64,000 nt of DNA from Desulfurococcus amylolyticus Z-533 (lineage in GTDB: Archaea; Thermoproteota; Thermoprotei_A; Sulfolobales; Desulfurococcaceae), in the NCBI RefSeq assembly GCF_000513855.1, contig NZ_KI911318.1, positions 1 to 64,000 of the forward strand, read 5' to 3'. This document shows, piece after piece, positions 1-64,000 of the stretch. Position numbers and translations under genes: made by a program. Under the pieces are notes generated by a model. It was not told where the DNA came from. It saw only the letters and a program-made list of their open reading frames with translations, and searched no databases. Within the stretch, counting starts at the first letter, position 1, and every line of letters begins with the position of its first letter.

Positions 1-536
1 ACTATCGATAGTAGATCCTCCACAAGCTCTCGGTGAGCGTCCTTAGGCTCATCACCATAGATGACCTCTATCCTGACCCCGTACTGCCTGAAGAAGTACT
101 CTAGGTACTCGAAGCCGAACCTAGTCAGCCTGTCCCTGTATGTAGTAACCACGACGTCTACCTGCCTGCTAACTACGTAGTTGAAGAGCTTGAGTAGTCC
201 TCTGCGGTCAGTCTTCAGCCCGCTGGCGATGTCTGTTAGGACGTCGACTACTCTGTAGCCCCTAGCAGAGCAGTACTGGGTGAGGTACTGCACTTGCCTC
301 TCGAGGTCGCTCCTCTGGTCGCTGGAGCTCACGCGAGCGTAGACGACAGCCCTCACTTCTTTGGCTTCCGGCCTCCCTCCAAGGATGCGCTCTACCTCAG
401 AGTACGGTACTCTCATCCTGCCACTAGGCGTTCGCACGACGCTCACTCTGCCTTGAGAGACCCACCGCTTAAAAGTCCTGTAGCTAATCCCAACAATCTC
501 GCAGAACTCCCTAGGCTTCAGCAACCTCTCCAACAT
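1..536 (-). CDS. tnpA: IS607-family serine recombinase TnpA (3' part outside window)
   Basis: I translated this minus-strand frame by hand; it is open to the left edge, so the C-terminus is missing. The protein starts MLERLLKPREFCEIVGIS, a MerR-like helix-turn-helix that matches the N-terminus of IS607 transposases. From about residue 62 comes the resolvase domain, with the catalytic-serine motif YARVSSSDQ, followed by RQVQYLTQYC, DIASGLKTDRRG and TYRDRLTRFGFEYLE. Serine recombinases of this family integrate IS607 at GG dinucleotides. In this family tnpB normally follows tnpA, so a tnpB would lie beyond position 1. The first codons and upstream sequence recur at 53235-53312, which helps fix the start. 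Family assignment is firm; activity cannot be judged. Confidence 0.9.
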   Translation of the reverse strand, partial: MLERLLKPREFCEIVGISYRTFKRWVSQGRVSVVRTPSGRMRVPYSEVERILGGRPEAKEVRAVVYARVSSSDQRSDLERQVQYLTQYCSARGYRVVDVLTDIASGLKTDRRGLLKLFNYVVSRQVDVVVTTYRDRLTRFGFEYLEYFFRQYGVRIEVIYGDEPKDAHRELVEDLLSI

Positions 537-592
537 TCGACCTCAACTGCCTATAAAATTTCCTCAATGACCTTAATAAACGTTTCTGCCCC
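537..592 (-). mobile_element. IS607 left end
   Basis: This is the noncoding left terminus of the IS607 element whose tnpA begins at 536. Read on the minus strand it starts GGGGCAGAAACG and carries a TATA-like AAATTTTATA before the tnpA start. The boundary is set by comparison with 53235-53290: identity starts at GGGGCAG in both copies and the flanks beyond it differ. A GG at the boundary suits IS607 insertion. Confidence 0.75.
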
Positions 593-606
593 AGCCTCCC
601 TCACTA

Positions 607-650
607 TTACAACAGGAATCCCAATCCTTCAGGGTAGGGAGGAGATCGTG
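607..650 (+). mobile_element. TTAC-flanked hairpin, IS200/IS605 end-like
   Basis: TTAC is followed by AACAGGAATCCCAATCCTT, CAGGGTAGGGAGGAGATC. This has the arrangement of the other TTAC-hairpin copies in the window (TTAC, A-rich spacer, short CCC...GGG hairpin, GGAGGAG). It lies just outside the IS607 left end. TTAC is the target tetranucleotide of IS608-type Y1 transposases. No transposase is associated. Confidence 0.45.
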
Positions 651-784
651 GGTACTTTAATAGTGTATTGTCTCTGATTTATAGGTTTGTGTATATTTCC
701 CTAAGGATTTAGTCCCAAGAACTTTATTGGCTGGCAAAACTTGTAAATCTGACTATATAGTGCTTATGGACGTATCGGATGTCT

Positions 785-884
785 CCGAGGCCACTAGCTC
801 CAGGCAGTAACTCCACATAGTGTTTTCCAGTGTGGAGGAGCCGATGGGGGCACATATGAAGCCGTGATGAACCGAGCCGTGCCA
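785..884 (-). ncRNA. Putative structured small RNA
   Basis: The 430-base stretch between tnpA and TPI holds a GC-rich block on the minus strand. A TATA box (TTATATATTAA, centred near 908) predicts a start near 882, exactly where the block begins with GGCACGG. GGCAC pairs with GTGCC about 30 nt later. A second hairpin is built from CTCCACA and TGTGGAG, enclosed by GGCTCC and GGAGCT. The block ends in CGGAGACATCCG, which contains an ACA trinucleotide as in H/ACA RNAs. A 64-codon frame on this strand has no recognisable protein features. The class of RNA is unknown. Confidence 0.4.
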
Positions 885-964
885 GACACAGCCCGCTACG
901 GTTTAATATATAAGGCATGGTTCAGGTAAGCAGTTAAAAACATAGACATGTAGAGGTTTACGGT

Positions 965-1660
965 TTAGGCGAGGCCCTTGAGCATGGCTTCAGCCATTTC
1001 TTTCATTACTTGATAGGGGTCTTTTGCTTTCACTATCCCGGAGGCTACTAAGACCCCTATTGTGCCGAGTTTCACAGCTATGTAGGCGTCCTCGCCAGTC
1101 GTTATCCCAGCACCCGTTAGTATGGCTACGTCTTTATTGACCCGTCTAATCATGTCTACACTGTTAGTCACTACCTCCGGCTTAGCCTTGCTTACGCTTA
1201 CACCTGTTCCAATTAGCTCGGGCGGTTCTACGGCAACCATGTCCGGTCCCAGTACTGCTACAGCAGCACCTGTTTCAGGCGTATCCGCACATACAAGTGT
1301 CTCGATGCTGAGTCTCCTTGCCTTCTTAACCAAATAGTTTATATCAGAGATTTTTAGCCTATGCTCACTATGGTTCAGTATTACACCATGTGCCCCCAGG
1401 TTCTTCAACCCCTCTAATGGTATAAACCCTGTAATAGCCCCGGGCTCCACTGGGTCAGCATGCTGGGCGAATACCTTTACCCCGGTATCTTTCACGGCTT
1501 CGATAACGCTTTTCAACTCGGTGAATGGTGGTGCAAGTATTACTTCTACACCGGTCTCTCTCCACACCCTGACAGCGTCTTTTGCTAATCTATAAGCGTT
1601 TTCACCAAAACTATGGGGGTAATAGGCCTTAAAATTCACGGCTAGCACTGGCTTAACCAT
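965..1660 (-). CDS. tpiA: Triosephosphate isomerase
   Basis: Interconverts dihydroxyacetone phosphate and glyceraldehyde 3-phosphate in the cytoplasm. The 231-residue length is that of the short archaeal, tetrameric type rather than the ~250-residue bacterial type. Visible signatures are the N-terminal NFKAY with the substrate-binding Asn and Lys, the catalytic His in LNHSEHR, the catalytic Glu in VAVEPPELIGTG, and the C-terminal phosphate-binding GAGITTGED. It lies about 30 bases downstream of FBP aldolase/phosphatase on the same strand, so the two genes probably form a gluconeogenic operon: the isomerase supplies the triose pair that the bifunctional enzyme condenses and dephosphorylates. 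Confidence 0.97.
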   Translation of the reverse strand: MVKPVLAVNFKAYYPHSFGENAYRLAKDAVRVWRETGVEVILAPPFTELKSVIEAVKDTGVKVFAQHADPVEPGAITGFIPLEGLKNLGAHGVILNHSEHRLKISDINYLVKKARRLSIETLVCADTPETGAAVAVLGPDMVAVEPPELIGTGVSVSKAKPEVVTNSVDMIRRVNKDVAILTGAGITTGEDAYIAVKLGTIGVLVASGIVKAKDPYQVMKEMAEAMLKGLA

Positions 1661-1689
1661 GTCTCATCCACCATGTCTCGGCTGTGAGC

Positions 1690-2832
1690 TTAGCTTCCGG
1701 ATAGCATATCACTATGCTTCTTCACTACCTTGGCTTCCTCACTTTTTACAAATCTATCCTTTAGCTTCTCAAGCACTAGTGGCAGCGTTGTATACTCCAT
1801 CTCCTCGGGTCCAAGTCTATGGGGCATGAAGGGTCCATGTCTTCTCATATACTCAGCGATGAATTGAGCCAACCTCCTTGTCTCATCAAATGCTACGTCA
1901 TCGAATAGATCAGCCGGTCCTATTAGTTTCCCATTAGAGATATTCCATCCTAAGGCTATGACTCTAGGCGGGCCATCAAACCTTGTCACCCTAGCGTACC
2001 TCATTGGCACAGGCATTAATGGCCCATGGTGGCTTCCCCTCATCCACCCAGCTACCAGGTGTGGGAAACTGAATGCTTCCAGTACCTCGCCAACAGCCGG
2101 TAACCCGTGTTGCGCCCTCACGATGGCAACTGGGTCATCTTTACCAACATACCTGCCTGCTATGAGGTTAAGTCTTTCAACGCTGACAACGGCGGCTAGT
2201 AGATTATCGCTCTTCCTATACACCCTCCTAACAATGTATCTGCCAGGAGTACCTATCAACGCGAGTATATCATACATTTCCTCGGGGGACTTCAATAAAA
2301 CGCTTCTCCCCTCGAATACATCATATACTTCGAACACAAATCCATCATGCATCTTGGGATCTATTACGAGCCCAGCGGTATTGAATGGATCGGCGAACAC
2401 TCTGAATAAAGGTAGGTTAAATGCGCCTGGCTCTGTTTTATCCGCGTGGAACGTTATAACTGGCTCAGCCTCCCTCTCCTCCATTTCAAGCTCAGCCACA
2501 CCTGGGCCAAGTCCCTTCACGTTACCGGAGAAGGCTTCTGATAAAAGATCCTGGCCAGCCGCGTAGAGCTTTAGCTCGCGGGCTACCTTCGTAGCCGCCT
2601 TGAAGGCATCCCAGGCCAAGCCATGGATATCCGGGTGATCGGGTCCTTTCGTATGTGTCATTATTAACTGGATATCATCTCCAACATGGGTGACGTAGAA
2701 ATCTACTATTAACCCCTTCTGCTTCGCCTCAGCAAGCATCTTTGTTACAGCAGCTAATTGATCTGGATGGGGCATGTGATGGCCTGCTATACTGCCTAGG
2801 TCTGCCTTGATAACTGAGAGAGTAATCTTCAT
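1690..2832 (-). CDS. fbp: Bifunctional fructose-1,6-bisphosphate aldolase/phosphatase
   Basis: Class V enzyme of archaeal gluconeogenesis that condenses triose phosphates to fructose 1,6-bisphosphate and hydrolyses it to fructose 6-phosphate in one Mg-dependent active site. The protein (about 380 residues, typical) opens KITLSVIKADLGSIAGH, holds the metal-binding DDIQLIMTHTKG and KMHDGF, the Schiff-base-lysine region RYVGKDDPVAIVR, and GWNISNGKLIGPADLFDD near the C-terminus. Two start codons six bases apart are possible; I use MKITLS because family members begin there. Its presence fits a hyperthermophile that keeps glycolysis and gluconeogenesis separate. Confidence 0.97.
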   Translation of the reverse strand: MKITLSVIKADLGSIAGHHMPHPDQLAAVTKMLAEAKQKGLIVDFYVTHVGDDIQLIMTHTKGPDHPDIHGLAWDAFKAATKVARELKLYAAGQDLLSEAFSGNVKGLGPGVAELEMEEREAEPVITFHADKTEPGAFNLPLFRVFADPFNTAGLVIDPKMHDGFVFEVYDVFEGRSVLLKSPEEMYDILALIGTPGRYIVRRVYRKSDNLLAAVVSVERLNLIAGRYVGKDDPVAIVRAQHGLPAVGEVLEAFSFPHLVAGWMRGSHHGPLMPVPMRYARVTRFDGPPRVIALGWNISNGKLIGPADLFDDVAFDETRRLAQFIAEYMRRHGPFMPHRLGPEEMEYTTLPLVLEKLKDRFVKSEEAKVVKKHSDMLSGS

Positions 2833-2927
2833 ACCCATGCTTACACCATGTTTAAGTATTTATATGAAAAACTAATAAATATTTCTATAAGAGTAATTTT
2901 ATTTATTTCATTATTTGTTTAAAAGAT

Positions 2928-4736
2928 TTAATCAGGTAGATAATATTCCCCACGAGTCCTCTGCTCCCTATCCATCACAGAGCCCGGCTTATTTATCCTT
3001 GGACGCCCGCTCTCACTATCCCTCCTCACAGTTATATCTAGTTCCTTGAGGAGCCTATTAAAGCCTGTCCTAATATCCACTGGGCCGGAGGCATAACCCT
3101 CTATACCGGGCTTACCCAGGAACACTATTATTTTATCGGAGATATAGTTCTGCATAAGTAGGTCGTGTTCCACTACAAGAGCAGTCTTACCTTTCTCCTC
3201 CACTATTCTACGTATGGTTTTCGCAGTAGTGATCCTTTCCTCGACGTCGAGGTATGCTGAGGGCTCATCTAGGAAGTAGAGATCGGCATCCCTTGCAAGG
3301 GCAACGGCTACGGCTAGTTTCTGTAATTCTCCACCGCTCAGCTCGTCAACCCTTCTATCAAGCATCTTATTTAATCCAAGTTTCCTCACCAGTTCGTTGT
3401 ATAGCCATGACGATGGATCGAGGGCTGCCGGCGAGGCTGATTTAAGGTTAGCCATCACTGTCTCCTCACTGAATACTTTAGGGGATAACTCCTGTGGTTT
3501 CACGCTCACTTTCTCAGCAGATATTAATATGGCTTTCTCAGGGGACTCTATTTCCCCATTAAGTAGTTTCAGGAAGGTGGTTTTCCCAACACCATTAGGG
3601 CCCACTATTCCAAGTACTTCCCCTGCATATGCCTCCCCGGGTTCTACACGTAGTTTAAACCCTGATGACTCATACCGGTATTCTATAGCATCCCATTTAA
3701 GCACAGGATATGTGGTGACAACATCCCTTCTCTCCTGCATATGTATCCTGAATCTAAGCTCCTCATCCCTAATTCTCATGTTTTCAGCTGGTAGATACCC
3801 TTTGAGGTAATGGTTTATCCCTGTCCTAGTTCCATAGGGCTTCGATACTATACCGTATACGCCGGGTTCACCATAGACGACTACTATATTATCACTCATA
3901 TAGTCCAGCACCATTAAGTCATGCTCCACTATTACAACGTAGTTTTTTTCATAGTTGCTGAACTCTCTTATAGCGCTAGCAACCCTTATCCTCTCTCTTA
4001 TATCTAGGTAGCTGCAGGGTTCATCAAAGAAGTAAGCATTACCGTTTTTAACCAATACAGCGGCGACCAGGAATTTCTGTAGCTCTCCACCACTTAGCTC
4101 ACCTATCTTTCTATCAAGGAGATGAGAGAGGTTAAGTTCATCGATTATGTCGCGCCATAAGCCTCTCTCATCAGCTTTCATAATAAGCTCTCTAACACTT
4201 CCCTTTAAGACTCTCCTAGCTGCCTCTATATACTGTGGTTTCACAACCGCCTTGATCTCGTTGTTAGCGAGCTTCGTGAAGTATGATTGTAGCTCGCTGC
4301 CTCTGAAGTACCTTATTATCGCATCCCATTCAGGTGGATTACTATAGTTGCCTAGATTCGGCTTTATCTGGCCAGCCAGTATTTTTATACTGGTAGACTT
4401 CCCGGCACCATTTCTACCTATCACGCCTAAGATGCCGCCTGTCCTTGGTGCTGGTAGATTATATAGTTTGAACATGTTTTCCCCATACCTGTGGACAAGT
4501 ATTTTCTCAAGCTCGTCGGGTAGATTAACTATTGATATCGCGTTAAACGGGCATTTCTTAACACATATACCGCATCCTATACATGTCTCCTCGTATATTA
4601 CAACATATTTGCCGTCGCTGCTTAACTCTATGGCCTTCTTCCTCTTCCCCCTGTTGACCGGGCAGAACCTAATACATTCAAGACTACATTTATCTGGTTT
4701 ACAATAGTTTCTATCCACTACAGCTGTCCTAACCAT
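2928..4736 (-). CDS. ABCE1/Rli1 ribosome-recycling ATPase
   Basis: Soluble twin-ATPase that splits 70S ribosomes into subunits after termination or rescue. Domains in order: two 4Fe-4S clusters within residues 1-75 (CKPDKCSLECIRFC and CIGCGICVKKC), NBD1 with Walker A GRNGAGKST and signature LSGGELQK, a hinge segment, and NBD2 with Walker A GPNGVGKTT, a second LSGGELQK and Walker B DLYFLDEPSAYLD. The 602-residue length is normal. It acts with Pelota (48001-49071 in this window) in ribosome rescue. It is transcribed alone; the C-terminus has a basic and Pro-rich tail after the last ATPase motif. Confidence 0.97.
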   Translation of the reverse strand: MVRTAVVDRNYCKPDKCSLECIRFCPVNRGKRKKAIELSSDGKYVVIYEETCIGCGICVKKCPFNAISIVNLPDELEKILVHRYGENMFKLYNLPAPRTGGILGVIGRNGAGKSTSIKILAGQIKPNLGNYSNPPEWDAIIRYFRGSELQSYFTKLANNEIKAVVKPQYIEAARRVLKGSVRELIMKADERGLWRDIIDELNLSHLLDRKIGELSGGELQKFLVAAVLVKNGNAYFFDEPCSYLDIRERIRVASAIREFSNYEKNYVVIVEHDLMVLDYMSDNIVVVYGEPGVYGIVSKPYGTRTGINHYLKGYLPAENMRIRDEELRFRIHMQERRDVVTTYPVLKWDAIEYRYESSGFKLRVEPGEAYAGEVLGIVGPNGVGKTTFLKLLNGEIESPEKAILISAEKVSVKPQELSPKVFSEETVMANLKSASPAALDPSSWLYNELVRKLGLNKMLDRRVDELSGGELQKLAVAVALARDADLYFLDEPSAYLDVEERITTAKTIRRIVEEKGKTALVVEHDLLMQNYISDKIIVFLGKPGIEGYASGPVDIRTGFNRLLKELDITVRRDSESGRPRINKPGSVMDREQRTRGEYYLPD

Positions 4737-4842
4737 TTACACCCCCTCTAGCAGTATTAATATATTACTTGGCTGGTTGCCCGCTCTATGAGATATAAAA
4801 ATTATAGTTACGTATTTTTATCTCGGTAGAGCGGCTTCCACA

Positions 4843-4899
4843 GCATGATGACTGGTGACGGCTCTGAGGAATCTATGATGAGTAAAAGAATGGCTGAGC
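4843..4899 (+). ncRNA. C/D box guide sRNA
   Basis: All four boxes are present with canonical spacing: C ATGATGA (4845-4851), a 12-nt guide, D' CTGA (4864-4867), a 7-nt spacer, C' ATGATGA (4875-4881), a 12-nt guide, and D CTGA (4894-4897). Twelve-base guides are the archaeal norm. A TATA-like TATTTTTA (4813-4820) lies about 26 bases before box C. Guides are CTGGTGACGGCT and GTAAAAGAATGG. The RNA would direct 2'-O-methylation at the base paired to the fifth guide position before each D box; I could not assign rRNA or tRNA targets. It ends four bases from the convergent gene at 4904. Confidence 0.85.
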
Positions 4900-4903
4900 T
4901 TAA

Positions 4904-5206
4904 CTAATCAGACTCCTCTGAGCTACCTTCTTCCCGCTCTAACTCCTCTAAAAGGACCTCATAGTACTCGCTAAGAATCTCTCTTTCCTCCGGTGAAAGC
5001 TTTGTTTCCTTGGTCTCAGTTGCCTGTGCCGTTACAACCCTTTTGCTGGCGTCTACTTGGTATTTAACACTGTACTTATCTCTCCTCTTATCCATCCTAA
5101 CCTCGTAGCCGCATTTATTGCACTTTAGAACAGTCTCCCCATCTTTCTTAACAGGTATCAATGGGCTTCCACATCTAGGGCAGAGCTTAACCACTTCCTC
5201 CACCAT
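4904..5206 (-). CDS. TFS/RPA12-like N-terminal zinc-ribbon protein
   Basis: A 100-residue protein starting with a zinc ribbon, CPRCGSPLIPVKKDG...CNKCGYE, like the N-terminal (Rpb9-type) domain of archaeal transcription factor S and of Pol I subunit RPA12. TFS normally has a second, C-terminal zinc ribbon with an Asp-Glu pair that drives RNA cleavage. Here residues 60-100 carry no cysteines; instead there is a predicted helix and an acidic tail ending EREEGSSEESD. So it could dock on RNA polymerase but should not stimulate cleavage. It may be a paralogue of a full TFS elsewhere. The family link rests on the ribbon and the linker only. Confidence 0.65.
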   Translation of the reverse strand: MVEEVVKLCPRCGSPLIPVKKDGETVLKCNKCGYEVRMDKRRDKYSVKYQVDASKRVVTAQATETKETKLSPEEREILSEYYEVLLEELEREEGSSEESD

Positions 5207-5378
5207 TCCCTATACGTCTTAACTAATGCTAGTTAAACCAGGTTATAAAGATTTGGTTTCTACGGAAAACAGTGCCGAGAAGAAGTGATGACTGTGGGTA
5301 CATATTTCAATCTTTAAAAATCCTCTATACAATCTGTTAAACAGGTATGGTTGTAAAAGTAGCAGTGGAGTGATGGAT

Positions 5379-5591
5379 ATGGGTAAGGTAAGGATCAGAA
5401 TAGTTAAGAGAACGGCACGTGATCTACTGGAGAAATACCCGGACCTATTCACCCATGATTTCCAGCATAATAAGGTAGTTGTATCCAGGCTTGTGGAGAC
5501 ACAGTCCAAGAAGATGCGGAATTTAATAGCTGGATATGTCACGCATCTAGTGTCTCTCCGCTTGAAACGTGAGGCAGCGGCCAAGCAATGA
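5379..5591 (+). CDS. rps17e: 30S ribosomal protein S17e
   Basis: Small-subunit ribosomal protein shared by archaea and eukaryotes. The 70-residue protein starts MGKVRIRIVKRTARDLLEKYPD and has the family segment MRNLIAGYVTHL followed by a basic C-terminus. I chose the ATG at 5379 because GGAGTGAT lies four bases upstream and MGKVR matches the family start; an in-frame GTG at 5370 is less likely. Its stop overlaps the start of the Cgi121 gene (ATGA), so the two are translationally coupled. Confidence 0.93.
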   Translation: MGKVRIRIVKRTARDLLEKYPDLFTHDFQHNKVVVSRLVETQSKKMRNLIAGYVTHLVSLRLKREAAAKQ

Positions 5592-6100
5592 GTAACAACA
5601 TACTCGATGTCTCTAGGCTTTTAGGTAACACTTACAGGATACGGTTCCTAGGTAGAGATATCTATGTAGAGATAGGTATCTGTAGCAAGACATGTGATTC
5701 TCTTGATGAAGAAATAGCCTCCTTAAACCCCGCTGATAACAGTGTCCTAGCCATTATTCCTCAAAGTATGGTTTCAAACGTCTCCCAGATAATTCAGGGA
5801 GCAATACATTTAATAATATACGAGGACAGGTTAACCAGGTTTAGAAATAAAGGGCTACTATTAATGATGCTCTCAACAGGTTATAATCAAATATCTGAGA
5901 TGCTTTTAGAAGCAAGAAAGATGTTCAGTAAGGATAACGAATACTATCTGGTAAAAGTATACAGGGATAGCACCGAAACACAGTCTCTCTCATCGAGGAG
6001 TATAACAGGGAATTGTAGACCTGTCGAAGAACCCAAATGCGGTGAAGACTGTTTAAGATTACTTGTAAAAAACTTGTCTGTCTTACTGGGATTACTGTAG
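5588..6100 (+). CDS. cgi121: KEOPS complex subunit Cgi121
   Basis: Predicted Cgi121 component of KEOPS/EKC, which makes the t6A modification at position 37 of ANN-decoding tRNAs; Cgi121 binds the tRNA and contacts Bud32. The 170-residue protein has the family core with QIIQGAIHLIIYE followed by FRNKGLLLMMLSTGYNQISEML, matching the archaeal Cgi121 pattern. The last 40 residues, with Cys at CRPVEEPKCGEDC, are a lineage-specific tail. It overlaps S17e by four bases (ATGA). The call rests on the central motif; overall family divergence is high. Confidence 0.72.
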   Translation: MSNNILDVSRLLGNTYRIRFLGRDIYVEIGICSKTCDSLDEEIASLNPADNSVLAIIPQSMVSNVSQIIQGAIHLIIYEDRLTRFRNKGLLLMMLSTGYNQISEMLLEARKMFSKDNEYYLVKVYRDSTETQSLSSRSITGNCRPVEEPKCGEDCLRLLVKNLSVLLGLL

Positions 6101-6105
6101 TGTCT

Positions 6106-6204
6106 CTACCATTCCTCTTCTTCCCACTCTTCTTCTTCCCATTCTTCCTCTTCCCACTCTTCTTCCCATTCCTCTTCCCACTCTTCCTCAAGCCATATCT
6201 TCAC
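6106..6204 (-). CDS. Trp/Glu-repeat microprotein (32 aa)
   Basis: A short minus-strand frame with its own expression signals. A TATA element TTTATTTAAATA (6246-6257) predicts a start near 6225; GGAGGGGTG (6213-6221) is a strong ribosome binding site eight bases before a GTG start at 6204. The product begins MKIWL and continues as (EEEW) three times then (EEEEW) three times, ending in Trp before TAG. About two thirds of residues are Glu, with Trp every fourth or fifth position, so an amphipathic helix would line Trp on one face. It is convergent with Cgi121, ending six bases away. Function unknown; the alternative is a purine-rich repeat that is not translated. Confidence 0.55.
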   Translation of the reverse strand: MKIWLEEEWEEEWEEEWEEEEWEEEEWEEEEW

Positions 6205-6282
6205 TATTCCTACACCCCTCCACGTATCAAGGATTATTTTGAATCCTGAGGGTATTTAAATAAACACTTCTAATCCCTTAAT

Positions 6283-6325
6283 CTGACCTCTCCCTGCCCT
6301 GAGGTGCGAGGTTTTTCAGTTGTAA
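6283..6325 (-). mobile_element. TTAC-flanked hairpin, IS200/IS605 end-like
   Basis: Read on the minus strand, TTAC is followed by AACTGAAAAACCTCGCACCT, then CAGGGCAGGGAGAGGTCAG. This matches the copies at 16976 and 54666 in the order TTAC, AACTGAAA, hairpin, GGAG-GGTCAG. It sits in the 380-base gap between the microprotein and the dolichol-kinase-like gene, about 30 bases upstream of the microprotein TATA box. It is a solo end with no transposase. Confidence 0.6.
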
Positions 6326-6588
6326 AAGACTTCCCCGATGATCAGGGCTGAAATGCTGGATGTGTTCTTCTATATATCTTAGAGCTATGGGTAGACCGAA
6401 TATACATCTTCAGGAAGCTTATGGATCCTAAATCAAGGCTATAGATTTACTGGTGGACCTAGCTCCCGAGATCCCCCCCCCCCGGGAAACCACGTTAAGG
6501 GCTGAAGTATAACCACGAGGAATCCGGGGATGATCATAAAAGACGATGAAAACTGCTCTCAGGCGAACGGTATTTGTGGTTGGCCCGG
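6326..6588. other. Intergenic region with an 11-C run
   Basis: No gene is supported here. The stretch is richer in GC than its surroundings and contains a run of eleven C followed by GGG at 6473-6486. The words CTCCCGAGATC (near 6464) and GATCCCGAGG (near 6592) recur. This may be element debris or a structured 3' UTR of the gene ending at 6589. Confidence 0.4.
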
Positions 6589-7290
6589 CTAGATCCCGAG
6601 GTGAATGAATATTATAAGGGTAAAGAAGCTTGCCAACGGTATAGTGATGTTGTCATCTATTCTCTTACTTACCTCGAAGTGTTCTACTATACTTGCCACT
6701 ATAGCTGATATTAAACCGGCTATCCCAGCCAGGATGTACCCTACTGGAGCTGTAGCAACGAGCATGGCTAGGTTACCATACCAGGACTTGTTTCTCTTAT
6801 TGTATAAGAGGTTTCTAACAATACCTGTTACTCCATCTCCAAACGACATAAATGAAACCGGTATAACCCCATATATCCAGTCCCTGAAAATAATCCATGA
6901 TAAAATCATGACTACTCCCCACATAATTATAAAGTGTACCTCGTTAATGTTATCTGGGTCCTGGAACCAATAGAGTAGTTGCCGTTTCTTATGTGGTAGG
7001 TATACGGCTACAGCTAATATAATTATCATGGGTATAATCGTGTAGGGTGTTTCATAGCGTAATAGAGGTATTAGAATAGATACCACGCCTCCGGCGAGTA
7101 TGTGTATGATTTTCCTATTATAGTAGACAGCCTTTATATGTGATGCACCATGCTTAATCATCAGGTTATATGTGTAACGGGTTAATGGGTAAACCACTAT
7201 TATTACCCATACCAGCAAGGTGATCGTATAAAATAACTCCCTAGCTAGTTGGATAGTAATCAACCCCATATTTGATGCACCAGTTTCCAC
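6589..7290 (-). CDS. Dolichol kinase-like CTP transferase, membrane protein
   Basis: Integral membrane protein of about seven transmembrane segments related to dolichol kinase, phytol kinase and CDP-diglyceride synthases. Family signatures are RKIIHILAGG (about residue 60), FGDGVTGIVRN (about 150), WYGNLAM and the C-terminal EHFEVSKRIDDNITIPL. It probably uses CTP to phosphorylate an isoprenoid alcohol such as dolichol for N-glycan or S-layer glycosylation; the acceptor is inferred from family. The start is uncertain: MGLITIQL (codon 8) is an alternative. It is a single gene between noncoding stretches. Confidence 0.8.
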   Translation of the reverse strand: METGASNMGLITIQLARELFYTITLLVWVIIVVYPLTRYTYNLMIKHGASHIKAVYYNRKIIHILAGGVVSILIPLLRYETPYTIIPMIIILAVAVYLPHKKRQLLYWFQDPDNINEVHFIIMWGVVMILSWIIFRDWIYGVIPVSFMSFGDGVTGIVRNLLYNKRNKSWYGNLAMLVATAPVGYILAGIAGLISAIVASIVEHFEVSKRIDDNITIPLASFFTLIIFIHLGI

Positions 7291-7357
7291 ACCAGGGATA
7301 TGTCCTGAATCATATTTTACTTATTAGGAATGATTCACAATAAATATAATTAATGAT

Positions 7358-7906
7358 TTAATCACTACTAATACCTTGGGGATTCCCCCAGCACTCCTTA
7401 ATAAGCCTCCTCAGCTTCACTAGTTTGGTGGCTGTCCCAATATCTATTGCAAGTGCCTGGGATACTTCTCCACTGGTGAAAACAACATTGGTGTTTTTCT
7501 CTAATTCCACTACCTTATCATATAATTCACTGGGTACAGCCCAGTGAATTATCCTTCCATTTCTCACCGCTACAACTATGTGGGCGTCTTTCACTCTGAG
7601 AATATAGGTGTCCTTTAGTATGCATGTAGATAACTTTAATTCATTAACGTAGTCCATGTACTCTCTCCTAATATAAAACCTCCCTCCCTTCTCCTCCACT
7701 ATCCCGCTTTTAACCAGCCACCATAATGCCCTCTTAACCAGCTGCATTCTTAAATCAATAATGCTCCTTAACTCTTCTATGCTCGCCCCCTGTGTAGAGT
7801 ATATGGCGTAGATGAAGGGGTATAACCATGGATTCGATATTATAAACGAGTACAGGATCTTCCCAGGCCTAGCCACTCCCTTATCAGAGCCAATAGAGTT
7901 ACCCAA
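7358..7906 (-). CDS. Winged-helix-like protein, unknown function
   Basis: A 182-residue soluble protein that I do not recognise as a named family. Residues about 40-80 (STQGASIEELRSIIDLRMQLVKRALWWLVKSGIVEEKGGRFYI) look like a winged helix: three helices then a beta-wing. The second half (IVVAVRNGRIIHWAVPSELYDKVV...FTSGEVSQALAIDIGTATKLVKL) could hold a second HTH-like unit near the C-terminus. It lies divergent from SAH hydrolase with about 160 bases between, so it might regulate that gene; this is only positional. Confidence 0.55.
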   Translation of the reverse strand: MGNSIGSDKGVARPGKILYSFIISNPWLYPFIYAIYSTQGASIEELRSIIDLRMQLVKRALWWLVKSGIVEEKGGRFYIRREYMDYVNELKLSTCILKDTYILRVKDAHIVVAVRNGRIIHWAVPSELYDKVVELEKNTNVVFTSGEVSQALAIDIGTATKLVKLRRLIKECWGNPQGISSD

Positions 7907-8070
7907 TAAGCCACACCCATCTTTTATTCCTAGTGATTAAACAATGGTTTTAAAAGTATGTGCTGATGAAGCGTCTGCGTTTCCCTGCTTGCTTCAACCT
8001 GGTTGAGATAAACCTCATATTTAAAGCGATACATGGATTCTAAACTATTATAGCCGTGAGGGTGGATTAT

Positions 8071-9327
8071 ATGGAGTATAAGGTTAAAGATCTCGCTCTA
8101 GCTCCACAGGGGAATGCGAAGATCTCCTGGGCTGAGCAAAACATGCCGGTATTGATGCTGCTGAGGAAACGGCACAGTGCTTTAAAACCCCTTAAAGGAG
8201 TTAGGGTTGGCGCCGTCCTTCATGTAACCAAGGAGACGGCTGTATTAATGAAGGCATTCGTTGATGCGGGGGCAGAGGTCGTGTTAGCTGGAAGTAATCC
8301 GCTTTCAACACAGGACGATATAGCGGCTGCCCTAGTCGAATACGGTGTACACGTGTATGCCTGGAGAGGACAGTCCTCCAGTGAATACTACTGGTGCCTT
8401 GAGAAAATAATTGAGTGGAGGCCGCAAATAGTATTGGATGATGGTGCTGATCTCCACGCCTTAATACATGAGAAACACCTAGACCTTGCTGAACAAATAA
8501 TCGGTGGTACAGAGGAGACTACTACAGGGGTTATAAGGCTTAAAGCCTTGGAGAGAGAAGGGCTACTTAAATACCCTGTGATAGCCGTGAATAATGCCTA
8601 TACAAAGCACATGTTCGACAATAGGTATGGAACCGGGCAGAGCACCTTCGATGGAATACTTAGAGCCACCAACATCCTTATAGCTGGAAAAATAGTTGTA
8701 GTAGCTGGTTATGGCTGGGTTGGTAAAGGCATAGCGATGAGAGCCAGAGGTCTTGGAGCCAGAAGAGTCATAGTCACAGAGGTCAATCCCATAAGGGCTC
8801 TTGAAGCAATATATGATGGCTTCGAGGTAATGCCCATGAGTGAAGCCGCTGAGATAGGCGATATATTCATAACTACAACCGGTAATAAAGCTGTTATAAG
8901 GAGGGAGCACTTCGAGAAAATGAAGAATGGGGCTATCTTGGCTAATGCTGGACATTTCAATGTAGAGGTATGGATACCGGATCTAGAGGAGTTAGCAAGG
9001 TCTAAGAGACATGTGCTACCATATGTTACAGAGTATGAGTTAAGGGATGGGAGAAAGATATATCTACTGGCTGAGGGGAGACTCGTAAACCTCGTGGCAG
9101 CCGAGGGGCATCCAAGTGAGGTCATGGATATGAGCTTTGCCAACCAGTTCTTAGCCTCACTATACCTTATGGATAACAAGGGTAAGCTGCCCTTAAGGGT
9201 CATGAATCCACCGCTTGAGCTAGATGAAATGGTTGCATCGCTGAAACTGGAGTCGATGGGTGTGAGAATAGACTCGATGACGCGTGAGCAGGAGGAGTAT
9301 GTTAAATCATGGAGGCATGGAACTTGA
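8071..9327 (+). CDS. ahcY: S-adenosylhomocysteine hydrolase
   Basis: NAD-dependent enzyme that cleaves S-adenosylhomocysteine to homocysteine and adenosine, clearing the product inhibitor of methyltransferases. The 418-residue protein has the start [14 protein letters not shown], substrate motifs such as HVTKETAVL and [15 protein letters not shown], the NAD-binding [17 protein letters not shown], and the C-terminal [10 protein letters not shown] place the start at ATG 8071, preceded by GAGGGTGG, because family members start MEY; a GTG 15 bases upstream is in frame. The PUA gene overlaps its 3' end. Many methyltransferases in this window depend on this reaction. Confidence 0.97.
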
Positions 9328-9826
9328 CCACCTGGTGTACTCTATGGGCTTCATTAAGCGTAAACCCAGCGATAGGGAGCTAGATGAGTTAAGATGGATC
9401 GCTAAAATACAGTTCGGCGTAGGCAGAGACTTCATACCCGACGACATAGATGTTGTTTTAAGCCGGAGCACTCTTAAAATACGTCTCCTACTATTAAATG
9501 GTGAAAAATATTTAACGCTGAGGGCTGGAGACTACAGGTTCAACCTTCACATAGCCTCAGGTAAAGTCCTCAACAGGATTCTTCCCCACCCAAAATACAG
9601 GGTATACATTAAAGACGAGTGTATCGAATTCGTTGCCGGAGGAGGGAATTTATTCAATAAGCATGTCTTAATGGCCGACCCCGGTATCAAGCCAAATGAT
9701 GAGGTACTGGTTACATCGAGCAATGGAGAACTCATAGCTGTTGGCCGGGCTATCATACCTGGCTTTGAAATGGTTTACTATAAAAGAGGGGAAGCTGTTA
9801 GAGTTAGGGAGGGTGTTAAAAAATGA
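9317..9826 (+). CDS. PUA-domain RNA-binding protein
   Basis: A roughly 170-residue archaeal protein with a C-terminal PUA domain (residues about 90-165: [42 protein letters not shown]) and a pre-PUA N-terminal domain like that of archaeosine TGT. It probably binds tRNA or rRNA; the target is unknown. The ATG at 9317 (MELDHLVYS) has GGAGG upstream and overlaps SAH hydrolase by 11 bases; it overlaps PAC2 by four bases downstream, so the three genes are likely one transcript. The archaeosine transglycosylase gene two positions away suggests a tRNA-modification context. Confidence 0.75.
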
Positions 9827-10566
9827 GTTCATCGATATCCCTTGTTAAGACGTCAGAACTCGATCTACGTGAGCTAAGCCCATCATACTTTATAACTGGC
9901 TATCAAGGATTCGGTATGCTAGGATACCTAACCACGAGGCATATTGTGCGTGAGCTCAAACTCCAGAAGATAGGATTCATTAAGACAAGATACATGCCGG
10001 AGTTCACAATGTACAGTAGTGAGCGGGGATTAATGTATCCATTTGAAGTATATGCTGGAAAAATAGGGAGTAATAACGCTGTCATCGTGTTACATAATGC
10101 AACTCCAAGCGAGAAGGAGAGGACTAGTTACACAGAGTACTTGGCTAAACTGGCTAGGGATATTGGTGCTAAAGAAGTGATATTGGTAGGTGGATTAGAC
10201 CCCAGCCTAAGGGAAGATGTGAATGAGAAGTATAGATGGATACCTATAGGTAACACAGGTATCAAGCTTAATGCAAAGCTCTTGGAGGAGAGACATGTAA
10301 TAGGACCACTTGCACTAACAATGATGTTTATGAACGCGTATGGGTTAAGCGGCGTAACTATTCTAGCATACACAGAGCTCTATAGACCAGATCCAAAGGC
10401 GAGTGCTGTAGCCGTTGAGGTTATAAGTAGTATACTGGGTGTTGAAATAAATACTTCATCACTACTTGAGGAGGCATCCCTTATAGAGGCTATAGAGGCT
10501 GAAAGAGAAAAAGTTGAAAAGGCTATAGAGGAATCTGAGAAGAAATCTCGTCTATCCTATATATAG
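9823..10566 (+). CDS. PAC2-family proteasome assembly chaperone-like protein
   Basis: A 247-residue member of the PAC2 family, with the core TGYQGFGMLGYLTTRHIVRE near residue 27, RYMPEFTMYS and VILVGGLDPS about residue 125. PAC2 family proteins assist 20S proteasome assembly in eukaryotes; archaeal members are presumed to do the same, which suits a window that also holds PAN and two beta subunits. The C-terminal 35 residues form a charged helix (EAEREKVEKAIEESEKK). Its 3' end overlaps the convergent TGT gene by 44 bases. The function is inferred from family. Confidence 0.75.
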   Translation: MSSSISLVKTSELDLRELSPSYFITGYQGFGMLGYLTTRHIVRELKLQKIGFIKTRYMPEFTMYSSERGLMYPFEVYAGKIGSNNAVIVLHNATPSEKERTSYTEYLAKLARDIGAKEVILVGGLDPSLREDVNEKYRWIPIGNTGIKLNAKLLEERHVIGPLALTMMFMNAYGLSGVTILAYTELYRPDPKASAVAVEVISSILGVEINTSSLLEEASLIEAIEAEREKVEKAIEESEKKSRLSYI

Positions 10567-12085
10567 CTATTTTATCCCTTAAGTCTGGGAAAGCCCTTAG
10601 TATTTTGGTGTATAGTTTTCTAGTGAACCAGCTGGCTTCCACTATGATTATCTTCTTGGCTCCTTGTCTGCTAAGGGTTGAAAGCAATGAGCCTATTTCC
10701 ATCGGGGAGATATCCCTTGTAGTGAACCGTGATTCATGCTGATAGAACGGATAGGTTGAGGATAACCCTGGTGGTATTACTCCTAGGAATGGATGTATAA
10801 AGAGTACTTGTATTGAATTATTGCCTCTAAGGTTGTTTTCTAGGTCTAGGTATTCATCTTGGCTTGTATATGGTTTTCTATAGGCAGGGATTACAATGAT
10901 GTATTTATTCCTTAAGGAGTCACCGAGGATGTTGGAGACCCTTGTCTTCGTTTCCTCTACTCTGGGATTACGTGTTGACGATCTATCAATTAGAAACAGG
11001 GCTTTCGTATCCGGCTTTGACAAGGGGTTATACTGCTTCAATAGGTCTCTATATTTCACTAGGACATTGAATGCTTCCCTGAGGCTTGGATGCCCCTTGC
11101 TCTTATACTCCAGGAGCTCCCAGAGCCTGCCCTCCATGATGGCTTGCTTAACGTTTTTCAATTCCTTGGAGAGCATGTAGAGGTTATGTAAGGCTATTAA
11201 TCTCGATCTCTCCTGTCTGGGTAGCTCAAGTAGTTCCTTGGCGGTGTAACGACTGCAGACAGGGCAGTTGCATGGTAGGTAATGTAGATCCCTTATGTTT
11301 CTAGTTCCGGTCTCAGTCATATACCTATCATCGCGGGCATATAATATATAGCTCGCTGAATCGAAGAGATCTCCTCCGGCTGCTACTAGGAAGGGGAGGA
11401 CCATTGGGTGTCCTACCCCAAATACATGTATGGGTTTCCCCGGTGGCAGTAATCTTTTAGCTAGGATAAGGGATTCGATTATTTTCGAGTAACTGTATTT
11501 CTCGAGGAGTACTGTAGGAGATCCTATAGCGTATATGCTGTAAACGGGGAGCTTCCACGCTAGTATTGATGATCTTTCAACAAGCTCGTTATAGGGTATT
11601 CCCTGGATAGGGAGCACCCATAACTGATCACTATCGGATATTAGTGGCGCAGCTTCAACAGCTCTTCTATATGTTTCATAGATGCTTTCAACGGCTTCCT
11701 TATATGATGCCCTATTACCCGTGGGCTTATCCAGTATCACGCCTATATCTACTCCTATGCGCCTCTGATATGATACTATAGTCTTATTATCGACCTCTAC
11801 ATCACCATATATTAGGACCTGGTAGCCGCCTGAATCCGTCATTATGGTTTTACTCCACTTTAACTCATCGTGGATCGGCTTGGCTACTCCCTTATTCCTC
11901 TTGTAGAAGAGGTAAGCGTTTGTTATTAATCCGTCGAAACCAAGCTCTAAAAGCTTATCAAGTGGGACCTCCTGCTTTAATGGGTTGATGACTGGAAAAA
12001 GATAGGGGGTTTCAATACTTCCATGCCTAGTAGTTAACTTGGTTATCCTACCTGCTAAATCATATTCGCGTGGCTCGAAAAACAC
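10523..12085 (-). CDS. tgtA: Archaeosine tRNA-guanine transglycosylase
   Basis: Exchanges guanine-15 of archaeal tRNAs for preQ0, the first step to archaeosine. The 520-residue protein starts MFFEPREYDLAGRITKLTTRHG, has the TGT active-site motif MTDSGGYQ near residue 95, the HVFGVGHP segment, and the zinc site CNCPVCSRYT with a distal His (ALHNLYML). The last ~170 residues make the archaea-specific C-terminal domains. It is followed upstream by the SmAP3 gene with only four bases between, implying one operon. The 3' end runs into the PAC2 gene on the other strand. Confidence 0.95.
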   Translation of the reverse strand: MFFEPREYDLAGRITKLTTRHGSIETPYLFPVINPLKQEVPLDKLLELGFDGLITNAYLFYKRNKGVAKPIHDELKWSKTIMTDSGGYQVLIYGDVEVDNKTIVSYQRRIGVDIGVILDKPTGNRASYKEAVESIYETYRRAVEAAPLISDSDQLWVLPIQGIPYNELVERSSILAWKLPVYSIYAIGSPTVLLEKYSYSKIIESLILAKRLLPPGKPIHVFGVGHPMVLPFLVAAGGDLFDSASYILYARDDRYMTETGTRNIRDLHYLPCNCPVCSRYTAKELLELPRQERSRLIALHNLYMLSKELKNVKQAIMEGRLWELLEYKSKGHPSLREAFNVLVKYRDLLKQYNPLSKPDTKALFLIDRSSTRNPRVEETKTRVSNILGDSLRNKYIIVIPAYRKPYTSQDEYLDLENNLRGNNSIQVLFIHPFLGVIPPGLSSTYPFYQHESRFTTRDISPMEIGSLLSTLSRQGAKKIIIVEASWFTRKLYTKILRAFPDLRDKIAIYRIDEISSQIPL

Positions 12086-12089
12086 CTTT

Positions 12090-12539
12090 CTATCCCTGTA
12101 TCATCTTCCTTCTGTACTCTATGTATTTCTTGTAAATGCTGTGAAGCGTTTCAGCTATAGGTCCGGAGCCAAGTACACCGTCCTCACCAACCCTGTAGCG
12201 TCCCTGTACCTCTACTACTCTTGCCTCGGGTATTACTCTAACCATATGTTCTGGGATCTTCATTTCTCTAAGAACCCATTCCTTGAATTCCTCGGGGTTG
12301 AATAATGGTTCCTCCATGATAACTATCTCCGAGATTCTCTCACCTTTAATCACGACTCTAGGAACCCTGTTCCCCTTGTCGTCTACAGCGTTTCTCAATA
12401 ATATGTTTAATCCAGGGTGGTCGAAACCTATTAATATTCCATCATAGTATTTTCCATCGCTTAATATGACACGTATTTTTTTATCTATCATTGAGGCTAA
12501 CTCGCTGACCAGTCTTCTTGAAGCATCGACAACAGACAT
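12090..12539 (-). CDS. Sm-like archaeal protein with C-terminal domain (SmAP3-like)
   Basis: The first 75 residues form an Sm fold: Sm1 motif KKIRVILSDGKYYDGILIGFDHPGLNILLRNA and Sm2 motif VVIKGERISEIVI. A further ~70 residues (FNPEEFKEWVLREMKIPEHMVRVIPEARVVEVQ...) form a second domain, as in Pyrobaculum SmAP3, which makes higher-order rings. It likely binds U-rich RNA. It is co-directional with TGT, four bases upstream of it. A second, single-domain SmAP is at 45152-45379. Confidence 0.85.
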   Translation of the reverse strand: MSVVDASRRLVSELASMIDKKIRVILSDGKYYDGILIGFDHPGLNILLRNAVDDKGNRVPRVVIKGERISEIVIMEEPLFNPEEFKEWVLREMKIPEHMVRVIPEARVVEVQGRYRVGEDGVLGSGPIAETLHSIYKKYIEYRRKMIQG

Positions 12540-12619
12540 TCAGGCTCACCAAAGCTTATTAACATATTACATACCTTAATTACATTTGTCTTAGACAATA
12601 AAAACCTGGGTGCTACGCC

Positions 12620-12970
12620 ATGGTGTTTAGTGAGAGTTGTACTGTGAATGAAATACAGCAGTTAAGGGTACCGAATACATATCGTTTAAAACTAACCTGT
12701 AACACGGTCAGTATGGAGGTCGAGCTCCATGAGGATGTCGTATCCCAACCCAGGATCAGTGCTAGCATTGATGTCGAGATTACACGGGACAAGGAGAAAT
12801 GCCTCGAGAAATACTTCTGCGCTAACGGATATGTTGTCTCTACTAGTAGAATAGGGGATATATATAGGATCGTTATATCGCTTCACGGGTTACTAGTTGT
12901 TATAAAAAGCCCCAGCCAACTGGATTTAAGGCCCATGGATAAAATCTATTTTGGATTAACGGTTAAGTAG
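12620..12970 (+). CDS. rpo8: DNA-directed RNA polymerase subunit Rpo8 (RpoG)
   Basis: A 116-residue protein matching crenarchaeal Rpo8, the RPB8 orthologue found in hyperthermophilic Crenarchaeota. The beta-rich pattern includes YRLKLTCNTVSMEVELHED, then ANGYVVS followed by IYRIVISLHGLLVVIKSPS and a C-terminus KIYFGLTVK that mirrors the RPB8 ending. It occurs as a single gene between divergent SmAP3 and convergent thermosome. The assignment rests on the C-terminal half; the N-terminal half is divergent. Confidence 0.7.
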   Translation: MVFSESCTVNEIQQLRVPNTYRLKLTCNTVSMEVELHEDVVSQPRISASIDVEITRDKEKCLEKYFCANGYVVSTSRIGDIYRIVISLHGLLVVIKSPSQLDLRPMDKIYFGLTVK

Positions 12971-12991
12971 TTTAGATCTTCAAAAATAAGT

Positions 12992-14641
12992 TTAGTCTTC
13001 TTTCTCTTTTTCTTCTTCACCGGGTTTCTTACCGGTTTCCTCTTTGCCCTTCTCGAGCTTACTGGCCGCTATCACGTCATCTATTCTCAATATTATGGTG
13101 GCTGCTTCAGTACCCGCTTTTATCGCGTTAGCCAGTATGCTCACTGGCTCTATGACACCTTTCTCCTTCATGTTTACCAGGTCGCCTGTTGCGAGGTCTA
13201 TGCTTAAGTATTTACCGCTATCCTTCTCATGGGCAGCTCTAAGCTTCATTATCATGTCTATTGGGTCTAATCCAGCATTCTCAACCAGTGATACTGTTAG
13301 CCCCTCAATGGCTTTCGCGAACGCCTCTATTGCTAACTGTTCCTTACCACCGATCTTCGTTGCAAGCCTTCTTATGTATTTAGCTAGCTCGATCTCTGTT
13401 GCTCCACCGCCTGGAATAATCTTACCGTCTCTTAATGCGTCCGCTACAGCTGATAACGCATCTCTCATGCTTCTCTCAGCTTCATCAACCAGCCTCTCTA
13501 ATCCTCCCCTTATCACTATGCTTACGGATCTCGGGTTCTTGCATCCCTCTATGAATACCATTTTATCTTCTCCTATCTTCCTCTCCTCTACTAGTGCAGC
13601 GTATCCGAGGTCCTCTGGTGTTAAGTCCTCTATGTTGCTTACTATTCTGCCGCCTGTAGCCCTCTCGAGTTTCTCGAGGTCGCTCCTCTTAACTCTTCTA
13701 ACGGCTAATATCCCCTTCTTAGCTAGGAAGTGCTGGGCAACCTCATCAATGCCTTTCTGACATACAACCACGTTAGCGCCGACACTAGCTATCTTGTCAA
13801 CCATCTTAACCAGTATATCTTCTTCCTGTTGCAGGAATTTCTCTAATTGCTCTGGATCATTTATTCTTATCTCGGCATCTATCTCAGGCTTTTCTATCTC
13901 TAATGGGGCATCTAGGAGCACTATCCTAGCGTTCTCAACTCTCCTAGGCATGCCCGGGTGGACAACCTCCTTATCCAACACGATGCCGTAGACAAGCATT
14001 GAGTCTAGTAGGGCTCCACCATACTTCTTTATTATCTGGATGTTATCGAGGTCTACGTAGTACTTGTCCCCTCTCTTCTCAACAACCTGTTTAACTGCTT
14101 TAACAGCTATGTCGGCGAAGAATTCACGGGCATCATGAACGGCTTTACTTGTGAGTGATGTTCTCGCAACCTTCTTCAGTAATTCTTCACTGTTTATATC
14201 TATTGGCTCAGCTATCTGGTCTAGTACTTTAAGTGCCTCTTCCATAGCTATTCTATAGCCGGAGATTATTACTGTTGGGTGAATATTTTTATCGAGTAGT
14301 TCTTCAGCGTATCTCAGTAACTCTCCAGCGAAAATCACGGCACGCTTTGTACCATCACCTACTTCACTATCCTGGCTCTTGGCTACCTGAACAAGCATCT
14401 TCGCAGCTGGATGCTGTATCTCCGCCTTATCGAGGATTGTAGCGCCGTCATTTGTTATGGTTACATCGCCGAGGGCATCGACAAGCATTTTATCCATTCC
14501 TTTAGGACCATAGGTCGTCTTAATCATTTCAGCTATAGCTCTAGCGGCTAGAAGATTGGATCTTAGGGCATCCCTGCCCGTTGTACGCTGCGTTCCCTCT
14601 TTTAATATTAGTACAGGTATGCCTGTGGGTTCAGCTGTCAT
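12992..14641 (-). CDS. thsA: Thermosome subunit (group II chaperonin)
   Basis: ATP-driven double-ring chaperonin that folds cytoplasmic proteins and is a major heat-shock product. About 549 residues, starting [20 protein letters not shown]; equatorial ATP-binding motifs are [21 protein letters not shown] and [15 protein letters not shown], and the later [10 protein letters not shown]. The C-terminal tail is the usual charged Lys/Glu segment. I prefer the ATG at 14641 (with GGTGAT upstream) over one 39 bases earlier, because family members begin close to VPVLILKEG. Confidence 0.97.
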
Positions 14642-14813
14642 AGCAATCACCAGGTGTGATAAAATCCAATGGTATTTCATGAAAGGACTTCTATATAAAC
14701 TTTTCTATCATAACTATTTTAAAGATCTCGATGATGGGTGCTCGCTAGTGAAACACTGACCCTTATTTAACTAAGGCTCGAATCCTGTAGGATACGGGTA
14801 TTTTGTAGCAGGA

Positions 14814-14887
14814 TGGGCCCGCGGGGATTCGAACCCCGGACCACCCGGTTATGAGCCGGGCGCTCTACCAGGCTGAGCTACGGGCCC
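14814..14887 (-). tRNA. tRNA-Met (CAT), elongator type
   Basis: A 74-nt cloverleaf: acceptor GGGCCCG pairs with CGGGCCC, D-arm GCTCAGCCTGGTAGAGC, anticodon stem CCCGG/CCGGG around CTCATAA, T-arm CGGGGTTCGAATCCCCG. The anticodon is CAT. The G1-C72 pair argues against the archaeal initiator, which starts with A1-U72. It could also be the tRNA-Ile2 whose CAT is converted to agmatidine. The CCA is not encoded; no intron is seen. Confidence 0.95.
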
Positions 14888-14933
14888 TCTTTTCAGTATT
14901 TTTATTGAAGTTAGATGGGATTTAAATAATTTA

Positions 14934-15950
14934 TCACGTACTCGATGGCCCCTTTAATGCACAAATATATTTACATGCGGCGTCAGCAGCGATCGCTCCA
15001 TCAGCGGCCGCTGTTATTATTTGTTCAAATCTATACTTATATGGTCCGCCTGCAGCATCACCTGCTACGAATATGCCTGGCAGATTAGTACTCCTATCTA
15101 TGTTAACTCTCGCTCTCCCCGTCTCATCGGTTTCCAACCCTATTCTCCTGAAGAACTCGACTGGGGGCTCCAACCCTATTTCTATGAAGAGCCCATCAAT
15201 TTTCAGTATCTCCTCCTTGTTTGATTCCGTGTTCAGTATTCTAACCGCCTCCAAGTGGTTCTTGCCGATGATTTCTTTTATAATGGTGTTTGTTAGGATA
15301 GTTATCTTTGGATTAGATCTAGCTGTCTCAACATATACGTTGAATGCGCGGAACTCGCTTCTCCTATGTATAAGGTATACGTGTGAAGCTATCTTGGCTA
15401 GATATAGTGCTGACGTGAAAGCAGCATTCCCACCGCCTACTACAGCAACTATTTTATCCTTGAATAAGGGGCCGTCGCATGTTGCACAGTATGATACCCC
15501 CTTACCGGTTAACTCCTTCTCCCCTGGGACATTAAGCTTTCTTTTCTCGCTTCCCACAGCTATTATAATGGCGTAGCCACATATTGATCCACCGCTTCGT
15601 AGCTCTACACACCATGTTTTCTCCTCTGGTTTCTTCACTAGATTGATTACTTCATCTATGACTATGGGAACATTATACTTCTTTACGTGTTTAACAAATC
15701 TATCAACTAGGTCGTTTCCGGGTATATCAGGTATTCCAGGGTAGTCGTCTACGAGTGGGGCCTCTGATACAGCGCCGCCCACTAACTTAGTGACAATTAT
15801 CGTCTTAAACCCGTATCTAGCACTATATAGTGCAGCTGTTAAGCCTGCAGGCCCTCCCCCAATAACTATGACATCGTATTTTTCCCCGCTCTTATATATT
15901 GTAGTAGTTAACCCGGTTATCCTGAACCTGGAGCTCATAAACACCACCAT
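14934..15950 (-). CDS. trxB: Thioredoxin reductase
   Basis: FAD- and NAD(P)H-dependent disulfide reductase. FAD motif VIGGGPAGLTAALYSARYG at about residue 31, redox pair in SYCATCDGPLFKD, pyridine-nucleotide motif VAVVGGGNAAF, and C-terminal FAD motif PGIFVAGDAAGG. The 338-residue length includes about 24 extra N-terminal residues relative to bacterial TrxB (MVVFMSSRFRITGLTT...); MSSRF at codon 5 is an alternative start. It lies next to tRNA-Met and divergent from an aldo/keto reductase. Confidence 0.93.
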   Translation of the reverse strand: MVVFMSSRFRITGLTTTIYKSGEKYDVIVIGGGPAGLTAALYSARYGFKTIIVTKLVGGAVSEAPLVDDYPGIPDIPGNDLVDRFVKHVKKYNVPIVIDEVINLVKKPEEKTWCVELRSGGSICGYAIIIAVGSEKRKLNVPGEKELTGKGVSYCATCDGPLFKDKIVAVVGGGNAAFTSALYLAKIASHVYLIHRRSEFRAFNVYVETARSNPKITILTNTIIKEIIGKNHLEAVRILNTESNKEEILKIDGLFIEIGLEPPVEFFRRIGLETDETGRARVNIDRSTNLPGIFVAGDAAGGPYKYRFEQIITAAADGAIAADAACKYICALKGPSST

Positions 15951-16019
15951 GGATCACTAATTGATGTAAAATATTGTTTTTATATTTTAGGGAAACCTAA
16001 TATCAATGTGGTGATCGAA

Positions 16020-16970
16020 ATGGAGTATACTACGCTAGGTTGGACAGATGAGAAGATCTCTAGGATAGGGCTTGGGACATGGCAGTACAGTGAGACATGG
16101 GGTTTAACAGATTATGATGTAGCTAAAAAGGTGATTGGAAAAGCCATCGAGGTAGGCATAAACTTCTTTGACACTGCAATGGTTTACGGTAGAGGAATGA
16201 GCGAGGAATTCCTTGGGAAAGCGCTAAGGGAGCTGGGTGTTAAAAGAGACGAGGTATTTATAGCTACTAAGATACCCGGAGAATTCCTTAATCCCGACGA
16301 CGTGTTCAAATCCGTCGACAGGTCATTGAGGAGGCTCGGGGTTAACTCGATAGATTTGCTTCAACTGCACTGGCCCCCGTGCTGGCACAACTATCCCACT
16401 ACATCATATGCACGGGCCCTCGAGAGGCTTATAATACAGGGTAAAATAAGATATATTGGTGTAAGCAATTACCCAGTTGCCTTAATAGAGGAGCTCAGAT
16501 CAGCGCTCTCAATCACGGATATCGTGAGCATGCAGTATAGATTCAACCTAGCTGAGAGATGGGCTGAAGAAGAGTTGATACCATATGCCGAAGCCAATGA
16601 CCTCACCTTTATACCTTGGAGCCCCCTGGCTAAAGGCGCTCTAACCGGTAAATACACATTGGAGAATATAGGTTTATTCAGGGATTTAAGGACTAATGAA
16701 GCAGTGTTCCACCCCTCTAACTTCGAGAAGCTGATCCCATTAATCAACGCATTGAAAGAGTTGGCTTCAAAGTACGGTAAGACTCCATCCCAGGTAGCGT
16801 TAAACTGGTTGGTGAGGTATAGCCCTGTTATAGTTCCAATACCTGGCGCGAAGACCCCTGAGCAGGTTGTGGAGAACGCTGGTGCAGTAGGCTGGGAACT
16901 CAGCTTCGAGGATTGGATGATGTTGTATGATATAGCTAAAAACATTAAGGTAACCTATGTGACTTGGTGA
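16020..16970 (+). CDS. Aldo/keto reductase
   Basis: NAD(P)H-linked oxidoreductase with a TIM barrel. The catalytic tetrad residues are visible: Asp in FFDTAMVYG with its Tyr, Lys in FIATKIPG and His in LLQLHWPP. Cofactor-binding C-terminal motifs are PWSPLAKGALTGKY and PIPGAKTPEQVVENAGA. I take ATG 16020 (MEYTTLGWTDEKISRIGLGTW), with GGTGAT upstream, as start. The substrate cannot be told from sequence. Its stop is six bases from a TTAC-hairpin element (16976). Confidence 0.9.
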   Translation: MEYTTLGWTDEKISRIGLGTWQYSETWGLTDYDVAKKVIGKAIEVGINFFDTAMVYGRGMSEEFLGKALRELGVKRDEVFIATKIPGEFLNPDDVFKSVDRSLRRLGVNSIDLLQLHWPPCWHNYPTTSYARALERLIIQGKIRYIGVSNYPVALIEELRSALSITDIVSMQYRFNLAERWAEEELIPYAEANDLTFIPWSPLAKGALTGKYTLENIGLFRDLRTNEAVFHPSNFEKLIPLINALKELASKYGKTPSQVALNWLVRYSPVIVPIPGAKTPEQVVENAGAVGWELSFEDWMMLYDIAKNIKVTYVTW

Positions 16971-16975
16971 AGGAA

Positions 16976-17017
16976 TTACAACTGAAAGCCCCGCTCTTTA
17001 GGGCTGGAGGAGCTCAG
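16976..17017 (+). mobile_element. TTAC-flanked hairpin, IS200/IS605 end-like
   Basis: TTAC then AACTGAAAGCCCCGCTCTTT and AGGGCTGGAGGAGCTCAG. AGCCC pairs with GGGCT to form the subterminal hairpin. It is one of the clearest copies. Its last bases (CTCAG) contain, on the minus strand, the TGA stop codon of the SPOUT gene, so this element fixes that protein's C-terminus. Confidence 0.7.
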
Positions 17018-17466
17018 ATCGGTGCATTTTGTTTTTTCCTATGTAACTCATATACTAGTATCCCGATTAATCCTGTAACAGGTAGACCTCTGGGGACTTC
17101 TCTAAGCCACACTGAGTCAGTGTTTTCCACTTCTTTCCTGCTCGGTTCTTGCTCACCGGAGCTCACTAGTATTGCAACTCTCTCCTCTAGATCGAGTACT
17201 TCAGCTAATGGTACTTCTCTCCCGGACTCATTGATGTAAAGTATCCTGTTGCATCCCAGTACATTGGAGAGATCACTTATCTCCGGTAGAACTATGAAGG
17301 GCTTGCCTTGCTTAATGGCTATTTTATGGGCCTCGGGTACACCTATCTGGGCAGCTGCCCCAATAGGCTTGATCACCACTGGTACTAGCCCCTTTATAGC
17401 GTACACTGTCTTTATGAAGTCAACGAGCTTCTGAATACTTGACGGTGAATATAAGGCTATATACAT
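17014..17466 (-). CDS. SPOUT-superfamily RNA methyltransferase-like protein (COG4080 type)
   Basis: A 150-residue archaeal protein often labelled RecB-family nuclease in databases; the sequence MYIALYSPSSIQKLVDFIKTVYAIKG and KPIGAAAQIGVPEAHKIAIKQG fits the COG4080 SpoU/SPOUT group, with the knot-like C-terminal segment VPRGLPVTGLIGILVYEL. A methyl transfer to RNA is therefore suspected but the substrate is unknown. It follows directly the cytosine methyltransferase gene (end and start adjacent), forming an operon TFE - methyltransferase - SPOUT. Its stop codon lies inside a TTAC-hairpin element. Confidence 0.65.
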   Translation of the reverse strand: MYIALYSPSSIQKLVDFIKTVYAIKGLVPVVIKPIGAAAQIGVPEAHKIAIKQGKPFIVLPEISDLSNVLGCNRILYINESGREVPLAEVLDLEERVAILVSSGEQEPSRKEVENTDSVWLREVPRGLPVTGLIGILVYELHRKKQNAPI

Positions 17467-18441
17467 TTACGTCACCTCCTCATCCAGCTTCCCGGCGAGA
17501 TACCATGCTATAGCTTTTGCAAGGGGAGCCGGTACAGCTTCTCCCACCATGTTATACTGTTCATCCCTTCCACCTATAAAAACAAATGTGTCGGTGAAAC
17601 CCATCAGCCTGGCTTGCTCTCTAACCGTGAGAAATCTGTCCTCGAATGGATGTATAAACCTTGATGATCCAAGGACTGTTGGAGCTATAGTATTTGGATT
17701 CAACTTAACCATGTTTGGAAGGGGTTTTTCTGCACCATGGTAGTGGATTAACGCATCTCCCCATCTCAACCGGTGGATTCTCTTAAGCTTCCTCCATGGG
17801 GGGTCTGGGGGCCTCTCATGATTTGGGAACGCTTCACCTGGCTCTGGTAGATTGCTCAATGCCTCCTTAACGGTTATCCTTCTCGAGGATTTCCTCGGTG
17901 TTATGGGAATATTCGATATGAATACTCTTTTTCTATGACTAGGTGTTTCATAGTCCTCGGCTAGCAAGGCGTTAAAGTATATCTTCTCATAGCCTACGCG
18001 CTTGAACTCTATTGATAATGCATCACGTAATCCATCCTCAGTTATTGCTGGTACATTCTCCATTACGAATATTTTCGGGCGATAATACCCGACGATCCTT
18101 ATAAAGTGTAATGTTAGCTGGCCCATAGGATCACTGTATAAGCGGTCTAACGGATCCCTTTTCCTCATAGGATTAGCACCTGTGAATGGCTCACAGGGCG
18201 GGCTACCTATGATTACATCAATTTCATCGGGTTTCACTATACCCGTTAATAACTCCTTGTCTAACTCCTTGACATCCTCGTTAACCACTAGTGCATGGGG
18301 GAAATTGGTTTTATAGGTTAGGGCAGCTGGTTTGAAATTGTCAATGGCTAGCAGGGATTTGAATCTACCTGTGAGATGGAATCCTAGTGAGAAGCCCCCT
18401 GCACCAGAGAATACATCTATGTATTTATAAACAGTCTTCAC
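17467..18441 (-). CDS. DNA (cytosine-5) methyltransferase
   Basis: SAM-dependent C5-cytosine methyltransferase of 324 residues. Conserved motifs in order: I DVFSGAGGFSLGFHLTG, IV GSPPCEPFTGAN with the catalytic Pro-Cys, VI VMENVPAI, VIII SHRKRVFIS, IX RFLTVREQARLMGF and X NMVGEAVPAPLAKA. The target-recognition region between VIII and IX is short. No restriction endonuclease is adjacent; instead it sits three bases after TFE and abuts the SPOUT gene. The order suggests a housekeeping rather than restriction role, but that is inference. Substrate could be DNA or, less likely, RNA. Confidence 0.9.
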   Translation of the reverse strand: MKTVYKYIDVFSGAGGFSLGFHLTGRFKSLLAIDNFKPAALTYKTNFPHALVVNEDVKELDKELLTGIVKPDEIDVIIGSPPCEPFTGANPMRKRDPLDRLYSDPMGQLTLHFIRIVGYYRPKIFVMENVPAITEDGLRDALSIEFKRVGYEKIYFNALLAEDYETPSHRKRVFISNIPITPRKSSRRITVKEALSNLPEPGEAFPNHERPPDPPWRKLKRIHRLRWGDALIHYHGAEKPLPNMVKLNPNTIAPTVLGSSRFIHPFEDRFLTVREQARLMGFTDTFVFIGGRDEQYNMVGEAVPAPLAKAIAWYLAGKLDEEVT

Positions 18442-18443
18442 TT

Positions 18444-18923
18444 CTAAACCCGTTCAACCCTCTTAATTAAATTATCTACTTTACTAATCAACTCCTTTAA
18501 GACTTCCACCGTCTTAGACTTATCGGCTTCAACCAATACCTCACCATCCACGGGGCATATATAATCGTTAGCGTATGCTTCGTCAAGCGTGTATCTTCTA
18601 CCGCACTGTGGACACTCGTAGAGAATGTTTTCCTCCTCAAAATTCAATCGTAACACTAGTTTTTCACGTGTTTTACGGAGTCTCTGGAGTAAGAGGTTTT
18701 TAAGAGCTGGTGGATTGAGTCTCCATATATGGAGAACCCCCTCTTGTGTTCTGAGCTTGCCTGGAATAACGATGTTTTCCTCTGACATCTTCTGGAGTAT
18801 TTTCCTGCCTTCATTAGACTTTATCCCCGTGTCATGAGTGAGGAGCTCCTCGGCAACGTATCCATGCTCTATAATATGCATTAGTAATTTGTACCCGGGA
18901 TCTCCATAGATTCCCTTAATCAA
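18444..18923 (-). CDS. tfe: Transcription factor E (TFE alpha)
   Basis: General transcription factor related to TFIIE-alpha that helps promoter opening. N-terminal winged helix (YKLLMHIIEHGYVAEELLTHDTGIKSNEGRKIL), then a zinc ribbon CPQCGRRYTLDEAYANDYICPVDG in which the second pair is reduced to one Cys plus neighbouring residues, and a C-terminal helix KTVEVLKELISKVDNLIKRVERV. The start is uncertain: the only ordinary codon is TTG at 18923, yet coding-like sequence (EEERAVNKVDEEVLGVVKE) continues in frame to about 18998 without ATG or GTG. Upstream of the methyltransferase in one operon. Confidence 0.85.
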   Translation of the reverse strand: MIKGIYGDPGYKLLMHIIEHGYVAEELLTHDTGIKSNEGRKILQKMSEENIVIPGKLRTQEGVLHIWRLNPPALKNLLLQRLRKTREKLVLRLNFEEENILYECPQCGRRYTLDEAYANDYICPVDGEVLVEADKSKTVEVLKELISKVDNLIKRVERV

Positions 18924-19141
18924 CTCCTTTACTACGCCGAGGACTTCCTCATCAACCTTATTTACCGCTCTTTCTTCCTCAGTTTTAACAGTTTTGCTCA
19001 GTTTCCTTCACCATCCCTTGCTTTGTCATGCCCCTATATTATATTTCCATTTAAGGGGGTTATATTCTGATTTAAATCAATGAATCCCTGTATATATCTC
19101 TCGTATTTTTTAAGGCTGTAATAGGCTTGAAGTAATAATAG

Positions 19142-19423
19142 GTGAGCGGCTTGTGGACACTTATATTAAGGATTGAAAGCAAGGGATGCGCCGGCTGTAT
19201 TACAACGGCCCTCGCACACCTCTTCAAGATAAAGGGGGTCTCCGGCGTCAAGGTGCGTGGAAGAGAGATACTCGTCCTCCTAAATGATAAAAATCTCGTG
19301 GATAACGTGTTGAATAATCCATCTTTGAGAGAATACTATGTTATTAAGGAATGGAGCATTGTCGAAGGGGATATCTTAGATAATCGATTAAGGTTCGCCC
19401 TTCAATCAAATACAAAGGTTTAA
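19142..19423 (+). CDS. Small HMA-like protein with GCAGC motif
   Basis: A 93-residue protein whose first 65 residues alternate strands and helices in a ferredoxin-like order: LWTLILRIESKGCAGCITTALAHLFKIKGVSGVKVRGREILVLLND. The CAGC pair at the first helix and the GVSGVKV strand recall heavy-metal-associated domains, where a CxxC binds Cu or Zn. The usual GMTC context is absent, so metal binding is a suggestion. The GTG start follows a TATA-like TATTTTTTAA by about 26 bases, so the mRNA may be leaderless. Confidence 0.5.
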   Translation: MSGLWTLILRIESKGCAGCITTALAHLFKIKGVSGVKVRGREILVLLNDKNLVDNVLNNPSLREYYVIKEWSIVEGDILDNRLRFALQSNTKV

Positions 19424-19494
19424 AGAAGAACTTGGATTAAAAGTCGGTTGTAAAAGTAAACGAGTTTATATGGCTGCTAGTATTCATGGTTAAT

Positions 19495-20751
19495 CTATTG
19501 GAAGATTAATGGGGCCTCCTTATCTTCCTTATTCTCAGCGTATTCTTCTATCCTCCGTAGCTTCTTCTTGCTCCTTACTTTTTCTATGGCCTTTAGGAAG
19601 TCGTTCATTGTGACTTGTCTACGGTTATCTCTGATCGCATTGTAGCCGGCTTCTGTTACCACGGCTTTTATCTCCGCCCCAGTGAATCCATCAGTCATCC
19701 TGGCTAATTCCTGGAAATTAATGTTCTCAGCTAGCTTCATCCTCCTTGTATGTATCCTGAATATCTCTATCCTGCCGTTGAAGTCTGGCAATGGGACCTC
19801 TACTATCCTATCTAATCTTCCGGGTCTCAGTATAGCTGGATCCAGTATATCTATTCTGTTAGTGGCAGCAATTATTTTAACCCTGTCGAGAGGCCTGAAT
19901 CCATCTATTTCAGCCAGTAACTGCATTAGCGTCCTCTGTACTTCTCTTTCACCGCTTGTCCCTATATCTATCCTCTTAGCTGCTATAGCGTCTAGCTCAT
20001 CTATGAATACTATTGAGGGGGCCTTCTTCCTCGCTAGCTCGAAGAGCTCCCTAACTATCCTAGCTCCTTCGCCTATGAATTTCTGGACGAGCTCACTGCC
20101 CACTATAGCTATGAATGTGGCATTTGATTCTGCTGCAACAGCTTTAGCCAGCATTGTCTTACCGCATCCAGGTGGCCCATACAATAGGACTCCTTTAGGT
20201 GGCTCTATCCCTATCTCCTCGAATAACTTGGGGTTTTTCAATGGTAGCTCGACCACCTCTCTCAACTCCCGTATCTGCTCTGAGAGCCCGCCTATATCCT
20301 CATACCTCACACTCGGCTTCTCGATTACCTCCATTAATTGCACATATGTATCCGTGTATGAGGGCAGTACTTCAACAATTGCCGAGCCACGTTGATTAAG
20401 GGCTACTCTTACACCGGGTTTAATCAGGTTCTTATCGATGTTGTCGGCTATCGCCACTACTAGGTTGGGTCCAGTGGTACTTTTAACTACGGCTCTTCCA
20501 TCGCCTAGAACATATTCTATCACTCCTTCTATCAGGGGAGGGGATATAAGTTTCTCGAGCTCGGATTTATAGTAGTTCACCTTCATTAAGAGCTTTTCAC
20601 GCTCCATCTCGAGGAGCCTTATCTTGGACTCAAGATATTTAATATAGTCTTCACCACTGACTACTGCGTCAAGTTTTTCGATAATGTTATCCCGGTTATC
20701 CTTACCCATATCGCTGCTCATGGCTTTGAACCCCTCATATAATGCCCTCAT
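19495..20751 (-). CDS. pan: Proteasome-activating nucleotidase PAN
   Basis: Hexameric AAA ATPase that unfolds substrates and opens the 20S gate. N-terminal coiled coil ([32 protein letters not shown]), OB domain, Walker A GPPGCGKT, Walker [10 protein letters not shown], second region of homology [16 protein letters not shown]. The C-terminus ends LIFQ: PAN normally ends in a hydrophobic-Tyr-X motif that docks into the alpha ring; here Tyr is replaced by Phe. Three Met codons (1, 11, 15) could serve as start. It is divergent from the MBF1 gene. Confidence 0.95.
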
Positions 20752-20834
20752 GAAACAAATTTAAATCGTAGAGCATTAATGCAATGGTTTAATGAATTAT
20801 AATCCTAGTATAGTGTTAAAGAAGATGGGTGGCA

Positions 20835-21329
20835 ATGATGTCTTGCTACTGTGAAATATGTGGAAAAGAAGTAGAGAAGAACCAGTGTAGGAAAATAGTT
20901 ATTGAAGGTAGCATCCTTAATGTATGCCCTCAGTGCTATAACAGGTTGATCACGCAGGGTAAAGCTAGACCCTATGTTGAGGAGAGAAAGGAGCGTCAAC
21001 CGGCCCCTAAGCAGGTGGCTAAACCCGTCAAACCAAGGGTGAGGGAGGAGTATGAAGTAGTCGAGGACTATGCTAGGAGGGTCAGGGAGGCTAGGGAGAG
21101 GCTTGGGTGGACGCAGCAGGTTCTTGCTCAAAAAGTAAGGGAGAGTGAGAACATTATTAAGAGGATTGAGTCCGGTAGACTGAAGCCCGGCATAGATCTA
21201 GCTAGGAGACTTGAGAAGGTGCTTGGTATAAAACTACTTGAGCCAGTAGTCGAGGAAAACGTGTCGTCGAATCATGAGAGCAGCGAGGACTTAACAATAG
21301 GCGACCTCATCAGGTTTAAACGGGAGTAG
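20835..21329 (+). CDS. mbf1: Multiprotein bridging factor 1 homologue (MBF1)
   Basis: A protein of about 164 residues with an N-terminal zinc ribbon (CYCEICGKEVEKNQ...CPQC) and a Cro-like helix-turn-helix (YARRVREARERLGWTQQVLAQKVRESENIIKRIESGRLKPGIDLARRLEKVLG). Archaeal MBF1 binds the small ribosomal subunit and affects translation; in eukaryotes it is a coactivator. Start codons GTG 20829, ATG 20835 and ATG 20838 compete; the SD-like GGGTGG lies just upstream. It precedes HflX by 16 bases and the three genes MBF1-HflX-Trm56 look like one operon. Confidence 0.93.
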   Translation: MMSCYCEICGKEVEKNQCRKIVIEGSILNVCPQCYNRLITQGKARPYVEERKERQPAPKQVAKPVKPRVREEYEVVEDYARRVREARERLGWTQQVLAQKVRESENIIKRIESGRLKPGIDLARRLEKVLGIKLLEPVVEENVSSNHESSEDLTIGDLIRFKRE

Positions 21330-21345
21330 GGGTGTCCGGGAAGTA

Positions 21346-22401
21346 TTGAGGGTTGTCGTGGTAGTACCGAGGAAATATTGGGTTTTCCTCGAGGAGGAGC
21401 TGGGACTAGTTAAAACCATTTACAGTGACATAGTAGAAGTGTTGAAGACGAAGGGTTCCCCATCAGGAACATACCTACCGAGGGAGAAGATCGAGTTTTT
21501 ACGTGGCAGCGACTTTGATAAGTTAATAGTGATGGATAGGCTTAAACCAATACAGATAGTTAACCTGATTAAAGAATTAAGGAGGGATGTGATCGACAGG
21601 GTTATGTTGATCCTCGAGATATTCGCTGAACACGCTGGCTCGAAGGAAGCCAAGATGCAGATAGAGCTTGCTAGGCTGAAATACTATATTCCACTAGTCA
21701 AGGAAGCTATAAGATATGCTAAGATAGGCGAGTTACACGGCTTCCTCGGTGCTGGTAGATATGGGTATGAGAAGTACTATCTAATGCTTAAGAAGAGGGA
21801 GGCCAGGGTGAGGAGGGAGTTAGAGGAGCTTAGGAGGATACGTGGAATAAGGAGAATGCAGAGGCTTAAAGCTGGATTCCCCCATGTCGCGATAGCAGGA
21901 TATACATGTGCAGGCAAGACAACCCTATTCAATGCGATCACAGGGTTAAATATGCTGGTTGGACCGGAACCCTTTACAACGCTCTCCCCTAAATCTCGTA
22001 GGATAGTTTATAGGGATACATCGTTCATCCTAACCGATACCGTTGGCTTCATAAGAGATCTACCGCCTGAGGTTATTGAAGCGTTTTACGCTACACTTGA
22101 GGAGATCACCGCAGCGGATGTTATAGTGAATGTTGTGGATGCTTCCAAACCGATTGAGAGGATAAGAATAGAGCTTGAGACAACCAGGGAGATACTCAGT
22201 AGGATCGGGGTTCATAGTAAACCCATGGTAGTGGCATTGAATAAGATAGACCTGGTGGATGACTATGCTAGTATCACAAGTGAAGTCAAGGTATTACTGG
22301 CTAGTAATGAGACCCTTGTACCCATTTCCTCGGTTAAGAGGATTAATATCGATAGATTAATGGATACAGTATACATGTTAGTTAAGGGTGGCTACCAGTG
22401 A
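21346..22401 (+). CDS. hflX: GTPase HflX
   Basis: Ribosome-associated GTPase that splits stalled ribosomes under stress. N-terminal HflX domain with a long helical linker (KKREARVRRELEELRRIRGIRRMQR), then the G domain: G1 GYTCAGKTT, G3 DTVGFIRDLPPEVIEAF (the hydrophobic replacement typical of HflX) and G4 NKID. 351 residues. The start is a TTG. Its stop overlaps the GTG start of the Trm56 gene, so translation is coupled. Confidence 0.92.
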   Translation: MRVVVVVPRKYWVFLEEELGLVKTIYSDIVEVLKTKGSPSGTYLPREKIEFLRGSDFDKLIVMDRLKPIQIVNLIKELRRDVIDRVMLILEIFAEHAGSKEAKMQIELARLKYYIPLVKEAIRYAKIGELHGFLGAGRYGYEKYYLMLKKREARVRRELEELRRIRGIRRMQRLKAGFPHVAIAGYTCAGKTTLFNAITGLNMLVGPEPFTTLSPKSRRIVYRDTSFILTDTVGFIRDLPPEVIEAFYATLEEITAADVIVNVVDASKPIERIRIELETTREILSRIGVHSKPMVVALNKIDLVDDYASITSEVKVLLASNETLVPISSVKRINIDRLMDTVYMLVKGGYQ

Positions 22402-22937
22402 AGATATACGTGTTAAGGTATGGTCATAGGCCGGGTAGGGATAAACGGGTCACTACGCATGTAGCTCTTGTATCAAGGGCTTTTGGGGCCAACGGATTCA
22501 TACTTGGTGATGTTGTTGACGAGTCTATACGTAGAACCCTTGAGAAAGTCGTGGATTTGTGGGGTGGGAGAATACATTTCGAGATGGGAGTCGACTCCTA
22601 TAAGTATTGCCTTGAGTGGAAGAGAAATAGTGGACTGGTGGTTCATTTAACAATGTATGGACTACACGTTGATGACGTAGTCAATGAGATAAGGAATACT
22701 GGTAGAGATATACTCATAGTAGTGGGATCGAGAAAAGTACCCGGGTTCTTCTATGAGGTTGCAGACTATAATGTAGCTATAGGACATCAACCCCACTCGG
22801 AGGTAGCTGCCTTAGCCATCTTTCTGGATAGATTATTCATGGGGAGAGAGTTGTCTCTTAAATTCCCTGATGCAAAGCTCGAGATAATTCCTTCTCCACG
22901 TGGTAAAAAAGTTAGAAGGATTACTCGGGGTGAATAA
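22398..22937 (+). CDS. tRNA (cytidine-56-2'-O)-methyltransferase Trm56
   Basis: Archaeal SPOUT methyltransferase that methylates the ribose of C56 in the tRNA T-loop. Key segments are LRYGHRPGRDKRVTTHVALVSRAFGA, GDVVDESIRRTLEKVVDLWGG, LTMYGLHVDD and the SAM-binding knot VVGSRKVPGFFYEVADYNVAIGHQPHSEVAALA. The 179-residue length is normal. It overlaps HflX by four bases and is convergent with the membrane gene at 22955. Confidence 0.93.
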   Translation: MKIYVLRYGHRPGRDKRVTTHVALVSRAFGANGFILGDVVDESIRRTLEKVVDLWGGRIHFEMGVDSYKYCLEWKRNSGLVVHLTMYGLHVDDVVNEIRNTGRDILIVVGSRKVPGFFYEVADYNVAIGHQPHSEVAALAIFLDRLFMGRELSLKFPDAKLEIIPSPRGKKVRRITRGE

Positions 22938-22954
22938 TTTGTTCAGTCGTTGGG

Positions 22955-23887
22955 TCACTGCTTCAACATAGTTATCCTTAATAACAGTATGCATGACGCA
23001 AAGGATGCTACCAGCGTAATCAATGGTAATAGGGTTACAAGTATTGGTGGCGAATCACTTATTCTCTGGAACTCTACTTTATAATAGTTCAAAGTAGTAT
23101 TTTCCAGCTGCCCCATTGAGAGAACATATATTGTTAGATTGCCGCTGGATAGATATGATGCAGCACTATATGTTATAGGGCCACCGCTGGGTATGGATGT
23201 CGATAATGGTATATCTATAGAGCCCTGGTTATTATAGGCTCTTACAATAATCAATGGTATATACTGATCCCTGACCTGAATTGATAGGTTAACGAGTGCC
23301 ACCCCGTTTACAGTATCCCTTAAAACATATGAGTATCTGTATGTTTCATTCCCTAATACCACTGGCTCCAGCTGGGAGAAAGGTATAGAGAATCCCCGTT
23401 CGTTAACGCTGTAGCCGGAGCCTAAACCAGTGTTCAAGTAGAATATTTGAGCCAATGCATTAGAGGCTGCAAGCATCGATAACACGGTCATTATGATAGC
23501 TAGTTTCAGCCCACTCCTTCTTCTCACAGCAATCCATGCTGCTACAACTATTATGAGTGTGCCTATAGCGTTAACTGTTTCAACATATATGCTTACGCCT
23601 CTAGCAGTGATCACAGCATAACTTGAAGAAGCTGGGAGCAGAGTTAACGTCGAAGCAGCCCCGCTTGATACGGTGATATAGTTGGAGCCTTTCCCAACAT
23701 CAACCAGTGCTAACCCGATGTTCTGCTTGAAGTATAAATGAATCACCTGCACGCTGTTAAGCGGTACTATCCAAGTATATGTGAGAGATGAATCCATTTG
23801 AAACACATATATTCCCACAGTTATTGAAGCTATGATAAGTATTATCCCGGCTAGGCCGGGAAGGGATATCTTCACCTCTATGCTCAT
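22955..23887 (-). CDS. Membrane-anchored surface protein, unknown function
   Basis: A 310-residue protein with an N-terminal transmembrane helix (LAGIILIIASITVGIYVF), a first outside domain, two central hydrophobic segments around residues 108-150 separated by RRRSGLK, a second beta-rich outside domain with N-glycosylation sequons, and a C-terminal helix (VTLLPLITLVASFASCILLL). I recognise no family. It is downstream of the S-layer gene on the same strand, about 140 bases away, so it may be an S-layer accessory or anchor. Confidence 0.6.
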   Translation of the reverse strand: MSIEVKISLPGLAGIILIIASITVGIYVFQMDSSLTYTWIVPLNSVQVIHLYFKQNIGLALVDVGKGSNYITVSSGAASTLTLLPASSSYAVITARGVSIYVETVNAIGTLIIVVAAWIAVRRRSGLKLAIIMTVLSMLAASNALAQIFYLNTGLGSGYSVNERGFSIPFSQLEPVVLGNETYRYSYVLRDTVNGVALVNLSIQVRDQYIPLIIVRAYNNQGSIDIPLSTSIPSGGPITYSAASYLSSGNLTIYVLSMGQLENTTLNYYKVEFQRISDSPPILVTLLPLITLVASFASCILLLRITMLKQ

Positions 23888-24025
23888 TTAATACACCATT
23901 TCCCTGGGCTAAATATACTACTATTAAGCAGGATTAAAAGAATATAGTTCAGGCCCTAGGTGGATTGATGAGTGAGTAAACGAGTTTAAATAGGTTTAAA
24001 AAAGGTTTAGGCTAGTTTAGGCTAG

Positions 24026-26722
24026 TTATTTCGAGACAATGCTTCTTCTAACAGTCAGGTATGCCAGTAGAGCGAATACCGTTGCCAATAGGGCGAATAT
24101 CACTGCAACTATTCCTATGTAGAAAGCATTACTAGCTGAGGCACTTGCGGTATCAGCCTTGCTCATAGCTGTGTCAACCTTACCGCTTACAGTGTTCAGA
24201 GTGTTCTGTATACTGCTTACACTACTTGAGACGTTATCAACCTTGCTTGCTACAGCGTTGACATCGCTCTTAGTGGCTGCCTCGTTCAACTTACTGCTAA
24301 TAGTGTCAATGCTACTCTGTATATTGTTTACGGTGTTCTTTATGGATGATACATCACTAGATACAGTGCTCAGGCTCTGTACTGTTGATGATAGTTGTGA
24401 GGTTATAGAGTTCAGCTGGTTTACAACATTGCTTATGCTCGTTGACAACGAATCAACCTTACCCCCGATAGTGTCCACCTTGCTTGCTACAGCGTTGACA
24501 TCGCTCTTAGTGGCCAGGTTGTCGAGCCTAGTGAGTATAGTGTTCACAGTGTTCTGTATGCTGCCTACCGTGGATGAAACACTGGAAACAGTATTGGCTA
24601 CATTGTTCACGGCATTTGCTACATTATTGATTCCATTTAAGATATTCGAGACATCATCAGCTGTAGCTAGTCTAGATATGTTGTTGACTACATATACGTA
24701 TCCTGGCAAGCTCTTATAGAAGCTTGTGCCTTTTACATAGATTAGTGACACAGCATATTTGCCTGGATGTACCATCGGTATCCACAGTCCAAGTATGCTG
24801 GTGAACTGGCTTGTTAAGACACCATTGCTGTCAGCAGTCCACCTCTGTACATTAGTGGTGACAGCTAGCAATGCATCGGTGTCATTAACCAGTATACCTG
24901 CGAATGTCACACCGGGAGTGAATCCGGTACCGAATACTCTAACTATACCGCTTCCAACAATCACAGGCGTGTAGTCACCTGTGAGCGAGGCCAACAGTAT
25001 CTTCGGAGTTATAACTGGGTTAGCATAATTGTTCAGGTTCAGTGAGAAGTTCACCAAGTGTTCACCTGTGACGCTGCCGACTAGCCTTATAACATACTCG
25101 CCTTCAGGTAGTGTTGGGACAACGAATTTCACGGTGAGAGCTCCATTGTTATCGGTTATAGCATTCTCTATCACTAGCACGTCGCCAAAGTACACGTTAA
25201 CAGTTTCACCTGGCTGTAAACCATACGCTGTCACCTGGATTATATCACCTAGGTACTGGCATTCACCACCATATATTGTACACTCGCTACAGTATCCAGT
25301 GCCAACAACGGTTTCACATGGACACACGATGAATGATGTAGTCATACCTGGTAGTGTAGCGCTTACCTTGTTATCTGGTAGTGGCTGGTTCGACACGGGG
25401 TTTAATGCCTGCCAGTATGCGGCAGTACCTACCACGACTGCTAAGCTGTACTCGTAGTCCCAGATATCGATGCCCCATATGTAGTGGGCACCGTATGTGG
25501 TTCCTAGTGGAATAGTTATATTGAATGTTACATTACCATCCTTGCCTAGAGGTATATCGGTTGCAAGCCATGTTATCTTGTCTAGTGAGACATTGAGGAA
25601 GTTAGCATTGTAGCCCCATTCATTTCCAGGGCCGTATCCATAAGCCACTATAGTGATCGTCTGACCCGGCAACACCATTGGGGCTGGCCCGCCACACTGT
25701 GGTACACCGCCGCTCACATAGCATAACAGTGGTCTAACCAGGTAATAGGTGTTCCTGAACTCGTATTTCACACCACTGCTTAATGTCACTCTGGGTATGT
25801 ATAAGCCTGCAGTCATATTGGTGGCTAGATAGGTCTTCAGGTCTGTTATATCGAAGAAGCCGTTTGCATCAGCAAGTAGTCCACCGGTTATGTTGAATAC
25901 GTATACTACGTTAGTGAAGTTAGTGTTGTATAACTCTACTACTGTAATATTGGCATTGGCTGGGAAGCCGTAGCCTACTAGTGAGATTGACTCTACATCC
26001 CTACCATTACCCTCGTTGGGTGATAACACTACCTGTGGTAGTATGGTTAGAGTGGCGTTCTTCGTCATACCTGAGAATGCTACATTTGCATCAGAGGTTA
26101 CAATGTATAAGCCGCCTGGCAGTAGGAATGATGATGAGAACTGTATGGTTGTTCCAGCGTGACCGGAGGAGTCGGCTGTAATGCCTGCATTATATGATGT
26201 ATCATTAAAGAATATAGTGTTTACAGCAGTTCCCTCTGGTAAACCATATATGTCAACGCTCACAGATTTGAAGTTTCCACGCCCATCAACTATTGTAGTG
26301 GCTGATGGTGAAACCTCTATTAATGGGTATACGTAGATGGTTGCCTGATCGGATCCGATGAATGGAATAGACACGGTTACTAATAGTGTTGGTGGATCAG
26401 CTGTACCGATGTTTGGCAGTAGCTTGGGTATTTGAACCGTTGCATTGTATGTACCGGGTGTCGGTGGGTAGAACTGTTGTGTAACATATACCTCTCCGGT
26501 GTTTGCATTGGATACCTCTATAGTTACAGATGAAGCGAAGGGGACGTTAATGGTCACAGTTATTATGCCACCAGGGTATACACCCTCCCCATCGGGTCCA
26601 TCGCCTCTTACAGCTTGTATTATTCCTCCCTGGGCGTTTACTGGTACTAGTACTGCTAGGTTCACTAACATGGGTGTTAATAGGGCTAGAGCCAATATGA
26701 TGGATATTATCCTATTGGACAT
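24026..26722 (-). CDS. S-layer glycoprotein, tetrabrachion-like
   Basis: An 898-residue cell-surface protein. It has a signal peptide (ISIILALALLTPMLVNLAVLVPVNAQG), about 680 residues of repeated beta-sandwich modules with patterns such as GYG...PG and many N-glycosylation sequons, two Cys-rich patches, then ~190 residues of coiled coil rich in Ser, Val, Asn and Asp (NNVANTVSSVSSTVGS and similar), and a C-terminal membrane helix (GIVAVIFALLATVFALLAYL) with a basic end. Order and neighbour (giant subtilase upstream) match tetrabrachion of Staphylothermus, which has arms, a stalk and a membrane anchor, but the stalk here is much shorter. The family call is by architecture, not by residue identity. 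Confidence 0.75.
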   Translation of the reverse strand: MSNRIISIILALALLTPMLVNLAVLVPVNAQGGIIQAVRGDGPDGEGVYPGGIITVTINVPFASSVTIEVSNANTGEVYVTQQFYPPTPGTYNATVQIPKLLPNIGTADPPTLLVTVSIPFIGSDQATIYVYPLIEVSPSATTIVDGRGNFKSVSVDIYGLPEGTAVNTIFFNDTSYNAGITADSSGHAGTTIQFSSSFLLPGGLYIVTSDANVAFSGMTKNATLTILPQVVLSPNEGNGRDVESISLVGYGFPANANITVVELYNTNFTNVVYVFNITGGLLADANGFFDITDLKTYLATNMTAGLYIPRVTLSSGVKYEFRNTYYLVRPLLCYVSGGVPQCGGPAPMVLPGQTITIVAYGYGPGNEWGYNANFLNVSLDKITWLATDIPLGKDGNVTFNITIPLGTTYGAHYIWGIDIWDYEYSLAVVVGTAAYWQALNPVSNQPLPDNKVSATLPGMTTSFIVCPCETVVGTGYCSECTIYGGECQYLGDIIQVTAYGLQPGETVNVYFGDVLVIENAITDNNGALTVKFVVPTLPEGEYVIRLVGSVTGEHLVNFSLNLNNYANPVITPKILLASLTGDYTPVIVGSGIVRVFGTGFTPGVTFAGILVNDTDALLAVTTNVQRWTADSNGVLTSQFTSILGLWIPMVHPGKYAVSLIYVKGTSFYKSLPGYVYVVNNISRLATADDVSNILNGINNVANAVNNVANTVSSVSSTVGSIQNTVNTILTRLDNLATKSDVNAVASKVDTIGGKVDSLSTSISNVVNQLNSITSQLSSTVQSLSTVSSDVSSIKNTVNNIQSSIDTISSKLNEAATKSDVNAVASKVDNVSSSVSSIQNTLNTVSGKVDTAMSKADTASASASNAFYIGIVAVIFALLATVFALLAYLTVRRSIVSK
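24240..24514 (-). repeat. Repeated 38-bp block in the S-layer coiled coil
   Basis: A 38-base identical block occurs at 24240-24277 and at 24477-24514 inside the S-layer gene. Both encode the segment ATKSDVNAVASKVD in the same frame, 79 codons apart. Identity at the nucleotide level implies recent duplication or gene conversion of part of the stalk. Confidence 0.85.
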
Positions 26723-26794
26723 ACATACTTCACCAAATCTTCTCTGATTACTTTCCAGAGTTATAAGATGAATGTTTACACAAGTATATGCATA

Positions 26795-26814
26795 GTGTAT
26801 ACATGTGTATACAC
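26795..26814. promoter_or_regulatory. Tandem GTGTATACA motifs upstream of the S-layer gene
   Basis: Two 9-base copies of GTGTATACA (26795-26803 and 26805-26813) separated by one base, each with a palindromic GTATAC core, lie about 75 bases upstream of the S-layer start. The spacing of about one helical turn suits a dimeric repressor or activator. Binding is a suggestion only. Confidence 0.35.
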
Positions 26815-26826
26815 CATTATCTACAA

Positions 26827-27029
26827 GGCTACTGTGGATTTATAGATAACTTTAATATCTCTAGGGTACTTAGAGCTCCTGTGATCCGCATTGCGGTGAG
26901 GGCCGTGCTAGAAACCCGGATGGGGCCCTGCGGCGTTGGGCTCGACCGAGCCCCATGCAGTCTGGGTGAAGCAAGTGAGCCCAGGCCAGGGGCTAACCCC
27001 GCTAACAAAACATCAGCGGGGAAACGCAT
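26827..27029 (+). mobile_element. Solo TnpB 3'-end element, copy A (candidate omega-RNA)
   Basis: A 203-bp GC-rich block between the S-layer and subtilase genes, nearly identical to the minus strand of 33585-33797 (copy B lacks no more than one ~10-base indel and a few substitutions). One frame reads ALGSTEPHAVWVKQVSPGQG and LTPLTKHQRG, the conserved C-terminal tail of TnpB; the frame is broken upstream (VIRIAVRAV, DGAL). Stems include GGGCTC/GAGCCC, CTGGG/CCCAG around GTGAAGCAAGTGA, and CCCCGCT/AGCGGGG. No TnpB accompanies it. Because TnpB 3' ends encode omega-RNA, this may be a solo guide-RNA gene or a MITE. Confidence 0.7.
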
Positions 27030-27083
27030 CTGGAGGATGATTCTCGGGAAAAAACTGGTTACGGGTATTACTATATGGGGGGA

Positions 27084-30000
27084 TTATGTGAGGAGCCAGG
27101 AGTAGTTTAGGCCTGTGATTACCCAGTCCTCTATTATATATGTCGTCGTGTTAACATAGTAGCTGGAGCCATACCTACTGTAAACCGGGAGACTCGGCGT
27201 TGTCATGGAGACTATTAGTGATATATCCTGCCTATCCAATGGTGAACCCGTGTTGGCCCACGACAACGTGTATGAGAATGTATAGTACGGCGGGTAGTAG
27301 CCGGTATAGCCTACCGGGGACACTGCGAATACCCTTATGCTCTGTGATTGACTACTGAGAGCTGGGTACGATGATACATCCACTTGACTACTGATAGCTT
27401 GGTACGATGATACATCCATCACAACACTTGACTCGGTCACAGGGTATGGGAACCATACCCTCAGTGTTGCAGTGCCTGATGCCGGCATGGACACTGATGG
27501 CAGTCTCTGCGGTATAGTTACTGGTTTAACTGTTAAAGTAAATTTCTCAAGATTAGTGCTTGAATCAAATAATACTGTTCTAACGATTATAGTGTATATT
27601 CCTAGAGTGGGCTTCTTAGACGGGTATAATCCATACCTGTAGGAGGTGCTTGGGAATATTATCGTTGATGAGTTACCGCCAGCCCCGCCTGTAGCATGCC
27701 ACATGAATATACCGCTACCCATGTATGAATGCCATGACACGGATTCACCGTAGAAGATGCCGGCGAATAATCCATTCGGTCCAAGCGTGTATGCTACTAG
27801 TGATGTGTTGGGTAGGCTCCAGCTAGCTGTTACCTGTAAGTACGCTATGCTTGGACTACTTACGTTGACATAGAAGAACCTCCAGTCACCGGCCTCATAC
27901 CTCCATTCCCAATCGTTCTCGCCTCTCAAGTGTGATGTGGGCATCGGGGAACTAACATCATTTAATGGGTTCAGTGTGGTCTGGATACCGGGTGTCAGTG
28001 AAGCAACGACCGTGTAGGTTAGAGGCACGTAGTATATCTGCTGTATTGATCCATAGTTGACCACTACCTTGATATATGACTGGTATACTGTTGGAACAGT
28101 TGATGAAGTCGTCGATATGGTACCATATAATGTGATGTTCCTGCCCGGATTAACGGTGAAGATAGTGGTTGGTAGGGTTATCGAGGTGTCTGGGACAACC
28201 TTATAGTATGTGATAGTTACTGGTATTGTTATGTTGACTAACTCGTAGAAGCCCTTGCTTGTATCAGTGTCGTTCCATAATCTACACCTTACGACTAGCT
28301 TGGCATCACCGTAGTAGGATGCGAAGGTATTCAGCCAGTACAATGGGGCAGCTATCTGTAACCTATTGTATGATGAAGTGTGGAGCCCGTAGTTGACGTA
28401 GGCTACCTCATCAACCTGTAATGGGTTATTGGGGCGGGTTGGATCATATGGGTAACCGTTTCTATCTGTATCATTCACCCATATGTATGCAAATACGTCT
28501 GCATCGTAGTCAGGTATGTAGTCCCCGTCTCCATCAAAGTACTTGAAGGGCATGTTCACCTCAACGCTCATTAATGCTGCATCACTTGGTATGTCTTCCC
28601 TGTTCAGTATTAAGTAGGATGAATAATGAAGCATTCCTCTCAGTAAACTCAATGTTAAATTATATGTTTTCACACTTGAAGCCGCGAATTTAACGCTTGA
28701 TAGGGACACCTGTATTGGCGTCTGTGTTGGGTTAACTATTGATATATCGAATACCCTTGATAATCCACGCGGTATATCCGGGACGTATACACCGTAGTGA
28801 CCCAGGGTACTCCACGATGATGGTATAGATGGATTGCTTGGGAATATTACCACCCCATACCACTGGAGCAGGCTTACTGGTATGTAGTCCCTCCAGTAGT
28901 AGAACCAGAGCTCTGAGAGCTTGCTGGAGACACCACTGTAGTAGCTCTTAGAATATATCAATGGTTCACTGTTCTCCAGAATACTTGAAACAGCCCTGTA
29001 CACGTTGACTCTCCCAGCACCCTGATCTAGTGGCGGGTAGTTCAGGTAGTCGGCTGTATTCATCAGTATTTGTTTAACCGTGAACGGATTAGTGTATCTA
29101 CCTTGCTCACCATACTTCTGGATCAACGCGCTTAGTATCAATGCCACCGATCCAGCGGTTAATGGTGTAGCATAGCTTGTACCACCGAACACTGTGTAAT
29201 TGGTACTGTTCCAGCCTATAACGCTAGCTGTAAGCCCGAAGGCTCCAACATTGACTACATCGGGCTTCAAGTAGCCTGCTGGGGTAGGTCCCCTAGCTGC
29301 CCAGCTTATTATCTGATCCCATGTTATATTAGCATAGCCGTATAAGAGATAGTATGGCCACCATGAGGTAGAGGCACCAACGGTTATCACACCGGCCGCG
29401 GAACCAGGCGATGTCACAGTACCGTATCCGCCGCCACCGTTGCCGGCTGCCTGAACTATTATTATACCCGGGTACGAAGGATCTAGGAAGCCGGGTGTAA
29501 CTAGGCCGTTCTCCAGCATAGAGGTGAAGTCGTAGCCGAAGCCTGAGATATCATATATGAACGAGCTTATACCCCAGCTATTGCTTATTATATCGGCCCT
29601 CCTGCTTCCAGTATAGTAGAGTAGGCCAGTTGATGGATCGCTATCGAATCCGGCTGCCCACATCATGCCTAGCTCTGTGTTACCCGAGTAGAGGGCTTTG
29701 ACACCTATTATCTTAGTGCCTGGGGCTATGCCCTGTAGTAATCCACCATATAATACGTCATTGCCTCCAATAGCTGAGGCACAAGCTGTTCCATGCCCGT
29801 TGAAATCATAGAATATACTCAGGTATCTGCCCTTCAGGTCCCAGCCTGGCAGGAACCTGCCTGAACCGAACCACCACCCGAGATCATAGAAGAATCCACC
29901 GGCTACTCCAAAGCTGTAGCTCGGGTTAGCCGGGTTCGGGGACACTAGTATCCTGTCCCCGTAGTAGGATGCCCTCATATCGACACTATCAGTGAATACC

Positions 30001-30971
30001 CTGTTATTGTTGAAGTCTACATATAGCTCGGTGTAAACGCCGGGCTTTTCCGGGTCTGCCAGCACTAAGAACCTGACCACCGGTTTTGAAGCACCGACTA
30101 GGCTTAGATATGTTAATCCAACCATGTATACGCCGCTTGCTGAGGTTATACCTGTTACATTAAGTTTTATGTTTGCAGTGACTCGTATGTCAAGCTGTAA
30201 AGGCGTTATAACATGAAATATTGTGCCATTCGGTATTGTTATTAATCCATTGGTGGCCGTGAAACCATTGAATAATATCACCTGTGATTCATCCGCGTCT
30301 AGAACCAGTGGCTCCGTGATATTCACCAGCTCGCCATCCAGATCATAGTATTGCCCCTTATAGTAGGTCAGTTTATCACGTAGATTCGGGTGGCCGTAGT
30401 CCACACCGGTATCAACTACTGCAACTATCACGCCTTCACCGTTCAACCCATATTTTTCTTCAACGGTATCAACACCTGTTATCTGTCTTACAAACATTGT
30501 GTCTACCTCAGGTATCTCCTTGACTGGTGCTGTGTCAACGCTCTTCTCATCGATCTTCATGTTCAACAGTGTCAATGCTGGCTTCACCAGTACGTTGCTT
30601 AACACTACTCCCCCAGCGTTCTGGAATATGTTCGTAACAAGCTCTTTAGGTCCAAATACTTTAAATACATAGTTTCCAAGCTTATCCCTGATCAGCCTTG
30701 AAGAGGCAAGGTTAAGCTCTGCACCATTGTATGTGAACTTTGTGTTCTGTAGCCTATTATATAGGTCTTCCACGGTGTTGAGCGGGGTGGATTTATCTAT
30801 CACTACCACCAGCGATACATAGTCGCCGTCGACCCTGTTAATGATATCCGTGACCCTCTTAACATTCTCCACCTTAAGTGGTGTGGCGGCTGCTAGGGAC
30901 ACCCCTGAGAACAATACTGCTAGTATTATTGTTAATACAAATAATACATGATATATCTTATGAGACCCCAT
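27084..30971 (-). CDS. Giant S-layer-associated subtilase (STABLE-like)
   Basis: A ~1295-residue secreted S8 protease. Signal peptide KIYHVLFVLTIILAVLFSGVSLAA, a ~110-residue propeptide, then the catalytic triad: Asp in VAVVDTGVDYGHPNL, His in DFNGHGTACASAIGG and Ser in FGGTSYATPLTAG, with oxyanion Asn in VQAAGNGGGG. About 200 residues are inserted between Asp and His. The ~650-residue C-terminal region is beta-rich and has no membrane helix, so the enzyme is probably held by the S-layer protein encoded next door, as STABLE is held by tetrabrachion in Staphylothermus. I prefer the ATG at 30971 (MGSHKIYHV) over one nine bases earlier. Confidence 0.9.
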   Translation of the reverse strand: MGSHKIYHVLFVLTIILAVLFSGVSLAAATPLKVENVKRVTDIINRVDGDYVSLVVVIDKSTPLNTVEDLYNRLQNTKFTYNGAELNLASSRLIRDKLGNYVFKVFGPKELVTNIFQNAGGVVLSNVLVKPALTLLNMKIDEKSVDTAPVKEIPEVDTMFVRQITGVDTVEEKYGLNGEGVIVAVVDTGVDYGHPNLRDKLTYYKGQYYDLDGELVNITEPLVLDADESQVILFNGFTATNGLITIPNGTIFHVITPLQLDIRVTANIKLNVTGITSASGVYMVGLTYLSLVGASKPVVRFLVLADPEKPGVYTELYVDFNNNRVFTDSVDMRASYYGDRILVSPNPANPSYSFGVAGGFFYDLGWWFGSGRFLPGWDLKGRYLSIFYDFNGHGTACASAIGGNDVLYGGLLQGIAPGTKIIGVKALYSGNTELGMMWAAGFDSDPSTGLLYYTGSRRADIISNSWGISSFIYDISGFGYDFTSMLENGLVTPGFLDPSYPGIIIVQAAGNGGGGYGTVTSPGSAAGVITVGASTSWWPYYLLYGYANITWDQIISWAARGPTPAGYLKPDVVNVGAFGLTASVIGWNSTNYTVFGGTSYATPLTAGSVALILSALIQKYGEQGRYTNPFTVKQILMNTADYLNYPPLDQGAGRVNVYRAVSSILENSEPLIYSKSYYSGVSSKLSELWFYYWRDYIPVSLLQWYGVVIFPSNPSIPSSWSTLGHYGVYVPDIPRGLSRVFDISIVNPTQTPIQVSLSSVKFAASSVKTYNLTLSLLRGMLHYSSYLILNREDIPSDAALMSVEVNMPFKYFDGDGDYIPDYDADVFAYIWVNDTDRNGYPYDPTRPNNPLQVDEVAYVNYGLHTSSYNRLQIAAPLYWLNTFASYYGDAKLVVRCRLWNDTDTSKGFYELVNITIPVTITYYKVVPDTSITLPTTIFTVNPGRNITLYGTISTTSSTVPTVYQSYIKVVVNYGSIQQIYYVPLTYTVVASLTPGIQTTLNPLNDVSSPMPTSHLRGENDWEWRYEAGDWRFFYVNVSSPSIAYLQVTASWSLPNTSLVAYTLGPNGLFAGIFYGESVSWHSYMGSGIFMWHATGGAGGNSSTIIFPSTSYRYGLYPSKKPTLGIYTIIVRTVLFDSSTNLEKFTLTVKPVTIPQRLPSVSMPASGTATLRVWFPYPVTESSVVMDVSSYQAISSQVDVSSYPALSSQSQSIRVFAVSPVGYTGYYPPYYTFSYTLSWANTGSPLDRQDISLIVSMTTPSLPVYSRYGSSYYVNTTTYIIEDWVITGLNYSWLLT
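27350..27421 (-). repeat. 36-bp tandem duplication in the subtilase C-terminus
   Basis: Two adjacent 36-base units with a few mismatches encode MDVSSYQAISSQ and VDVSSYPALSSQ. It is an in-frame 12-residue duplication about 75 residues before the end of the protease, likely by slippage. Confidence 0.85.
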
Positions 30972-31049
30972 TTTACACACCTAGCAATTAGAAATAGATG
31001 CGTCCGGAATATATAAGTTTTTCCTAATGGCATATAGGTGGGGAGTGTA

Positions 31050-31316
31050 TTACAATTGAAAGCCCCGTCTTTTAGGGTGGGGTTGGAGATTTACGGGTTT
31101 TGTTTCCTCTTTTGTTTCTTGGTGATGAGTCTTTAGTGTTTACGGGCCTCAGCTATATTCGAGGCGGCGATCGCTGGAAACCATAGCCCCGCGTTAAGCG
31201 AGGTAGGGGTAGCGCGCCCGAGACCGGGCGCGGGGCTAAACCAGGCAAGAGCCTGGAATGAAGCCCCAAACCACCCCGCAAAACCCCATCCTTTAGGGCA
31301 GTGAGGATGTCAGTTT
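31050..31316 (+). mobile_element. IS200/IS605 MITE with TnpB tail (candidate omega-RNA)
   Basis: This ~265-bp element fills most of the 380-base gap upstream of the ribbon-helix-helix pair. It begins TTAC then AATTGAAAGCCCCGTCTTTT AGGGTGGGG (left-end hairpin) and ends CCCATCCTTTAGGG CAGTGAGGATGTCAG (right-end hairpin). Between them one frame reads AGNHSPALSEVGVARPRPG and LNQARAWNEAP, the tail of an IS605-type TnpB different from copies A, B and C. GC-rich stems such as AGCCCCGCG/CGCGGGGCT lie at 31187-31237. It keeps both ends but has lost tnpA and nearly all of tnpB. Confidence 0.75.
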
Positions 31317-31361
31317 TTATCTCTCCCAGTAATAATTTAACATGATTGCTTGGTGAATCCA

Positions 31362-31949
31362 ATGTCAAGGGAGATTAGAAGGAGATTTGTGCCGATCTCT
31401 GATGAAATCATACAGGAGGCGCTTGATGTTGCTGAGAGGTATGGTATGCCTTACAGTGTGATCATAGAGAAGTCTCTCGAGGGATTATTGAAGATAATGA
31501 AGTATAAGTCATCCATACTGGAGAGCATAGTCCTCGTCGATGCGGTGGATGATTTAAGAAGGCTTGGACTAGTATTCCTGCCCATGAGTATAGCGAGGAA
31601 GATCCTAGATGACCTCGATGAAGCCTTATTTAATCAGTTGCTAGAGGAGTTATCGAGGTCATCTAGGTGGTTTGGTGAGCTAAGCAGGGTTAAACGGGGT
31701 AGTTCCCCGAGGGAGTTCCAGACCTCTCTATCCCTCTGGATGCCGATGACAACTATCGATGTGGTGAAGGAGAGTGAAGAGGTATATAGGTTCGTGATCT
31801 CCATAGCTGATGTATCACCCAGGTTAATGCGCGTGCTTGAAAAAATATTGAGTAGTATGGCAGCCGGCTACGATCTTAAAATACTTGATCTAACAGTAAA
31901 CATCAATACCGTGGTTGTGAAGGTGACCGGGTTCCTTGAGAAAGAGTAG
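31362..31949 (+). CDS. Ribbon-helix-helix-like protein, first of a pair
   Basis: A ~195-residue protein of unrecognised family. The N-terminus (RRRFVPISDEIIQEALDVAERYGMPYSVIIEKSLEGLLKI) looks like a ribbon-helix-helix DNA-binding unit: a short strand, two helices. A helical middle region follows, and the last 60 residues (LMRVLEKILSSMAAGYDLKILDLTVNINTVVVKVTG) form a possible alpha-beta domain. The ATG at 31362 has GGTGA five bases upstream. Its end overlaps the next gene, which has the same domain order, so the two are probably paralogues that work as a unit. Confidence 0.6.
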   Translation: MSREIRRRFVPISDEIIQEALDVAERYGMPYSVIIEKSLEGLLKIMKYKSSILESIVLVDAVDDLRRLGLVFLPMSIARKILDDLDEALFNQLLEELSRSSRWFGELSRVKRGSSPREFQTSLSLWMPMTTIDVVKESEEVYRFVISIADVSPRLMRVLEKILSSMAAGYDLKILDLTVNINTVVVKVTGFLEKE

Positions 31950-32442
31950 GAAGACCATCGGCATCGACGCGGAATATATTGAAGCGCTTAAGGAGGTGGC
32001 GAGGAAGAGGGGGACCAGTATATCAGGCTATATGAGGCAACTAATAGATGAAGCATTGAAAATAGAGTCAATGGGCTACTATGCTCCCAGGGCTTTAATG
32101 GAGAGATGGGTAGAGCTTGTCTTATCAAAAGTTGGATTCGCATATATGCACGTGGATATATTGGAGCTTGAGGACCTTGATGAGATAGAGAGGAGAGGGG
32201 AGATACTTGGCTCAACGATAGCTGAGTTAGGTGTGGATTCAATGAAGATCATAGAGTTGCTGGGATTAAGTAGTGGTGTGGGTATTTCGCAGGGTTCCTC
32301 GATAATTCTACTACCGCAGAGTAGTAGGGTGAAGACTAAGATGTTTCACTTGATCAAGGGGTTGGCTAAGGGCTCAGGCCTTGTAATTTCCTCTAGCGGG
32401 AGCCTAGTAATAATATCTCCACCTAGGAAAACAATAATCTAA
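31936..32442 (+). CDS. Ribbon-helix-helix-like protein, second of a pair
   Basis: A 168-residue protein starting with a TTG inside the end of the preceding gene (14-base overlap). Residues 5-45 (RKTIGIDAEYIEALKEVARKRGTSISGYMRQLIDEALKI) are a good CopG/Arc-type ribbon-helix-helix. A middle segment is rich in Glu, Asp and Leu (DILELEDLDEIERRGEILG). The C-terminus (MFHLIKGLAKGSGLVISSSGSLVIISPP) parallels the end of its partner. No toxin domain is visible in either, so I do not call a toxin-antitoxin pair. Transcription from the same promoter is likely. Confidence 0.6.
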   Translation: MRKSRKTIGIDAEYIEALKEVARKRGTSISGYMRQLIDEALKIESMGYYAPRALMERWVELVLSKVGFAYMHVDILELEDLDEIERRGEILGSTIAELGVDSMKIIELLGLSSGVGISQGSSIILLPQSSRVKTKMFHLIKGLAKGSGLVISSSGSLVIISPPRKTII

Positions 32443-32490
32443 CACCTTATCAATGCAACTACACAGAGGGAATATTTCCCAGTACAACCA

Positions 32491-32656
32491 GGGGGTTCAG
32501 GCCTTATATAGGTTTATTTAAATTGGTTTCATCACTTCATCCTTGTTCCCCCTGTATCCTGCTTGGGCTTGCATACGGCTTAGGGGTGTTCACTGGCACA
32601 CCGGAGCCCGCTCACCCCGAGTACTTCAGGAATAGATTCATGCATGCAATTACATT
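32491..32656 (-). mobile_element. TnpB 3'-end remnant, copy E
   Basis: On the minus strand the decayed frame reads VIACMNLFLK, an in-frame stop, then VPVNTPKPYASPSRIQGEQG ending at 32537. This is the C-terminal part of a TnpB, homologous to 40857-41096. The conserved noncoding right end follows to 32491 with the string CCTATATAAGGCC. It lies about 150 bases upstream of psmB on the other strand. The rest of the 345-base gap holds nothing else I can support. Confidence 0.7.
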
Positions 32657-32803
32657 CTTCAATAAAAGAATTCGATAGCAAACCTATATGAAAGCGGAAA
32701 CAGCATACCGAGGCAGTTGCGGGTTCTGACTAATTTATAATCCAGGTATCTCTTTAAGATATAGTTAGGTTTCAAATCAAGAGAGCATATGGGAGTGAGC
32801 ACA

Positions 32804-33412
32804 ATGGGTGAAGTTGTTTTACCTGGCACAGCAATAGGGTTAAAAACCAGTGAGGGAGTAGTGTTAGCCAGCGAGAAAAGGCTGACGTATGACGGATTCG
32901 TGCTAAGTAGGAACGCTAGGAAAATACATATGATAACTAACCATATAGGCGTGGGCTTCGCCGGGTTAATGGGCGATGTAAACTTCCTGGTTAAGGTTTT
33001 AAGGCTTGAGGCCAAGAACTACGAGCTTCAACATGGAAGGGAGATTAAAACCAGGAACCTGGCGAAGCTTCTCTCAGTGATCCTTTACAGTTACAAGCTT
33101 GCACCCATGCTCACAGAGGTTGTTGTAGGAGGATATGATGAGGAGGGGCCCTCATTATATATCCTAGACCCTGTCGGAAGCGTGATAGAGGAGAAATACG
33201 TGGCAGTGGGCTCGGGTGCTCAACTAGCACTAGGCTACATAGAGCCAAGATATAATCCAGGCCTCGGCCTCAAGGAGGCTGAGGAGCTAGCGGTGAACGC
33301 TGTGAAAACGGTGATAGAGAGAGATGTACTATCTGGGGACGGGATAGATCTAGTAGTAATAGATGAGAACGGTTATCACTCAAAGGAAATCATATTCAAG
33401 ATGACGGGTTAG
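32804..33412 (+). CDS. psmB1: Proteasome beta subunit 1
   Basis: 20S proteasome beta subunit of 202 residues. After a propeptide of eight residues (MGEVVLPG) comes the mature N-terminus TAIGLKTSEGVVLASEKRL, with Thr1, the Glu at the position equivalent to 17 and Lys in NARKIHMI equivalent to 33. The GSGAQLALGYIE and ERDVLSGDGIDLVVI motifs are standard. In Sulfolobus one of the two beta subunits is not self-processed; this LPGTAIGLK version resembles that one, but the catalytic residues are present. ATG 32804 follows GGGAGTGA; an upstream in-frame ATG at 32789 is possible. Confidence 0.93.
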   Translation: MGEVVLPGTAIGLKTSEGVVLASEKRLTYDGFVLSRNARKIHMITNHIGVGFAGLMGDVNFLVKVLRLEAKNYELQHGREIKTRNLAKLLSVILYSYKLAPMLTEVVVGGYDEEGPSLYILDPVGSVIEEKYVAVGSGAQLALGYIEPRYNPGLGLKEAEELAVNAVKTVIERDVLSGDGIDLVVIDENGYHSKEIIFKMTG

Positions 33413-33455
33413 AAATTTTATTATTCCAACCAAGGTAAATACAAACCTGAATAAA

Positions 33456-33530
33456 GGGCCCGTCGCCTAGCCAGGATAGGGCGCCGGCCTGCGGAGCCGG
33501 AGGCCCCGGGTTCAAGTCCCGGCGGGCCCG
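33456..33530 (+). tRNA. tRNA-Arg (GCG)
   Basis: A 75-nt cloverleaf: acceptor GGGCCCG with CGGGCCC, D-arm GCCTAGCCAGGATAGGGC, anticodon stem CCGGC/GCCGG around the loop CTGCGGA giving anticodon GCG, T-arm CCGGGTTCAAGTCCCGG. The discriminator is G. No intron and no encoded CCA. TnpB element copy B starts about 55 bases downstream. Confidence 0.95.
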
Positions 33531-33584
33531 CTACATTCTCAGAGCTTCAACACATCCAGGTATTCGCGTATTCTAGACATCAAC

Positions 33585-33797
33585 ATGCGGTTCCCTGCTG
33601 ATGTTTTGTTAGCGGGGTTAGCCCCTGGCCTGGGCTCACTTGCTTCACCCAGACTGCATGGGGCTCGGTCGAGCCCAACGCCGCAGGGCCCCATCCGGGT
33701 TTCTAGCACGGCCCTCACCGCAATGCGGATCACAGGAGCTCTAAGTACCCTAGAGATATCTACAGGAATTTAAAGTTATCTATAAATCCACAGCAGC
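33585..33797 (-). mobile_element. Solo TnpB 3'-end element, copy B (candidate omega-RNA)
   Basis: A 213-bp inverted copy of 26827-27029, differing by one insertion of about ten bases near its left part and a few substitutions. Both copies share the same outer limits, so the unit moved as a whole. It has the same TnpB tail frame (ALGSTEPHAVWVK...) and the same stems. It lies downstream of tRNA-Arg and next to a decayed surface-protein gene and VapBC. Confidence 0.7.
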
Positions 33798-33881
33798 CCC
33801 TATCTCGTTCTTCCTAAGCCAAGCAACCCAGCAAATCCCGGCAACAGCAGATAAATCAATGCAAGCAACCGTGGCAATGGA

Positions 33882-34058
33882 GATCACAGGGTGTATAGTA
33901 ATAATCTCCCAGGAGAATACGTGCTGACCCAGGATCTAGCTGGGACATACCCTGGTAAAGACTAGTGTATAAGGATAGCTGCGAGCAACATAGTCCTAGA
34001 CAGCCAGGGACACAGCATAACAGGGCCTGGAGGTTTTCGTAATGTAATAATACTATAA
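33882..34058 (+). pseudogene. NosD-like parallel beta-helix protein fragment
   Basis: A short frame with one internal TAG reads NNLPGEYVLTQDLAGTYPGK D-stop-CIRIAASNIVLDSQGHSITG PGGFRNVIIL then TAA. The pattern (CIRI-ASNIVLDGQGHSITG) is that of right-handed beta-helix surface proteins of the NosD/CASH type. Only about 58 codons remain, with no start codon and no upstream domains. The flanking sequence to 34129 shows nothing else. Confidence 0.65.
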
Positions 34059-34129
34059 ACTGCTATGAGAACCAAAATAACAGCCAAAGGCACGAGTTTT
34101 TACTTGGTTTAAAAGTGTATTATGGTAAC

Positions 34130-34537
34130 TTAGTACTTGTTCTCTTTACTGATATCAATCGATGGTAGGGCTTTCACATACTTTGACGCTACTTGCCTTA
34201 ACTTTGCATCATCTGTTACTAGTGTTAATTTCTCCTTCATCGCTACGTAGATATAGGATGCATCGTAGATGGTTAAGCCTTCTTTAAGCGAAAAACCGAG
34301 AACTTCTTTTTCAGATTCCTTTATGGTGTGTACTTCTATTATGTTGAATATGTTCGCGATGATCTCCGTGAGCTTAAAGCCTGTCTCCAAATTGATCCTT
34401 TTGATTAAATGTACTTCTTTCCATACAGCGTTGAGAGATTCATATAGTGCTAGGTCCAAAGTATGCGCTTTAGTGAAAACACTTAAATCACCGCGTTTCA
34501 CTAGGTTCACAATAGCGCTTGAATCCAGTAGGAGCAA
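34130..34537 (-). CDS. vapC: VapC-type PIN-domain toxin
   Basis: A 135-residue PIN ribonuclease. Acidic residues that coordinate metal are visible: Asp in LLLDSSAIV, Glu in LALYESLN, Asp in LTIYDASYIYVA and Asp in TLVTDDAKL. Its partner antitoxin gene ends two bases upstream. PIN toxins of this kind cleave tRNA or rRNA; the target here is unknown. It lies in an accessory stretch with IS debris. Confidence 0.88.
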   Translation of the reverse strand: MLLLDSSAIVNLVKRGDLSVFTKAHTLDLALYESLNAVWKEVHLIKRINLETGFKLTEIIANIFNIIEVHTIKESEKEVLGFSLKEGLTIYDASYIYVAMKEKLTLVTDDAKLRQVASKYVKALPSIDISKENKY

Positions 34538-34539
34538 TT

Positions 34540-34767
34540 CTACCTCCTCTCCCTATCTCCACGTATTAAATCTACTATTTCTTCATCTGGAATACCGGCT
34601 ATTTCACTTAGTATATCCCTCAGTTTCTCTTCAAGCTCAGCTAGAATTCGTTTCTTAACCTCCTCCTCTAGAGCCCTCCTTATGACTGGTCCTGGTTTAA
34701 TCCCATACTTATTCATGAGCTCCTTCAATCTCTTAGGTATCTTAGCTGAAACAGTTACATAAGACAT
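34540..34767 (-). CDS. vapB: VapB-type antitoxin
   Basis: A 75-residue partner of the PIN toxin at 34130. N-terminus MSYVTVSAKIPKRLKELMNKYG resembles a ribbon-helix-helix DNA-binding unit; the remainder is a charged helix (EEEVKKRILAELEEKLRDILSEIAG) that would wrap the toxin. I start at the internal ATG (MSYVTV), which is where such antitoxins begin, rather than 18 bases upstream. Antitoxins usually repress their own promoter. Confidence 0.8.
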   Translation of the reverse strand: MSYVTVSAKIPKRLKELMNKYGIKPGPVIRRALEEEVKKRILAELEEKLRDILSEIAGIPDEEIVDLIRGDRERR

Positions 34768-34864
34768 ACTCTTAACCAATAACATACGTTTATATGTAAA
34801 CCCTTATAAGGTTTACCAAAAAGTATACCTACGTCGCGCGTGTTTCCAGCTGATTCTATGATAT

Positions 34865-34913
34865 CTGACCTCCTCCCCGCCCTAAAGGGTTCGTGTCTGG
34901 TAGATACCTGTAA
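34865..34913 (-). mobile_element. Diverged TTAC-hairpin, IS200/IS605 end-like
   Basis: On the minus strand: TTAC, then a spacer unlike the other copies, then CCCTTTAGGGCGGGGAGGAG GTCAG, the strongly conserved 3' half of the family. The usual AACTGAAAGCCCC block is missing. It is kept as a likely remnant on the basis of the 3' half. Confidence 0.45.
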
Positions 34914-35120
34914 TTGCCTGCTTCATCCCCTTATTTCTTATTTCCCCGCTCCGTCCGGCTTCATCCCTCACAATAGTGGAATACCCCGTATACCCACCCA
35001 GAGAATACCGGGAGAAACTATCCAGGCTCCACGGGAGAAAAGTAAAAGGTAATAGTCATCGAGGAAAGCGAGTGAAGACACCGAGAGAACAAACATATCC
35101 AAAAATATCCAAATTAGAAA

Positions 35121-35140
35121 GGATTTAGAACCCGCAACAG
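35121..35140. repeat. 20-bp dispersed repeat (copy 1)
   Basis: GGATTTAGAACCCGCAACAG here matches 52520-52539 at 19 of 20 positions. Both copies are in noncoding DNA. Origin unknown. Confidence 0.5.
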
Positions 35141-35359
35141 GCTAAGTACTAGTAACTCCTCGGGCGAAACATCCATGTTGAAGCAGTATTTGGCGGCAGC
35201 ACCGGTTGTCTCCATATAATGGTGGCGATGACTATGAGTAGTATGGACAAGTAGTTAACACCCATAGATAGCATCGTATAAATCCCATATAAAAACCATA
35301 GTGACACCTTCATAATATTAAGTGATAATTAATATAGCTTCAACGGGGATAAAAGCAGT

Positions 35360-36376
35360 ATGAGCATTAAAGACAGGAGGGAAAGGGATCTCAGTAGGTA
35401 CTATATTAAGACTTATAGGGAGCTATTGAAACACGTGGACTCCAAGCTAAGGGGTCTGAGGACCCCTGCTACGGCTAGGAAGACTATATTGTTAAACAAG
35501 CTAAAGCTAGCCTATAGGATTATACACGATGAACTCGGCGTAATAGTGAGCGTTCTTGATGTGGTCGATGGAATGCCCGAGTTCTTTAGAGAACTATATA
35601 GGATCTACGTTGGCGAAGACCCTGATAGAACCAGGCAGGTGTTCAAGGCATATATGAGGATTGTCAAGGAGATCGCTCAGGAGTACCTGGATGAAATACG
35701 TAGAGGGAGTAGTGATCCAGTAAAAGTATTCAGGGAGGGATTAGGGAGGCTTCTCTCCCTGTATAGGAGGAAGGCAAGGATCATAGGGCTTGTGAAGAAG
35801 TACGTTAGCGAGGTGGCGAGGATGCCTGATGTCTCAGGAGATTATAGGGTTGTTATATCAGGGGTTCCTCAGGTGGGTAAATCCACACTTATCTCGAAGC
35901 TGACGAGGGCTAAGCCGGAGATAGGCTCGTACCCTTTTACAACCCGTAATATTATTGTAGGACATATGGTGGTTGGGGATATTGGCAGGATAGTCCTGAT
36001 AGATTCACCGGGCATTATTGATACCTCGCTTGATGAGAAGAATATTATTGAGAAACGAGCCATATTAGCAGTAAAATACTTAGCGGATCATTTATTATTC
36101 GTGTTTGATGTCAACCCCTCCTTCTACTACTCTATCGAGGAGCAGCTCAGGGTGTATGAAGTAGTGAGGAAGCTGATAGGTGAGAAACCGGTTACACTAG
36201 TGGTGAACAAGGTGGATTTAGTGCCAGGCGACATACTTAGAGAAATGGTTGAATTAATCGAGTCAAGAACCGGCTTGAAACCCATTTGTATCTCAGCACT
36301 GCTGGAAATAAACATGGATGCTTTAAGAAAGGTATTAGTAGAGGCGTTTATGGCTTATACCCAACGCCCTGGATAG
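35360..36376 (+). CDS. NOG1-family GTPase
   Basis: A 338-residue Obg-related GTPase homologous to the N-terminal half of eukaryotic Nog1, which is needed for large-subunit assembly. The first ~160 residues are the helical NOG1 domain; the G domain has G1 GVPQVGKST, G3 LIDSPGIID and G4 NKVD. Archaeal members are thought to aid ribosome biogenesis. The 3' end overlaps the convergent RtcA gene by 29 bases. Confidence 0.9.
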   Translation: MSIKDRRERDLSRYYIKTYRELLKHVDSKLRGLRTPATARKTILLNKLKLAYRIIHDELGVIVSVLDVVDGMPEFFRELYRIYVGEDPDRTRQVFKAYMRIVKEIAQEYLDEIRRGSSDPVKVFREGLGRLLSLYRRKARIIGLVKKYVSEVARMPDVSGDYRVVISGVPQVGKSTLISKLTRAKPEIGSYPFTTRNIIVGHMVVGDIGRIVLIDSPGIIDTSLDEKNIIEKRAILAVKYLADHLLFVFDVNPSFYYSIEEQLRVYEVVRKLIGEKPVTLVVNKVDLVPGDILREMVELIESRTGLKPICISALLEINMDALRKVLVEAFMAYTQRPG

Positions 36377-37421
36377 TTATTATACCTGGTTTACCCAGCT
36401 CTCCATCTACTTCTACCTTTGCCTCTGGAAAGAATAACTTTCCAACCTCTATGGCTGTTAACAAGTGAAGCGTGATCATTGAAACACCTATTCTACTTGT
36501 CCCCTTGGCTAGAAACAGATAGGGTATCAGCATATCGCCCATATGCCTATCGAAAGCCATGCCTGTCTCTAATTCCTCAATGAGTATTAGAGCGGCTTCC
36601 TCGCCTACTCTCTCAGCTGGTTTTCCTTTCTCGCCTAATGAATCACTGCCTAGTCTTATCCCTGGCTCGGCTTCAACGTAGATAAGGATGCCGCTTCCAG
36701 GGCCTAGATGAGGGTCTTTATCTGGTGGATAAGTCTCTATCTCCTCTGTTATTTTCTCCTTGAATATCCCTGAGAGAATACGTCTAGCCGACTCACACTG
36801 TCTCACAGCTACATGGGCAGGTAGCTTAACGCAGTAGCTGTGTATTCTGAAACCCCTTATACGCCCCCTTCTAACAATCATTAATGGCTTCAAGGCCTCC
36901 TCGACGCGTTTAACTTCCACATTAACTAACCCACCGCCCCTAGGATAGTGTCCCCTCCTCACCACTTCGATATTGGCTCTAACGCCCATGTGGCTTATAT
37001 TGTATAGGAAGACGTGTTTAATATAATCTATTGGAGGGCTCCACGGTACATTTGTTCCCCCCTTTAACCTCACCCTTGAGTCTCCTTCGGCAAACAATAA
37101 TACTGGAAGCATGGCTTGCAGTACTAGTGAAATGCTTCCAGCGGTTCCAATATCTATCTCCATCTCACCGCTTCTCCTACTGGTTGGTTTAAACAGGATC
37201 TCCATGCTGCCTACTTTCGCGTTCTCTACTTCAGCCCCTGTTACCTCTTTAAGTACTTCAACAGCTGTTAAGTGCTGGGGGCGGAGGCCTGGGTTGTCTC
37301 TTTTTGCTCTTATATTATATACCCTGATAGGCTTAAGTGTTAAAGCGGATAATGCAAGAGCATACCTAAGTATTTGTCCACCGCCTTCTCCAATACTGCC
37401 GTCAATTTCTAGAATGTTCAT
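36348..37421 (-). CDS. rtcA: RNA 3'-terminal phosphate cyclase
   Basis: Converts a 3'-phosphate on RNA to a 2',3'-cyclic phosphate through an adenylylated-histidine intermediate. The 357-residue protein starts MNILEIDGSIGEGGGQILRY, contains RAKRDNPGLRPQHLTAVE, the RGHYPRGGG segment and the catalytic His in FDRHMGDMLIPYL. It overlaps the NadM gene by 20 bases (same strand), so the two are coupled, although they act in different pathways. Confidence 0.95.
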   Translation of the reverse strand: MNILEIDGSIGEGGGQILRYALALSALTLKPIRVYNIRAKRDNPGLRPQHLTAVEVLKEVTGAEVENAKVGSMEILFKPTSRRSGEMEIDIGTAGSISLVLQAMLPVLLFAEGDSRVRLKGGTNVPWSPPIDYIKHVFLYNISHMGVRANIEVVRRGHYPRGGGLVNVEVKRVEEALKPLMIVRRGRIRGFRIHSYCVKLPAHVAVRQCESARRILSGIFKEKITEEIETYPPDKDPHLGPGSGILIYVEAEPGIRLGSDSLGEKGKPAERVGEEAALILIEELETGMAFDRHMGDMLIPYLFLAKGTSRIGVSMITLHLLTAIEVGKLFFPEAKVEVDGELGKPGIITIQGVGYKP

Positions 37422-37929
37422 TCCTACACACCTCCCTTATTCTCTCGACTCCGTTTACTTCGTCTATGTATCTCGAGATAGCGTTTGGCACTAGTTTCCT
37501 CCAGTATTCATTGCCCTCGAGGATTAATTGCCTAATGTACGCACCACTGTATTTATCCGGCTCCACAAGCTCTACTCTAATCGTTTTAAACCCAGTCCAC
37601 TTAAATAACTCGAGCACATGCGGGTTCCCTGAAGCAATACTTGAGACCCTGGGCACTAGGGAGAGAGTGTATGTTGTCCAGGCCATCGGCATATTGATGT
37701 CGGGGACCGGTATCAGCCAGGCCTTCTCAAACAACGCTTCCTCCTTGAGGGTTCTGGCAATCATTTCTAAGCGTTCCCCAGCTGTAAACGGGTTCCTACA
37801 TGTAAAACCCTCCTGGGCGCTACCTATGGTTATAACTACTTCGTCAAAGCCCTCTAGAAGCCTTTTAACCGCGGATAAATGCCCATTGTGGAATGGCTGG
37901 AATCTACCCGGGAATAAAACCCTATTCAT
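37402..37929 (-). CDS. nadM: Nicotinamide-nucleotide adenylyltransferase NadM
   Basis: Makes NAD+ from NMN and ATP. The 175-residue archaeal-type protein has the nucleotidyl-transferase motif FPGRFQPFHNGHLSAVKRL at the N-terminus and GSAQEGFTCRNPFTAGERLEMI, the archaeal NMN-binding signature. It is upstream of and overlaps RtcA. Confidence 0.95.
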   Translation of the reverse strand: MNRVLFPGRFQPFHNGHLSAVKRLLEGFDEVVITIGSAQEGFTCRNPFTAGERLEMIARTLKEEALFEKAWLIPVPDINMPMAWTTYTLSLVPRVSSIASGNPHVLELFKWTGFKTIRVELVEPDKYSGAYIRQLILEGNEYWRKLVPNAISRYIDEVNGVERIREVCRNEHSRN

Positions 37930-37970
37930 AGAGTCACCTGAACTCCACTAATCTGTGATAGATTTTAATG

Positions 37971-39914
37971 CTATGTTAAATTAATGGTGTCCAATATATT
38001 AGGCACTAGCACCTCGGGGCGCCCCTTAGACTTTAATTCCTTATCACTCCTAAGTAGTGTAGCCAGCGTGCTGAGTGCTGTGGGTTCTCCATGGTTCAGT
38101 AGTATCTTCCTTGGTCTGGGCGAGACGTCTCTAGCATACTCTAATAGCTCGCGTTGATCACTATGTCCACTAAAGCCCTCAATACTATATACCTCTAGCT
38201 TTATAGGTATTGCCTCAACCTTGTTTTCAACAACCATGGTTATCTCTCTAGCGCCGTCTTTTATTTTCCTACCAAGCGTCCCCTCAGCCTGATATCCTAC
38301 GAACACCAGGGAGTTTCTCTCATCGCTGGCCAACAGCCTCAGGTAGTCTACTGCAGGGCCACCGGTGAGCATGCCACTTGTCGCTATTATTATGGATGGC
38401 TTGTCTTCAATGATGTCCGGCCTCGCCACCCCGGTTTCTATGGGTTTTAACCATTCTGATGTAAACGGGTTTTCTCCATTGTATATTGCTTCTCTAAGGG
38501 ATTTATTCAGGTACTCAGGGTACTGTGTGTGTATAGCTGTTACCTCGTTAACTAATCCCTCGACATATATATTCATCCTTGGTATTCTACCGTTCTTCAT
38601 GGCCTCATTAAGTATGAGTATTATTTCTTGTCCTCTTCCAACAGCGAATACCGGTATTAACACTACTCCGTTTCTCTCGCTCGTCCTCTTCACTATATCG
38701 ATTAATTGTTGCTCGGCTTGAATCCTACTCTCCTGGAGGGTTGCTCCATAAGTGCCCTCCATTATGAGGGTTTCAACCCGTGGGAACACTGTATTAGCTT
38801 TATTGAGTAGTCTTGTCTCAGAGTACTTGAAATCCCCTGTATAGACTATATTATGGAGGCCCATGCCTATGTGCAAGTGGACTATTGCAGAGCCAAGGAT
38901 ATGGCCAGCATTATACATTGTGAGCTTTATATCCGGTGCTACATCCGTTACTTCATCATAGTCCACGGTTATAGTGTGAAGTAGCATTGTAGATATGTCC
39001 CTCTCTGAGAATGGTATGTACCTACCAGACCTTCTGGTTACATCAATCAAGTCCTTTAACATAACGATCATTAACTCCCTCGTAGGCTTCGTCACATACA
39101 CGGGTCCACGGTAACCATACTTGTAGAGTATGGGAACTAACCCTACGTGGTCTAGATGGGCATGGGTCACTACGACACCATCCAGCTCCTCGAGTCTCAG
39201 GGAGTCTATTTCTAGGAATGGGTAAGCCTTATTGGGGTCGTCTATAGTGCCAGTGTTTAACCCGAGATCCAGCAGTATCTTACTCTCCCTTGTCTCAACT
39301 AATATAGCCGATCTACCAACCTCTCTGAAGCCACCTAGCCCTGTTACTTTGACATAGTTGTTCCTATATATTACATCCCTATGTATCCTCTCTCCGAGTC
39401 GCCTCAGATACTCGACTCTATAGCCACTCTGCTTCAATACATTATTGAGTACCTCGTAGAGGGTCTTCGATTCCAGTGGTGATGAACGCTGAGGGATAAC
39501 ACGCCACCCTGTTTTAGCCAGGATCAAGTGCCTCATCATGCTTCCTCTTCCAACCAGGTAGCCAGGCTTTTCTACTTTAACCCATACCTCGCCTAAGGCT
39601 TCATCGAAGTATATCCCATTGGGATCTATCCCGGCGTCTTTAGGTGCCAGTAGCTTTATTAGTTCCTTTGCCTCCTCTGGCGGAAGTCGGTTCTCAGGGG
39701 AAACCCTGATGACGACTCTCTTACGTACTTTCTTAGCTATATTCTGTGCTAGATCAAGGTATTTCTCGATGGCCTCCCTGTTCCTTACATATATTACTAT
39801 GAAGGGGCCCTCGAACTCTATGTTAGATAACTCAAGCTCTGGAGGTATCTCTTCCATTATGTTCTTCAACAGCTCTAATTTGTTCTTCTCTAGCAGTATT
39901 CTATCTGGCTTCAC
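37971..39914 (-). CDS. fttA: Transcription termination factor FttA (aCPSF1), beta-CASP ribonuclease
   Basis: Homologue of CPSF73 that terminates archaeal transcription and has endo- and 5'-3' exonuclease activity. The first ~190 residues contain two KH-like RNA-binding domains; the metallo-beta-lactamase domain carries THAHLDHVG and the beta-CASP domain contains IMEGTYGAT, ATSGMLTGGP and the C-terminal FSGHSDQRELL and LNHGEP. The 647-residue length fits the KH-containing group. A second beta-CASP protein without KH domains begins at 63494. Confidence 0.95.
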   Translation of the reverse strand: MKPDRILLEKNKLELLKNIMEEIPPELELSNIEFEGPFIVIYVRNREAIEKYLDLAQNIAKKVRKRVVIRVSPENRLPPEEAKELIKLLAPKDAGIDPNGIYFDEALGEVWVKVEKPGYLVGRGSMMRHLILAKTGWRVIPQRSSPLESKTLYEVLNNVLKQSGYRVEYLRRLGERIHRDVIYRNNYVKVTGLGGFREVGRSAILVETRESKILLDLGLNTGTIDDPNKAYPFLEIDSLRLEELDGVVVTHAHLDHVGLVPILYKYGYRGPVYVTKPTRELMIVMLKDLIDVTRRSGRYIPFSERDISTMLLHTITVDYDEVTDVAPDIKLTMYNAGHILGSAIVHLHIGMGLHNIVYTGDFKYSETRLLNKANTVFPRVETLIMEGTYGATLQESRIQAEQQLIDIVKRTSERNGVVLIPVFAVGRGQEIILILNEAMKNGRIPRMNIYVEGLVNEVTAIHTQYPEYLNKSLREAIYNGENPFTSEWLKPIETGVARPDIIEDKPSIIIATSGMLTGGPAVDYLRLLASDERNSLVFVGYQAEGTLGRKIKDGAREITMVVENKVEAIPIKLEVYSIEGFSGHSDQRELLEYARDVSPRPRKILLNHGEPTALSTLATLLRSDKELKSKGRPEVLVPNILDTINLT

Positions 39915-40059
39915 AAGTCATCACACCACTCCTGTATTTCCTGAGGAGTAAACACTATCGTAGCGCTGATTAATGAAACATATATGAGGGTTTTTAACTT
40001 TAACGCGGTCTATACAGCATCTAACCGTTTGCCCCTAGAGGATATTTCACGTGTTTTAT

Positions 40060-40146
40060 GTTCGTTTAGGGCCTCCACCTTAATGCCCTGCCCCTTAGAG
40101 CGGGGATGAAGTGTTTATAAATCTTGGTTAATGCTAGGGTTTCGGT
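40060..40146 (-). mobile_element. Possible diverged IS200/IS605 end
   Basis: On the minus strand TTAC is followed by AACCGAAACCCTAG, about 40 bases later by CCCCGCTCTAAGGGG CAGGG and GGTGGAGGCC. The order resembles the TTAC-hairpin family, but a spacer has been added and the last motif is altered. It is in the gap between the two genes at 39914 and 40159; nothing else is seen there. Confidence 0.3.
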
Positions 40147-40158
40147 TGTAAAAACCCT

Positions 40159-40782
40159 TTAAGACGACTCGATGGTTTTCTTTAATGGTATTGTTTCCTC
40201 AGAGTAGATGCCGGGCCCTATTACAACTATATCTACTCCTTCCCCGCTGAATCCATCCCTCATTATAGCTGATGAAACAGCGTTGAAGGCGAGTTTCTTA
40301 GCCTCCTCGAGGCTTAAATCACTTCTATAATTTTTCTCTAGGATCCCGAATGCCACTGGGGAACCGCTCCCAGTAGCCATATACTTCTCCCTTGTTACAC
40401 TTCCGTATAAATCCATGTAGTATAGGCTTGCACCAGTGCTATCTCTGCCTCCTAGTAGTAGTTGGACTATGAATGGGCTGTATCTTAGGTAAACCGATAG
40501 TATTAATGATATCCTTGAGGCTAACGCCTTAATTGGTATGGGACCCCCCATCTCGATCTCGTATTCCCTAGCGATATACCTGGCGTTCTCAACAATATAC
40601 TGTGCATCAGCCACTAGTCCCGATATAGTTAGCGCAGCATAATCTGTTATCTTGGAAATCTTTTTAACAGCCTTATGGTAAACCATTGGTCCAGCCGTGG
40701 CTCTTTTATCCGCTGCGAGAACAACATAGTCTCCAGTAACAAGTCCTACAGTGGTGGTCTTCGAAACAGCCTCTCGCAACAA
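40159..40782 (-). CDS. psmB2: Proteasome beta subunit 2
   Basis: Active-type 20S beta subunit of 207 residues. A propeptide MLREAVSK is followed by TTTVGLVTGDYVVLAADKRA with the catalytic Thr, the Asp equivalent to 17, and Lys in AVKKISKI. GSGSPVAFGILE and RDGFSGEGVDIVVI are conserved. The start is a TTG at 40782 (or the next TTG), with GGAGGTG nine bases upstream. The promoter region is the right end of a TnpB remnant: its conserved CCTATATAAG (about 40825) is at the right distance to be the TATA box. Confidence 0.95.
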   Translation of the reverse strand: MLREAVSKTTTVGLVTGDYVVLAADKRATAGPMVYHKAVKKISKITDYAALTISGLVADAQYIVENARYIAREYEIEMGGPIPIKALASRISLILSVYLRYSPFIVQLLLGGRDSTGASLYYMDLYGSVTREKYMATGSGSPVAFGILEKNYRSDLSLEEAKKLAFNAVSSAIMRDGFSGEGVDIVVIGPGIYSEETIPLKKTIESS

Positions 40783-40810
40783 CTCACACCTCCTACTAGG
40801 ATAGGATACA

Positions 40811-41096
40811 AGGGGTTTAGGTCTTATATAGGTTTATTTAAATTGGTTTCATCACTTCATCCTTGTTCCCCCTGTATCCTGCTTGGGCTTGCATATGGCT
40901 TAGGGGCGTTCACAGGTACCCTACATCTTGAATTAAGGAATTTAAGGAAGAGATTCATGCATGCTACCCTATCCCTGTCTCCGGTGAACCCGTGCTCCGG
41001 GTACTTGAGGATCCTGTAGCCTTCTCGAATCAGCCTCGCCCCCTTATCCCGAGTGTTTCGGGAAGAAGAAATACCTACACGGCAAAAAGTATACAA
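40811..41096 (-). pseudogene. TnpB C-terminal remnant, copy F, with right end
   Basis: A minus-strand frame (41096-40857) reads GARLIREGYRILKYPEHGFTG, DRDRVACMNLFLKF, then VPVNAPKPYASPSRIQGEQG. This is the end of a TnpB: the zinc ribbon (RILKCPEHGFTGDRD is expected) has lost its Cys (Tyr in place) and the upstream CxxC, and the RuvC domain before it is gone. The D in GDRD is the last RuvC acid. The conserved right end runs from 40856 to 40811. Copy E at 32491 is a shorter relative. It sits 30 bases upstream of the psmB2 start. Confidence 0.75.
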
Positions 41097-41160
41097 TAAT
41101 ATAATAACAACAGAAGACTAACACCAACACATATAAATTGCTATAAAATTAGGAAATAAT

Positions 41161-42267
41161 TTGGCGAGGCTTATTTGGTATTATAAAGATGTTAAAGACT
41201 GGTGTGTGGTCTTGGAGAGTATTCACAGGATAATCCTGCCGAGCAAGGTAATTATTGGCCCAGGCGCCATCAAGAGTATCGTGGAAATCGTTAACGAGGT
41301 AGCTGGGAGATCGAAGAATATAGGGGTAGTAACCGGTGAAAACACCTATAGGATCGGTGGTAGGATAGTCGAGGAGTACCTCGGTGGACATAGTAAAGTA
41401 GAGACCTGGATAGCTGGAGACGCCTCGATCTCAACAGCCGAGAAGATATCGCTGAAGGCTAGGGAGAACAACATAGGCTTAGTCATAGGTGTTGGGGGAG
41501 GACGTGTTATAGATGTAGCGAAATACATTGCGTTTAAAAACAATATAGACGTTGTGAGCGTGCCATTAGCACCCAGCCACGATGGCATAGCAAGCCCCTT
41601 TGCAAGCCTTAAAGGGACTTCAAGGCCCACGAGCATATATACTAGAACCCCCTTCGCCATCATAGCGGATACAGACCTAATATCCACAGCACCCAGACGC
41701 CTGATTTTATCAGGTGTGGGCGATCTACTCGGTAAGCTCGTAGCCGTTAAAGACTGGCGTCTAGCCCATAAGTTAAAGGGGGAATACTATGGTGAATATG
41801 CTGCCCAGTTAGCATTGTTAAGCGCTAAACACGTCTTGAAATACCACGAGCTGATAGGATCTGGGTCTAGGGAAGGGTTGAGAATCCTTGTTGAAGCATT
41901 AATTAGCAGCGGTGTAGCCATGTGTATAGCCGGGTCAAGCAGGCCTGCGAGCGGTAGCGAGCACCTCTTTAGCCATGCATTAGACTTGGTGGCTCCGGGT
42001 AGGGCGCTACACGGTGAGCAAGTCGCCTTGGGGACAATAATAATGCTGTATATTTACGGTGATAGCAGATGGAGGCTCGTCAGGGATGTAATGCAGAGAA
42101 TAGGGTTGCCGACGACTGCAAGGGATCTAGGCTTCAGCCCAGAGGAAGTAGTGAAGGCTTTAACGATAGCACACACCATTAGGCCTGAAAGATACACTAT
42201 ACTTGGCGAGACAGGGTTAACACAGGAGGCTGCTTACAGGATCTTAAGGGAGACAGGTATTATTTGA
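41161..42267 (+). CDS. egsA: sn-Glycerol-1-phosphate dehydrogenase
   Basis: Makes the archaeal lipid backbone precursor sn-glycerol 1-phosphate from DHAP with NAD(P)H. Iron-alcohol-dehydrogenase fold: GVGGGRVIDVAKYIAFK, VPLAPSHDGIASPFASLKG, zinc ligands in SGSEHLFSHALD and LHGEQVALGT. Length 368 with a TTG start; other family members begin near LESIHRIILPSKV, so a later start (about codon 15-18) is quite possible. DHAP comes from TPI (965-1660). Confidence 0.95.
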   Translation: MARLIWYYKDVKDWCVVLESIHRIILPSKVIIGPGAIKSIVEIVNEVAGRSKNIGVVTGENTYRIGGRIVEEYLGGHSKVETWIAGDASISTAEKISLKARENNIGLVIGVGGGRVIDVAKYIAFKNNIDVVSVPLAPSHDGIASPFASLKGTSRPTSIYTRTPFAIIADTDLISTAPRRLILSGVGDLLGKLVAVKDWRLAHKLKGEYYGEYAAQLALLSAKHVLKYHELIGSGSREGLRILVEALISSGVAMCIAGSSRPASGSEHLFSHALDLVAPGRALHGEQVALGTIIMLYIYGDSRWRLVRDVMQRIGLPTTARDLGFSPEEVVKALTIAHTIRPERYTILGETGLTQEAAYRILRETGII

Positions 42268-42279
42268 TTTCAAAAACTT

Positions 42280-42972
42280 TTAGCTCCTGCTTACTACTTC
42301 CTGGAAGACTATGGATGAGACTGTATCCTTGAATAACTCCATGATGTCTGCTGCTAGAGCTATCTTAGAGTAACTTATATCCTTCTTTGACAGGTATTTA
42401 CCAGGTATCGTTACAAATAGTTTTTTCTCTGCCTCGCTGAGGCTTACCTCTATTTCCTCACCAGGTATCTTCAGGTATCTAGATGATAATGCCTTAATCT
42501 TCTCAATGGTGTTCTCGAGCTTCTTGACTATTTTAACCTTATACACGAGTGTCTTACCGGCGAGCGGGTGGTTGAAGTCGATTGTGACTCTTCCACCGCT
42601 GATACTCTTAACCACCCCGCGGGCACCACCGATCTCGACGACGTCGCCCACGTTAATGCTGTACCCTCTCTTCTGGAATTCTCTTAGACTAAATGTCTTG
42701 ATTTTATCAGGGGATCTCTCACCAAATGCTTTTTCAGGAGGTAGCTCAACCTCTACCTCGCTTCCCACATCATGTTTTAATAGTTCTTCTTCAACATTCT
42801 CGTTGAGCCAGCCTCTACCAATGATTAATAATGTGGGGCCATAGACCCTATCAGCTTCGTAGATGTTTTCCTTCTTGGCTAGCTCGGCGTCCGTGGTGTC
42901 AAGCAATGTGTTTGTATCCTTTACCCGTACATTATATTCCACCAATACGAAGTCGCCCTTGCTTAAAGCCAT
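42280..42972 (-). CDS. FKBP-type peptidyl-prolyl isomerase (long archaeal type)
   Basis: Prolyl isomerase with chaperone activity. The FKBP domain begins MALSKGDFVLVEYNVRVKDTN and is interrupted by the insert-in-flap domain (PPEKAFGERSPDKIKTF...GGARGVVKSISGGRVTIDFNHPLAGKTLVYKV). A C-terminal ~75-residue domain (IEKIKALSSRYLKIPGEEIEVSLSEAEKKLFVTIP) is that of the long archaeal FKBPs. I prefer the ATG at 42972 over another 18 bases upstream. Confidence 0.93.
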   Translation of the reverse strand: MALSKGDFVLVEYNVRVKDTNTLLDTTDAELAKKENIYEADRVYGPTLLIIGRGWLNENVEEELLKHDVGSEVEVELPPEKAFGERSPDKIKTFSLREFQKRGYSINVGDVVEIGGARGVVKSISGGRVTIDFNHPLAGKTLVYKVKIVKKLENTIEKIKALSSRYLKIPGEEIEVSLSEAEKKLFVTIPGKYLSKKDISYSKIALAADIMELFKDTVSSIVFQEVVSRS

Positions 42973-43069
42973 ATAGCTCACCATGAGCATTCGTGTTGTA
43001 TATAGTGTTTCAACCGGGATACATTAAAAGACTTAAGTCTTATTTTAAATTTAACCTTTCCATCAATAC

Positions 43070-43549
43070 CTATATTGCTTTATAGTATTCATCGTTGAGG
43101 TGGTGCAGGATTTTAACTGCCTTCCCCTTCTTAACACTACCGTTCTTAATGACCTCCGAGTCTATTAGCGCTGATCCAATAGCGATAGACCTCCTGGTCT
43201 CTTCATCTATGATGACGACTATATCGCCGACTTTGAAGTCGCCTATAATACTCCTTATACCAGGCACCATTAAGTCGGCTCCTCTTAGAAGCGCTTGTAC
43301 AGCGCCTTTATCAACTATGATGCTTGGCAGCGTGATTGAGTGTTGAGGGTTTTTAAGGAGGTATCTTAGACAGGGTATCCATTGATCACCGTGTTTGAGA
43401 AGAGCGGGTGTCTTATTTACAAGTATAAATATATTGCCCCCGTCCTCATAGTACTCGAATAGATCCTCCTCTGAAACCGACAACCCATACCTCTGGAACT
43501 CCTTGATGAATTGCTTCTTATCCTTCTTGGAGAGCGGGTAGCGTTTCAT
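43070..43549 (-). CDS. PUA-domain protein, MCT-1/Tma20-like
   Basis: A 159-residue archaeal protein with an N-terminal MCT-1-like domain (MKRYPLSKKDKKQFIKEFQRYG) and C-terminal PUA domain (SIIVDKGAVQALLRGADLMVPGI...DFKVGDIVVIIDEETRRSIAIG). Eukaryotic MCT-1 forms a complex with DENR in ribosome recycling and re-initiation. In archaea the role is unknown but probably on the small subunit. Single gene upstream of DnaG by about 80 bases. Confidence 0.8.
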   Translation of the reverse strand: MKRYPLSKKDKKQFIKEFQRYGLSVSEEDLFEYYEDGGNIFILVNKTPALLKHGDQWIPCLRYLLKNPQHSITLPSIIVDKGAVQALLRGADLMVPGIRSIIGDFKVGDIVVIIDEETRRSIAIGSALIDSEVIKNGSVKKGKAVKILHHLNDEYYKAI

Positions 43550-43632
43550 GGTTTAACACCTAGTTTAGCCATAGGTTGTATTTATTGGTTGAAAAGTAGG
43601 TGTAAACCAGAACCAAGCCACTATAACGGGTC

Positions 43633-44859
43633 TCAGGCGAGCTCGTTAAAAGTTAGAATAGTTAGCTCGGGTGTTTTAAACGTTATTTTCCCCAGCCTGG
43701 CTCCAATCAGTATTTTAACCCGTTTCTCCACTACGGCATCAATCAGTCTCTGAGTTATAATACCATCAAATACAATGGCGTGTATTTTCTCAGGCTCGGA
43801 AGCCTGAATCTCTGAGACGAGATCTCTCACGGGTATCCTTTTTACTTGGTCCCACTGGCTAGAGTAAAATATGGCTTCGAGCGTTCCATATAGGCTCTTG
43901 ATATCCTCAATTAATTTAACAGGGAGAGACAGTGTCTCGGTGATTTCCTTTGTAACCTTCTCAGGAGGTTTAACCACCTCTTCAGGTAGCTTATGAAGCC
44001 TCCTCTGTATTTGTATGAGCAACTGAGCCTCCTTGTTGCCTTGTTTAACCTGCTCTTCTAGGTACTGGAAGATCTCTATTTTCTTCTTTAGTGCCTCCTC
44101 TATTTCACGACTACTTAACTCCTCTACCTCGCGACCAGGTGGCGCACGCGCTATATAGTCTATCTTCGCGTTCCTCAGTACTTCCTTCATTATTAAGTCT
44201 CCACCATGATCCCCATCCACGAATAGCGTTGTCTTCTTCAGCTCAGCAAGCTTTTTAATAGTATCCGGTACTCTCCTAGCGCCTCCTAGAGCTATTATGT
44301 TGGTGTACCCATAGCGCAACAGGTTTATAACGTCTGCCCTCCCCTCCACGATTATTATTTCCTCAGCTTTATCGACATCAGGTCCTGCCGGAAGTTCCTC
44401 AGGCCCATATGAGACGGGCTCGGGGACCTTCAGGTATTCCTGGATTGACTTAATGAGCTCTTTTACATCCGGGGTCTTCTCCTTACCCCATCTTCTAAGT
44501 ATTTCTACTGTCCTCTCCATTATCTTCTTTATCTTCTCCATCCTTAAGTCTACTATGTCTACTATTGATATAGATGCGTCGTAGGGGCCTACTTTATCAA
44601 CGGTCTCAATTAATGCGGCAAGTAATGCTGTCTCCACACGATCGAGGTTACTTGGGATCAGGATCTCGCCGGTGGTCTTACTGCCCTGGGTCTTAGTATT
44701 AACCTGTATTCTACCTATACGCCCCTTATCCTGTAACACCCTTAGATCGAACTCGTTTCCAAATAATCCTTCAGTCTGCCCAAAGATGGCGCCAATTATA
44801 TCGTGCTTCTCGACTACGCCATCGATTTCTATCCTAGCCCTTATAAGATACTTGGCCAT
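43633..44859 (-). CDS. dnaG: DnaG-type primase / exosome subunit
   Basis: Archaeal DnaG, a component of the RNA exosome that binds poly(A), with primase activity in vitro. N-terminal domain (MAKYLIRARIEIDGVVEKHDIIGAIFGQ), central TOPRIM domain with IIVEGRADVINLLRYGY and LFVDGDHGGD, and a C-terminal domain. No bacterial-type zinc finger. The 408-residue length is typical. It is near L37e and SmAP1, consistent with an RNA-processing role. Confidence 0.95.
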   Translation of the reverse strand: MAKYLIRARIEIDGVVEKHDIIGAIFGQTEGLFGNEFDLRVLQDKGRIGRIQVNTKTQGSKTTGEILIPSNLDRVETALLAALIETVDKVGPYDASISIVDIVDLRMEKIKKIMERTVEILRRWGKEKTPDVKELIKSIQEYLKVPEPVSYGPEELPAGPDVDKAEEIIIVEGRADVINLLRYGYTNIIALGGARRVPDTIKKLAELKKTTLFVDGDHGGDLIMKEVLRNAKIDYIARAPPGREVEELSSREIEEALKKKIEIFQYLEEQVKQGNKEAQLLIQIQRRLHKLPEEVVKPPEKVTKEITETLSLPVKLIEDIKSLYGTLEAIFYSSQWDQVKRIPVRDLVSEIQASEPEKIHAIVFDGIITQRLIDAVVEKRVKILIGARLGKITFKTPELTILTFNELA

Positions 44860-44942
44860 TTACTATACACCATCAAAATAGATTTTGTTGTAAGGGACTA
44901 ATATTACATGGTGTTTATTTGAAATAATTATCGGAAACCCTA

Positions 44943-45131
44943 TTATACTATTCTTATCCTGTTAACCTTCTTATTGGCCCAGTTGTAGTGTCTAATCCTC
45001 TTACTCCTGCCGAAGCCGCATGCAGCACAGTATCCCTTAGCGACATTGAAACTATGACGCCCGCACCTACGGCATCGTATATGTGTTTTACTCCTCCCGT
45101 GTTTACCCATACTGGTTGTGCCTTTAACCAT
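44943..45131 (-). CDS. rpl37e: 50S ribosomal protein L37e
   Basis: A 62-residue zinc-binding ribosomal protein. Zinc finger cysteines are in [25 protein letters not shown]-terminus [14 protein letters not shown] and basic C-terminus match the family. It lies 20 bases downstream of SmAP1, the usual archaeal pairing. The start at 45131 is MVKGTTSMG. Confidence 0.95.
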
Positions 45132-45151
45132 TTAGCTCACCCGTGTCACCT

Positions 45152-45379
45152 TTACTCTCCGAGGGGTGAGATCAATACAACGGTGTCTCCCCTGATGACG
45201 ATCGTGCCTAGTTTTCTCGTGGAGCCATTGCTCAGTATTTCCTCAGCATCATCCAGCACTATGTTTAAATGCTGGTCAAAGCTTCTAAGCTTTCCTCTAA
45301 GCGGGATATTATCCTTGGTTTTTATCAAGACATGTTTCCCAAGGTTTTCTTCGAGTATTTTATGCGCTGTCTCGCTCAT
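45152..45379 (-). CDS. Sm-like archaeal protein SmAP1 (Lsm)
   Basis: A 75-residue single-domain Lsm that forms heptameric rings binding oligo(U) RNA. Sm1: [31 protein letters not shown]; Sm2: [16 protein letters not shown]. It is encoded just upstream of L37e, an arrangement conserved in archaea. The upstream gap to the TTAC-hairpin at 45469 is about 90 bases. Confidence 0.95.
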
Positions 45380-45468
45380 ACGATCCCACCTAATAAATCA
45401 TCATTGCATACTAATTATTACTGGATCTACTTAATGACCTAATCAAGCATAACCTTATAAATCTACAC

Positions 45469-45511
45469 TTACAACTGGAAGCCCTCGCCCTCAAGGGCTG
45501 GAAGAGGTTAT
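45469..45511 (+). mobile_element. TTAC-flanked hairpin at the 3' end of polB3
   Basis: TTAC then AACTGGAAGCCCTCGCCCTC AAGGGCTGGAAGAGGTTA. AGCCCT pairs with AGGGCT. The terminal GGTTA corresponds to GGTCA in other copies and, on the minus strand, provides the TAA stop codon of the polymerase gene. It could also act as a transcription terminator hairpin for polB3. Confidence 0.65.
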
Positions 45512-47901
45512 GTCTTCTTGGTGTAGTCGAACAGGCTTTTCCTGCCAGCTGTGCTGGCTACTTTTTTCAATTGTGTATCGGTTACTCCAAAATACTCTAG
45601 GATCCTTAGTGCGGCAGGTATTATTTGGTGATCAATATAATATATAGTGTCCACTAGCTTGGGGTCCTTCACGAACATATAGGGTTCGGCTCTATCGGAT
45701 ATCTTGCCGGAGCCCTTTACAACAATATATCCTATTTTATCACCAACCTCTATCTTCATACCCATCCTCTTCATTTTTCTAGCCGCATTCACATGGGGGG
45801 CTTCCGCCTCGTATTCCTCAACGCTTTTCGTAAGGGTCTTCCATATAATTAGTTTTTCAAGGGGTATTCTACCCTGGTTCAACTCCGCTATGATGTTTCT
45901 CACGTATTCTATTGCCTTCTCGATGTTTTTCTCGCTTAATAGGATCTCGGTTACCTTCTCCTGTACCTCCTTAGCTATCTCAGCCCAGTCTCCTCTCACA
46001 GCCTCGAATCCAACTATGTCTACTCGTCCGTCTTCAAGTAGCCCGGCATACCGTTTCTTCGCCTCTGTGAAGAAGACCCTCTTATACACCTTGTCTATTT
46101 TTATCTCGAAGCCCAGCTCGCGTTCAACGTACTCTGAGAGCCTGGTTATTTTATCAGGTATGTTTTCAACAAAGAGGGAGTCGGTGTCGCCATATATTAC
46201 TTTAAGCCCTATTACCCTAGCGTAATCTATGACACTTAATATTGTTCTACGGCCCCATGCTGTAACAGCTTCCGCGCACTCCTTGCAATACCATCTAGCT
46301 GCTACCCACCCCATGTACCCGTATGTCGCGTTAGCTAATACCTTGATCGCCTTCTGTCTCTCATCAAGCAATCTATACTCCGGTGAATCCGTCTTATACT
46401 TCTTCATCTCCCCCCTTATCTGTTTCCTCAGTGAGAGCAGTATCTGAAGTACGCCTTTGAAGAATCCAGGTGGCTCCCTCAGGAAGCAATGCTTAACCTC
46501 GGGTGCTACATAGTGTTCACTCTCACGGCATACACCCTCCCTTATGATGGTGTCTGGCCCAATATTGTACTTTATCATAATGTTAGGGTACATGCTTGTG
46601 AAATCCAGTACAGCAATGTTCTCGTGTATACCAGGTAATGGCTGCAGCACCACCGCCCCCTTGTAGGGCTCGACCTCTTTCTCAATTCTATTCGGGATCA
46701 ATTCATCCCTGCGGAAGGCCTCCCTCATTAAAAACCATTCAAGCCTATTCCCCACGCTGGCCGCTCCAACTTGATCCAGGGGAAGCCCTGTTATACTCGA
46801 CAACTGCATTGCAAAAGGCAGGAACTTCTCTGCCAGACCCATTGTTGACTCTACATCATCTAAATTATATCGCAACAACAAGGGTTTTCTTGCCGGATCT
46901 CTCCAGTACCTTGGGAACTCTATGTAGTCGATGAGTACTCTCTCACTTCTCTTCATTACACCTAGATAGTCAGCCACGATGTCCAGGCTCTTTAACTTCA
47001 CCTCTGGTATTTCTTCAGCGAAGTTCAAGAGATCCACATGGATTCTTCCAGGTATTGATATGTGTCCATAAGTGCTTTGAGAGGGCTGTCCATCCCGTCT
47101 ACGGCCTACATCAAGCTTTAAGTTGTTTACTCGTGCACGCTCCATTAGGTAGGGCCAGTCGAACCTGCTACTGTTATACCCCACTATTATATCGGGGTCG
47201 TACCTGAGGATATAGTCTGTGAATTCCGTGATGACATCTTTATCGCTTAATTCTTCAGCTATAAACTGCTTGACCTCGCCGCTGCTTGTTTTCCCCCCTA
47301 TTATTATAACGGGGTCTCTCTCCGGATGGGGTGTACCGGTTTCACTGTATACCTCTATATCGAACGCCATTACCCGTAGATCCTTAGGCGGCCTAGTATC
47401 CCCTATGGGTTTAATGGAGCTTACGACCTCGTAGAAGCGTGTGGCCCTGTATTTAGCTGGAACAGGGGCCTCCATCACTTCTGCAATATGCCATCCACAT
47501 GGCTCTAACCCGTGGTCTAGGAGATACCTCATGCTGAACCTTATATCAGCCTCTAGTACATCTACTACCTCACTAATCTCCCTTATCCTCTCCCTATACT
47601 TTCTAACATACTCTGGGATCACGGTTGTGATCCTTAATGCTTTAACTGGTTTCCCGAAGTACTTCTTCTCAGTCGGCTTCACCTCGATTATAGGCGACTC
47701 AGCCTCGCTGAAGGCTCTTATCTTCCTGGCTACGGTTTCAGCATCTATCCTCTCATTTATAATGGCGTAAAAATATGGACGAAACCTCCTGTCTCTAAGT
47801 ACTACTCGTTCACCATTACGTGTGATACCCCATAGGATTACATGGGGTTCCTTGCCAACAACCTCATAAGTTACGTCTAAAAGGTAAAATTCGATCTCCA
47901 T
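45508..47901 (-). CDS. Family B DNA polymerase, PolB3-type
   Basis: A ~797-residue replicative-type polymerase. Exonuclease motifs: Exo I MAFDIEVYSE, Exo II VGYNSSRFDWPYL, Exo III YNLDDVEST. Polymerase motifs: A DFTSMYPNIM, B KVLANATYGYMG, C YGDTDSLF. All catalytic Asp/Glu are kept, so it should polymerise and proofread. Shorter than the second enzyme at 60435. I start at ATG 47901 (MEIEFYLLDVTYEV); a TTG 18 bases upstream is in frame. The C-terminal stop codon lies within a hairpin element, so the last residues (DYTKKT) may have changed recently. Confidence 0.93.
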   Translation of the reverse strand: MEIEFYLLDVTYEVVGKEPHVILWGITRNGERVVLRDRRFRPYFYAIINERIDAETVARKIRAFSEAESPIIEVKPTEKKYFGKPVKALRITTVIPEYVRKYRERIREISEVVDVLEADIRFSMRYLLDHGLEPCGWHIAEVMEAPVPAKYRATRFYEVVSSIKPIGDTRPPKDLRVMAFDIEVYSETGTPHPERDPVIIIGGKTSSGEVKQFIAEELSDKDVITEFTDYILRYDPDIIVGYNSSRFDWPYLMERARVNNLKLDVGRRRDGQPSQSTYGHISIPGRIHVDLLNFAEEIPEVKLKSLDIVADYLGVMKRSERVLIDYIEFPRYWRDPARKPLLLRYNLDDVESTMGLAEKFLPFAMQLSSITGLPLDQVGAASVGNRLEWFLMREAFRRDELIPNRIEKEVEPYKGAVVLQPLPGIHENIAVLDFTSMYPNIMIKYNIGPDTIIREGVCRESEHYVAPEVKHCFLREPPGFFKGVLQILLSLRKQIRGEMKKYKTDSPEYRLLDERQKAIKVLANATYGYMGWVAARWYCKECAEAVTAWGRRTILSVIDYARVIGLKVIYGDTDSLFVENIPDKITRLSEYVERELGFEIKIDKVYKRVFFTEAKKRYAGLLEDGRVDIVGFEAVRGDWAEIAKEVQEKVTEILLSEKNIEKAIEYVRNIIAELNQGRIPLEKLIIWKTLTKSVEEYEAEAPHVNAARKMKRMGMKIEVGDKIGYIVVKGSGKISDRAEPYMFVKDPKLVDTIYYIDHQIIPAALRILEYFGVTDTQLKKVASTAGRKSLFDYTKKT

Positions 47902-48000
47902 TGTTTTTTCACGCTTCAATAATATGATATCTTAATACGCTCATAAAGCTATTACTATAGAGAAAGCATGCAGATGCTGTGTCAGCTGAAGGTGTAGTTG

Positions 48001-49071
48001 ATGAGGGTACTGGAGGAGGACTTGAGAAATGGATACATAAGGATCCTAGTGGAGGACATCGATGACTTATGGATATTATTCATGGTTCTTAGAAAGGGGG
48101 ATATAGTCTACGCTAGAACGAGCAGGGAGGTTAAGCCGGGTGAGGGTGGCAGTAGTAGAAGGATACCGATGGTTCTCGGGCTACGCGTCGAGGCAATTGA
48201 ATTCCAGGAGTTCACGGAGAAGCTGAGGATCAGAGGTATTGTTGTGGAGGGGCCAGAGGAATTCGGGGTAAAGGGTCACTATCACACGATCGCTATTGGT
48301 GTGGGAGACCAGTTAGCCATAGTGAGAGAAACCTGGAGTAAGCATAGTCTAGACCTCTTGAAGAAGGGGGTTAGAAGGAGGAGAATACTATTAGTGTCAA
48401 TAGACTATGATAGCGCATGTATAGCCGTTTTAACCGAGCAAGGAGTGAAACACCATAGTGAGATACAGTCAGATCTCCCGGGAAAAATGTATAGGGTTGA
48501 ACACGAGGAAATATTGGACGAATACCTAAGTAAGGTAGCCTCAGCATTAAATAATGTTATACAGCAGGAGGAAATAGATGCAGTGATAATTGCTGGACCA
48601 GGCGACTTGAAGAACAAGCTCGGTGAAAACATAAGGAGAGACAACAGGAAACATGTATACCTGGATACAACCTCTACAGGGGGATGCCAGGGGATTTCAG
48701 AGCTACTTGGCAGGGATGTGGTTAAACAGGTTGTCGGGGATTTAAGTATTGTTAAGGCTAAAGAAGTAGTTGAGGAGTTTAAGAGGCTCATTATAAAGGA
48801 TCCTCAGCTCGTAGCATACGGCGTGGATGATGTATACGAGGCGGTAGTGTACGCAGCTGTCTCAAGAATTGTTGTAGCCGGTGACCTACTTCACGAGCCC
48901 GATGATGAAAGGCGCGCCCGCGTATACGAGATCCTTGAGAAAGCATATGAAACCGGTGCAGAGGTGGTAATAGTCCCCGGGAAAAGCGATGTAGGCCTCG
49001 AGGTCCAAGGGTTCGGCGGGGTAATAGCAGTGCTCAGGTATAGGTTATTTCGTGGAGAGCATTCTCCTTAA
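48001..49071 (+). CDS. pelA: Pelota (aPelota) ribosome-rescue factor
   Basis: eRF1-like protein that, with aEF1A and ABCE1, rescues stalled ribosomes. The N-terminal Sm-like domain (MRVLEEDLRNGYIRILVEDIDDLWILF) is followed by the middle domain (RRRILLVSIDYDSACIAVLTEQGV) and C-terminal domain (ARVYEILEKAYETGAEVVIVPGKSDVGLEVQGFGGVIAVLRY). No GGQ motif, as expected for Pelota. Start: ATG at 48001 rather than the TTG immediately before it. Its end overlaps the convergent nucleotidyltransferase gene by 27 bases. Confidence 0.93.
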   Translation: MRVLEEDLRNGYIRILVEDIDDLWILFMVLRKGDIVYARTSREVKPGEGGSSRRIPMVLGLRVEAIEFQEFTEKLRIRGIVVEGPEEFGVKGHYHTIAIGVGDQLAIVRETWSKHSLDLLKKGVRRRRILLVSIDYDSACIAVLTEQGVKHHSEIQSDLPGKMYRVEHEEILDEYLSKVASALNNVIQQEEIDAVIIAGPGDLKNKLGENIRRDNRKHVYLDTTSTGGCQGISELLGRDVVKQVVGDLSIVKAKEVVEEFKRLIIKDPQLVAYGVDDVYEAVVYAAVSRIVVAGDLLHEPDDERRARVYEILEKAYETGAEVVIVPGKSDVGLEVQGFGGVIAVLRYRLFRGEHSP

Positions 49072-49845
49072 CACACCATTCTCTCGCGATAGCTCTCTCA
49101 ACGCGTCCTCGAATGTTTCATCGGATGCCAGGTAATACTTGATGAAGACGCCTGTTCTCCCTATACTGCTTCTCCTGGTTAAGACTCTCTCTCTTTCCAG
49201 CACGGTCTCTATGCTTATATCGAGCCTCCTTGCAACGTATTCCTCAAAGCCTTTCACAGGTAGTTCATAATGTCCTTTAATAGTGGGATCTATGAATATA
49301 AGTGACTTGTTAACGCCGGGGACTCTCTTACCCTCTAATATTCCGTTGTAGCCTAGTACACCTCCAAATCTATAGAACTCGTATTCCCTCGGCTTGAGCT
49401 TCAATAGGGGAAAGCTCACGCTTATTCTTTCCTCTTGGTCAAGGATTATGTATGCCTTAGGCGTGTTTGATGGGGTAGCCATTATTATTACGCGTTCATA
49501 GGGTTTAACACCATGTTTCTCTAGTATTGTCTCAATAATATAGCTGGGTATGGTGTCCGGGATAAATACATCTATATCGCTTCCTCTCCATACATCACCC
49601 CTGGCTATACTACCATGAACGTAAGCGTTTAACCCGTTGTCCACGAATATCTTTAGTAATTCTACTGCTTTCTCCCTGAGCTTCTTAAGTAGTTCCCAGT
49701 GGTCTGGAGTATATATTACTTCTCTAAATTCGGGTGTTGTCTGTGGTTGAATCCTCTTCAAAGGCTGGCACCGTTCAATACCCTTAATGCCTTCTATACT
49801 GTTTGATCTCCTTATTCTCGTTTTATATATTGGCGACTGACTCAA
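49045..49845 (-). CDS. Predicted nucleotidyltransferase
   Basis: A 266-residue protein with a pol-beta-type nucleotidyltransferase core: AYVHGSIARGDVWRGSDIDVF carries the GS motif and the Asp-x-Asp pair, near residue 85. About 55 extra residues precede it; a later part (PTIKGHYELPVKGFEEYVARRLDISIETVLERERVLTRRSSIGRTGVFIKYYLA) resembles an archaea-specific domain. Substrate unknown; RNA or protein nucleotidylation is possible. A later Met does not exist near the core, so the start may be upstream as given. Confidence 0.75.
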   Translation of the reverse strand: MSQSPIYKTRIRRSNSIEGIKGIERCQPLKRIQPQTTPEFREVIYTPDHWELLKKLREKAVELLKIFVDNGLNAYVHGSIARGDVWRGSDIDVFIPDTIPSYIIETILEKHGVKPYERVIIMATPSNTPKAYIILDQEERISVSFPLLKLKPREYEFYRFGGVLGYNGILEGKRVPGVNKSLIFIDPTIKGHYELPVKGFEEYVARRLDISIETVLERERVLTRRSSIGRTGVFIKYYLASDETFEDALRELSRENGVLRRMLSTK

Positions 49846-49914
49846 TTTATCATATATGAGTGATTCAAGGTATTAAATAGGGTGGAGGGTATTATACTTT
49901 GAAGAATATATCTG

Positions 49915-50988
49915 GTGAAACGCTTGGATATACTATACATCTTTATTGCTTCACTGCTAGCGTTTTGGATTGTCGTGAACTTGTTTTATAGGTACTTCCT
50001 TGCGGGTAAGTATAGTAGTATTGAGATACATGGGTATGTAGTGTTAGTGATCAAGAGAAAGACAGAGGGGAGGGCTTCTCCCTCTGGGGAGGCTAGGTTT
50101 CTGCATAATATAGTTCTAACAATACTCTACTTCATCTCCCTGACTCTATTCTTCTATATGGTGGGTATCTCCATACTCAATAGGCTCTATATAGGTAGTA
50201 CAGGGGTTGTAGTACTCGTACCCGGGGTAAACGTTGTTGGCATGGATGCATTACTATTCATTATTGCTGCAAGCATTAGTGCATCACTACATGAACTCTT
50301 CCATGCGCGGTTGGCTATAAGGAACGGTATACCAGTTAAATCCTTCGGCATCATGCTCGCCCTCATCATACCACTCGCATACGTGGAGGTTGAGGAAGAG
50401 GAGTTCCGGAGAACTAGGATTTTAAAGCGTCTCGGAGTTCTTTCAGCTGGTGTCGCGGTAAACCTTATCCTAGCAACAGTATCCCTTGTACTATTAACAC
50501 TAGCAACGTCTCCAATAGGTATGTTAGTGACCGATGTGGAACCAGGGAGCCCAGCATACAGATATGGTATACATGCATACGATGTGATTACGAGTATAAA
50601 TGGGAGTCTGGTTAAAAGTATAAACGATATACCTGTTGTCAAGATGATCGCAAAGCCGACATCGCTTAATTTAACTGTTTGGAGAAGGGATACAGGTTAC
50701 GTGAATTTAGTCATCCCTATTGGAGTGAATGATGAGAGGATAGGGATATACTTGTCTAGCTCGCCTAGAATAGAGCTCCTCGAGTACTTAGGCGGGTTAC
50801 CCGCGTTCCTACTCTACAAGTTCTTACTATGGATGTACACGATTAACTTAAGCCTCTCAATACTTAATGCCGCACCATTATTCATAACCGATGGTGGTAG
50901 AATAATCAACGAGCTCGCTGGAAACAAGTATGGAAACATAATAAACATCATCGGCGTAATAATACTGCTCTTAATACTGCTCCCATAG
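49915..50988 (+). CDS. Site-2 protease family intramembrane metalloprotease (M50)
   Basis: A 357-residue membrane protease. Zinc-binding HELFH in ISASLHELFHARLA, the second motif LSILNAAPLFITDGGRI with the third zinc ligand Asp, and an internal PDZ domain (DVEPGSPAYRYGIHAYDVITSINGSLVKSINDIPVV). About six membrane helices. Such enzymes cleave transmembrane segments of regulatory proteins; the substrate is unknown. GTG start. Divergent from the nucleotidyltransferase gene with 70 bases between. Confidence 0.92.
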   Translation: MKRLDILYIFIASLLAFWIVVNLFYRYFLAGKYSSIEIHGYVVLVIKRKTEGRASPSGEARFLHNIVLTILYFISLTLFFYMVGISILNRLYIGSTGVVVLVPGVNVVGMDALLFIIAASISASLHELFHARLAIRNGIPVKSFGIMLALIIPLAYVEVEEEEFRRTRILKRLGVLSAGVAVNLILATVSLVLLTLATSPIGMLVTDVEPGSPAYRYGIHAYDVITSINGSLVKSINDIPVVKMIAKPTSLNLTVWRRDTGYVNLVIPIGVNDERIGIYLSSSPRIELLEYLGGLPAFLLYKFLLWMYTINLSLSILNAAPLFITDGGRIINELAGNKYGNIINIIGVIILLLILLP

Positions 50989-51035
50989 AACCATGAAAAC
51001 ATGATTAATAATCTCTGATGCAATAATATTATTAT

Positions 51036-51327
51036 GCCGTGGACGTAGGGAGGGCCCGGCTCTAGCCGGGTCAGATAACCATGGATCAACCAGGACAACA
51101 GGCCATCCCCCACGTCAGGTAATGACCCCCGCCCCATGGGGCTGGTGGAGGTGGAGCCCCCTCTGGAGGGAGGGGGTGAACCACCTTAGCCAGGGGAACC
51201 CGGCCAGGCCCGGAAGGGAGCAACCTAACCCTGGACACCAGCGTTCATGGGTTTAACCGGGGTTGAACCGGCGTGGATAAGGCTCTGGCCTGTTGTCCTG
51301 GTTGATCCATGGGGCTACGTCCACGGC
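51036..51327 (+). ncRNA. SRP RNA (7S RNA)
   Basis: A 292-base GC-rich RNA gene. The ends pair: GCCGTGGACGTAG with CTACGTCCACGGC. Domain IV has the conserved tetraloop and asymmetric loop in CCAGGCCCGGAAGGGAGCAA and CCTAACCCTGG. The domain with the Alu-like 5' portion includes GGGCCCGGCTCTAGCCGGGTC. A T-rich tract follows the gene. It scaffolds SRP19 and SRP54 in protein targeting, for example for the S-layer and subtilase signal peptides. Confidence 0.97.
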
Positions 51328-51384
51328 TTCTTGTTAAGTATTATAACTTCTATATTTAACAGTTTTCTCCAATTAACTAGATAA

Positions 51385-52449
51385 CTAGATATCTGGTATG
51401 TTTTTCAGCCCTGAGCCTGTTAATACTAGTAGTACTTTCTTGCCTGAAAGCTGGTTCTTAATCTTTTCTAGTGCAGCATAAATGGATGCAGAGGTTGGTT
51501 CTACAAGGAATCCAAGCTCCCATAGTTCCCTCCATGCCCTCAGTATTTCGGTATTGCCGACTAGGATGACGTCTCCCTGGTATTTATGCAACGCATTAAC
51601 TATTTCATTCAGTCTAGGCGGGTTTGGAACCATTATTCCATCCGCGAGACTCGAGTCCTCTCCTGGCTGAGTGACTCCTTTAAATGCTTTATAAACTGGT
51701 TGTGTGCTATAGCCTTGAACACCTATGAATCTAGGCATCTTGGTTATCCAGCCTGCTTCAAGGGCCTTCTCGAATCCTTTTACTAATCCAAGGAATAAGC
51801 CGCCTGATCCTATTGGCGATATAACGTAGTCGGGTACATCCTCTTCGAGAACCTCCCAGGCTATTGTGGACGCCCCCATTATATAGAAGTAGCTCCAAGT
51901 ATGTGCCACGTAGTATGCTCCCGTAAGTGCCTCCTTTAAAACCATTTCAGCTGCATCGCCTCGCGTAGGGGCCTCAATTATTTCCGCATCGAGCGCCTTG
52001 ATGACCTTCTTTTTACCTGGTGGGGCTGTTTTAGGCATGTATATTCTTGTCTTTAAATCGTAGAGTCTTGAGTAGAGGGCTACCGAGATACCTGTGTTAC
52101 CGCTGGTATCCTCGATAACATTCTTGAAGCCTAATTTATAGGCATAGTATATGGCTAGTGCTGAACCCCGGTCCTTGAAGCTACCGCCTGGATTAAGGTA
52201 TTCAAGCTTGAAGAGAAGTGTCATTCCATCGATTTTCTCCTCAACTAGTGGTGTGTTACCCTCCCTCCTTGTCTTCTCTGGTTTCAAAGGTATTGTACCG
52301 CCATATTTCTCCCAGATATTCTTCGAGCTGGTTTTCTCAAGCTTACCATCGTAAACAAGATCTAGGGGTCCACCACAACGAGGACATCTCCAATGGTATT
52401 CACTAAACGCGTCAGCCTCGAAACCACAATGGTTACACTTCCACTTCAT
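51385..52449 (-). CDS. thrC: Threonine synthase
   Basis: PLP-dependent enzyme converting O-phosphohomoserine to threonine. The N-terminus is a zinc ribbon (CNHCGFEADAF...CPRCGGPL), followed by the fold-type II core: PLP lysine in NPGGSFKDRGSALA, substrate loop EDTSGNTG, and phosphate-binding SPIGSGGLFLG. The 354-residue length is typical. A cysteate synthase or threonine dehydratase-like role cannot be excluded, but the zinc ribbon and GNTG are standard for archaeal ThrC. Confidence 0.85.
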   Translation of the reverse strand: MKWKCNHCGFEADAFSEYHWRCPRCGGPLDLVYDGKLEKTSSKNIWEKYGGTIPLKPEKTRREGNTPLVEEKIDGMTLLFKLEYLNPGGSFKDRGSALAIYYAYKLGFKNVIEDTSGNTGISVALYSRLYDLKTRIYMPKTAPPGKKKVIKALDAEIIEAPTRGDAAEMVLKEALTGAYYVAHTWSYFYIMGASTIAWEVLEEDVPDYVISPIGSGGLFLGLVKGFEKALEAGWITKMPRFIGVQGYSTQPVYKAFKGVTQPGEDSSLADGIMVPNPPRLNEIVNALHKYQGDVILVGNTEILRAWRELWELGFLVEPTSASIYAALEKIKNQLSGKKVLLVLTGSGLKNIPDI

Positions 52450-52519
52450 GAAAGATCTCCAGGGTAATTTATTTTGCCTCTATCAATAACTAACTTTAGA
52501 AACCTAATAAAATTCTTTA

Positions 52520-52539
52520 GGATTTAGAACCCACAACAG
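52520..52539. repeat. 20-bp dispersed repeat (copy 2)
   Basis: Matches 35121-35140 at 19 of 20 positions. It lies in the short region between divergent thrC and S26e, upstream of the S26e promoter. Confidence 0.5.
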
Positions 52540-52625
52540 TTCCCCAAAGGTTTTTATAATGGGATTCAAGATTTATTAATGGCTTATTGGGATACGTTCA
52601 CACAGTTAACTAGTGGTGATTAAAT

Positions 52626-52913
52626 ATGCCGAAAAAGAGGGAGAGTAGAGGTAGGAGGAAAGGAGATAAGGGTAAAGTAGGATATGTACAATGTGATCAG
52701 TGTGGGAGGAGGGTTCCGGAGGATAAGGCTATATGTGTTACAAGAATGTATAGCCCCGTACCTCCCCAGCTAGCCGAGGAGCTTGAGAAGAAAGGGGCAA
52801 TAATACAGAAATACCCGGTGAGGAAATGTTATTGTATATCATGTGCAGTGCACTTAGGCATAGTGAAAGTACGTCCCGAGGAAGAAAGAAAGGAGAAACC
52901 TGCATTCACCTAA
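52626..52913 (+). CDS. rps26e: 30S ribosomal protein S26e
   Basis: Crenarchaeal small-subunit protein S26e, 95 residues. N-terminus MPKKRESRGRRKGDKGKVGYVQCDQCGRRVPEDKA, a second Cys pair in CYCISCAVHLGIV. These bind zinc. S26e in eukaryotes sits at the mRNA exit. GGTGAT precedes the ATG by seven bases. A ~740-base accessory stretch follows. Confidence 0.95.
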   Translation: MPKKRESRGRRKGDKGKVGYVQCDQCGRRVPEDKAICVTRMYSPVPPQLAEELEKKGAIIQKYPVRKCYCISCAVHLGIVKVRPEEERKEKPAFT

Positions 52914-52999
52914 AGGTGTTAATAACTATCGGCTCCATGTGCTGAAAATATTCTTTCAGCGCAATTTCACCTGAGAGCTGTTGTTTATGGTTTTTATTG

Positions 53000-53087
53000 A
53001 TGTCCTCGGGTTCATCATGGTGCGGCTTAGAGTCGCCTACAGCGGTTCATCAACTATCGGAGACTCTGGGTCCACAAGCCAGATTTG
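53000..53087 (-). ncRNA. Putative structured small RNA
   Basis: On the minus strand a TATA box (TAAGTTATATACT, centred near 53113) predicts transcription from about 53087. The RNA would begin CTGGCTTGTGGACCC and fold with GGCTT pairing AAGCC and AGAGTC pairing GACTCT, eleven base pairs with an 8-nt 5' bulge GTGGACCC. Two kink-turn-like TGATGA words occur (TTGATGA in the apical part and ATGATGA near the 3' end), and it ends near GGACATC. It may be an H/ACA-like or degenerate C/D RNA. No CTGA boxes are found. Confidence 0.4.
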
Positions 53088-53234
53088 TAGTCTTCTAGAG
53101 TTAAGCTAGTATATAACTTAAAGAGTCTCTGATAAAAAACACCCGAATTCTGAGGCGACGACTGCTTCTCTAACCTTATAGAGTTCATCTCTGAGCGTGC
53201 CACAGGTTGTAGTTAATTTCATGGAAATACTCTA

Positions 53235-53494
53235 GGGGCAGAAACGTTTATTAAGGTCATTGAGGAAATTTTATAGACAGTTGGGATCGAATGTTGGAGA
53301 GGTTGTTGAAGCCTGCGGGGCGATGGGAGCACTGCTCCAAGCCCCGCAGGGCTCTTCGTAGATGGGAGCCCCGTGCCGTTGGGCTCGACAGCCGCCCATG
53401 AACCCACGGTGATAGCACGTGACCTGTGGGCGAGGCGGAAGTCCCTAGATGAGACCACGAATTCATATAAAATGAGTGGAGTGAACATCTAGGG
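53235..53494 (+). mobile_element. IS607 internal-deletion derivative, copy C (candidate omega-RNA)
   Basis: It starts GGGGCAGAAACG and keeps the left end and the first codons of tnpA (MLERLLKP), with strong identity to 592-515 on the minus strand. It then jumps to the tail of an IS607 tnpB, in another frame: DGSTAPSPAGLFVDGSPVPL, GSTAAHEPTVIARDLWARRK, SLDETTNSYKMSGVNI, stop TAG. A 10-bp perfect inverted repeat TCCCTAGATG/CATCTAGGGA marks the right end. The element is about 260 bp, mobile only with help, and contains the region that encodes the omega-RNA scaffold. Flanks have TCTAGG on both sides. Confidence 0.82.
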
Positions 53495-53657
53495 ACAAAC
53501 GGTTGTCTCTCCCGTCAATACCTCTACGTCGGAAACCAGGTGTTGCTACTGAGCACAGTTTTCGTTATTCGATGAAACAACCTACCGATTATAGTTACAG
53601 ATGTAACCCGGAATAGATGCGGGAAACCGATGAATCATTCAAGGGATCTTCACTACT

Positions 53658-54164
53658 TCAGGACGGGGAGGAGGACAATAGTTTAATCGTTATTCCAAGA
53701 GCTTTCCTAATGTCTTCTTCGCTGTTTTTAAAGTCCGCATCAGCTGTTAGTAGAGCGTGTATCTGTGCACCTTGTTCTTTCATGGCCTTAATGTAAGCCA
53801 GGTGAAGTAGATCAAGTGTTTTAAGCCTCAATTTCCCTGTTAATTCTATCCCATACGCCAAGGGCTTATAGAATCGACCAATTGGGCTTCTCGAAGACCC
53901 TTTCACATTGATATACCTAAAGTTAAACCTTTTCATAATATACAGGATAATGGCTATGAGTGTTACACGCTCACTTATTTCTAGCTTATCTTTTACAGTG
54001 GTAAGTAGGTTATGTTGTCTAGCAAGTATGCTTGCAAGTTCAGTTACCACTAGCTCAGACACTACTTTATCTTCATGGGCTTCTAGAGTTTTTCTTGCCT
54101 CATCTCTTCTAGGATCCATTGGGTCAAGAGCAGCAACAATCACACTTGTGTCAACGTAGATCAA
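53658..54164 (-). CDS. vapC: VapC-type PIN-domain toxin
   Basis: A 168-residue PIN ribonuclease. Metal-binding acids: Asp in MIYVDTSVIVAALD, Glu in VVTELASILARQ, Asp in TLDLLHLAYIKAM and Asp in LLTADADFKN. Its antitoxin gene ends three bases upstream. The insert around residues 80-105 (NVKGSSRSPIGRF) is unusual in length. Different from the toxin at 34130. Confidence 0.88.
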   Translation of the reverse strand: MIYVDTSVIVAALDPMDPRRDEARKTLEAHEDKVVSELVVTELASILARQHNLLTTVKDKLEISERVTLIAIILYIMKRFNFRYINVKGSSRSPIGRFYKPLAYGIELTGKLRLKTLDLLHLAYIKAMKEQGAQIHALLTADADFKNSEEDIRKALGITIKLLSSSPS

Positions 54165-54167
54165 GGC

Positions 54168-54428
54168 TTAAAACCTCTCCCGTTCAGCTAGTAACTGTTT
54201 CAGAGAACCTTCGAGTTTAATCGGTATATCCCCCTCATCTTCCTCTAGCTCGAAAAGCTTGTCTACAGCCTCAATGATTACTTTAACTCTTCCAACACGC
54301 TTAACGCCAATCCTAATCAAGTCCCTTAAAGCCTCGCTTCTTGAATTATAAACACCTAGATTCACGAGCTCATCAATAAGTCTCAACGTTTCATCATCGA
54401 GTCTAACAGGAACAACCCTACTACCCAT
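54168..54428 (-). CDS. vapB: VapB-type ribbon-helix-helix antitoxin
   Basis: An 86-residue CopG-type protein: strand VVPVRLDDETLRLIDELVN, second helix SRSEALRDLIRIGVKRVG, then a C-terminal acidic tail (EAVDKLFELEEDEGDIPIKLEGSLKQLLAE) that would neutralise the toxin. The TATA-like TACGTATA is just upstream, matching autoregulation. Three bases separate it from the vapC start. Confidence 0.85.
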   Translation of the reverse strand: MGSRVVPVRLDDETLRLIDELVNLGVYNSRSEALRDLIRIGVKRVGRVKVIIEAVDKLFELEEDEGDIPIKLEGSLKQLLAERERF

Positions 54429-54773
54429 AATATATCCCTAAGTATACATATACGTATACGTATTATAAAGCTTTCATTGATGCTAAGGCTATTCCATATT
54501 CGAGGAAAGATCATAACAGCCACAGATATCAAAAGCTCCTATGTTAAATACTAGTATATACTGGGCGATTCAAATGTACAAGTATTAACGTGATCTTAAC
54601 GAATTCTAGGTGTGGAATATTCATTAGTATTGATAGGTGATATGTAGTATAGGTTTACTGCATTATTACAACTGAAAGCCTCGTCCTTTTAGGGCGGGGA
54701 GGAGGCCAGTTCCTTGATGTGGATAAATATTTAAACAAGTTGATTAATGAATGAGAACAATGTGAAGTAGGGG
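54429..54773. other. Noncoding accessory stretch
   Basis: About 345 bases with no gene. It holds the TTAC-hairpin at 54666-54711 and otherwise AT-rich sequence that contains the promoter region of the gene at 54774. Confidence 0.5.
54666..54711 (+). mobile_element. TTAC-flanked hairpin, IS200/IS605 end-like
   Basis: TTAC then AACTGAAAGCCTCGTCCTTT TAGGGCGGGGAGGAGGCCAG. One of the best conserved copies. It lies about 60 bases upstream of the next gene. Confidence 0.7.
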
Positions 54774-55103
54774 ATGTATATGGTTAAAGTGAGAAAGGTA
54801 GTATTGGTGACCGCAGAACACCACCCATACCATAAATTATGGGCAAAGATAGCTGAGGCCCTGAGTAAGAAGATGGGTGTTGAGCTCGAGGTAAGGAAGG
54901 AGGATTACGTATATCTAGTAGAATATGGTGATAAAGATGACCTTGGCATGTCATGGTTACCGCAGATACTCGTGGAACTGGATGATGGAAGAGTACAATG
55001 GGTTCTCTCGCAGCTTCCATTAAACGAGAGATTACAACCAGACGAGGAGAAGGCATTAGAGGTCATGGTTAATAAGCTGAGAGAACTAGGAGTTGAATTA
55101 TAG
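54774..55103 (+). CDS. Small conserved-looking protein, unknown function
   Basis: A 109-residue protein (MVKVRKVVLVTAEHHPYHKLWAKIAEALSKKMGVELEVRKEDYVYL...). It reads as an alpha/beta fold, with a first strand VVLVTAEHH, helix, and C-terminal helix (DEEKALEVMVNKLRELG). I do not recognise the family. It is 28 bases upstream of the aKMT gene, so the two may be expressed together. Start is MVKVRK or MYMVKVR. Confidence 0.6.
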   Translation: MYMVKVRKVVLVTAEHHPYHKLWAKIAEALSKKMGVELEVRKEDYVYLVEYGDKDDLGMSWLPQILVELDDGRVQWVLSQLPLNERLQPDEEKALEVMVNKLRELGVEL

Positions 55104-55131
55104 TAGGCTTGAAAGTTCATAGGGGTTTTCA

Positions 55132-55611
55132 ATGTACTTTGTCCCATTCGTTCCTACGCCCTATCCTGTTGTTAGGGAAATGCTTAAGCTTGCCGGTGCA
55201 GGCAAGGATGATATATTATATGACTTGGGATGCGGTGATGGACGCATCCTCGTAGTAGCTGTGAAAGAGTTTAACGTGAAGAAGGCTGTCGGGATCGAGA
55301 GAGATAGTGAGAGGGTTAAAGAGGCTGTGAGAAGGATAAACGAGGAGGGGATAAGTGATAAAGCAATAGTTATACAGGGAGACTTCTTCGAAACCGATAT
55401 CAGTGAGGCAACGATAGTAACGCTTTTCCTATTAACATCCGTCAACGAGGTGCTACGCCCCAAGTTCGATAAAGAGCTAAGAGATGGAACCAGGATCGTG
55501 AGCCACGAGTTCAGGATACCTGGCTGGAAGCATGAGAAAATGATTGAGGTAAGGGATGATAACGGCTTAACACATGTAGTGTACCTATATATTAAAGGTA
55601 GGCATCTGTAG
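55132..55611 (+). CDS. Archaeal protein-lysine methyltransferase aKMT
   Basis: SAM-dependent methyltransferase matching aKMT of Sulfolobus, which methylates many surface lysines on chromatin and other proteins. The match is close: FVPTPYPVVREMLKLA, DILYDLGCGDGRILVVAVKEFNV (motif I), GIERDSERVKEAV, GDFFETDISEATIVTLFLLTSVNEVLRPKF and RIVSHEFRIPGW. The 159-residue length is that of the family. It uses SAM and releases SAH, cleared by the hydrolase at 8071. Confidence 0.88.
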   Translation: MYFVPFVPTPYPVVREMLKLAGAGKDDILYDLGCGDGRILVVAVKEFNVKKAVGIERDSERVKEAVRRINEEGISDKAIVIQGDFFETDISEATIVTLFLLTSVNEVLRPKFDKELRDGTRIVSHEFRIPGWKHEKMIEVRDDNGLTHVVYLYIKGRHL

Positions 55612-55720
55612 GTATGTTGCTGTTTTCTGGGTTGTGGGTCTTTTAAGAGTTTTGTAGGATGCTTAATGCTCTCCTTGCTTTACCCGTTTAAATGTATAAG
55701 CGCTAGATTCTTTAAGTCTA

Positions 55721-55842
55721 TTGGCGACCCCTTAGCTCCCCGAGACCCATGGCTGTCTACGGGGAGGGAGCCGGGGGAGGAACCATGATAAACCACCCCA
55801 TGAAGACCCAGAAAACCTGGGGCGGGAAACGGTTTCCTAGTA
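55721..55842 (+). ncRNA. Putative structured small RNA
   Basis: The 230-base gap between aKMT and TrmI holds a GC-rich block. A TATA-like GTTTAAATG (55686-55694) lies about 26-30 bases before TTGGCGACCCC (55721). The block folds: CTCCCCG pairs with CGGGGAG around AGAC/GTCT; CCCAG pairs with CTGGG; GGAAAC pairs with GTTTCC near the end. I could not assign it to RNase P, SRP, C/D or H/ACA. The convergent TrmI gene ends at 55843. Confidence 0.45.
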
Positions 55843-56640
55843 TTAGGTGCCTAAATTACACTTGATCCTCCTAGCGAAGATGATGTACCCTGTGTGACCC
55901 ACCATCCTGGTGAAGGGCCTAACCGCATCCCTATCTACTTTATACTCTCTAAGTAATACTTCATAGGAATGTATATCGGTGAAACAACCGGATTCCTGTA
56001 GTTTCAACACTGTTTTTTCAACCTGGTTAATCGTTGGAACATAGACTAATAGCGTCCCGCTTGTCTTTATTAACCCTGCAACGGTGTTTACAGCGTTCCA
56101 GGGATCTGGTATATCCAGGAAGAATGAGTCGAGGGTCTCGCCTAGTGAGACCGGTTCCCTTATATCATGCTTAAGTAATCTAACCCTATTGATTAAGCCA
56201 ACCCTCTCAAGCCTGGTCTTCGTGTTTTCGAGGCTTTTCTCAGAGATATCGAATCCATATAGCAACCCACCATCCCCAATAATACTAGCCAGCATTACTG
56301 TGAGTGCTCCAGAGCCAACTCCGGCTTCACCTATTTTAGAGCCGGGTTTGATTCCTGAGAGGTAGATCATTAAGCCGGCATCCTTCGGGTAAATCACTTG
56401 TGTTACACGTTGAACTAGTAGGGAATAGTCGAATGGAAGGGGTTTAAGAATCAGTACTTCTATTCCTCTCGAGGTTTTAACAATGGAGCCATATGGTTTC
56501 CCAATCAAATCACTGAGCCTTACAACCCCTTTATCTGTACCTAGGACTCCTTCTTTCCTAGCCTTAACAATAAACCTCCTTTTCTCATCAAACACTATTA
56601 ATACATCGTCGTTTTCACTTATTATATCGCCTGCACTCAT
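55843..56640 (-). CDS. trmI: tRNA (adenine-57/58-N1)-methyltransferase TrmI
   Basis: Archaeal TrmI methylates A57 and A58 in the tRNA T-loop. N-terminal beta domain (VLIVFDEKRRFIVKARKEGVLGTDKGVVRLSDLIGKPYGS), then the Rossmann domain with KPGSKIGEAGVGSGALTVMLASIIGDGGLLYGFDISEK, DIREPV and DIPDPWNAV. The 265-residue length is normal. The start at 56640 is the only Met at the N-terminus. Confidence 0.93.
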   Translation of the reverse strand: MSAGDIISENDDVLIVFDEKRRFIVKARKEGVLGTDKGVVRLSDLIGKPYGSIVKTSRGIEVLILKPLPFDYSLLVQRVTQVIYPKDAGLMIYLSGIKPGSKIGEAGVGSGALTVMLASIIGDGGLLYGFDISEKSLENTKTRLERVGLINRVRLLKHDIREPVSLGETLDSFFLDIPDPWNAVNTVAGLIKTSGTLLVYVPTINQVEKTVLKLQESGCFTDIHSYEVLLREYKVDRDAVRPFTRMVGHTGYIIFARRIKCNLGT

Positions 56641-56752
56641 TACTGCTCAGTCCTGGCGTCATTCATCACTAATCAGAAATACCAACCTTCAGCATCGATC
56701 CTATAAAAGATTCATGTATCCTTATAAATCTAGGGAAGAGGTAAGCCGGAAA

Positions 56753-57211
56753 ATGAATACGTTCATCTTCAGTATTAAGCCAGTGTACGCTTACAGGATA
56801 TTCACGGGAGTTAAGAAGTTTGAGTTAAGGAGGTTTCTCGGCTTATATGTAGATGAAGGCGATAGAGTAATACTATATGTAACCGGGAGAGTGAAGGCCG
56901 TTATGGGCGAGTTCACTGCCGGTAGAGTTATAAAGGGACATCCCGAATACATTTGGAAAAAACTCAGGTCTCTAGGCGATATAGGGGTCTCCGGCGAGGA
57001 CTACAGTTATATAAGTGGCTCGAAAAACGCTATGGCAATTGAGGTAGTGAATCCTCTAATGTATAGGCAACCAATAAAACTCGTTGTGCTGAGGAGGATC
57101 TTTCCTGACTTCAACCCACCTATGAGTATGAGAATTCTAGACCCCTTTGATCCAGTAGTTAAAATAGTTTTCGATAAGGCACGTGGACTCTCCATGAGTA
57201 ATACAGGATAG
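56753..57211 (+). CDS. ASCH-domain protein
   Basis: A 152-residue protein with features of the ASCH fold: MNTFIFSIKPVYAYRIFTGVKKFELRRFLGLYVDEGDRVILYVTG and later GEFTAGRVIKG. ASCH domains bind RNA and some have nuclease activity. The C-terminal third has MSMRILDPFDP. The frame is open well upstream, opposite TrmI, but MNTFIFSIKP is where the family begins and a TATA-like CTTATAAAT lies about 30 bases before it. The function is not known. Confidence 0.65.
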   Translation: MNTFIFSIKPVYAYRIFTGVKKFELRRFLGLYVDEGDRVILYVTGRVKAVMGEFTAGRVIKGHPEYIWKKLRSLGDIGVSGEDYSYISGSKNAMAIEVVNPLMYRQPIKLVVLRRIFPDFNPPMSMRILDPFDPVVKIVFDKARGLSMSNTG

Positions 57212-57240
57212 TGTATAAGATAGACTCTACTTTTGAAAAA

Positions 57241-57408
57241 CTATATCTCGGAGGCCTCCCTGATCCAGAGCTCCTTCTTTAGTAGATCCCTGATCGCTAC
57301 CCTTATAACCTCGCTCCTACTACTATACCTACCTATTCTGACCAGCTCATCTATCCCTTCAACGTAGAGCTCAGGCATTTTCACCGTGATTAAACGCATC
57401 TTTGGCAT
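57241..57408 (-). CDS. CopG-like ribbon-helix-helix regulator
   Basis: A ~55-residue transcription regulator. Strand [42 protein letters not shown]: strand, helix, turn, helix of the CopG/NikR class. Start chosen at MPKMRLITV (57408); the frame remains open to 57450. No toxin is adjacent. A target is unknown, although the GT-C gene is just downstream on the same strand. Confidence 0.8.
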
Positions 57409-57485
57409 AACACCCGACATATTAAACCCCGGTAATATTATGGGCTTCACAGAAAGCTTAAAAATCCTTGACCTAGTTAATGCCC

Positions 57486-58889
57486 CTAACTCAATAATAG
57501 CTTGACGATGTAGGAGAATAATTTACTGTATGAACTACCCACGTAGGTAATGTTATCCTTATTCAACACGTAGACAACCATGTATGCCAGGTACATGTAT
57601 GTGAATGGAGCCAATTGTATGCTGTAGAAACTATACTGTGATCTCCCTCCCATAGCCCATACTATAAGGTAGCCTGTGAATACTCCTACCAGGTAAATCC
57701 AGAGGATGCCATACCTCTTGTCCTTGATGATTAACGGAGCCAGCAACACTAGTGATACTAGCACAGTGGACCAAAACGGGTAGAACCCAATAGCTACCAC
57801 CGTTGGATCCACGTATACAGTAAACCCGTTTACACCTAGAAACCAGTCCCAAGGAGAAGAACTACCCGGACATGGCCCATTACACTTTATGCTTGTATGC
57901 CACTCTATAGAACCGAGCAGAGAGTATTTGACCCAGTTGCCTAGACCCATATACCTTATTAATGGTATGGATACGCATGTGAATGCCAGTAGGAATAGTG
58001 ATGTGGCAGCGAGTATGAATACTATTGTAGTGTAAGCCAGGTTGGCGAAAGAGGGGTTTTTCCTGAGCTCCCTCCTAAGGTAAAGTATTAGTAGTGGTAT
58101 CAACGTGAATAACCCGGTGAACTTGAATAATCCAGCGATAATGCCGGCTATAAGTGATTCATAGTACTTCCTGTCTACCGCGTAGTGGAATGAGAGTATG
58201 GAGAAGAAAGTTGTGAAACCATCTAGGAGTACTATGGAGAAAAGCGTCCTAGTCAATGGATCCACCATGAATAGCAATGAGGTAGCAAATGCAACAACGA
58301 TATTACCAGTAAGCTTCCTCATAGATGAGTAAACCAGTATTACCGATAATGCTCCAAGCAGCACCACGGGTAGCCTCCAGTATAATGGCTGATCCCCCAC
58401 TAGGTACATTACGGCCGCAGTGATATACTTGCCTAGCGGCGGGTGCTCTTGGTTGATGTAGTTGTTTATACCATTGTGATCAGGCATCATCCACCCGGGT
58501 ATTACATCGCTTACACTAATATACTTCTTAATCTCATCGATGAAAAGGGTTAGATTACCCTTGTACCCCGAAGCATAGAATGCCTTTAAATCACTGTAGT
58601 CGCTCCGTATGGATACTCCGAGCTTTCCAGCTATCCTCATTATCAGTGAGTAATCTATCTGGCCATTATAGATTATCGTGTAGCCATAGTTATCCTCAGG
58701 CATCCTGGGTTCCAATCCGAAAACCTTGACGAGTATAGTGCGTGCGGAGCCTACATACCATACCTCATCAGATACATAGCCCTTACCCATCTTCACCGAT
58801 TCAAGTTCTTCAAAGTGGTACGCGTTAAGAGCGAAAACCATGATAGCAATCACAGCGATAACAATTACCAGTATTCTCTCCCTAACCAA
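57486..58889 (-). CDS. GT-C glycosyltransferase, PMT/GT39-like membrane protein
   Basis: A 467-residue protein of about ten membrane helices. It is like dolichyl-phosphate-mannose protein mannosyltransferases: [13 protein letters not shown] with the acidic pair in the first outside loop, EHPPLGKYI, the [23 protein letters not shown] helix, and [22 protein letters not shown]. It probably transfers a sugar from a lipid carrier to a protein or lipid on the outer face, such as the S-layer protein. A dolichol-kinase-like gene is at 6589. Confidence 0.8.
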
Positions 58890-59048
58890 TAAAACCCCCT
58901 TCAGCTAAATAGATTACCTACCCTATATTAATAACTGCTCTTGGCGGGCTTGCTAGTTTCTCCACATCTATTCTGGGTTTACATCTGTAAAGAAGAAGGC
59001 TAAATGGGAAAAAGTTATTAAGTCTTAGATGTAATTCAAAAAACAGGA

Positions 59049-59132
59049 GCCGGGGTCGCCTAGCCTGGTAGGGCGCCGGCCTGCTAAGCCGGTGGGGGAT
59101 TCCCCGCGCGGGTTCAAATCCCGCCCCCGGCG
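59049..59132 (+). tRNA. tRNA-Ser (GCT)
   Basis: An 84-nt class II tRNA: acceptor GCCGGGG with CCCCGGC, anticodon stem CCGGC/GCCGG around CTGCTAA giving anticodon GCT, a long variable arm (GGGGGATTCCCC), T-arm GCGGGTTCAAATCCCGC. Discriminator G. CCA not encoded. Confidence 0.95.
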
Positions 59133-59170
59133 TTGTTTCCACACGGCTTCATTTCATTGATGAGACTGTG

Positions 59171-60421
59171 TTATCCTTCAGGGCTGAGAGAGGTCAGTAG
59201 TAGGTCTATACTGTATACTACTGCTAATGCGTTCCTGAATTGAACCACCCATTGGACTGGGTTGTCTAGGGAGGTTGGCTGAGGCGATGGAACTATGCCT
59301 AGGATGCTCGATAAGTAGCTGGAAATAGTTGCCGCCTCAAACCATAGGGCGATGATTAAGGCGTTGGCCGCCTCTATTAGCAGGGTTAATAAAGTGTTTC
59401 CACGCATCTTTGTTGCTATTAGTGGGAGGAGCGTGATTACAAGTGTCTGTGGAACCATTTGTGGATGTATGCTGTATAATGAAAACATTAATATTGTAAT
59501 GTATCTCAAGACCTCCTCTTTATCATGAGTAGTTAGAGGCGGGCTCATAGAGTAGAGCGTTAGCATCAAAAATAGCCATAGTCCAGTGTTGAAAGCATAT
59601 GCGGCTCCCTCACTCAGCTTTGATGTGAGTAGTAAGAAGACTCCGTTATTAAAGGCTGGTTGAAGCATGTTGTTTAAGATGTAGCCTGGATAATCTGGGG
59701 CAAGGAATACGATAATAAAGTATGGGGTTAATCCGAACAGTATGCCTGTGATAACGGATTTCCCCTCCATATTGTCTCTGATTACTAGATATATTAGTAA
59801 ACCCAGTAAGACCATTGTGAAAAAGTTTATTGACATACCAAGCGCTGAGAATAATCCAGCCTTATCCAGCTTACCCTCCCTAATACTTATCAAGGCCTCG
59901 ATAATAAATGGTAGCGCATAAGTGTCGAAACCGTAAACACCATAAACCACAATGGTTAAAGCATAGAGCGGGTAGAGCCTGGCAGTGAACCGGGTGGATG
60001 CCCTGTAGACACTATAGGTGATCGCAATGGCAGAGAGGATCGAGTGAAGCATGTAGGAGATCGTTAGAAAAACACCTGGTCCAGCCGAGTACTGTAGGCC
60101 AAACATGGTGATCAAAGCTAGGATGAAACCTGCGAGGGGAGGCTGGTTTAACCTGTAATCTATAAAGGGGATGACTAGGGCTGATCCACCCCTGCAAAGA
60201 GAAAAAGCATCGTTTCTATCTATCCAGAACCAACTGGCTTGATTACATGGCTCACTATAGAACACGTATTTAACTAGGGCGTATACATCATTGTATAGGG
60301 GGGAGCCCAGTATCACATGCTTAAAAACCGCTTCCTGGACTTCTATGGGCATATGTAGTATTGTCGATAAAATCACTAGAATAATGGTTACAGCCAACAT
60401 TAATTTAATGCGGGATTCCAA
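59171..60421 (-). CDS. Polytopic membrane protein, possible GT-C transferase
   Basis: A 416-residue membrane protein with about ten hydrophobic helices. The outside loop after the first helix (KYVFYSEPCNQASWFWIDRNDAFSLCRGGSALVIPFIDYRLNQPPLAG) contains an acid residue pair region and PPL, as in GT-C glycosyltransferases, but I cannot name a family. Downstream helices are regular. It overlaps no neighbour; it is 13 bases downstream of polB1 on the same strand. Confidence 0.55.
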   Translation of the reverse strand: MESRIKLMLAVTIILVILSTILHMPIEVQEAVFKHVILGSPLYNDVYALVKYVFYSEPCNQASWFWIDRNDAFSLCRGGSALVIPFIDYRLNQPPLAGFILALITMFGLQYSAGPGVFLTISYMLHSILSAIAITYSVYRASTRFTARLYPLYALTIVVYGVYGFDTYALPFIIEALISIREGKLDKAGLFSALGMSINFFTMVLLGLLIYLVIRDNMEGKSVITGILFGLTPYFIIVFLAPDYPGYILNNMLQPAFNNGVFLLLTSKLSEGAAYAFNTGLWLFLMLTLYSMSPPLTTHDKEEVLRYITILMFSLYSIHPQMVPQTLVITLLPLIATKMRGNTLLTLLIEAANALIIALWFEAATISSYLSSILGIVPSPQPTSLDNPVQWVVQFRNALAVVYSIDLLLTSLSPEG

Positions 60422-60434
60422 TATCGAACACCAT

Positions 60435-63014
60435 TTATCTTTGTGACATATAGCTTGCTAGCTTTACTCCAACTATGTCCTCCCATTTTATGGAGAGAGC
60501 GGATAATAATTGCTCTAACCCGCTCTTCAATAATTCAATATATTTCTCAGGATCTACTTCATGAAGCCTGGTTAACTGTATTGCCTTATAATCGTCCCTG
60601 CTCTTTACTTTAACATAGGTTATTATATCGCCTTCCTGCACGCTGATACCATAATCGATTAATTGCTGGGCTGCCTTTACATGTGGTGGCTTCGTTTTAT
60701 TATAACTTGAAGGAGGCTTGGTTAATGCAACCCTTATCGCTAGATGATCCAATGGTATCTCCTTCCGCTTTAATCCATCATAATATTCTTTCAGCATCTC
60801 TCTAAGCCAGTCAACGAACACCACGAAGTTCTCAGGGGTTTCAATAGCCTTCATCTTCTCTAGCATCTCCTTAAATAGCTCCTTAAGAAACTCTGGTGTG
60901 TTCCGCTTCTTTGCGACGAGCCCCTTTATCTCGATCCCCCCGTCCTTCATCCTGCCTAGGTAATTCTTTTTCAACCCTGTGAAAACCACGTATGTGAACT
61001 CCTTATCCAACTCTATTTCCAAGCCGAGGTTTTCCAGTATCCATTTCTGGAGCATCTCCAGCTGGCTTTGGTTAGGATTCCACACGAAGATAGAGTCTGT
61101 GTCGCCATATAATGGCTTTATCCCTAGTTCGGCAGCTTTGAGAATAATTGTTAGAAAAGACTTCCTACCCATGGCTGTAACGCTTTCAGCCACAGCTGGC
61201 GAGAATAAGTAGAATCGTTCATCACCGAAGACGCCATAGCTCGCGTTAATGAAGACTTTTATAGCGCGTTGGACAACGTCATACCATGCCAGTAGGTCTT
61301 TAGGTAATGTCTTATCCTTTGCTCTCTTCTTGTATATTCCAACTCTAAAATCCCTCAGTATACCCGTGATCTGTGCTGTTAAACCAGGTTTCTCAACGCA
61401 GACCACGTGTAGTTTTCTACCCGTTTCATCAATTATATCTATTGTCGACTTACACCAGGGCATATCAACCGTTTCATAGCTTAAATTATATTTTTTAATT
61501 ATGCTTGGGTACAGTGACGCTATATCTAGTACTGTTACATTGAAGAATATGCCTCGTGGAGGCTCAATTACCAGTGCACCAGCGTATTTCTTACCTTCGA
61601 TAGTCGCTTTTGTACCTGCTTTACCAGCATACCTTCTTATATCCTCACTATTAGGTATAAGATATCCCAGCCTCCTATGCTCCCAGAAGAACTGGTTCTG
61701 TATCCAGTTAGATATCTGTCGTCTACACACATCCTCGATACTTGTTTTGGAAATACGGGCTAGTAGAATCATTAGCTTCCATACAAGCTCGTTGCTGAAT
61801 ATAGTTAACTGTAGAGTTATATCGGCATCCCTCATGTTGTAAGCTATAAGGTGGGATGCCGAGATATCGCCGATCGCCTCCTCAAACCCTATTTTAGATA
61901 TGCCGATGAGTGCCGAGGACACCGCATCAAGCTTCTCCTCCTGGTACTTGCCTCCAAAGGCATAGTTCTTCACGGCTCTATTCGAGAAGAACTTATAGAG
62001 GTCTAGGTGTATCCCTGTATCAATTCTAACCATGTCCTCGCCGAGGATGAATGGGATTGTGTGTCTCGGTATCCCTAGTCTTATGGCCCTTGTATAAATA
62101 TACATTAAGTCGAAGTTATCCCCATTATAAGTGAGTACTACAGGGTACCTTGAAATAGTCTTGAGAGCTTCAAGGATCAACGCCTTCTCTGAGTCGAATA
62201 CCTCAACCTCAATATCGACAGGGTAGTCATCAGACATGTAGTCGAATCTCTCTTTGAATCTTCTCCCCAGTAGAAGTACCTTTCTAAAGCCATTATTTGA
62301 TGAAAGCCCTATACTGATAACAGGGTATTCTCCCTGTCTTGGATTAGGTATTCTACCTTTAAAGGGCGTATACACCTCGATATCGATAGCTATTCTCAAT
62401 GCTTTTGGCGGCGCTTCCTCAAATAGTAGTAGGTAGTCCTCGGCTAGTTTAATAGTTTCCTCGGGCTCGTTCTTAAATAATTCCCTTAACGATTGTATCA
62501 GTGTTAACGGTATCTCGGGTTTCACCAGTGTTATTCTCGGCTTGGAGCCATCGTTCTCGATGATGTACTTCATTCCCGGGATTAATCCATTATCATAGAC
62601 ATAGTTATTATGGTATTTGATTTTAGCTTCCCATACAGAGGCGTTACTAGGCATCTTTGACCTTAGCTTCTTCACTGCTAATGGGTCTCTCGTGATTATC
62701 TTGGTGACTCTGATCTTCTTCATGGTTAACGGGTTAGTCTTATATACTTCCTCGAAGCCTTCGACATACTTATCCCTGGCTATATCATTTAATGATTTTA
62801 CCTCGTCAATGCTTAGATCTGTTAGGAAATATGGCTTATGCCCAACTGGATCCATTATTTTTACCAGTTTACTGCCATCCTCATCGAGGAACTCTAGTAT
62901 TGCTTTCCCCAGCCTTCCATCATAGTATACTCCGAGCAGGTAGTGTGGTTTGCTTAAAACCTTGTACGATGTGAAAGACTCCTTAACATGTAGTGGTGTA
63001 TCCATGCTTCGCAT
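60435..63014 (-). CDS. Family B DNA polymerase, PolB1-type
   Basis: An 859-residue replicative polymerase. Exo I RIAIDIEVYTPF, Exo II LTYNGDNFDLMYIY, Exo III YNMRDADITLQL; polymerase motif A DIASLYPSIIK, motif B KVFINASYGVFGD and C YGDTDSIFVW. All catalytic residues are retained. In Crenarchaea PolB1 is the main replicase, PolB3 (45508) plays other roles; the length and motif context support that assignment. A second Met three codons later is an alternative start. NAC lies a few bases upstream. Confidence 0.93.
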   Translation of the reverse strand: MRSMDTPLHVKESFTSYKVLSKPHYLLGVYYDGRLGKAILEFLDEDGSKLVKIMDPVGHKPYFLTDLSIDEVKSLNDIARDKYVEGFEEVYKTNPLTMKKIRVTKIITRDPLAVKKLRSKMPSNASVWEAKIKYHNNYVYDNGLIPGMKYIIENDGSKPRITLVKPEIPLTLIQSLRELFKNEPEETIKLAEDYLLLFEEAPPKALRIAIDIEVYTPFKGRIPNPRQGEYPVISIGLSSNNGFRKVLLLGRRFKERFDYMSDDYPVDIEVEVFDSEKALILEALKTISRYPVVLTYNGDNFDLMYIYTRAIRLGIPRHTIPFILGEDMVRIDTGIHLDLYKFFSNRAVKNYAFGGKYQEEKLDAVSSALIGISKIGFEEAIGDISASHLIAYNMRDADITLQLTIFSNELVWKLMILLARISKTSIEDVCRRQISNWIQNQFFWEHRRLGYLIPNSEDIRRYAGKAGTKATIEGKKYAGALVIEPPRGIFFNVTVLDIASLYPSIIKKYNLSYETVDMPWCKSTIDIIDETGRKLHVVCVEKPGLTAQITGILRDFRVGIYKKRAKDKTLPKDLLAWYDVVQRAIKVFINASYGVFGDERFYLFSPAVAESVTAMGRKSFLTIILKAAELGIKPLYGDTDSIFVWNPNQSQLEMLQKWILENLGLEIELDKEFTYVVFTGLKKNYLGRMKDGGIEIKGLVAKKRNTPEFLKELFKEMLEKMKAIETPENFVVFVDWLREMLKEYYDGLKRKEIPLDHLAIRVALTKPPSSYNKTKPPHVKAAQQLIDYGISVQEGDIITYVKVKSRDDYKAIQLTRLHEVDPEKYIELLKSGLEQLLSALSIKWEDIVGVKLASYMSQR

Positions 63015-63021
63015 GGATCCT

Positions 63022-63381
63022 TCATCCTTCTCTGAGAATCATTATTGCCTGCAGAATATCTCCCCTTGTCTTTAATAGAGCTTCCCTGGCTTTCTCGTAA
63101 CTAGCCCCTGTCTGTTCCATGACGAACCTTATGTCTTCCTCGGGTATCTTCACTTCTTCAACTTGCTTAGCTTCCTCGCTTTGCTGAATTGTCTCCGGGA
63201 TGCCTGAAACCTGGTAGAATACCTGTCCACTCGCCTTGAATACTAGTACCTGTGGCTCTTTAACAAGTATCTTCTTGTCCTCGAGAACTATCTCGACTCT
63301 TTTTACACCAGTCAACTCCTCGACATCAATACCCATCTTCTTCAGAAGCCTTTTTAACTCTCGTGGATTAGATGCGAACAT
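63022..63381 (-). CDS. nac: Nascent polypeptide-associated complex protein (aNAC)
   Basis: Homodimeric ribosome-bound chaperone of 119 residues. It begins MFASNPRELKRLLKKMGIDVEELTGVKRVEIVLEDKKI (NAC domain) and ends in a UBA domain (EEDIRFVMEQTGASYEKAREALLKTRGDILQAIMILREG). Start at the internal Met, since family members begin MF/MM and the first 13 codons upstream resemble no NAC. It is eight bases upstream of PolB1 on the same strand. Confidence 0.95.
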   Translation of the reverse strand: MFASNPRELKRLLKKMGIDVEELTGVKRVEIVLEDKKILVKEPQVLVFKASGQVFYQVSGIPETIQQSEEAKQVEEVKIPEEDIRFVMEQTGASYEKAREALLKTRGDILQAIMILREG

Positions 63382-63493
63382 GATAAACACCAAGTTATAA
63401 AAAGCTTGACTATAAATCAATATGGTAGAGCACTAAAAATATGTTTCCCTCAATGGGTTTCATTGAGTTGTTTACCATGACTTTGGTGATACA

Positions 63494-64000
63494 ATGTTGA
63501 AGATTAAGGTGCTTGGAGGAGGTAGAGAAGTAGGTAGGGCAGCGTATCTTATTGAGGATGGCTCCCAGAAATTCCTACTGGATTACGGGGTAAACTTCGA
63601 TGAAAGGGATCTACCTAGGCTCCCTCATCATGTGAAGCCCCTTGAAATAAGCGGGTTAATAATATCACATGCCCACCTAGACCATGTTGGTGCAGCACCA
63701 TACCTATACATAACGGGGAGACCAAAGGCGTTCTCAACCATGCCAACTATGGAGGTAGCTAGGTTATTAGTTATAGATTTCTTGAAGCTGAACTCTGCTG
63801 TTATAGAATATGATATGAGGGAGTTCGAGAACCTATATGATAACACGGTCTTCCTCGAGTATGGTGAGAAATACGAGGAGGAAGGATTTAAACTGGTCCT
63901 GGAGAACGCGGGACACATTATTGGTAGTAGCATGACGTACCTTGAAACAGGTAGTGGGCATAGGTTAATGTATACTGGTGATATTAATAACAGGGATACA
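63494..64000 (+). CDS. Beta-CASP ribonuclease (aCPSF2-like), cut by the window edge
   Basis: I translated this frame directly: it starts MLKIKVLGGGREVGRAAYLIE and continues open to the last base (169 codons). The metallo-beta-lactamase motif ISHAHLDHVGAAPYLY and NAGHIIGSSMTYLE are present and there is no KH domain in front, so it is an aCPSF2-type beta-CASP nuclease rather than FttA. GGTGAT precedes the ATG by three bases. The rest of the catalytic domain is outside the window. Function in RNA processing is inferred from family. Confidence 0.9.
   Translation, partial: MLKIKVLGGGREVGRAAYLIEDGSQKFLLDYGVNFDERDLPRLPHHVKPLEISGLIISHAHLDHVGAAPYLYITGRPKAFSTMPTMEVARLLVIDFLKLNSAVIEYDMREFENLYDNTVFLEYGEKYEEEGFKLVLENAGHIIGSSMTYLETGSGHRLMYTGDINNRDT

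Follow-up and report, generated by a model that had tools for sequence, protein, structure and literature searches.

In both archaea and eukaryotes, ribosomes are split by the essential enzyme ABCE1. To our knowledge, eIF3 is present in eukaryotes and absent from archaea. In a structural study of native ABCE1-43S complexes, the N-terminus of eIF3j reportedly contacts ABCE1. A helper role for eIF3j alongside ABCE1 in recycling has been proposed (PMC7196836). The ABC2 domain of Rli1/ABCE1 mediates direct binding to Hcr1, and the hcr1 deletion is suppressed by RLI1 in high copy (PMC3836723). In yeast, Rli1/ABCE1 is recruited to the CIA targeting complex through the C-terminal Trp of Lto1; this conserved residue, replaced by Phe in some organisms, serves specifically in Rli1 maturation (PMC4523923). 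The tripeptide recognized by the CIA machinery is [LIM]-[DES]-[WF] (PMC10623007). Finally, acidic residues early in a nascent chain cause intrinsic ribosome destabilization or pausing, an effect used by the leader peptide MgtL (PMC11282234).

Here we analyze an acidic, Trp-rich microprotein encoded close to ABCE1 in Desulfurococcus amylolyticus Z-533. The window is the whole stretch of DNA analyzed, i.e. positions 1 to 64,000 of contig NZ_KI911318.1. A phylum-wide microprotein beside ABCE1 that is unannotated in Pfam and NCBIfam is a concrete candidate regulator in archaea, which lack eIF3. It also illustrates that deeply conserved genes can be hidden by low-complexity filters and minimum gene lengths.

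The microprotein gene and its neighborhood

The features of the locus, in window coordinates, are:

2928-4736, minus strand: ABCE1/RLI, the Fe-S twin ATPase of ribosome recycling (Pfam ABC_tran, Fer4_RLI and Fer4)
4904-5206, minus strand: TFS/RPB9-like single zinc-ribbon protein with an acidic C-terminus (NCBIfam TIGR01384, TFS_arch, E 1e-9, below the cutoff)
5370-5591, plus strand: ribosomal protein S17e (Pfam PF00833, E 8.5e-18)
5588-6100, plus strand: predicted Cgi121-like KEOPS subunit, convergent and paired with S17e, ending 5 bp from the microprotein stop
6106-6204, minus strand: microprotein gene of 32 aa with a GTG start (6204-6202) and a TAG stop that immediately follows the final Trp codon
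6213-6221, minus strand: Shine-Dalgarno sequence GGAGGGGTG, spaced 8 nt from the GTG
6253-6262, minus strand: TATA-like element TATTTAAATA, about 50 nt 5' of the start codon

According to the open reading frame listing and its translation, the product is MKIWLEEEWEEEWEEEWEEEEWEEEEWEEEEW, i.e. MKIWL(EEEW)3(EEEEW)3. It contains 21 Glu and 7 Trp and has a net charge of about -20. An earlier note on this DNA had described an ORF with a TATA box, a Shine-Dalgarno sequence and a GTG start, and we located all of these on the minus strand at 6262-6106. The same note placed the peptide in no known family. This agrees with our searches, as the window microprotein matched neither Pfam-A and NCBIfam profiles at E 0.1 nor PDB sequences, and a literature search found no description of an acidic-Trp peptide. 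The idea of a membrane-surface peptide was not borne out, since the sequence has no signal or membrane segment. At the search sensitivity used, the microprotein is present as a single copy in its own genome. AlphaFold models it as one acidic helix with a pLDDT of 93, to which we give no weight because a helix is expected for a Glu-rich sequence. An amphipathic display of Trp on an α-helix or β-strand was rejected for the window peptide; the resultant at 100 degrees was 0.17, no better than random. A Trp period of 4.5 residues does stand out for this one peptide.

The control elements have counterparts elsewhere. GGAGGTG-like motifs occupy the equivalent place in two relatives (G001 and G002), and TTTAAA/TTTATA elements lie at a comparable distance from the start in orthologs of the family. 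Upstream of the promoter, a run of about 11 C bases occupies the intergenic positions 6473-6484. Elsewhere in the window, positions 27348-27418 hold a tandem repeat of two 36-bp copies with 94% matches.

ABCE1 lies 1.4 kb from the microprotein gene. The minus-strand order microprotein, TFS-like gene, ABCE1 is found in the window and at two further loci (L301 and L303), where it is uninterrupted; in the window, S17e and the Cgi121-like gene are inserted on the opposite strand between the microprotein and the TFS-like gene. The product of 5588-6100 has no Pfam match and no PDB sequence match. Its AlphaFold model (pLDDT 82) has Cgi121-family chains as best Foldseek matches (best E 6e-5), and the gene thus matches Cgi121 in predicted structure. 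A protein search of the genome contigs with a neighbor of the microprotein gave no match.

Coding evidence in the genus and family

Judged from its pattern of nucleotide divergence, the minus-strand ORF at 6106-6204 is a genuine conserved protein-coding gene. Among family copies with identical peptides, all nucleotide differences (202/202) fall at third codon positions. In the repeat part, the window copy differs from its nearest relative at 13 of 81 bases, with 0 amino-acid changes. This third-position-only divergence argues for selection at the protein level. All three genus members retain the peptide style, the GTG start, the Shine-Dalgarno sequence and the TATA element. The loss of frame in close relatives that the earlier note named as a refutation was not seen, as frame and terminal W-stop are preserved; the variation in repeat number with a held frame, which it suggested looking for, does occur in relatives, again with the W-stop kept.

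The low complexity of the sequence makes homology statistics weak. A protein search of 40 relatives recovered orthologs in 6 genomes and missed many, which we attribute to this low complexity. At the DNA level, a strict (E3-4 W) pattern matches 19 of the 40 family genomes, and further members carry variants with WW.

Distribution and variants across Thermoproteota

We searched for the family with a DNA pattern for an acidic-W tract running to a W-stop, which is blind to neighboring genes. Matches were obtained in 155 of 398 Thermoproteota genomes, including a few out of frame, and in 134 of 316 good genomes; the reversed control pattern gave 0 matches in the 398. The peptides are about 20-50 aa long and consist of Glu/Asp runs punctuated by Trp, with an acidic tail of 15-52 aa. 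Trp spacing is mostly 4 to 9 across the family, with WW pairs. Variants include those of Bathyarchaeota (MVFEEEEWEEGEDEEWEEEEW), Ignisphaera (MLLEEEWEEEEEEWWEEEEEWEEEEW), Sulfolobaceae-like genomes (MEEEWEDIEEEEWEDIEEEEDWEEDEW) and Pyrodictium (MKWLILDEEEEWWEEEEEEEEWWEEEEEEWEEEEW). Searching phages by tblastn with the bathyarchaeal variant yielded no match.

The C-terminal Trp is near-invariant among the sequences collected. In 146 distinct tails the last residue is W in 144 and F in 2, counts that overstate its constancy because only tails closing with W or F were extracted; in one Sulfolobaceae-like member (G199) the peptide finishes with EEE. The last tripeptides of the 146 tails are EEW (129), DEW (7), DDW (4), EDW (3), DEF (2) and GEW (1).

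The pattern did not detect the family in six groups that have ABCE1 (f15, f16, f21, f25, f31 and f37). These may carry sequence variants outside the patterns; in Sulfolobaceae-like genomes, variants containing D, I, L or F likewise escaped strict patterns.

Peptides of similar style appeared in Thermococcus and Thorarchaeota in an all-species scan, as look-alikes for which homology is not established, and ABCE1 was not adjacent at the loci read. The Thermococcus proteins (L189, L235, L260, L275 and L182) are 57-72 aa long, with a basic start (e.g. MQPPKKKK) and a long acidic Trp tail ending in W, and adjoin a MoeA-like gene in several loci. Those of Thorarchaeota (Asgard; L179, L267, L232 and L247) are Trp microproteins rich in Asp and with a terminal W, and two of them adjoin MTA-phosphorylase-like and phosphoribosyltransferase-like genes. 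One Thermoproteaceae-like genome (G236) has three microprotein copies (L290, L291 and L292); the start of two of them contains Cys, and these two have a repeated TnpB-like gene nearby. A similar acidic-Trp C-terminal tail, TEEEEWEEEEEEEWDEWEEEEW, is found on an apparently LysW-like zinc-ribbon protein (L284, 5592-5843). Cyanobacterial proteins of about 690 aa (L170, L198 and L268) carry WEDWDDDDW or a closely similar sequence at the C-terminus and are apparently unrelated.

Linkage to ABCE1

The linkage count comprises 116 blind pattern matches from 29 families for which the position of ABCE1 is known. Matches that are out of frame (G277, G320 and G443) or look out of frame or unrelated (G431, G462, G502 and G517) were omitted. 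The microprotein lies upstream of ABCE1 on the same strand and within 3 kb in 65 of the 116 matches, at a median distance of 131 bp; when orientation is disregarded, the number within 3 kb rises to 73 of 116. Related species inflate such raw counts, so we prefer counts by family: the same-strand upstream arrangement occurs in 19 of 29 families, and ABCE1 is within 10 kb in 20 of 29. By our own estimate, one particular gene in a genome of 1-2 Mb would by chance fall on the same strand and at most 3 kb upstream with a probability of the order of 1 in 1000, and linkage in 19 families is therefore not accidental. An all-genome scan independently placed ABCE1 beside most small thermoproteotal matches.

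Within the window's own family, ABCE1 is within 10 kb in 17/17 cases. The microprotein gene is directly upstream of ABCE1 in f3 and f11 and on the opposite strand in several f1 members. ABCE1 is kept as a neighbor while other neighbors change. Linkage is lost in the Thermoproteaceae-like f22 (0/16, several genomes closed) and was not seen in f23, f35 and f50, where the two genes are on different contigs of draft assemblies. At nine loci from several lineages (L057, L058, L060, L100, L107, L116, L165, L298 and L299), T-tracts of 5-8 bases follow the microprotein stop and precede the start of ABCE1; they are possibly terminators or attenuators.

Possible roles of the microprotein

We tentatively favor a reading, possible though by no means assured, in which the microprotein would be an ancient archaeal trans-acting cofactor of ABCE1 in ribosome recycling, similar to the N-terminus of eIF3j/Hcr1. 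The peptide would be translated and act in trans, its acidic chain with spaced Trp residues serving as a multivalent short-linear-motif peptide. It may dock on ABCE1 or on the 30S post-splitting complex of ABCE1 and, once docked, could tune the ATPase activity, residence or release of ABCE1 and thereby affect recycling, in the way proposed for the acidic N-terminus with Trp of eIF3j/Hcr1 in eukaryotes. The linkage, the selection at the protein level and the near-invariant C-terminal Trp are consistent with such a cofactor. Action in trans is favored because the peptide is conserved where it lies outside the ABCE1 transcript (window, f22 and f35). Counting against the cofactor reading are the loss of linkage in f22 and its absence from what was seen in f23, f35 and f50, the ABCE1-bearing groups in which the family went undetected, and the look-alikes of Thermococcus and Thorarchaeota away from ABCE1. 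ABCE1 may also be merely a co-expressed translation gene.

This last point leads to a rather unlikely alternative, an acidic-aromatic protein with a general role, either chaperoning or shielding basic proteins of the ribosome or of chromatin or acting as a nucleic-acid mimic, whose linkage would reflect co-expression with translation genes. The extreme negative charge and the single acidic helix of the AlphaFold model fit such a protein, as do S17e and the KEOPS subunit Cgi121 among the neighbors and the copies unlinked to ABCE1 in f22, f35 and Thermococcus. However, co-expression with translation genes at large does not account for ABCE1 staying when the other neighbors differ, and a plain acidic shield would have no need of a near-invariant C-terminal Trp.

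The short distance to ABCE1 on the same strand suggests a cis-acting leader peptide, in which nascent Glu runs would destabilize or pause the ribosome and sensing of this upstream of ABCE1 would control how much ABCE1 is expressed, as with the MgtL leader. The median spacing of 131 bp and the T-tracts before ABCE1 in many lineages are as expected for such a leader. Yet in the window two convergent opposite-strand genes, S17e and the Cgi121-like gene, precede the TFS-like gene and ABCE1, and in several f1 members ABCE1 is on the opposite strand. The peptide is moreover conserved in f22, f23, f35 and f4 with no ABCE1 downstream in the stretches read. Despite the upstream position in 65 of 116 matches, the gene is not directly upstream in the same transcript in the window or in f22, and we consider control in cis unlikely.

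Since ABCE1 contains two [4Fe-4S] clusters, the linkage could also point to cluster delivery, with the C-terminal Trp serving to recruit the Fe-S assembly machinery to ABCE1, comparable to the C-terminal Trp of Lto1 in yeast. The near-invariant terminal W or F with an acidic residue before it fits this idea, but where the CIA recognition tripeptide has L, I or M, the third-last position of 146/146 tails holds E, D or, in one case, G. An adaptor of this kind would leave the internal Trp repeats unexplained, and Cia1 and Met18, which are not known to occur in archaea, also count against it. We regard it as very unlikely.

That the ORF arose by chance in a purine-rich tract has next to no probability: the sequence is of low complexity and several reading frames of the tract are open, but conservation of frame, start region and stop, divergence at third positions only and phylum-wide occurrence with zero matches for the reversed control pattern already refute it.

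Comparison with known systems

Like MgtL-type leaders, the microprotein is encoded by a short acidic ORF that in many lineages precedes another gene. It differs in that its sequence is kept where ABCE1 does not follow, including in the window, and in that very long acidic repeats with Trp take the place of EPDP. With Lto1 it shares a conserved C-terminal Trp/Phe and a connection to ABCE1/Rli1. The deca-GX3 motif of Lto1 is absent from the window microprotein, which has no Gly and consists of about 32 aa of repeats.

The likeness to eIF3j/Hcr1 lies in the acidic chain with spaced Trp. The N-terminal sequence MSWDDEA..DSWDAE..QSWDAEEEE was confirmed as yeast eIF3j, and its SWDDE, SWDAE and SWDAEEEE motifs compare with the E/D runs with W found family-wide. 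Homology is not detectable between these sequences, and the resemblance is compositional. The full-length architecture of eIF3j is also lacking in the 32 aa of the window peptide: eIF3j has about 265 aa and further domains and works with eIF3, whereas the microprotein has 20-50 aa and ends in Trp. It is doubtful, but conceivable, that an ABCE1 cofactor of acidic-Trp motifs, spread across much of Thermoproteota and with look-alikes in Asgard archaea and Thermococci, does the archaeal job of the eIF3j N-terminus and could go back to an ancestral ABCE1-docking motif that was incorporated into eIF3j later on. eIF3j/Hcr1 is a physical and functional partner of ABCE1, while the microprotein is tied to ABCE1 by genomic linkage.
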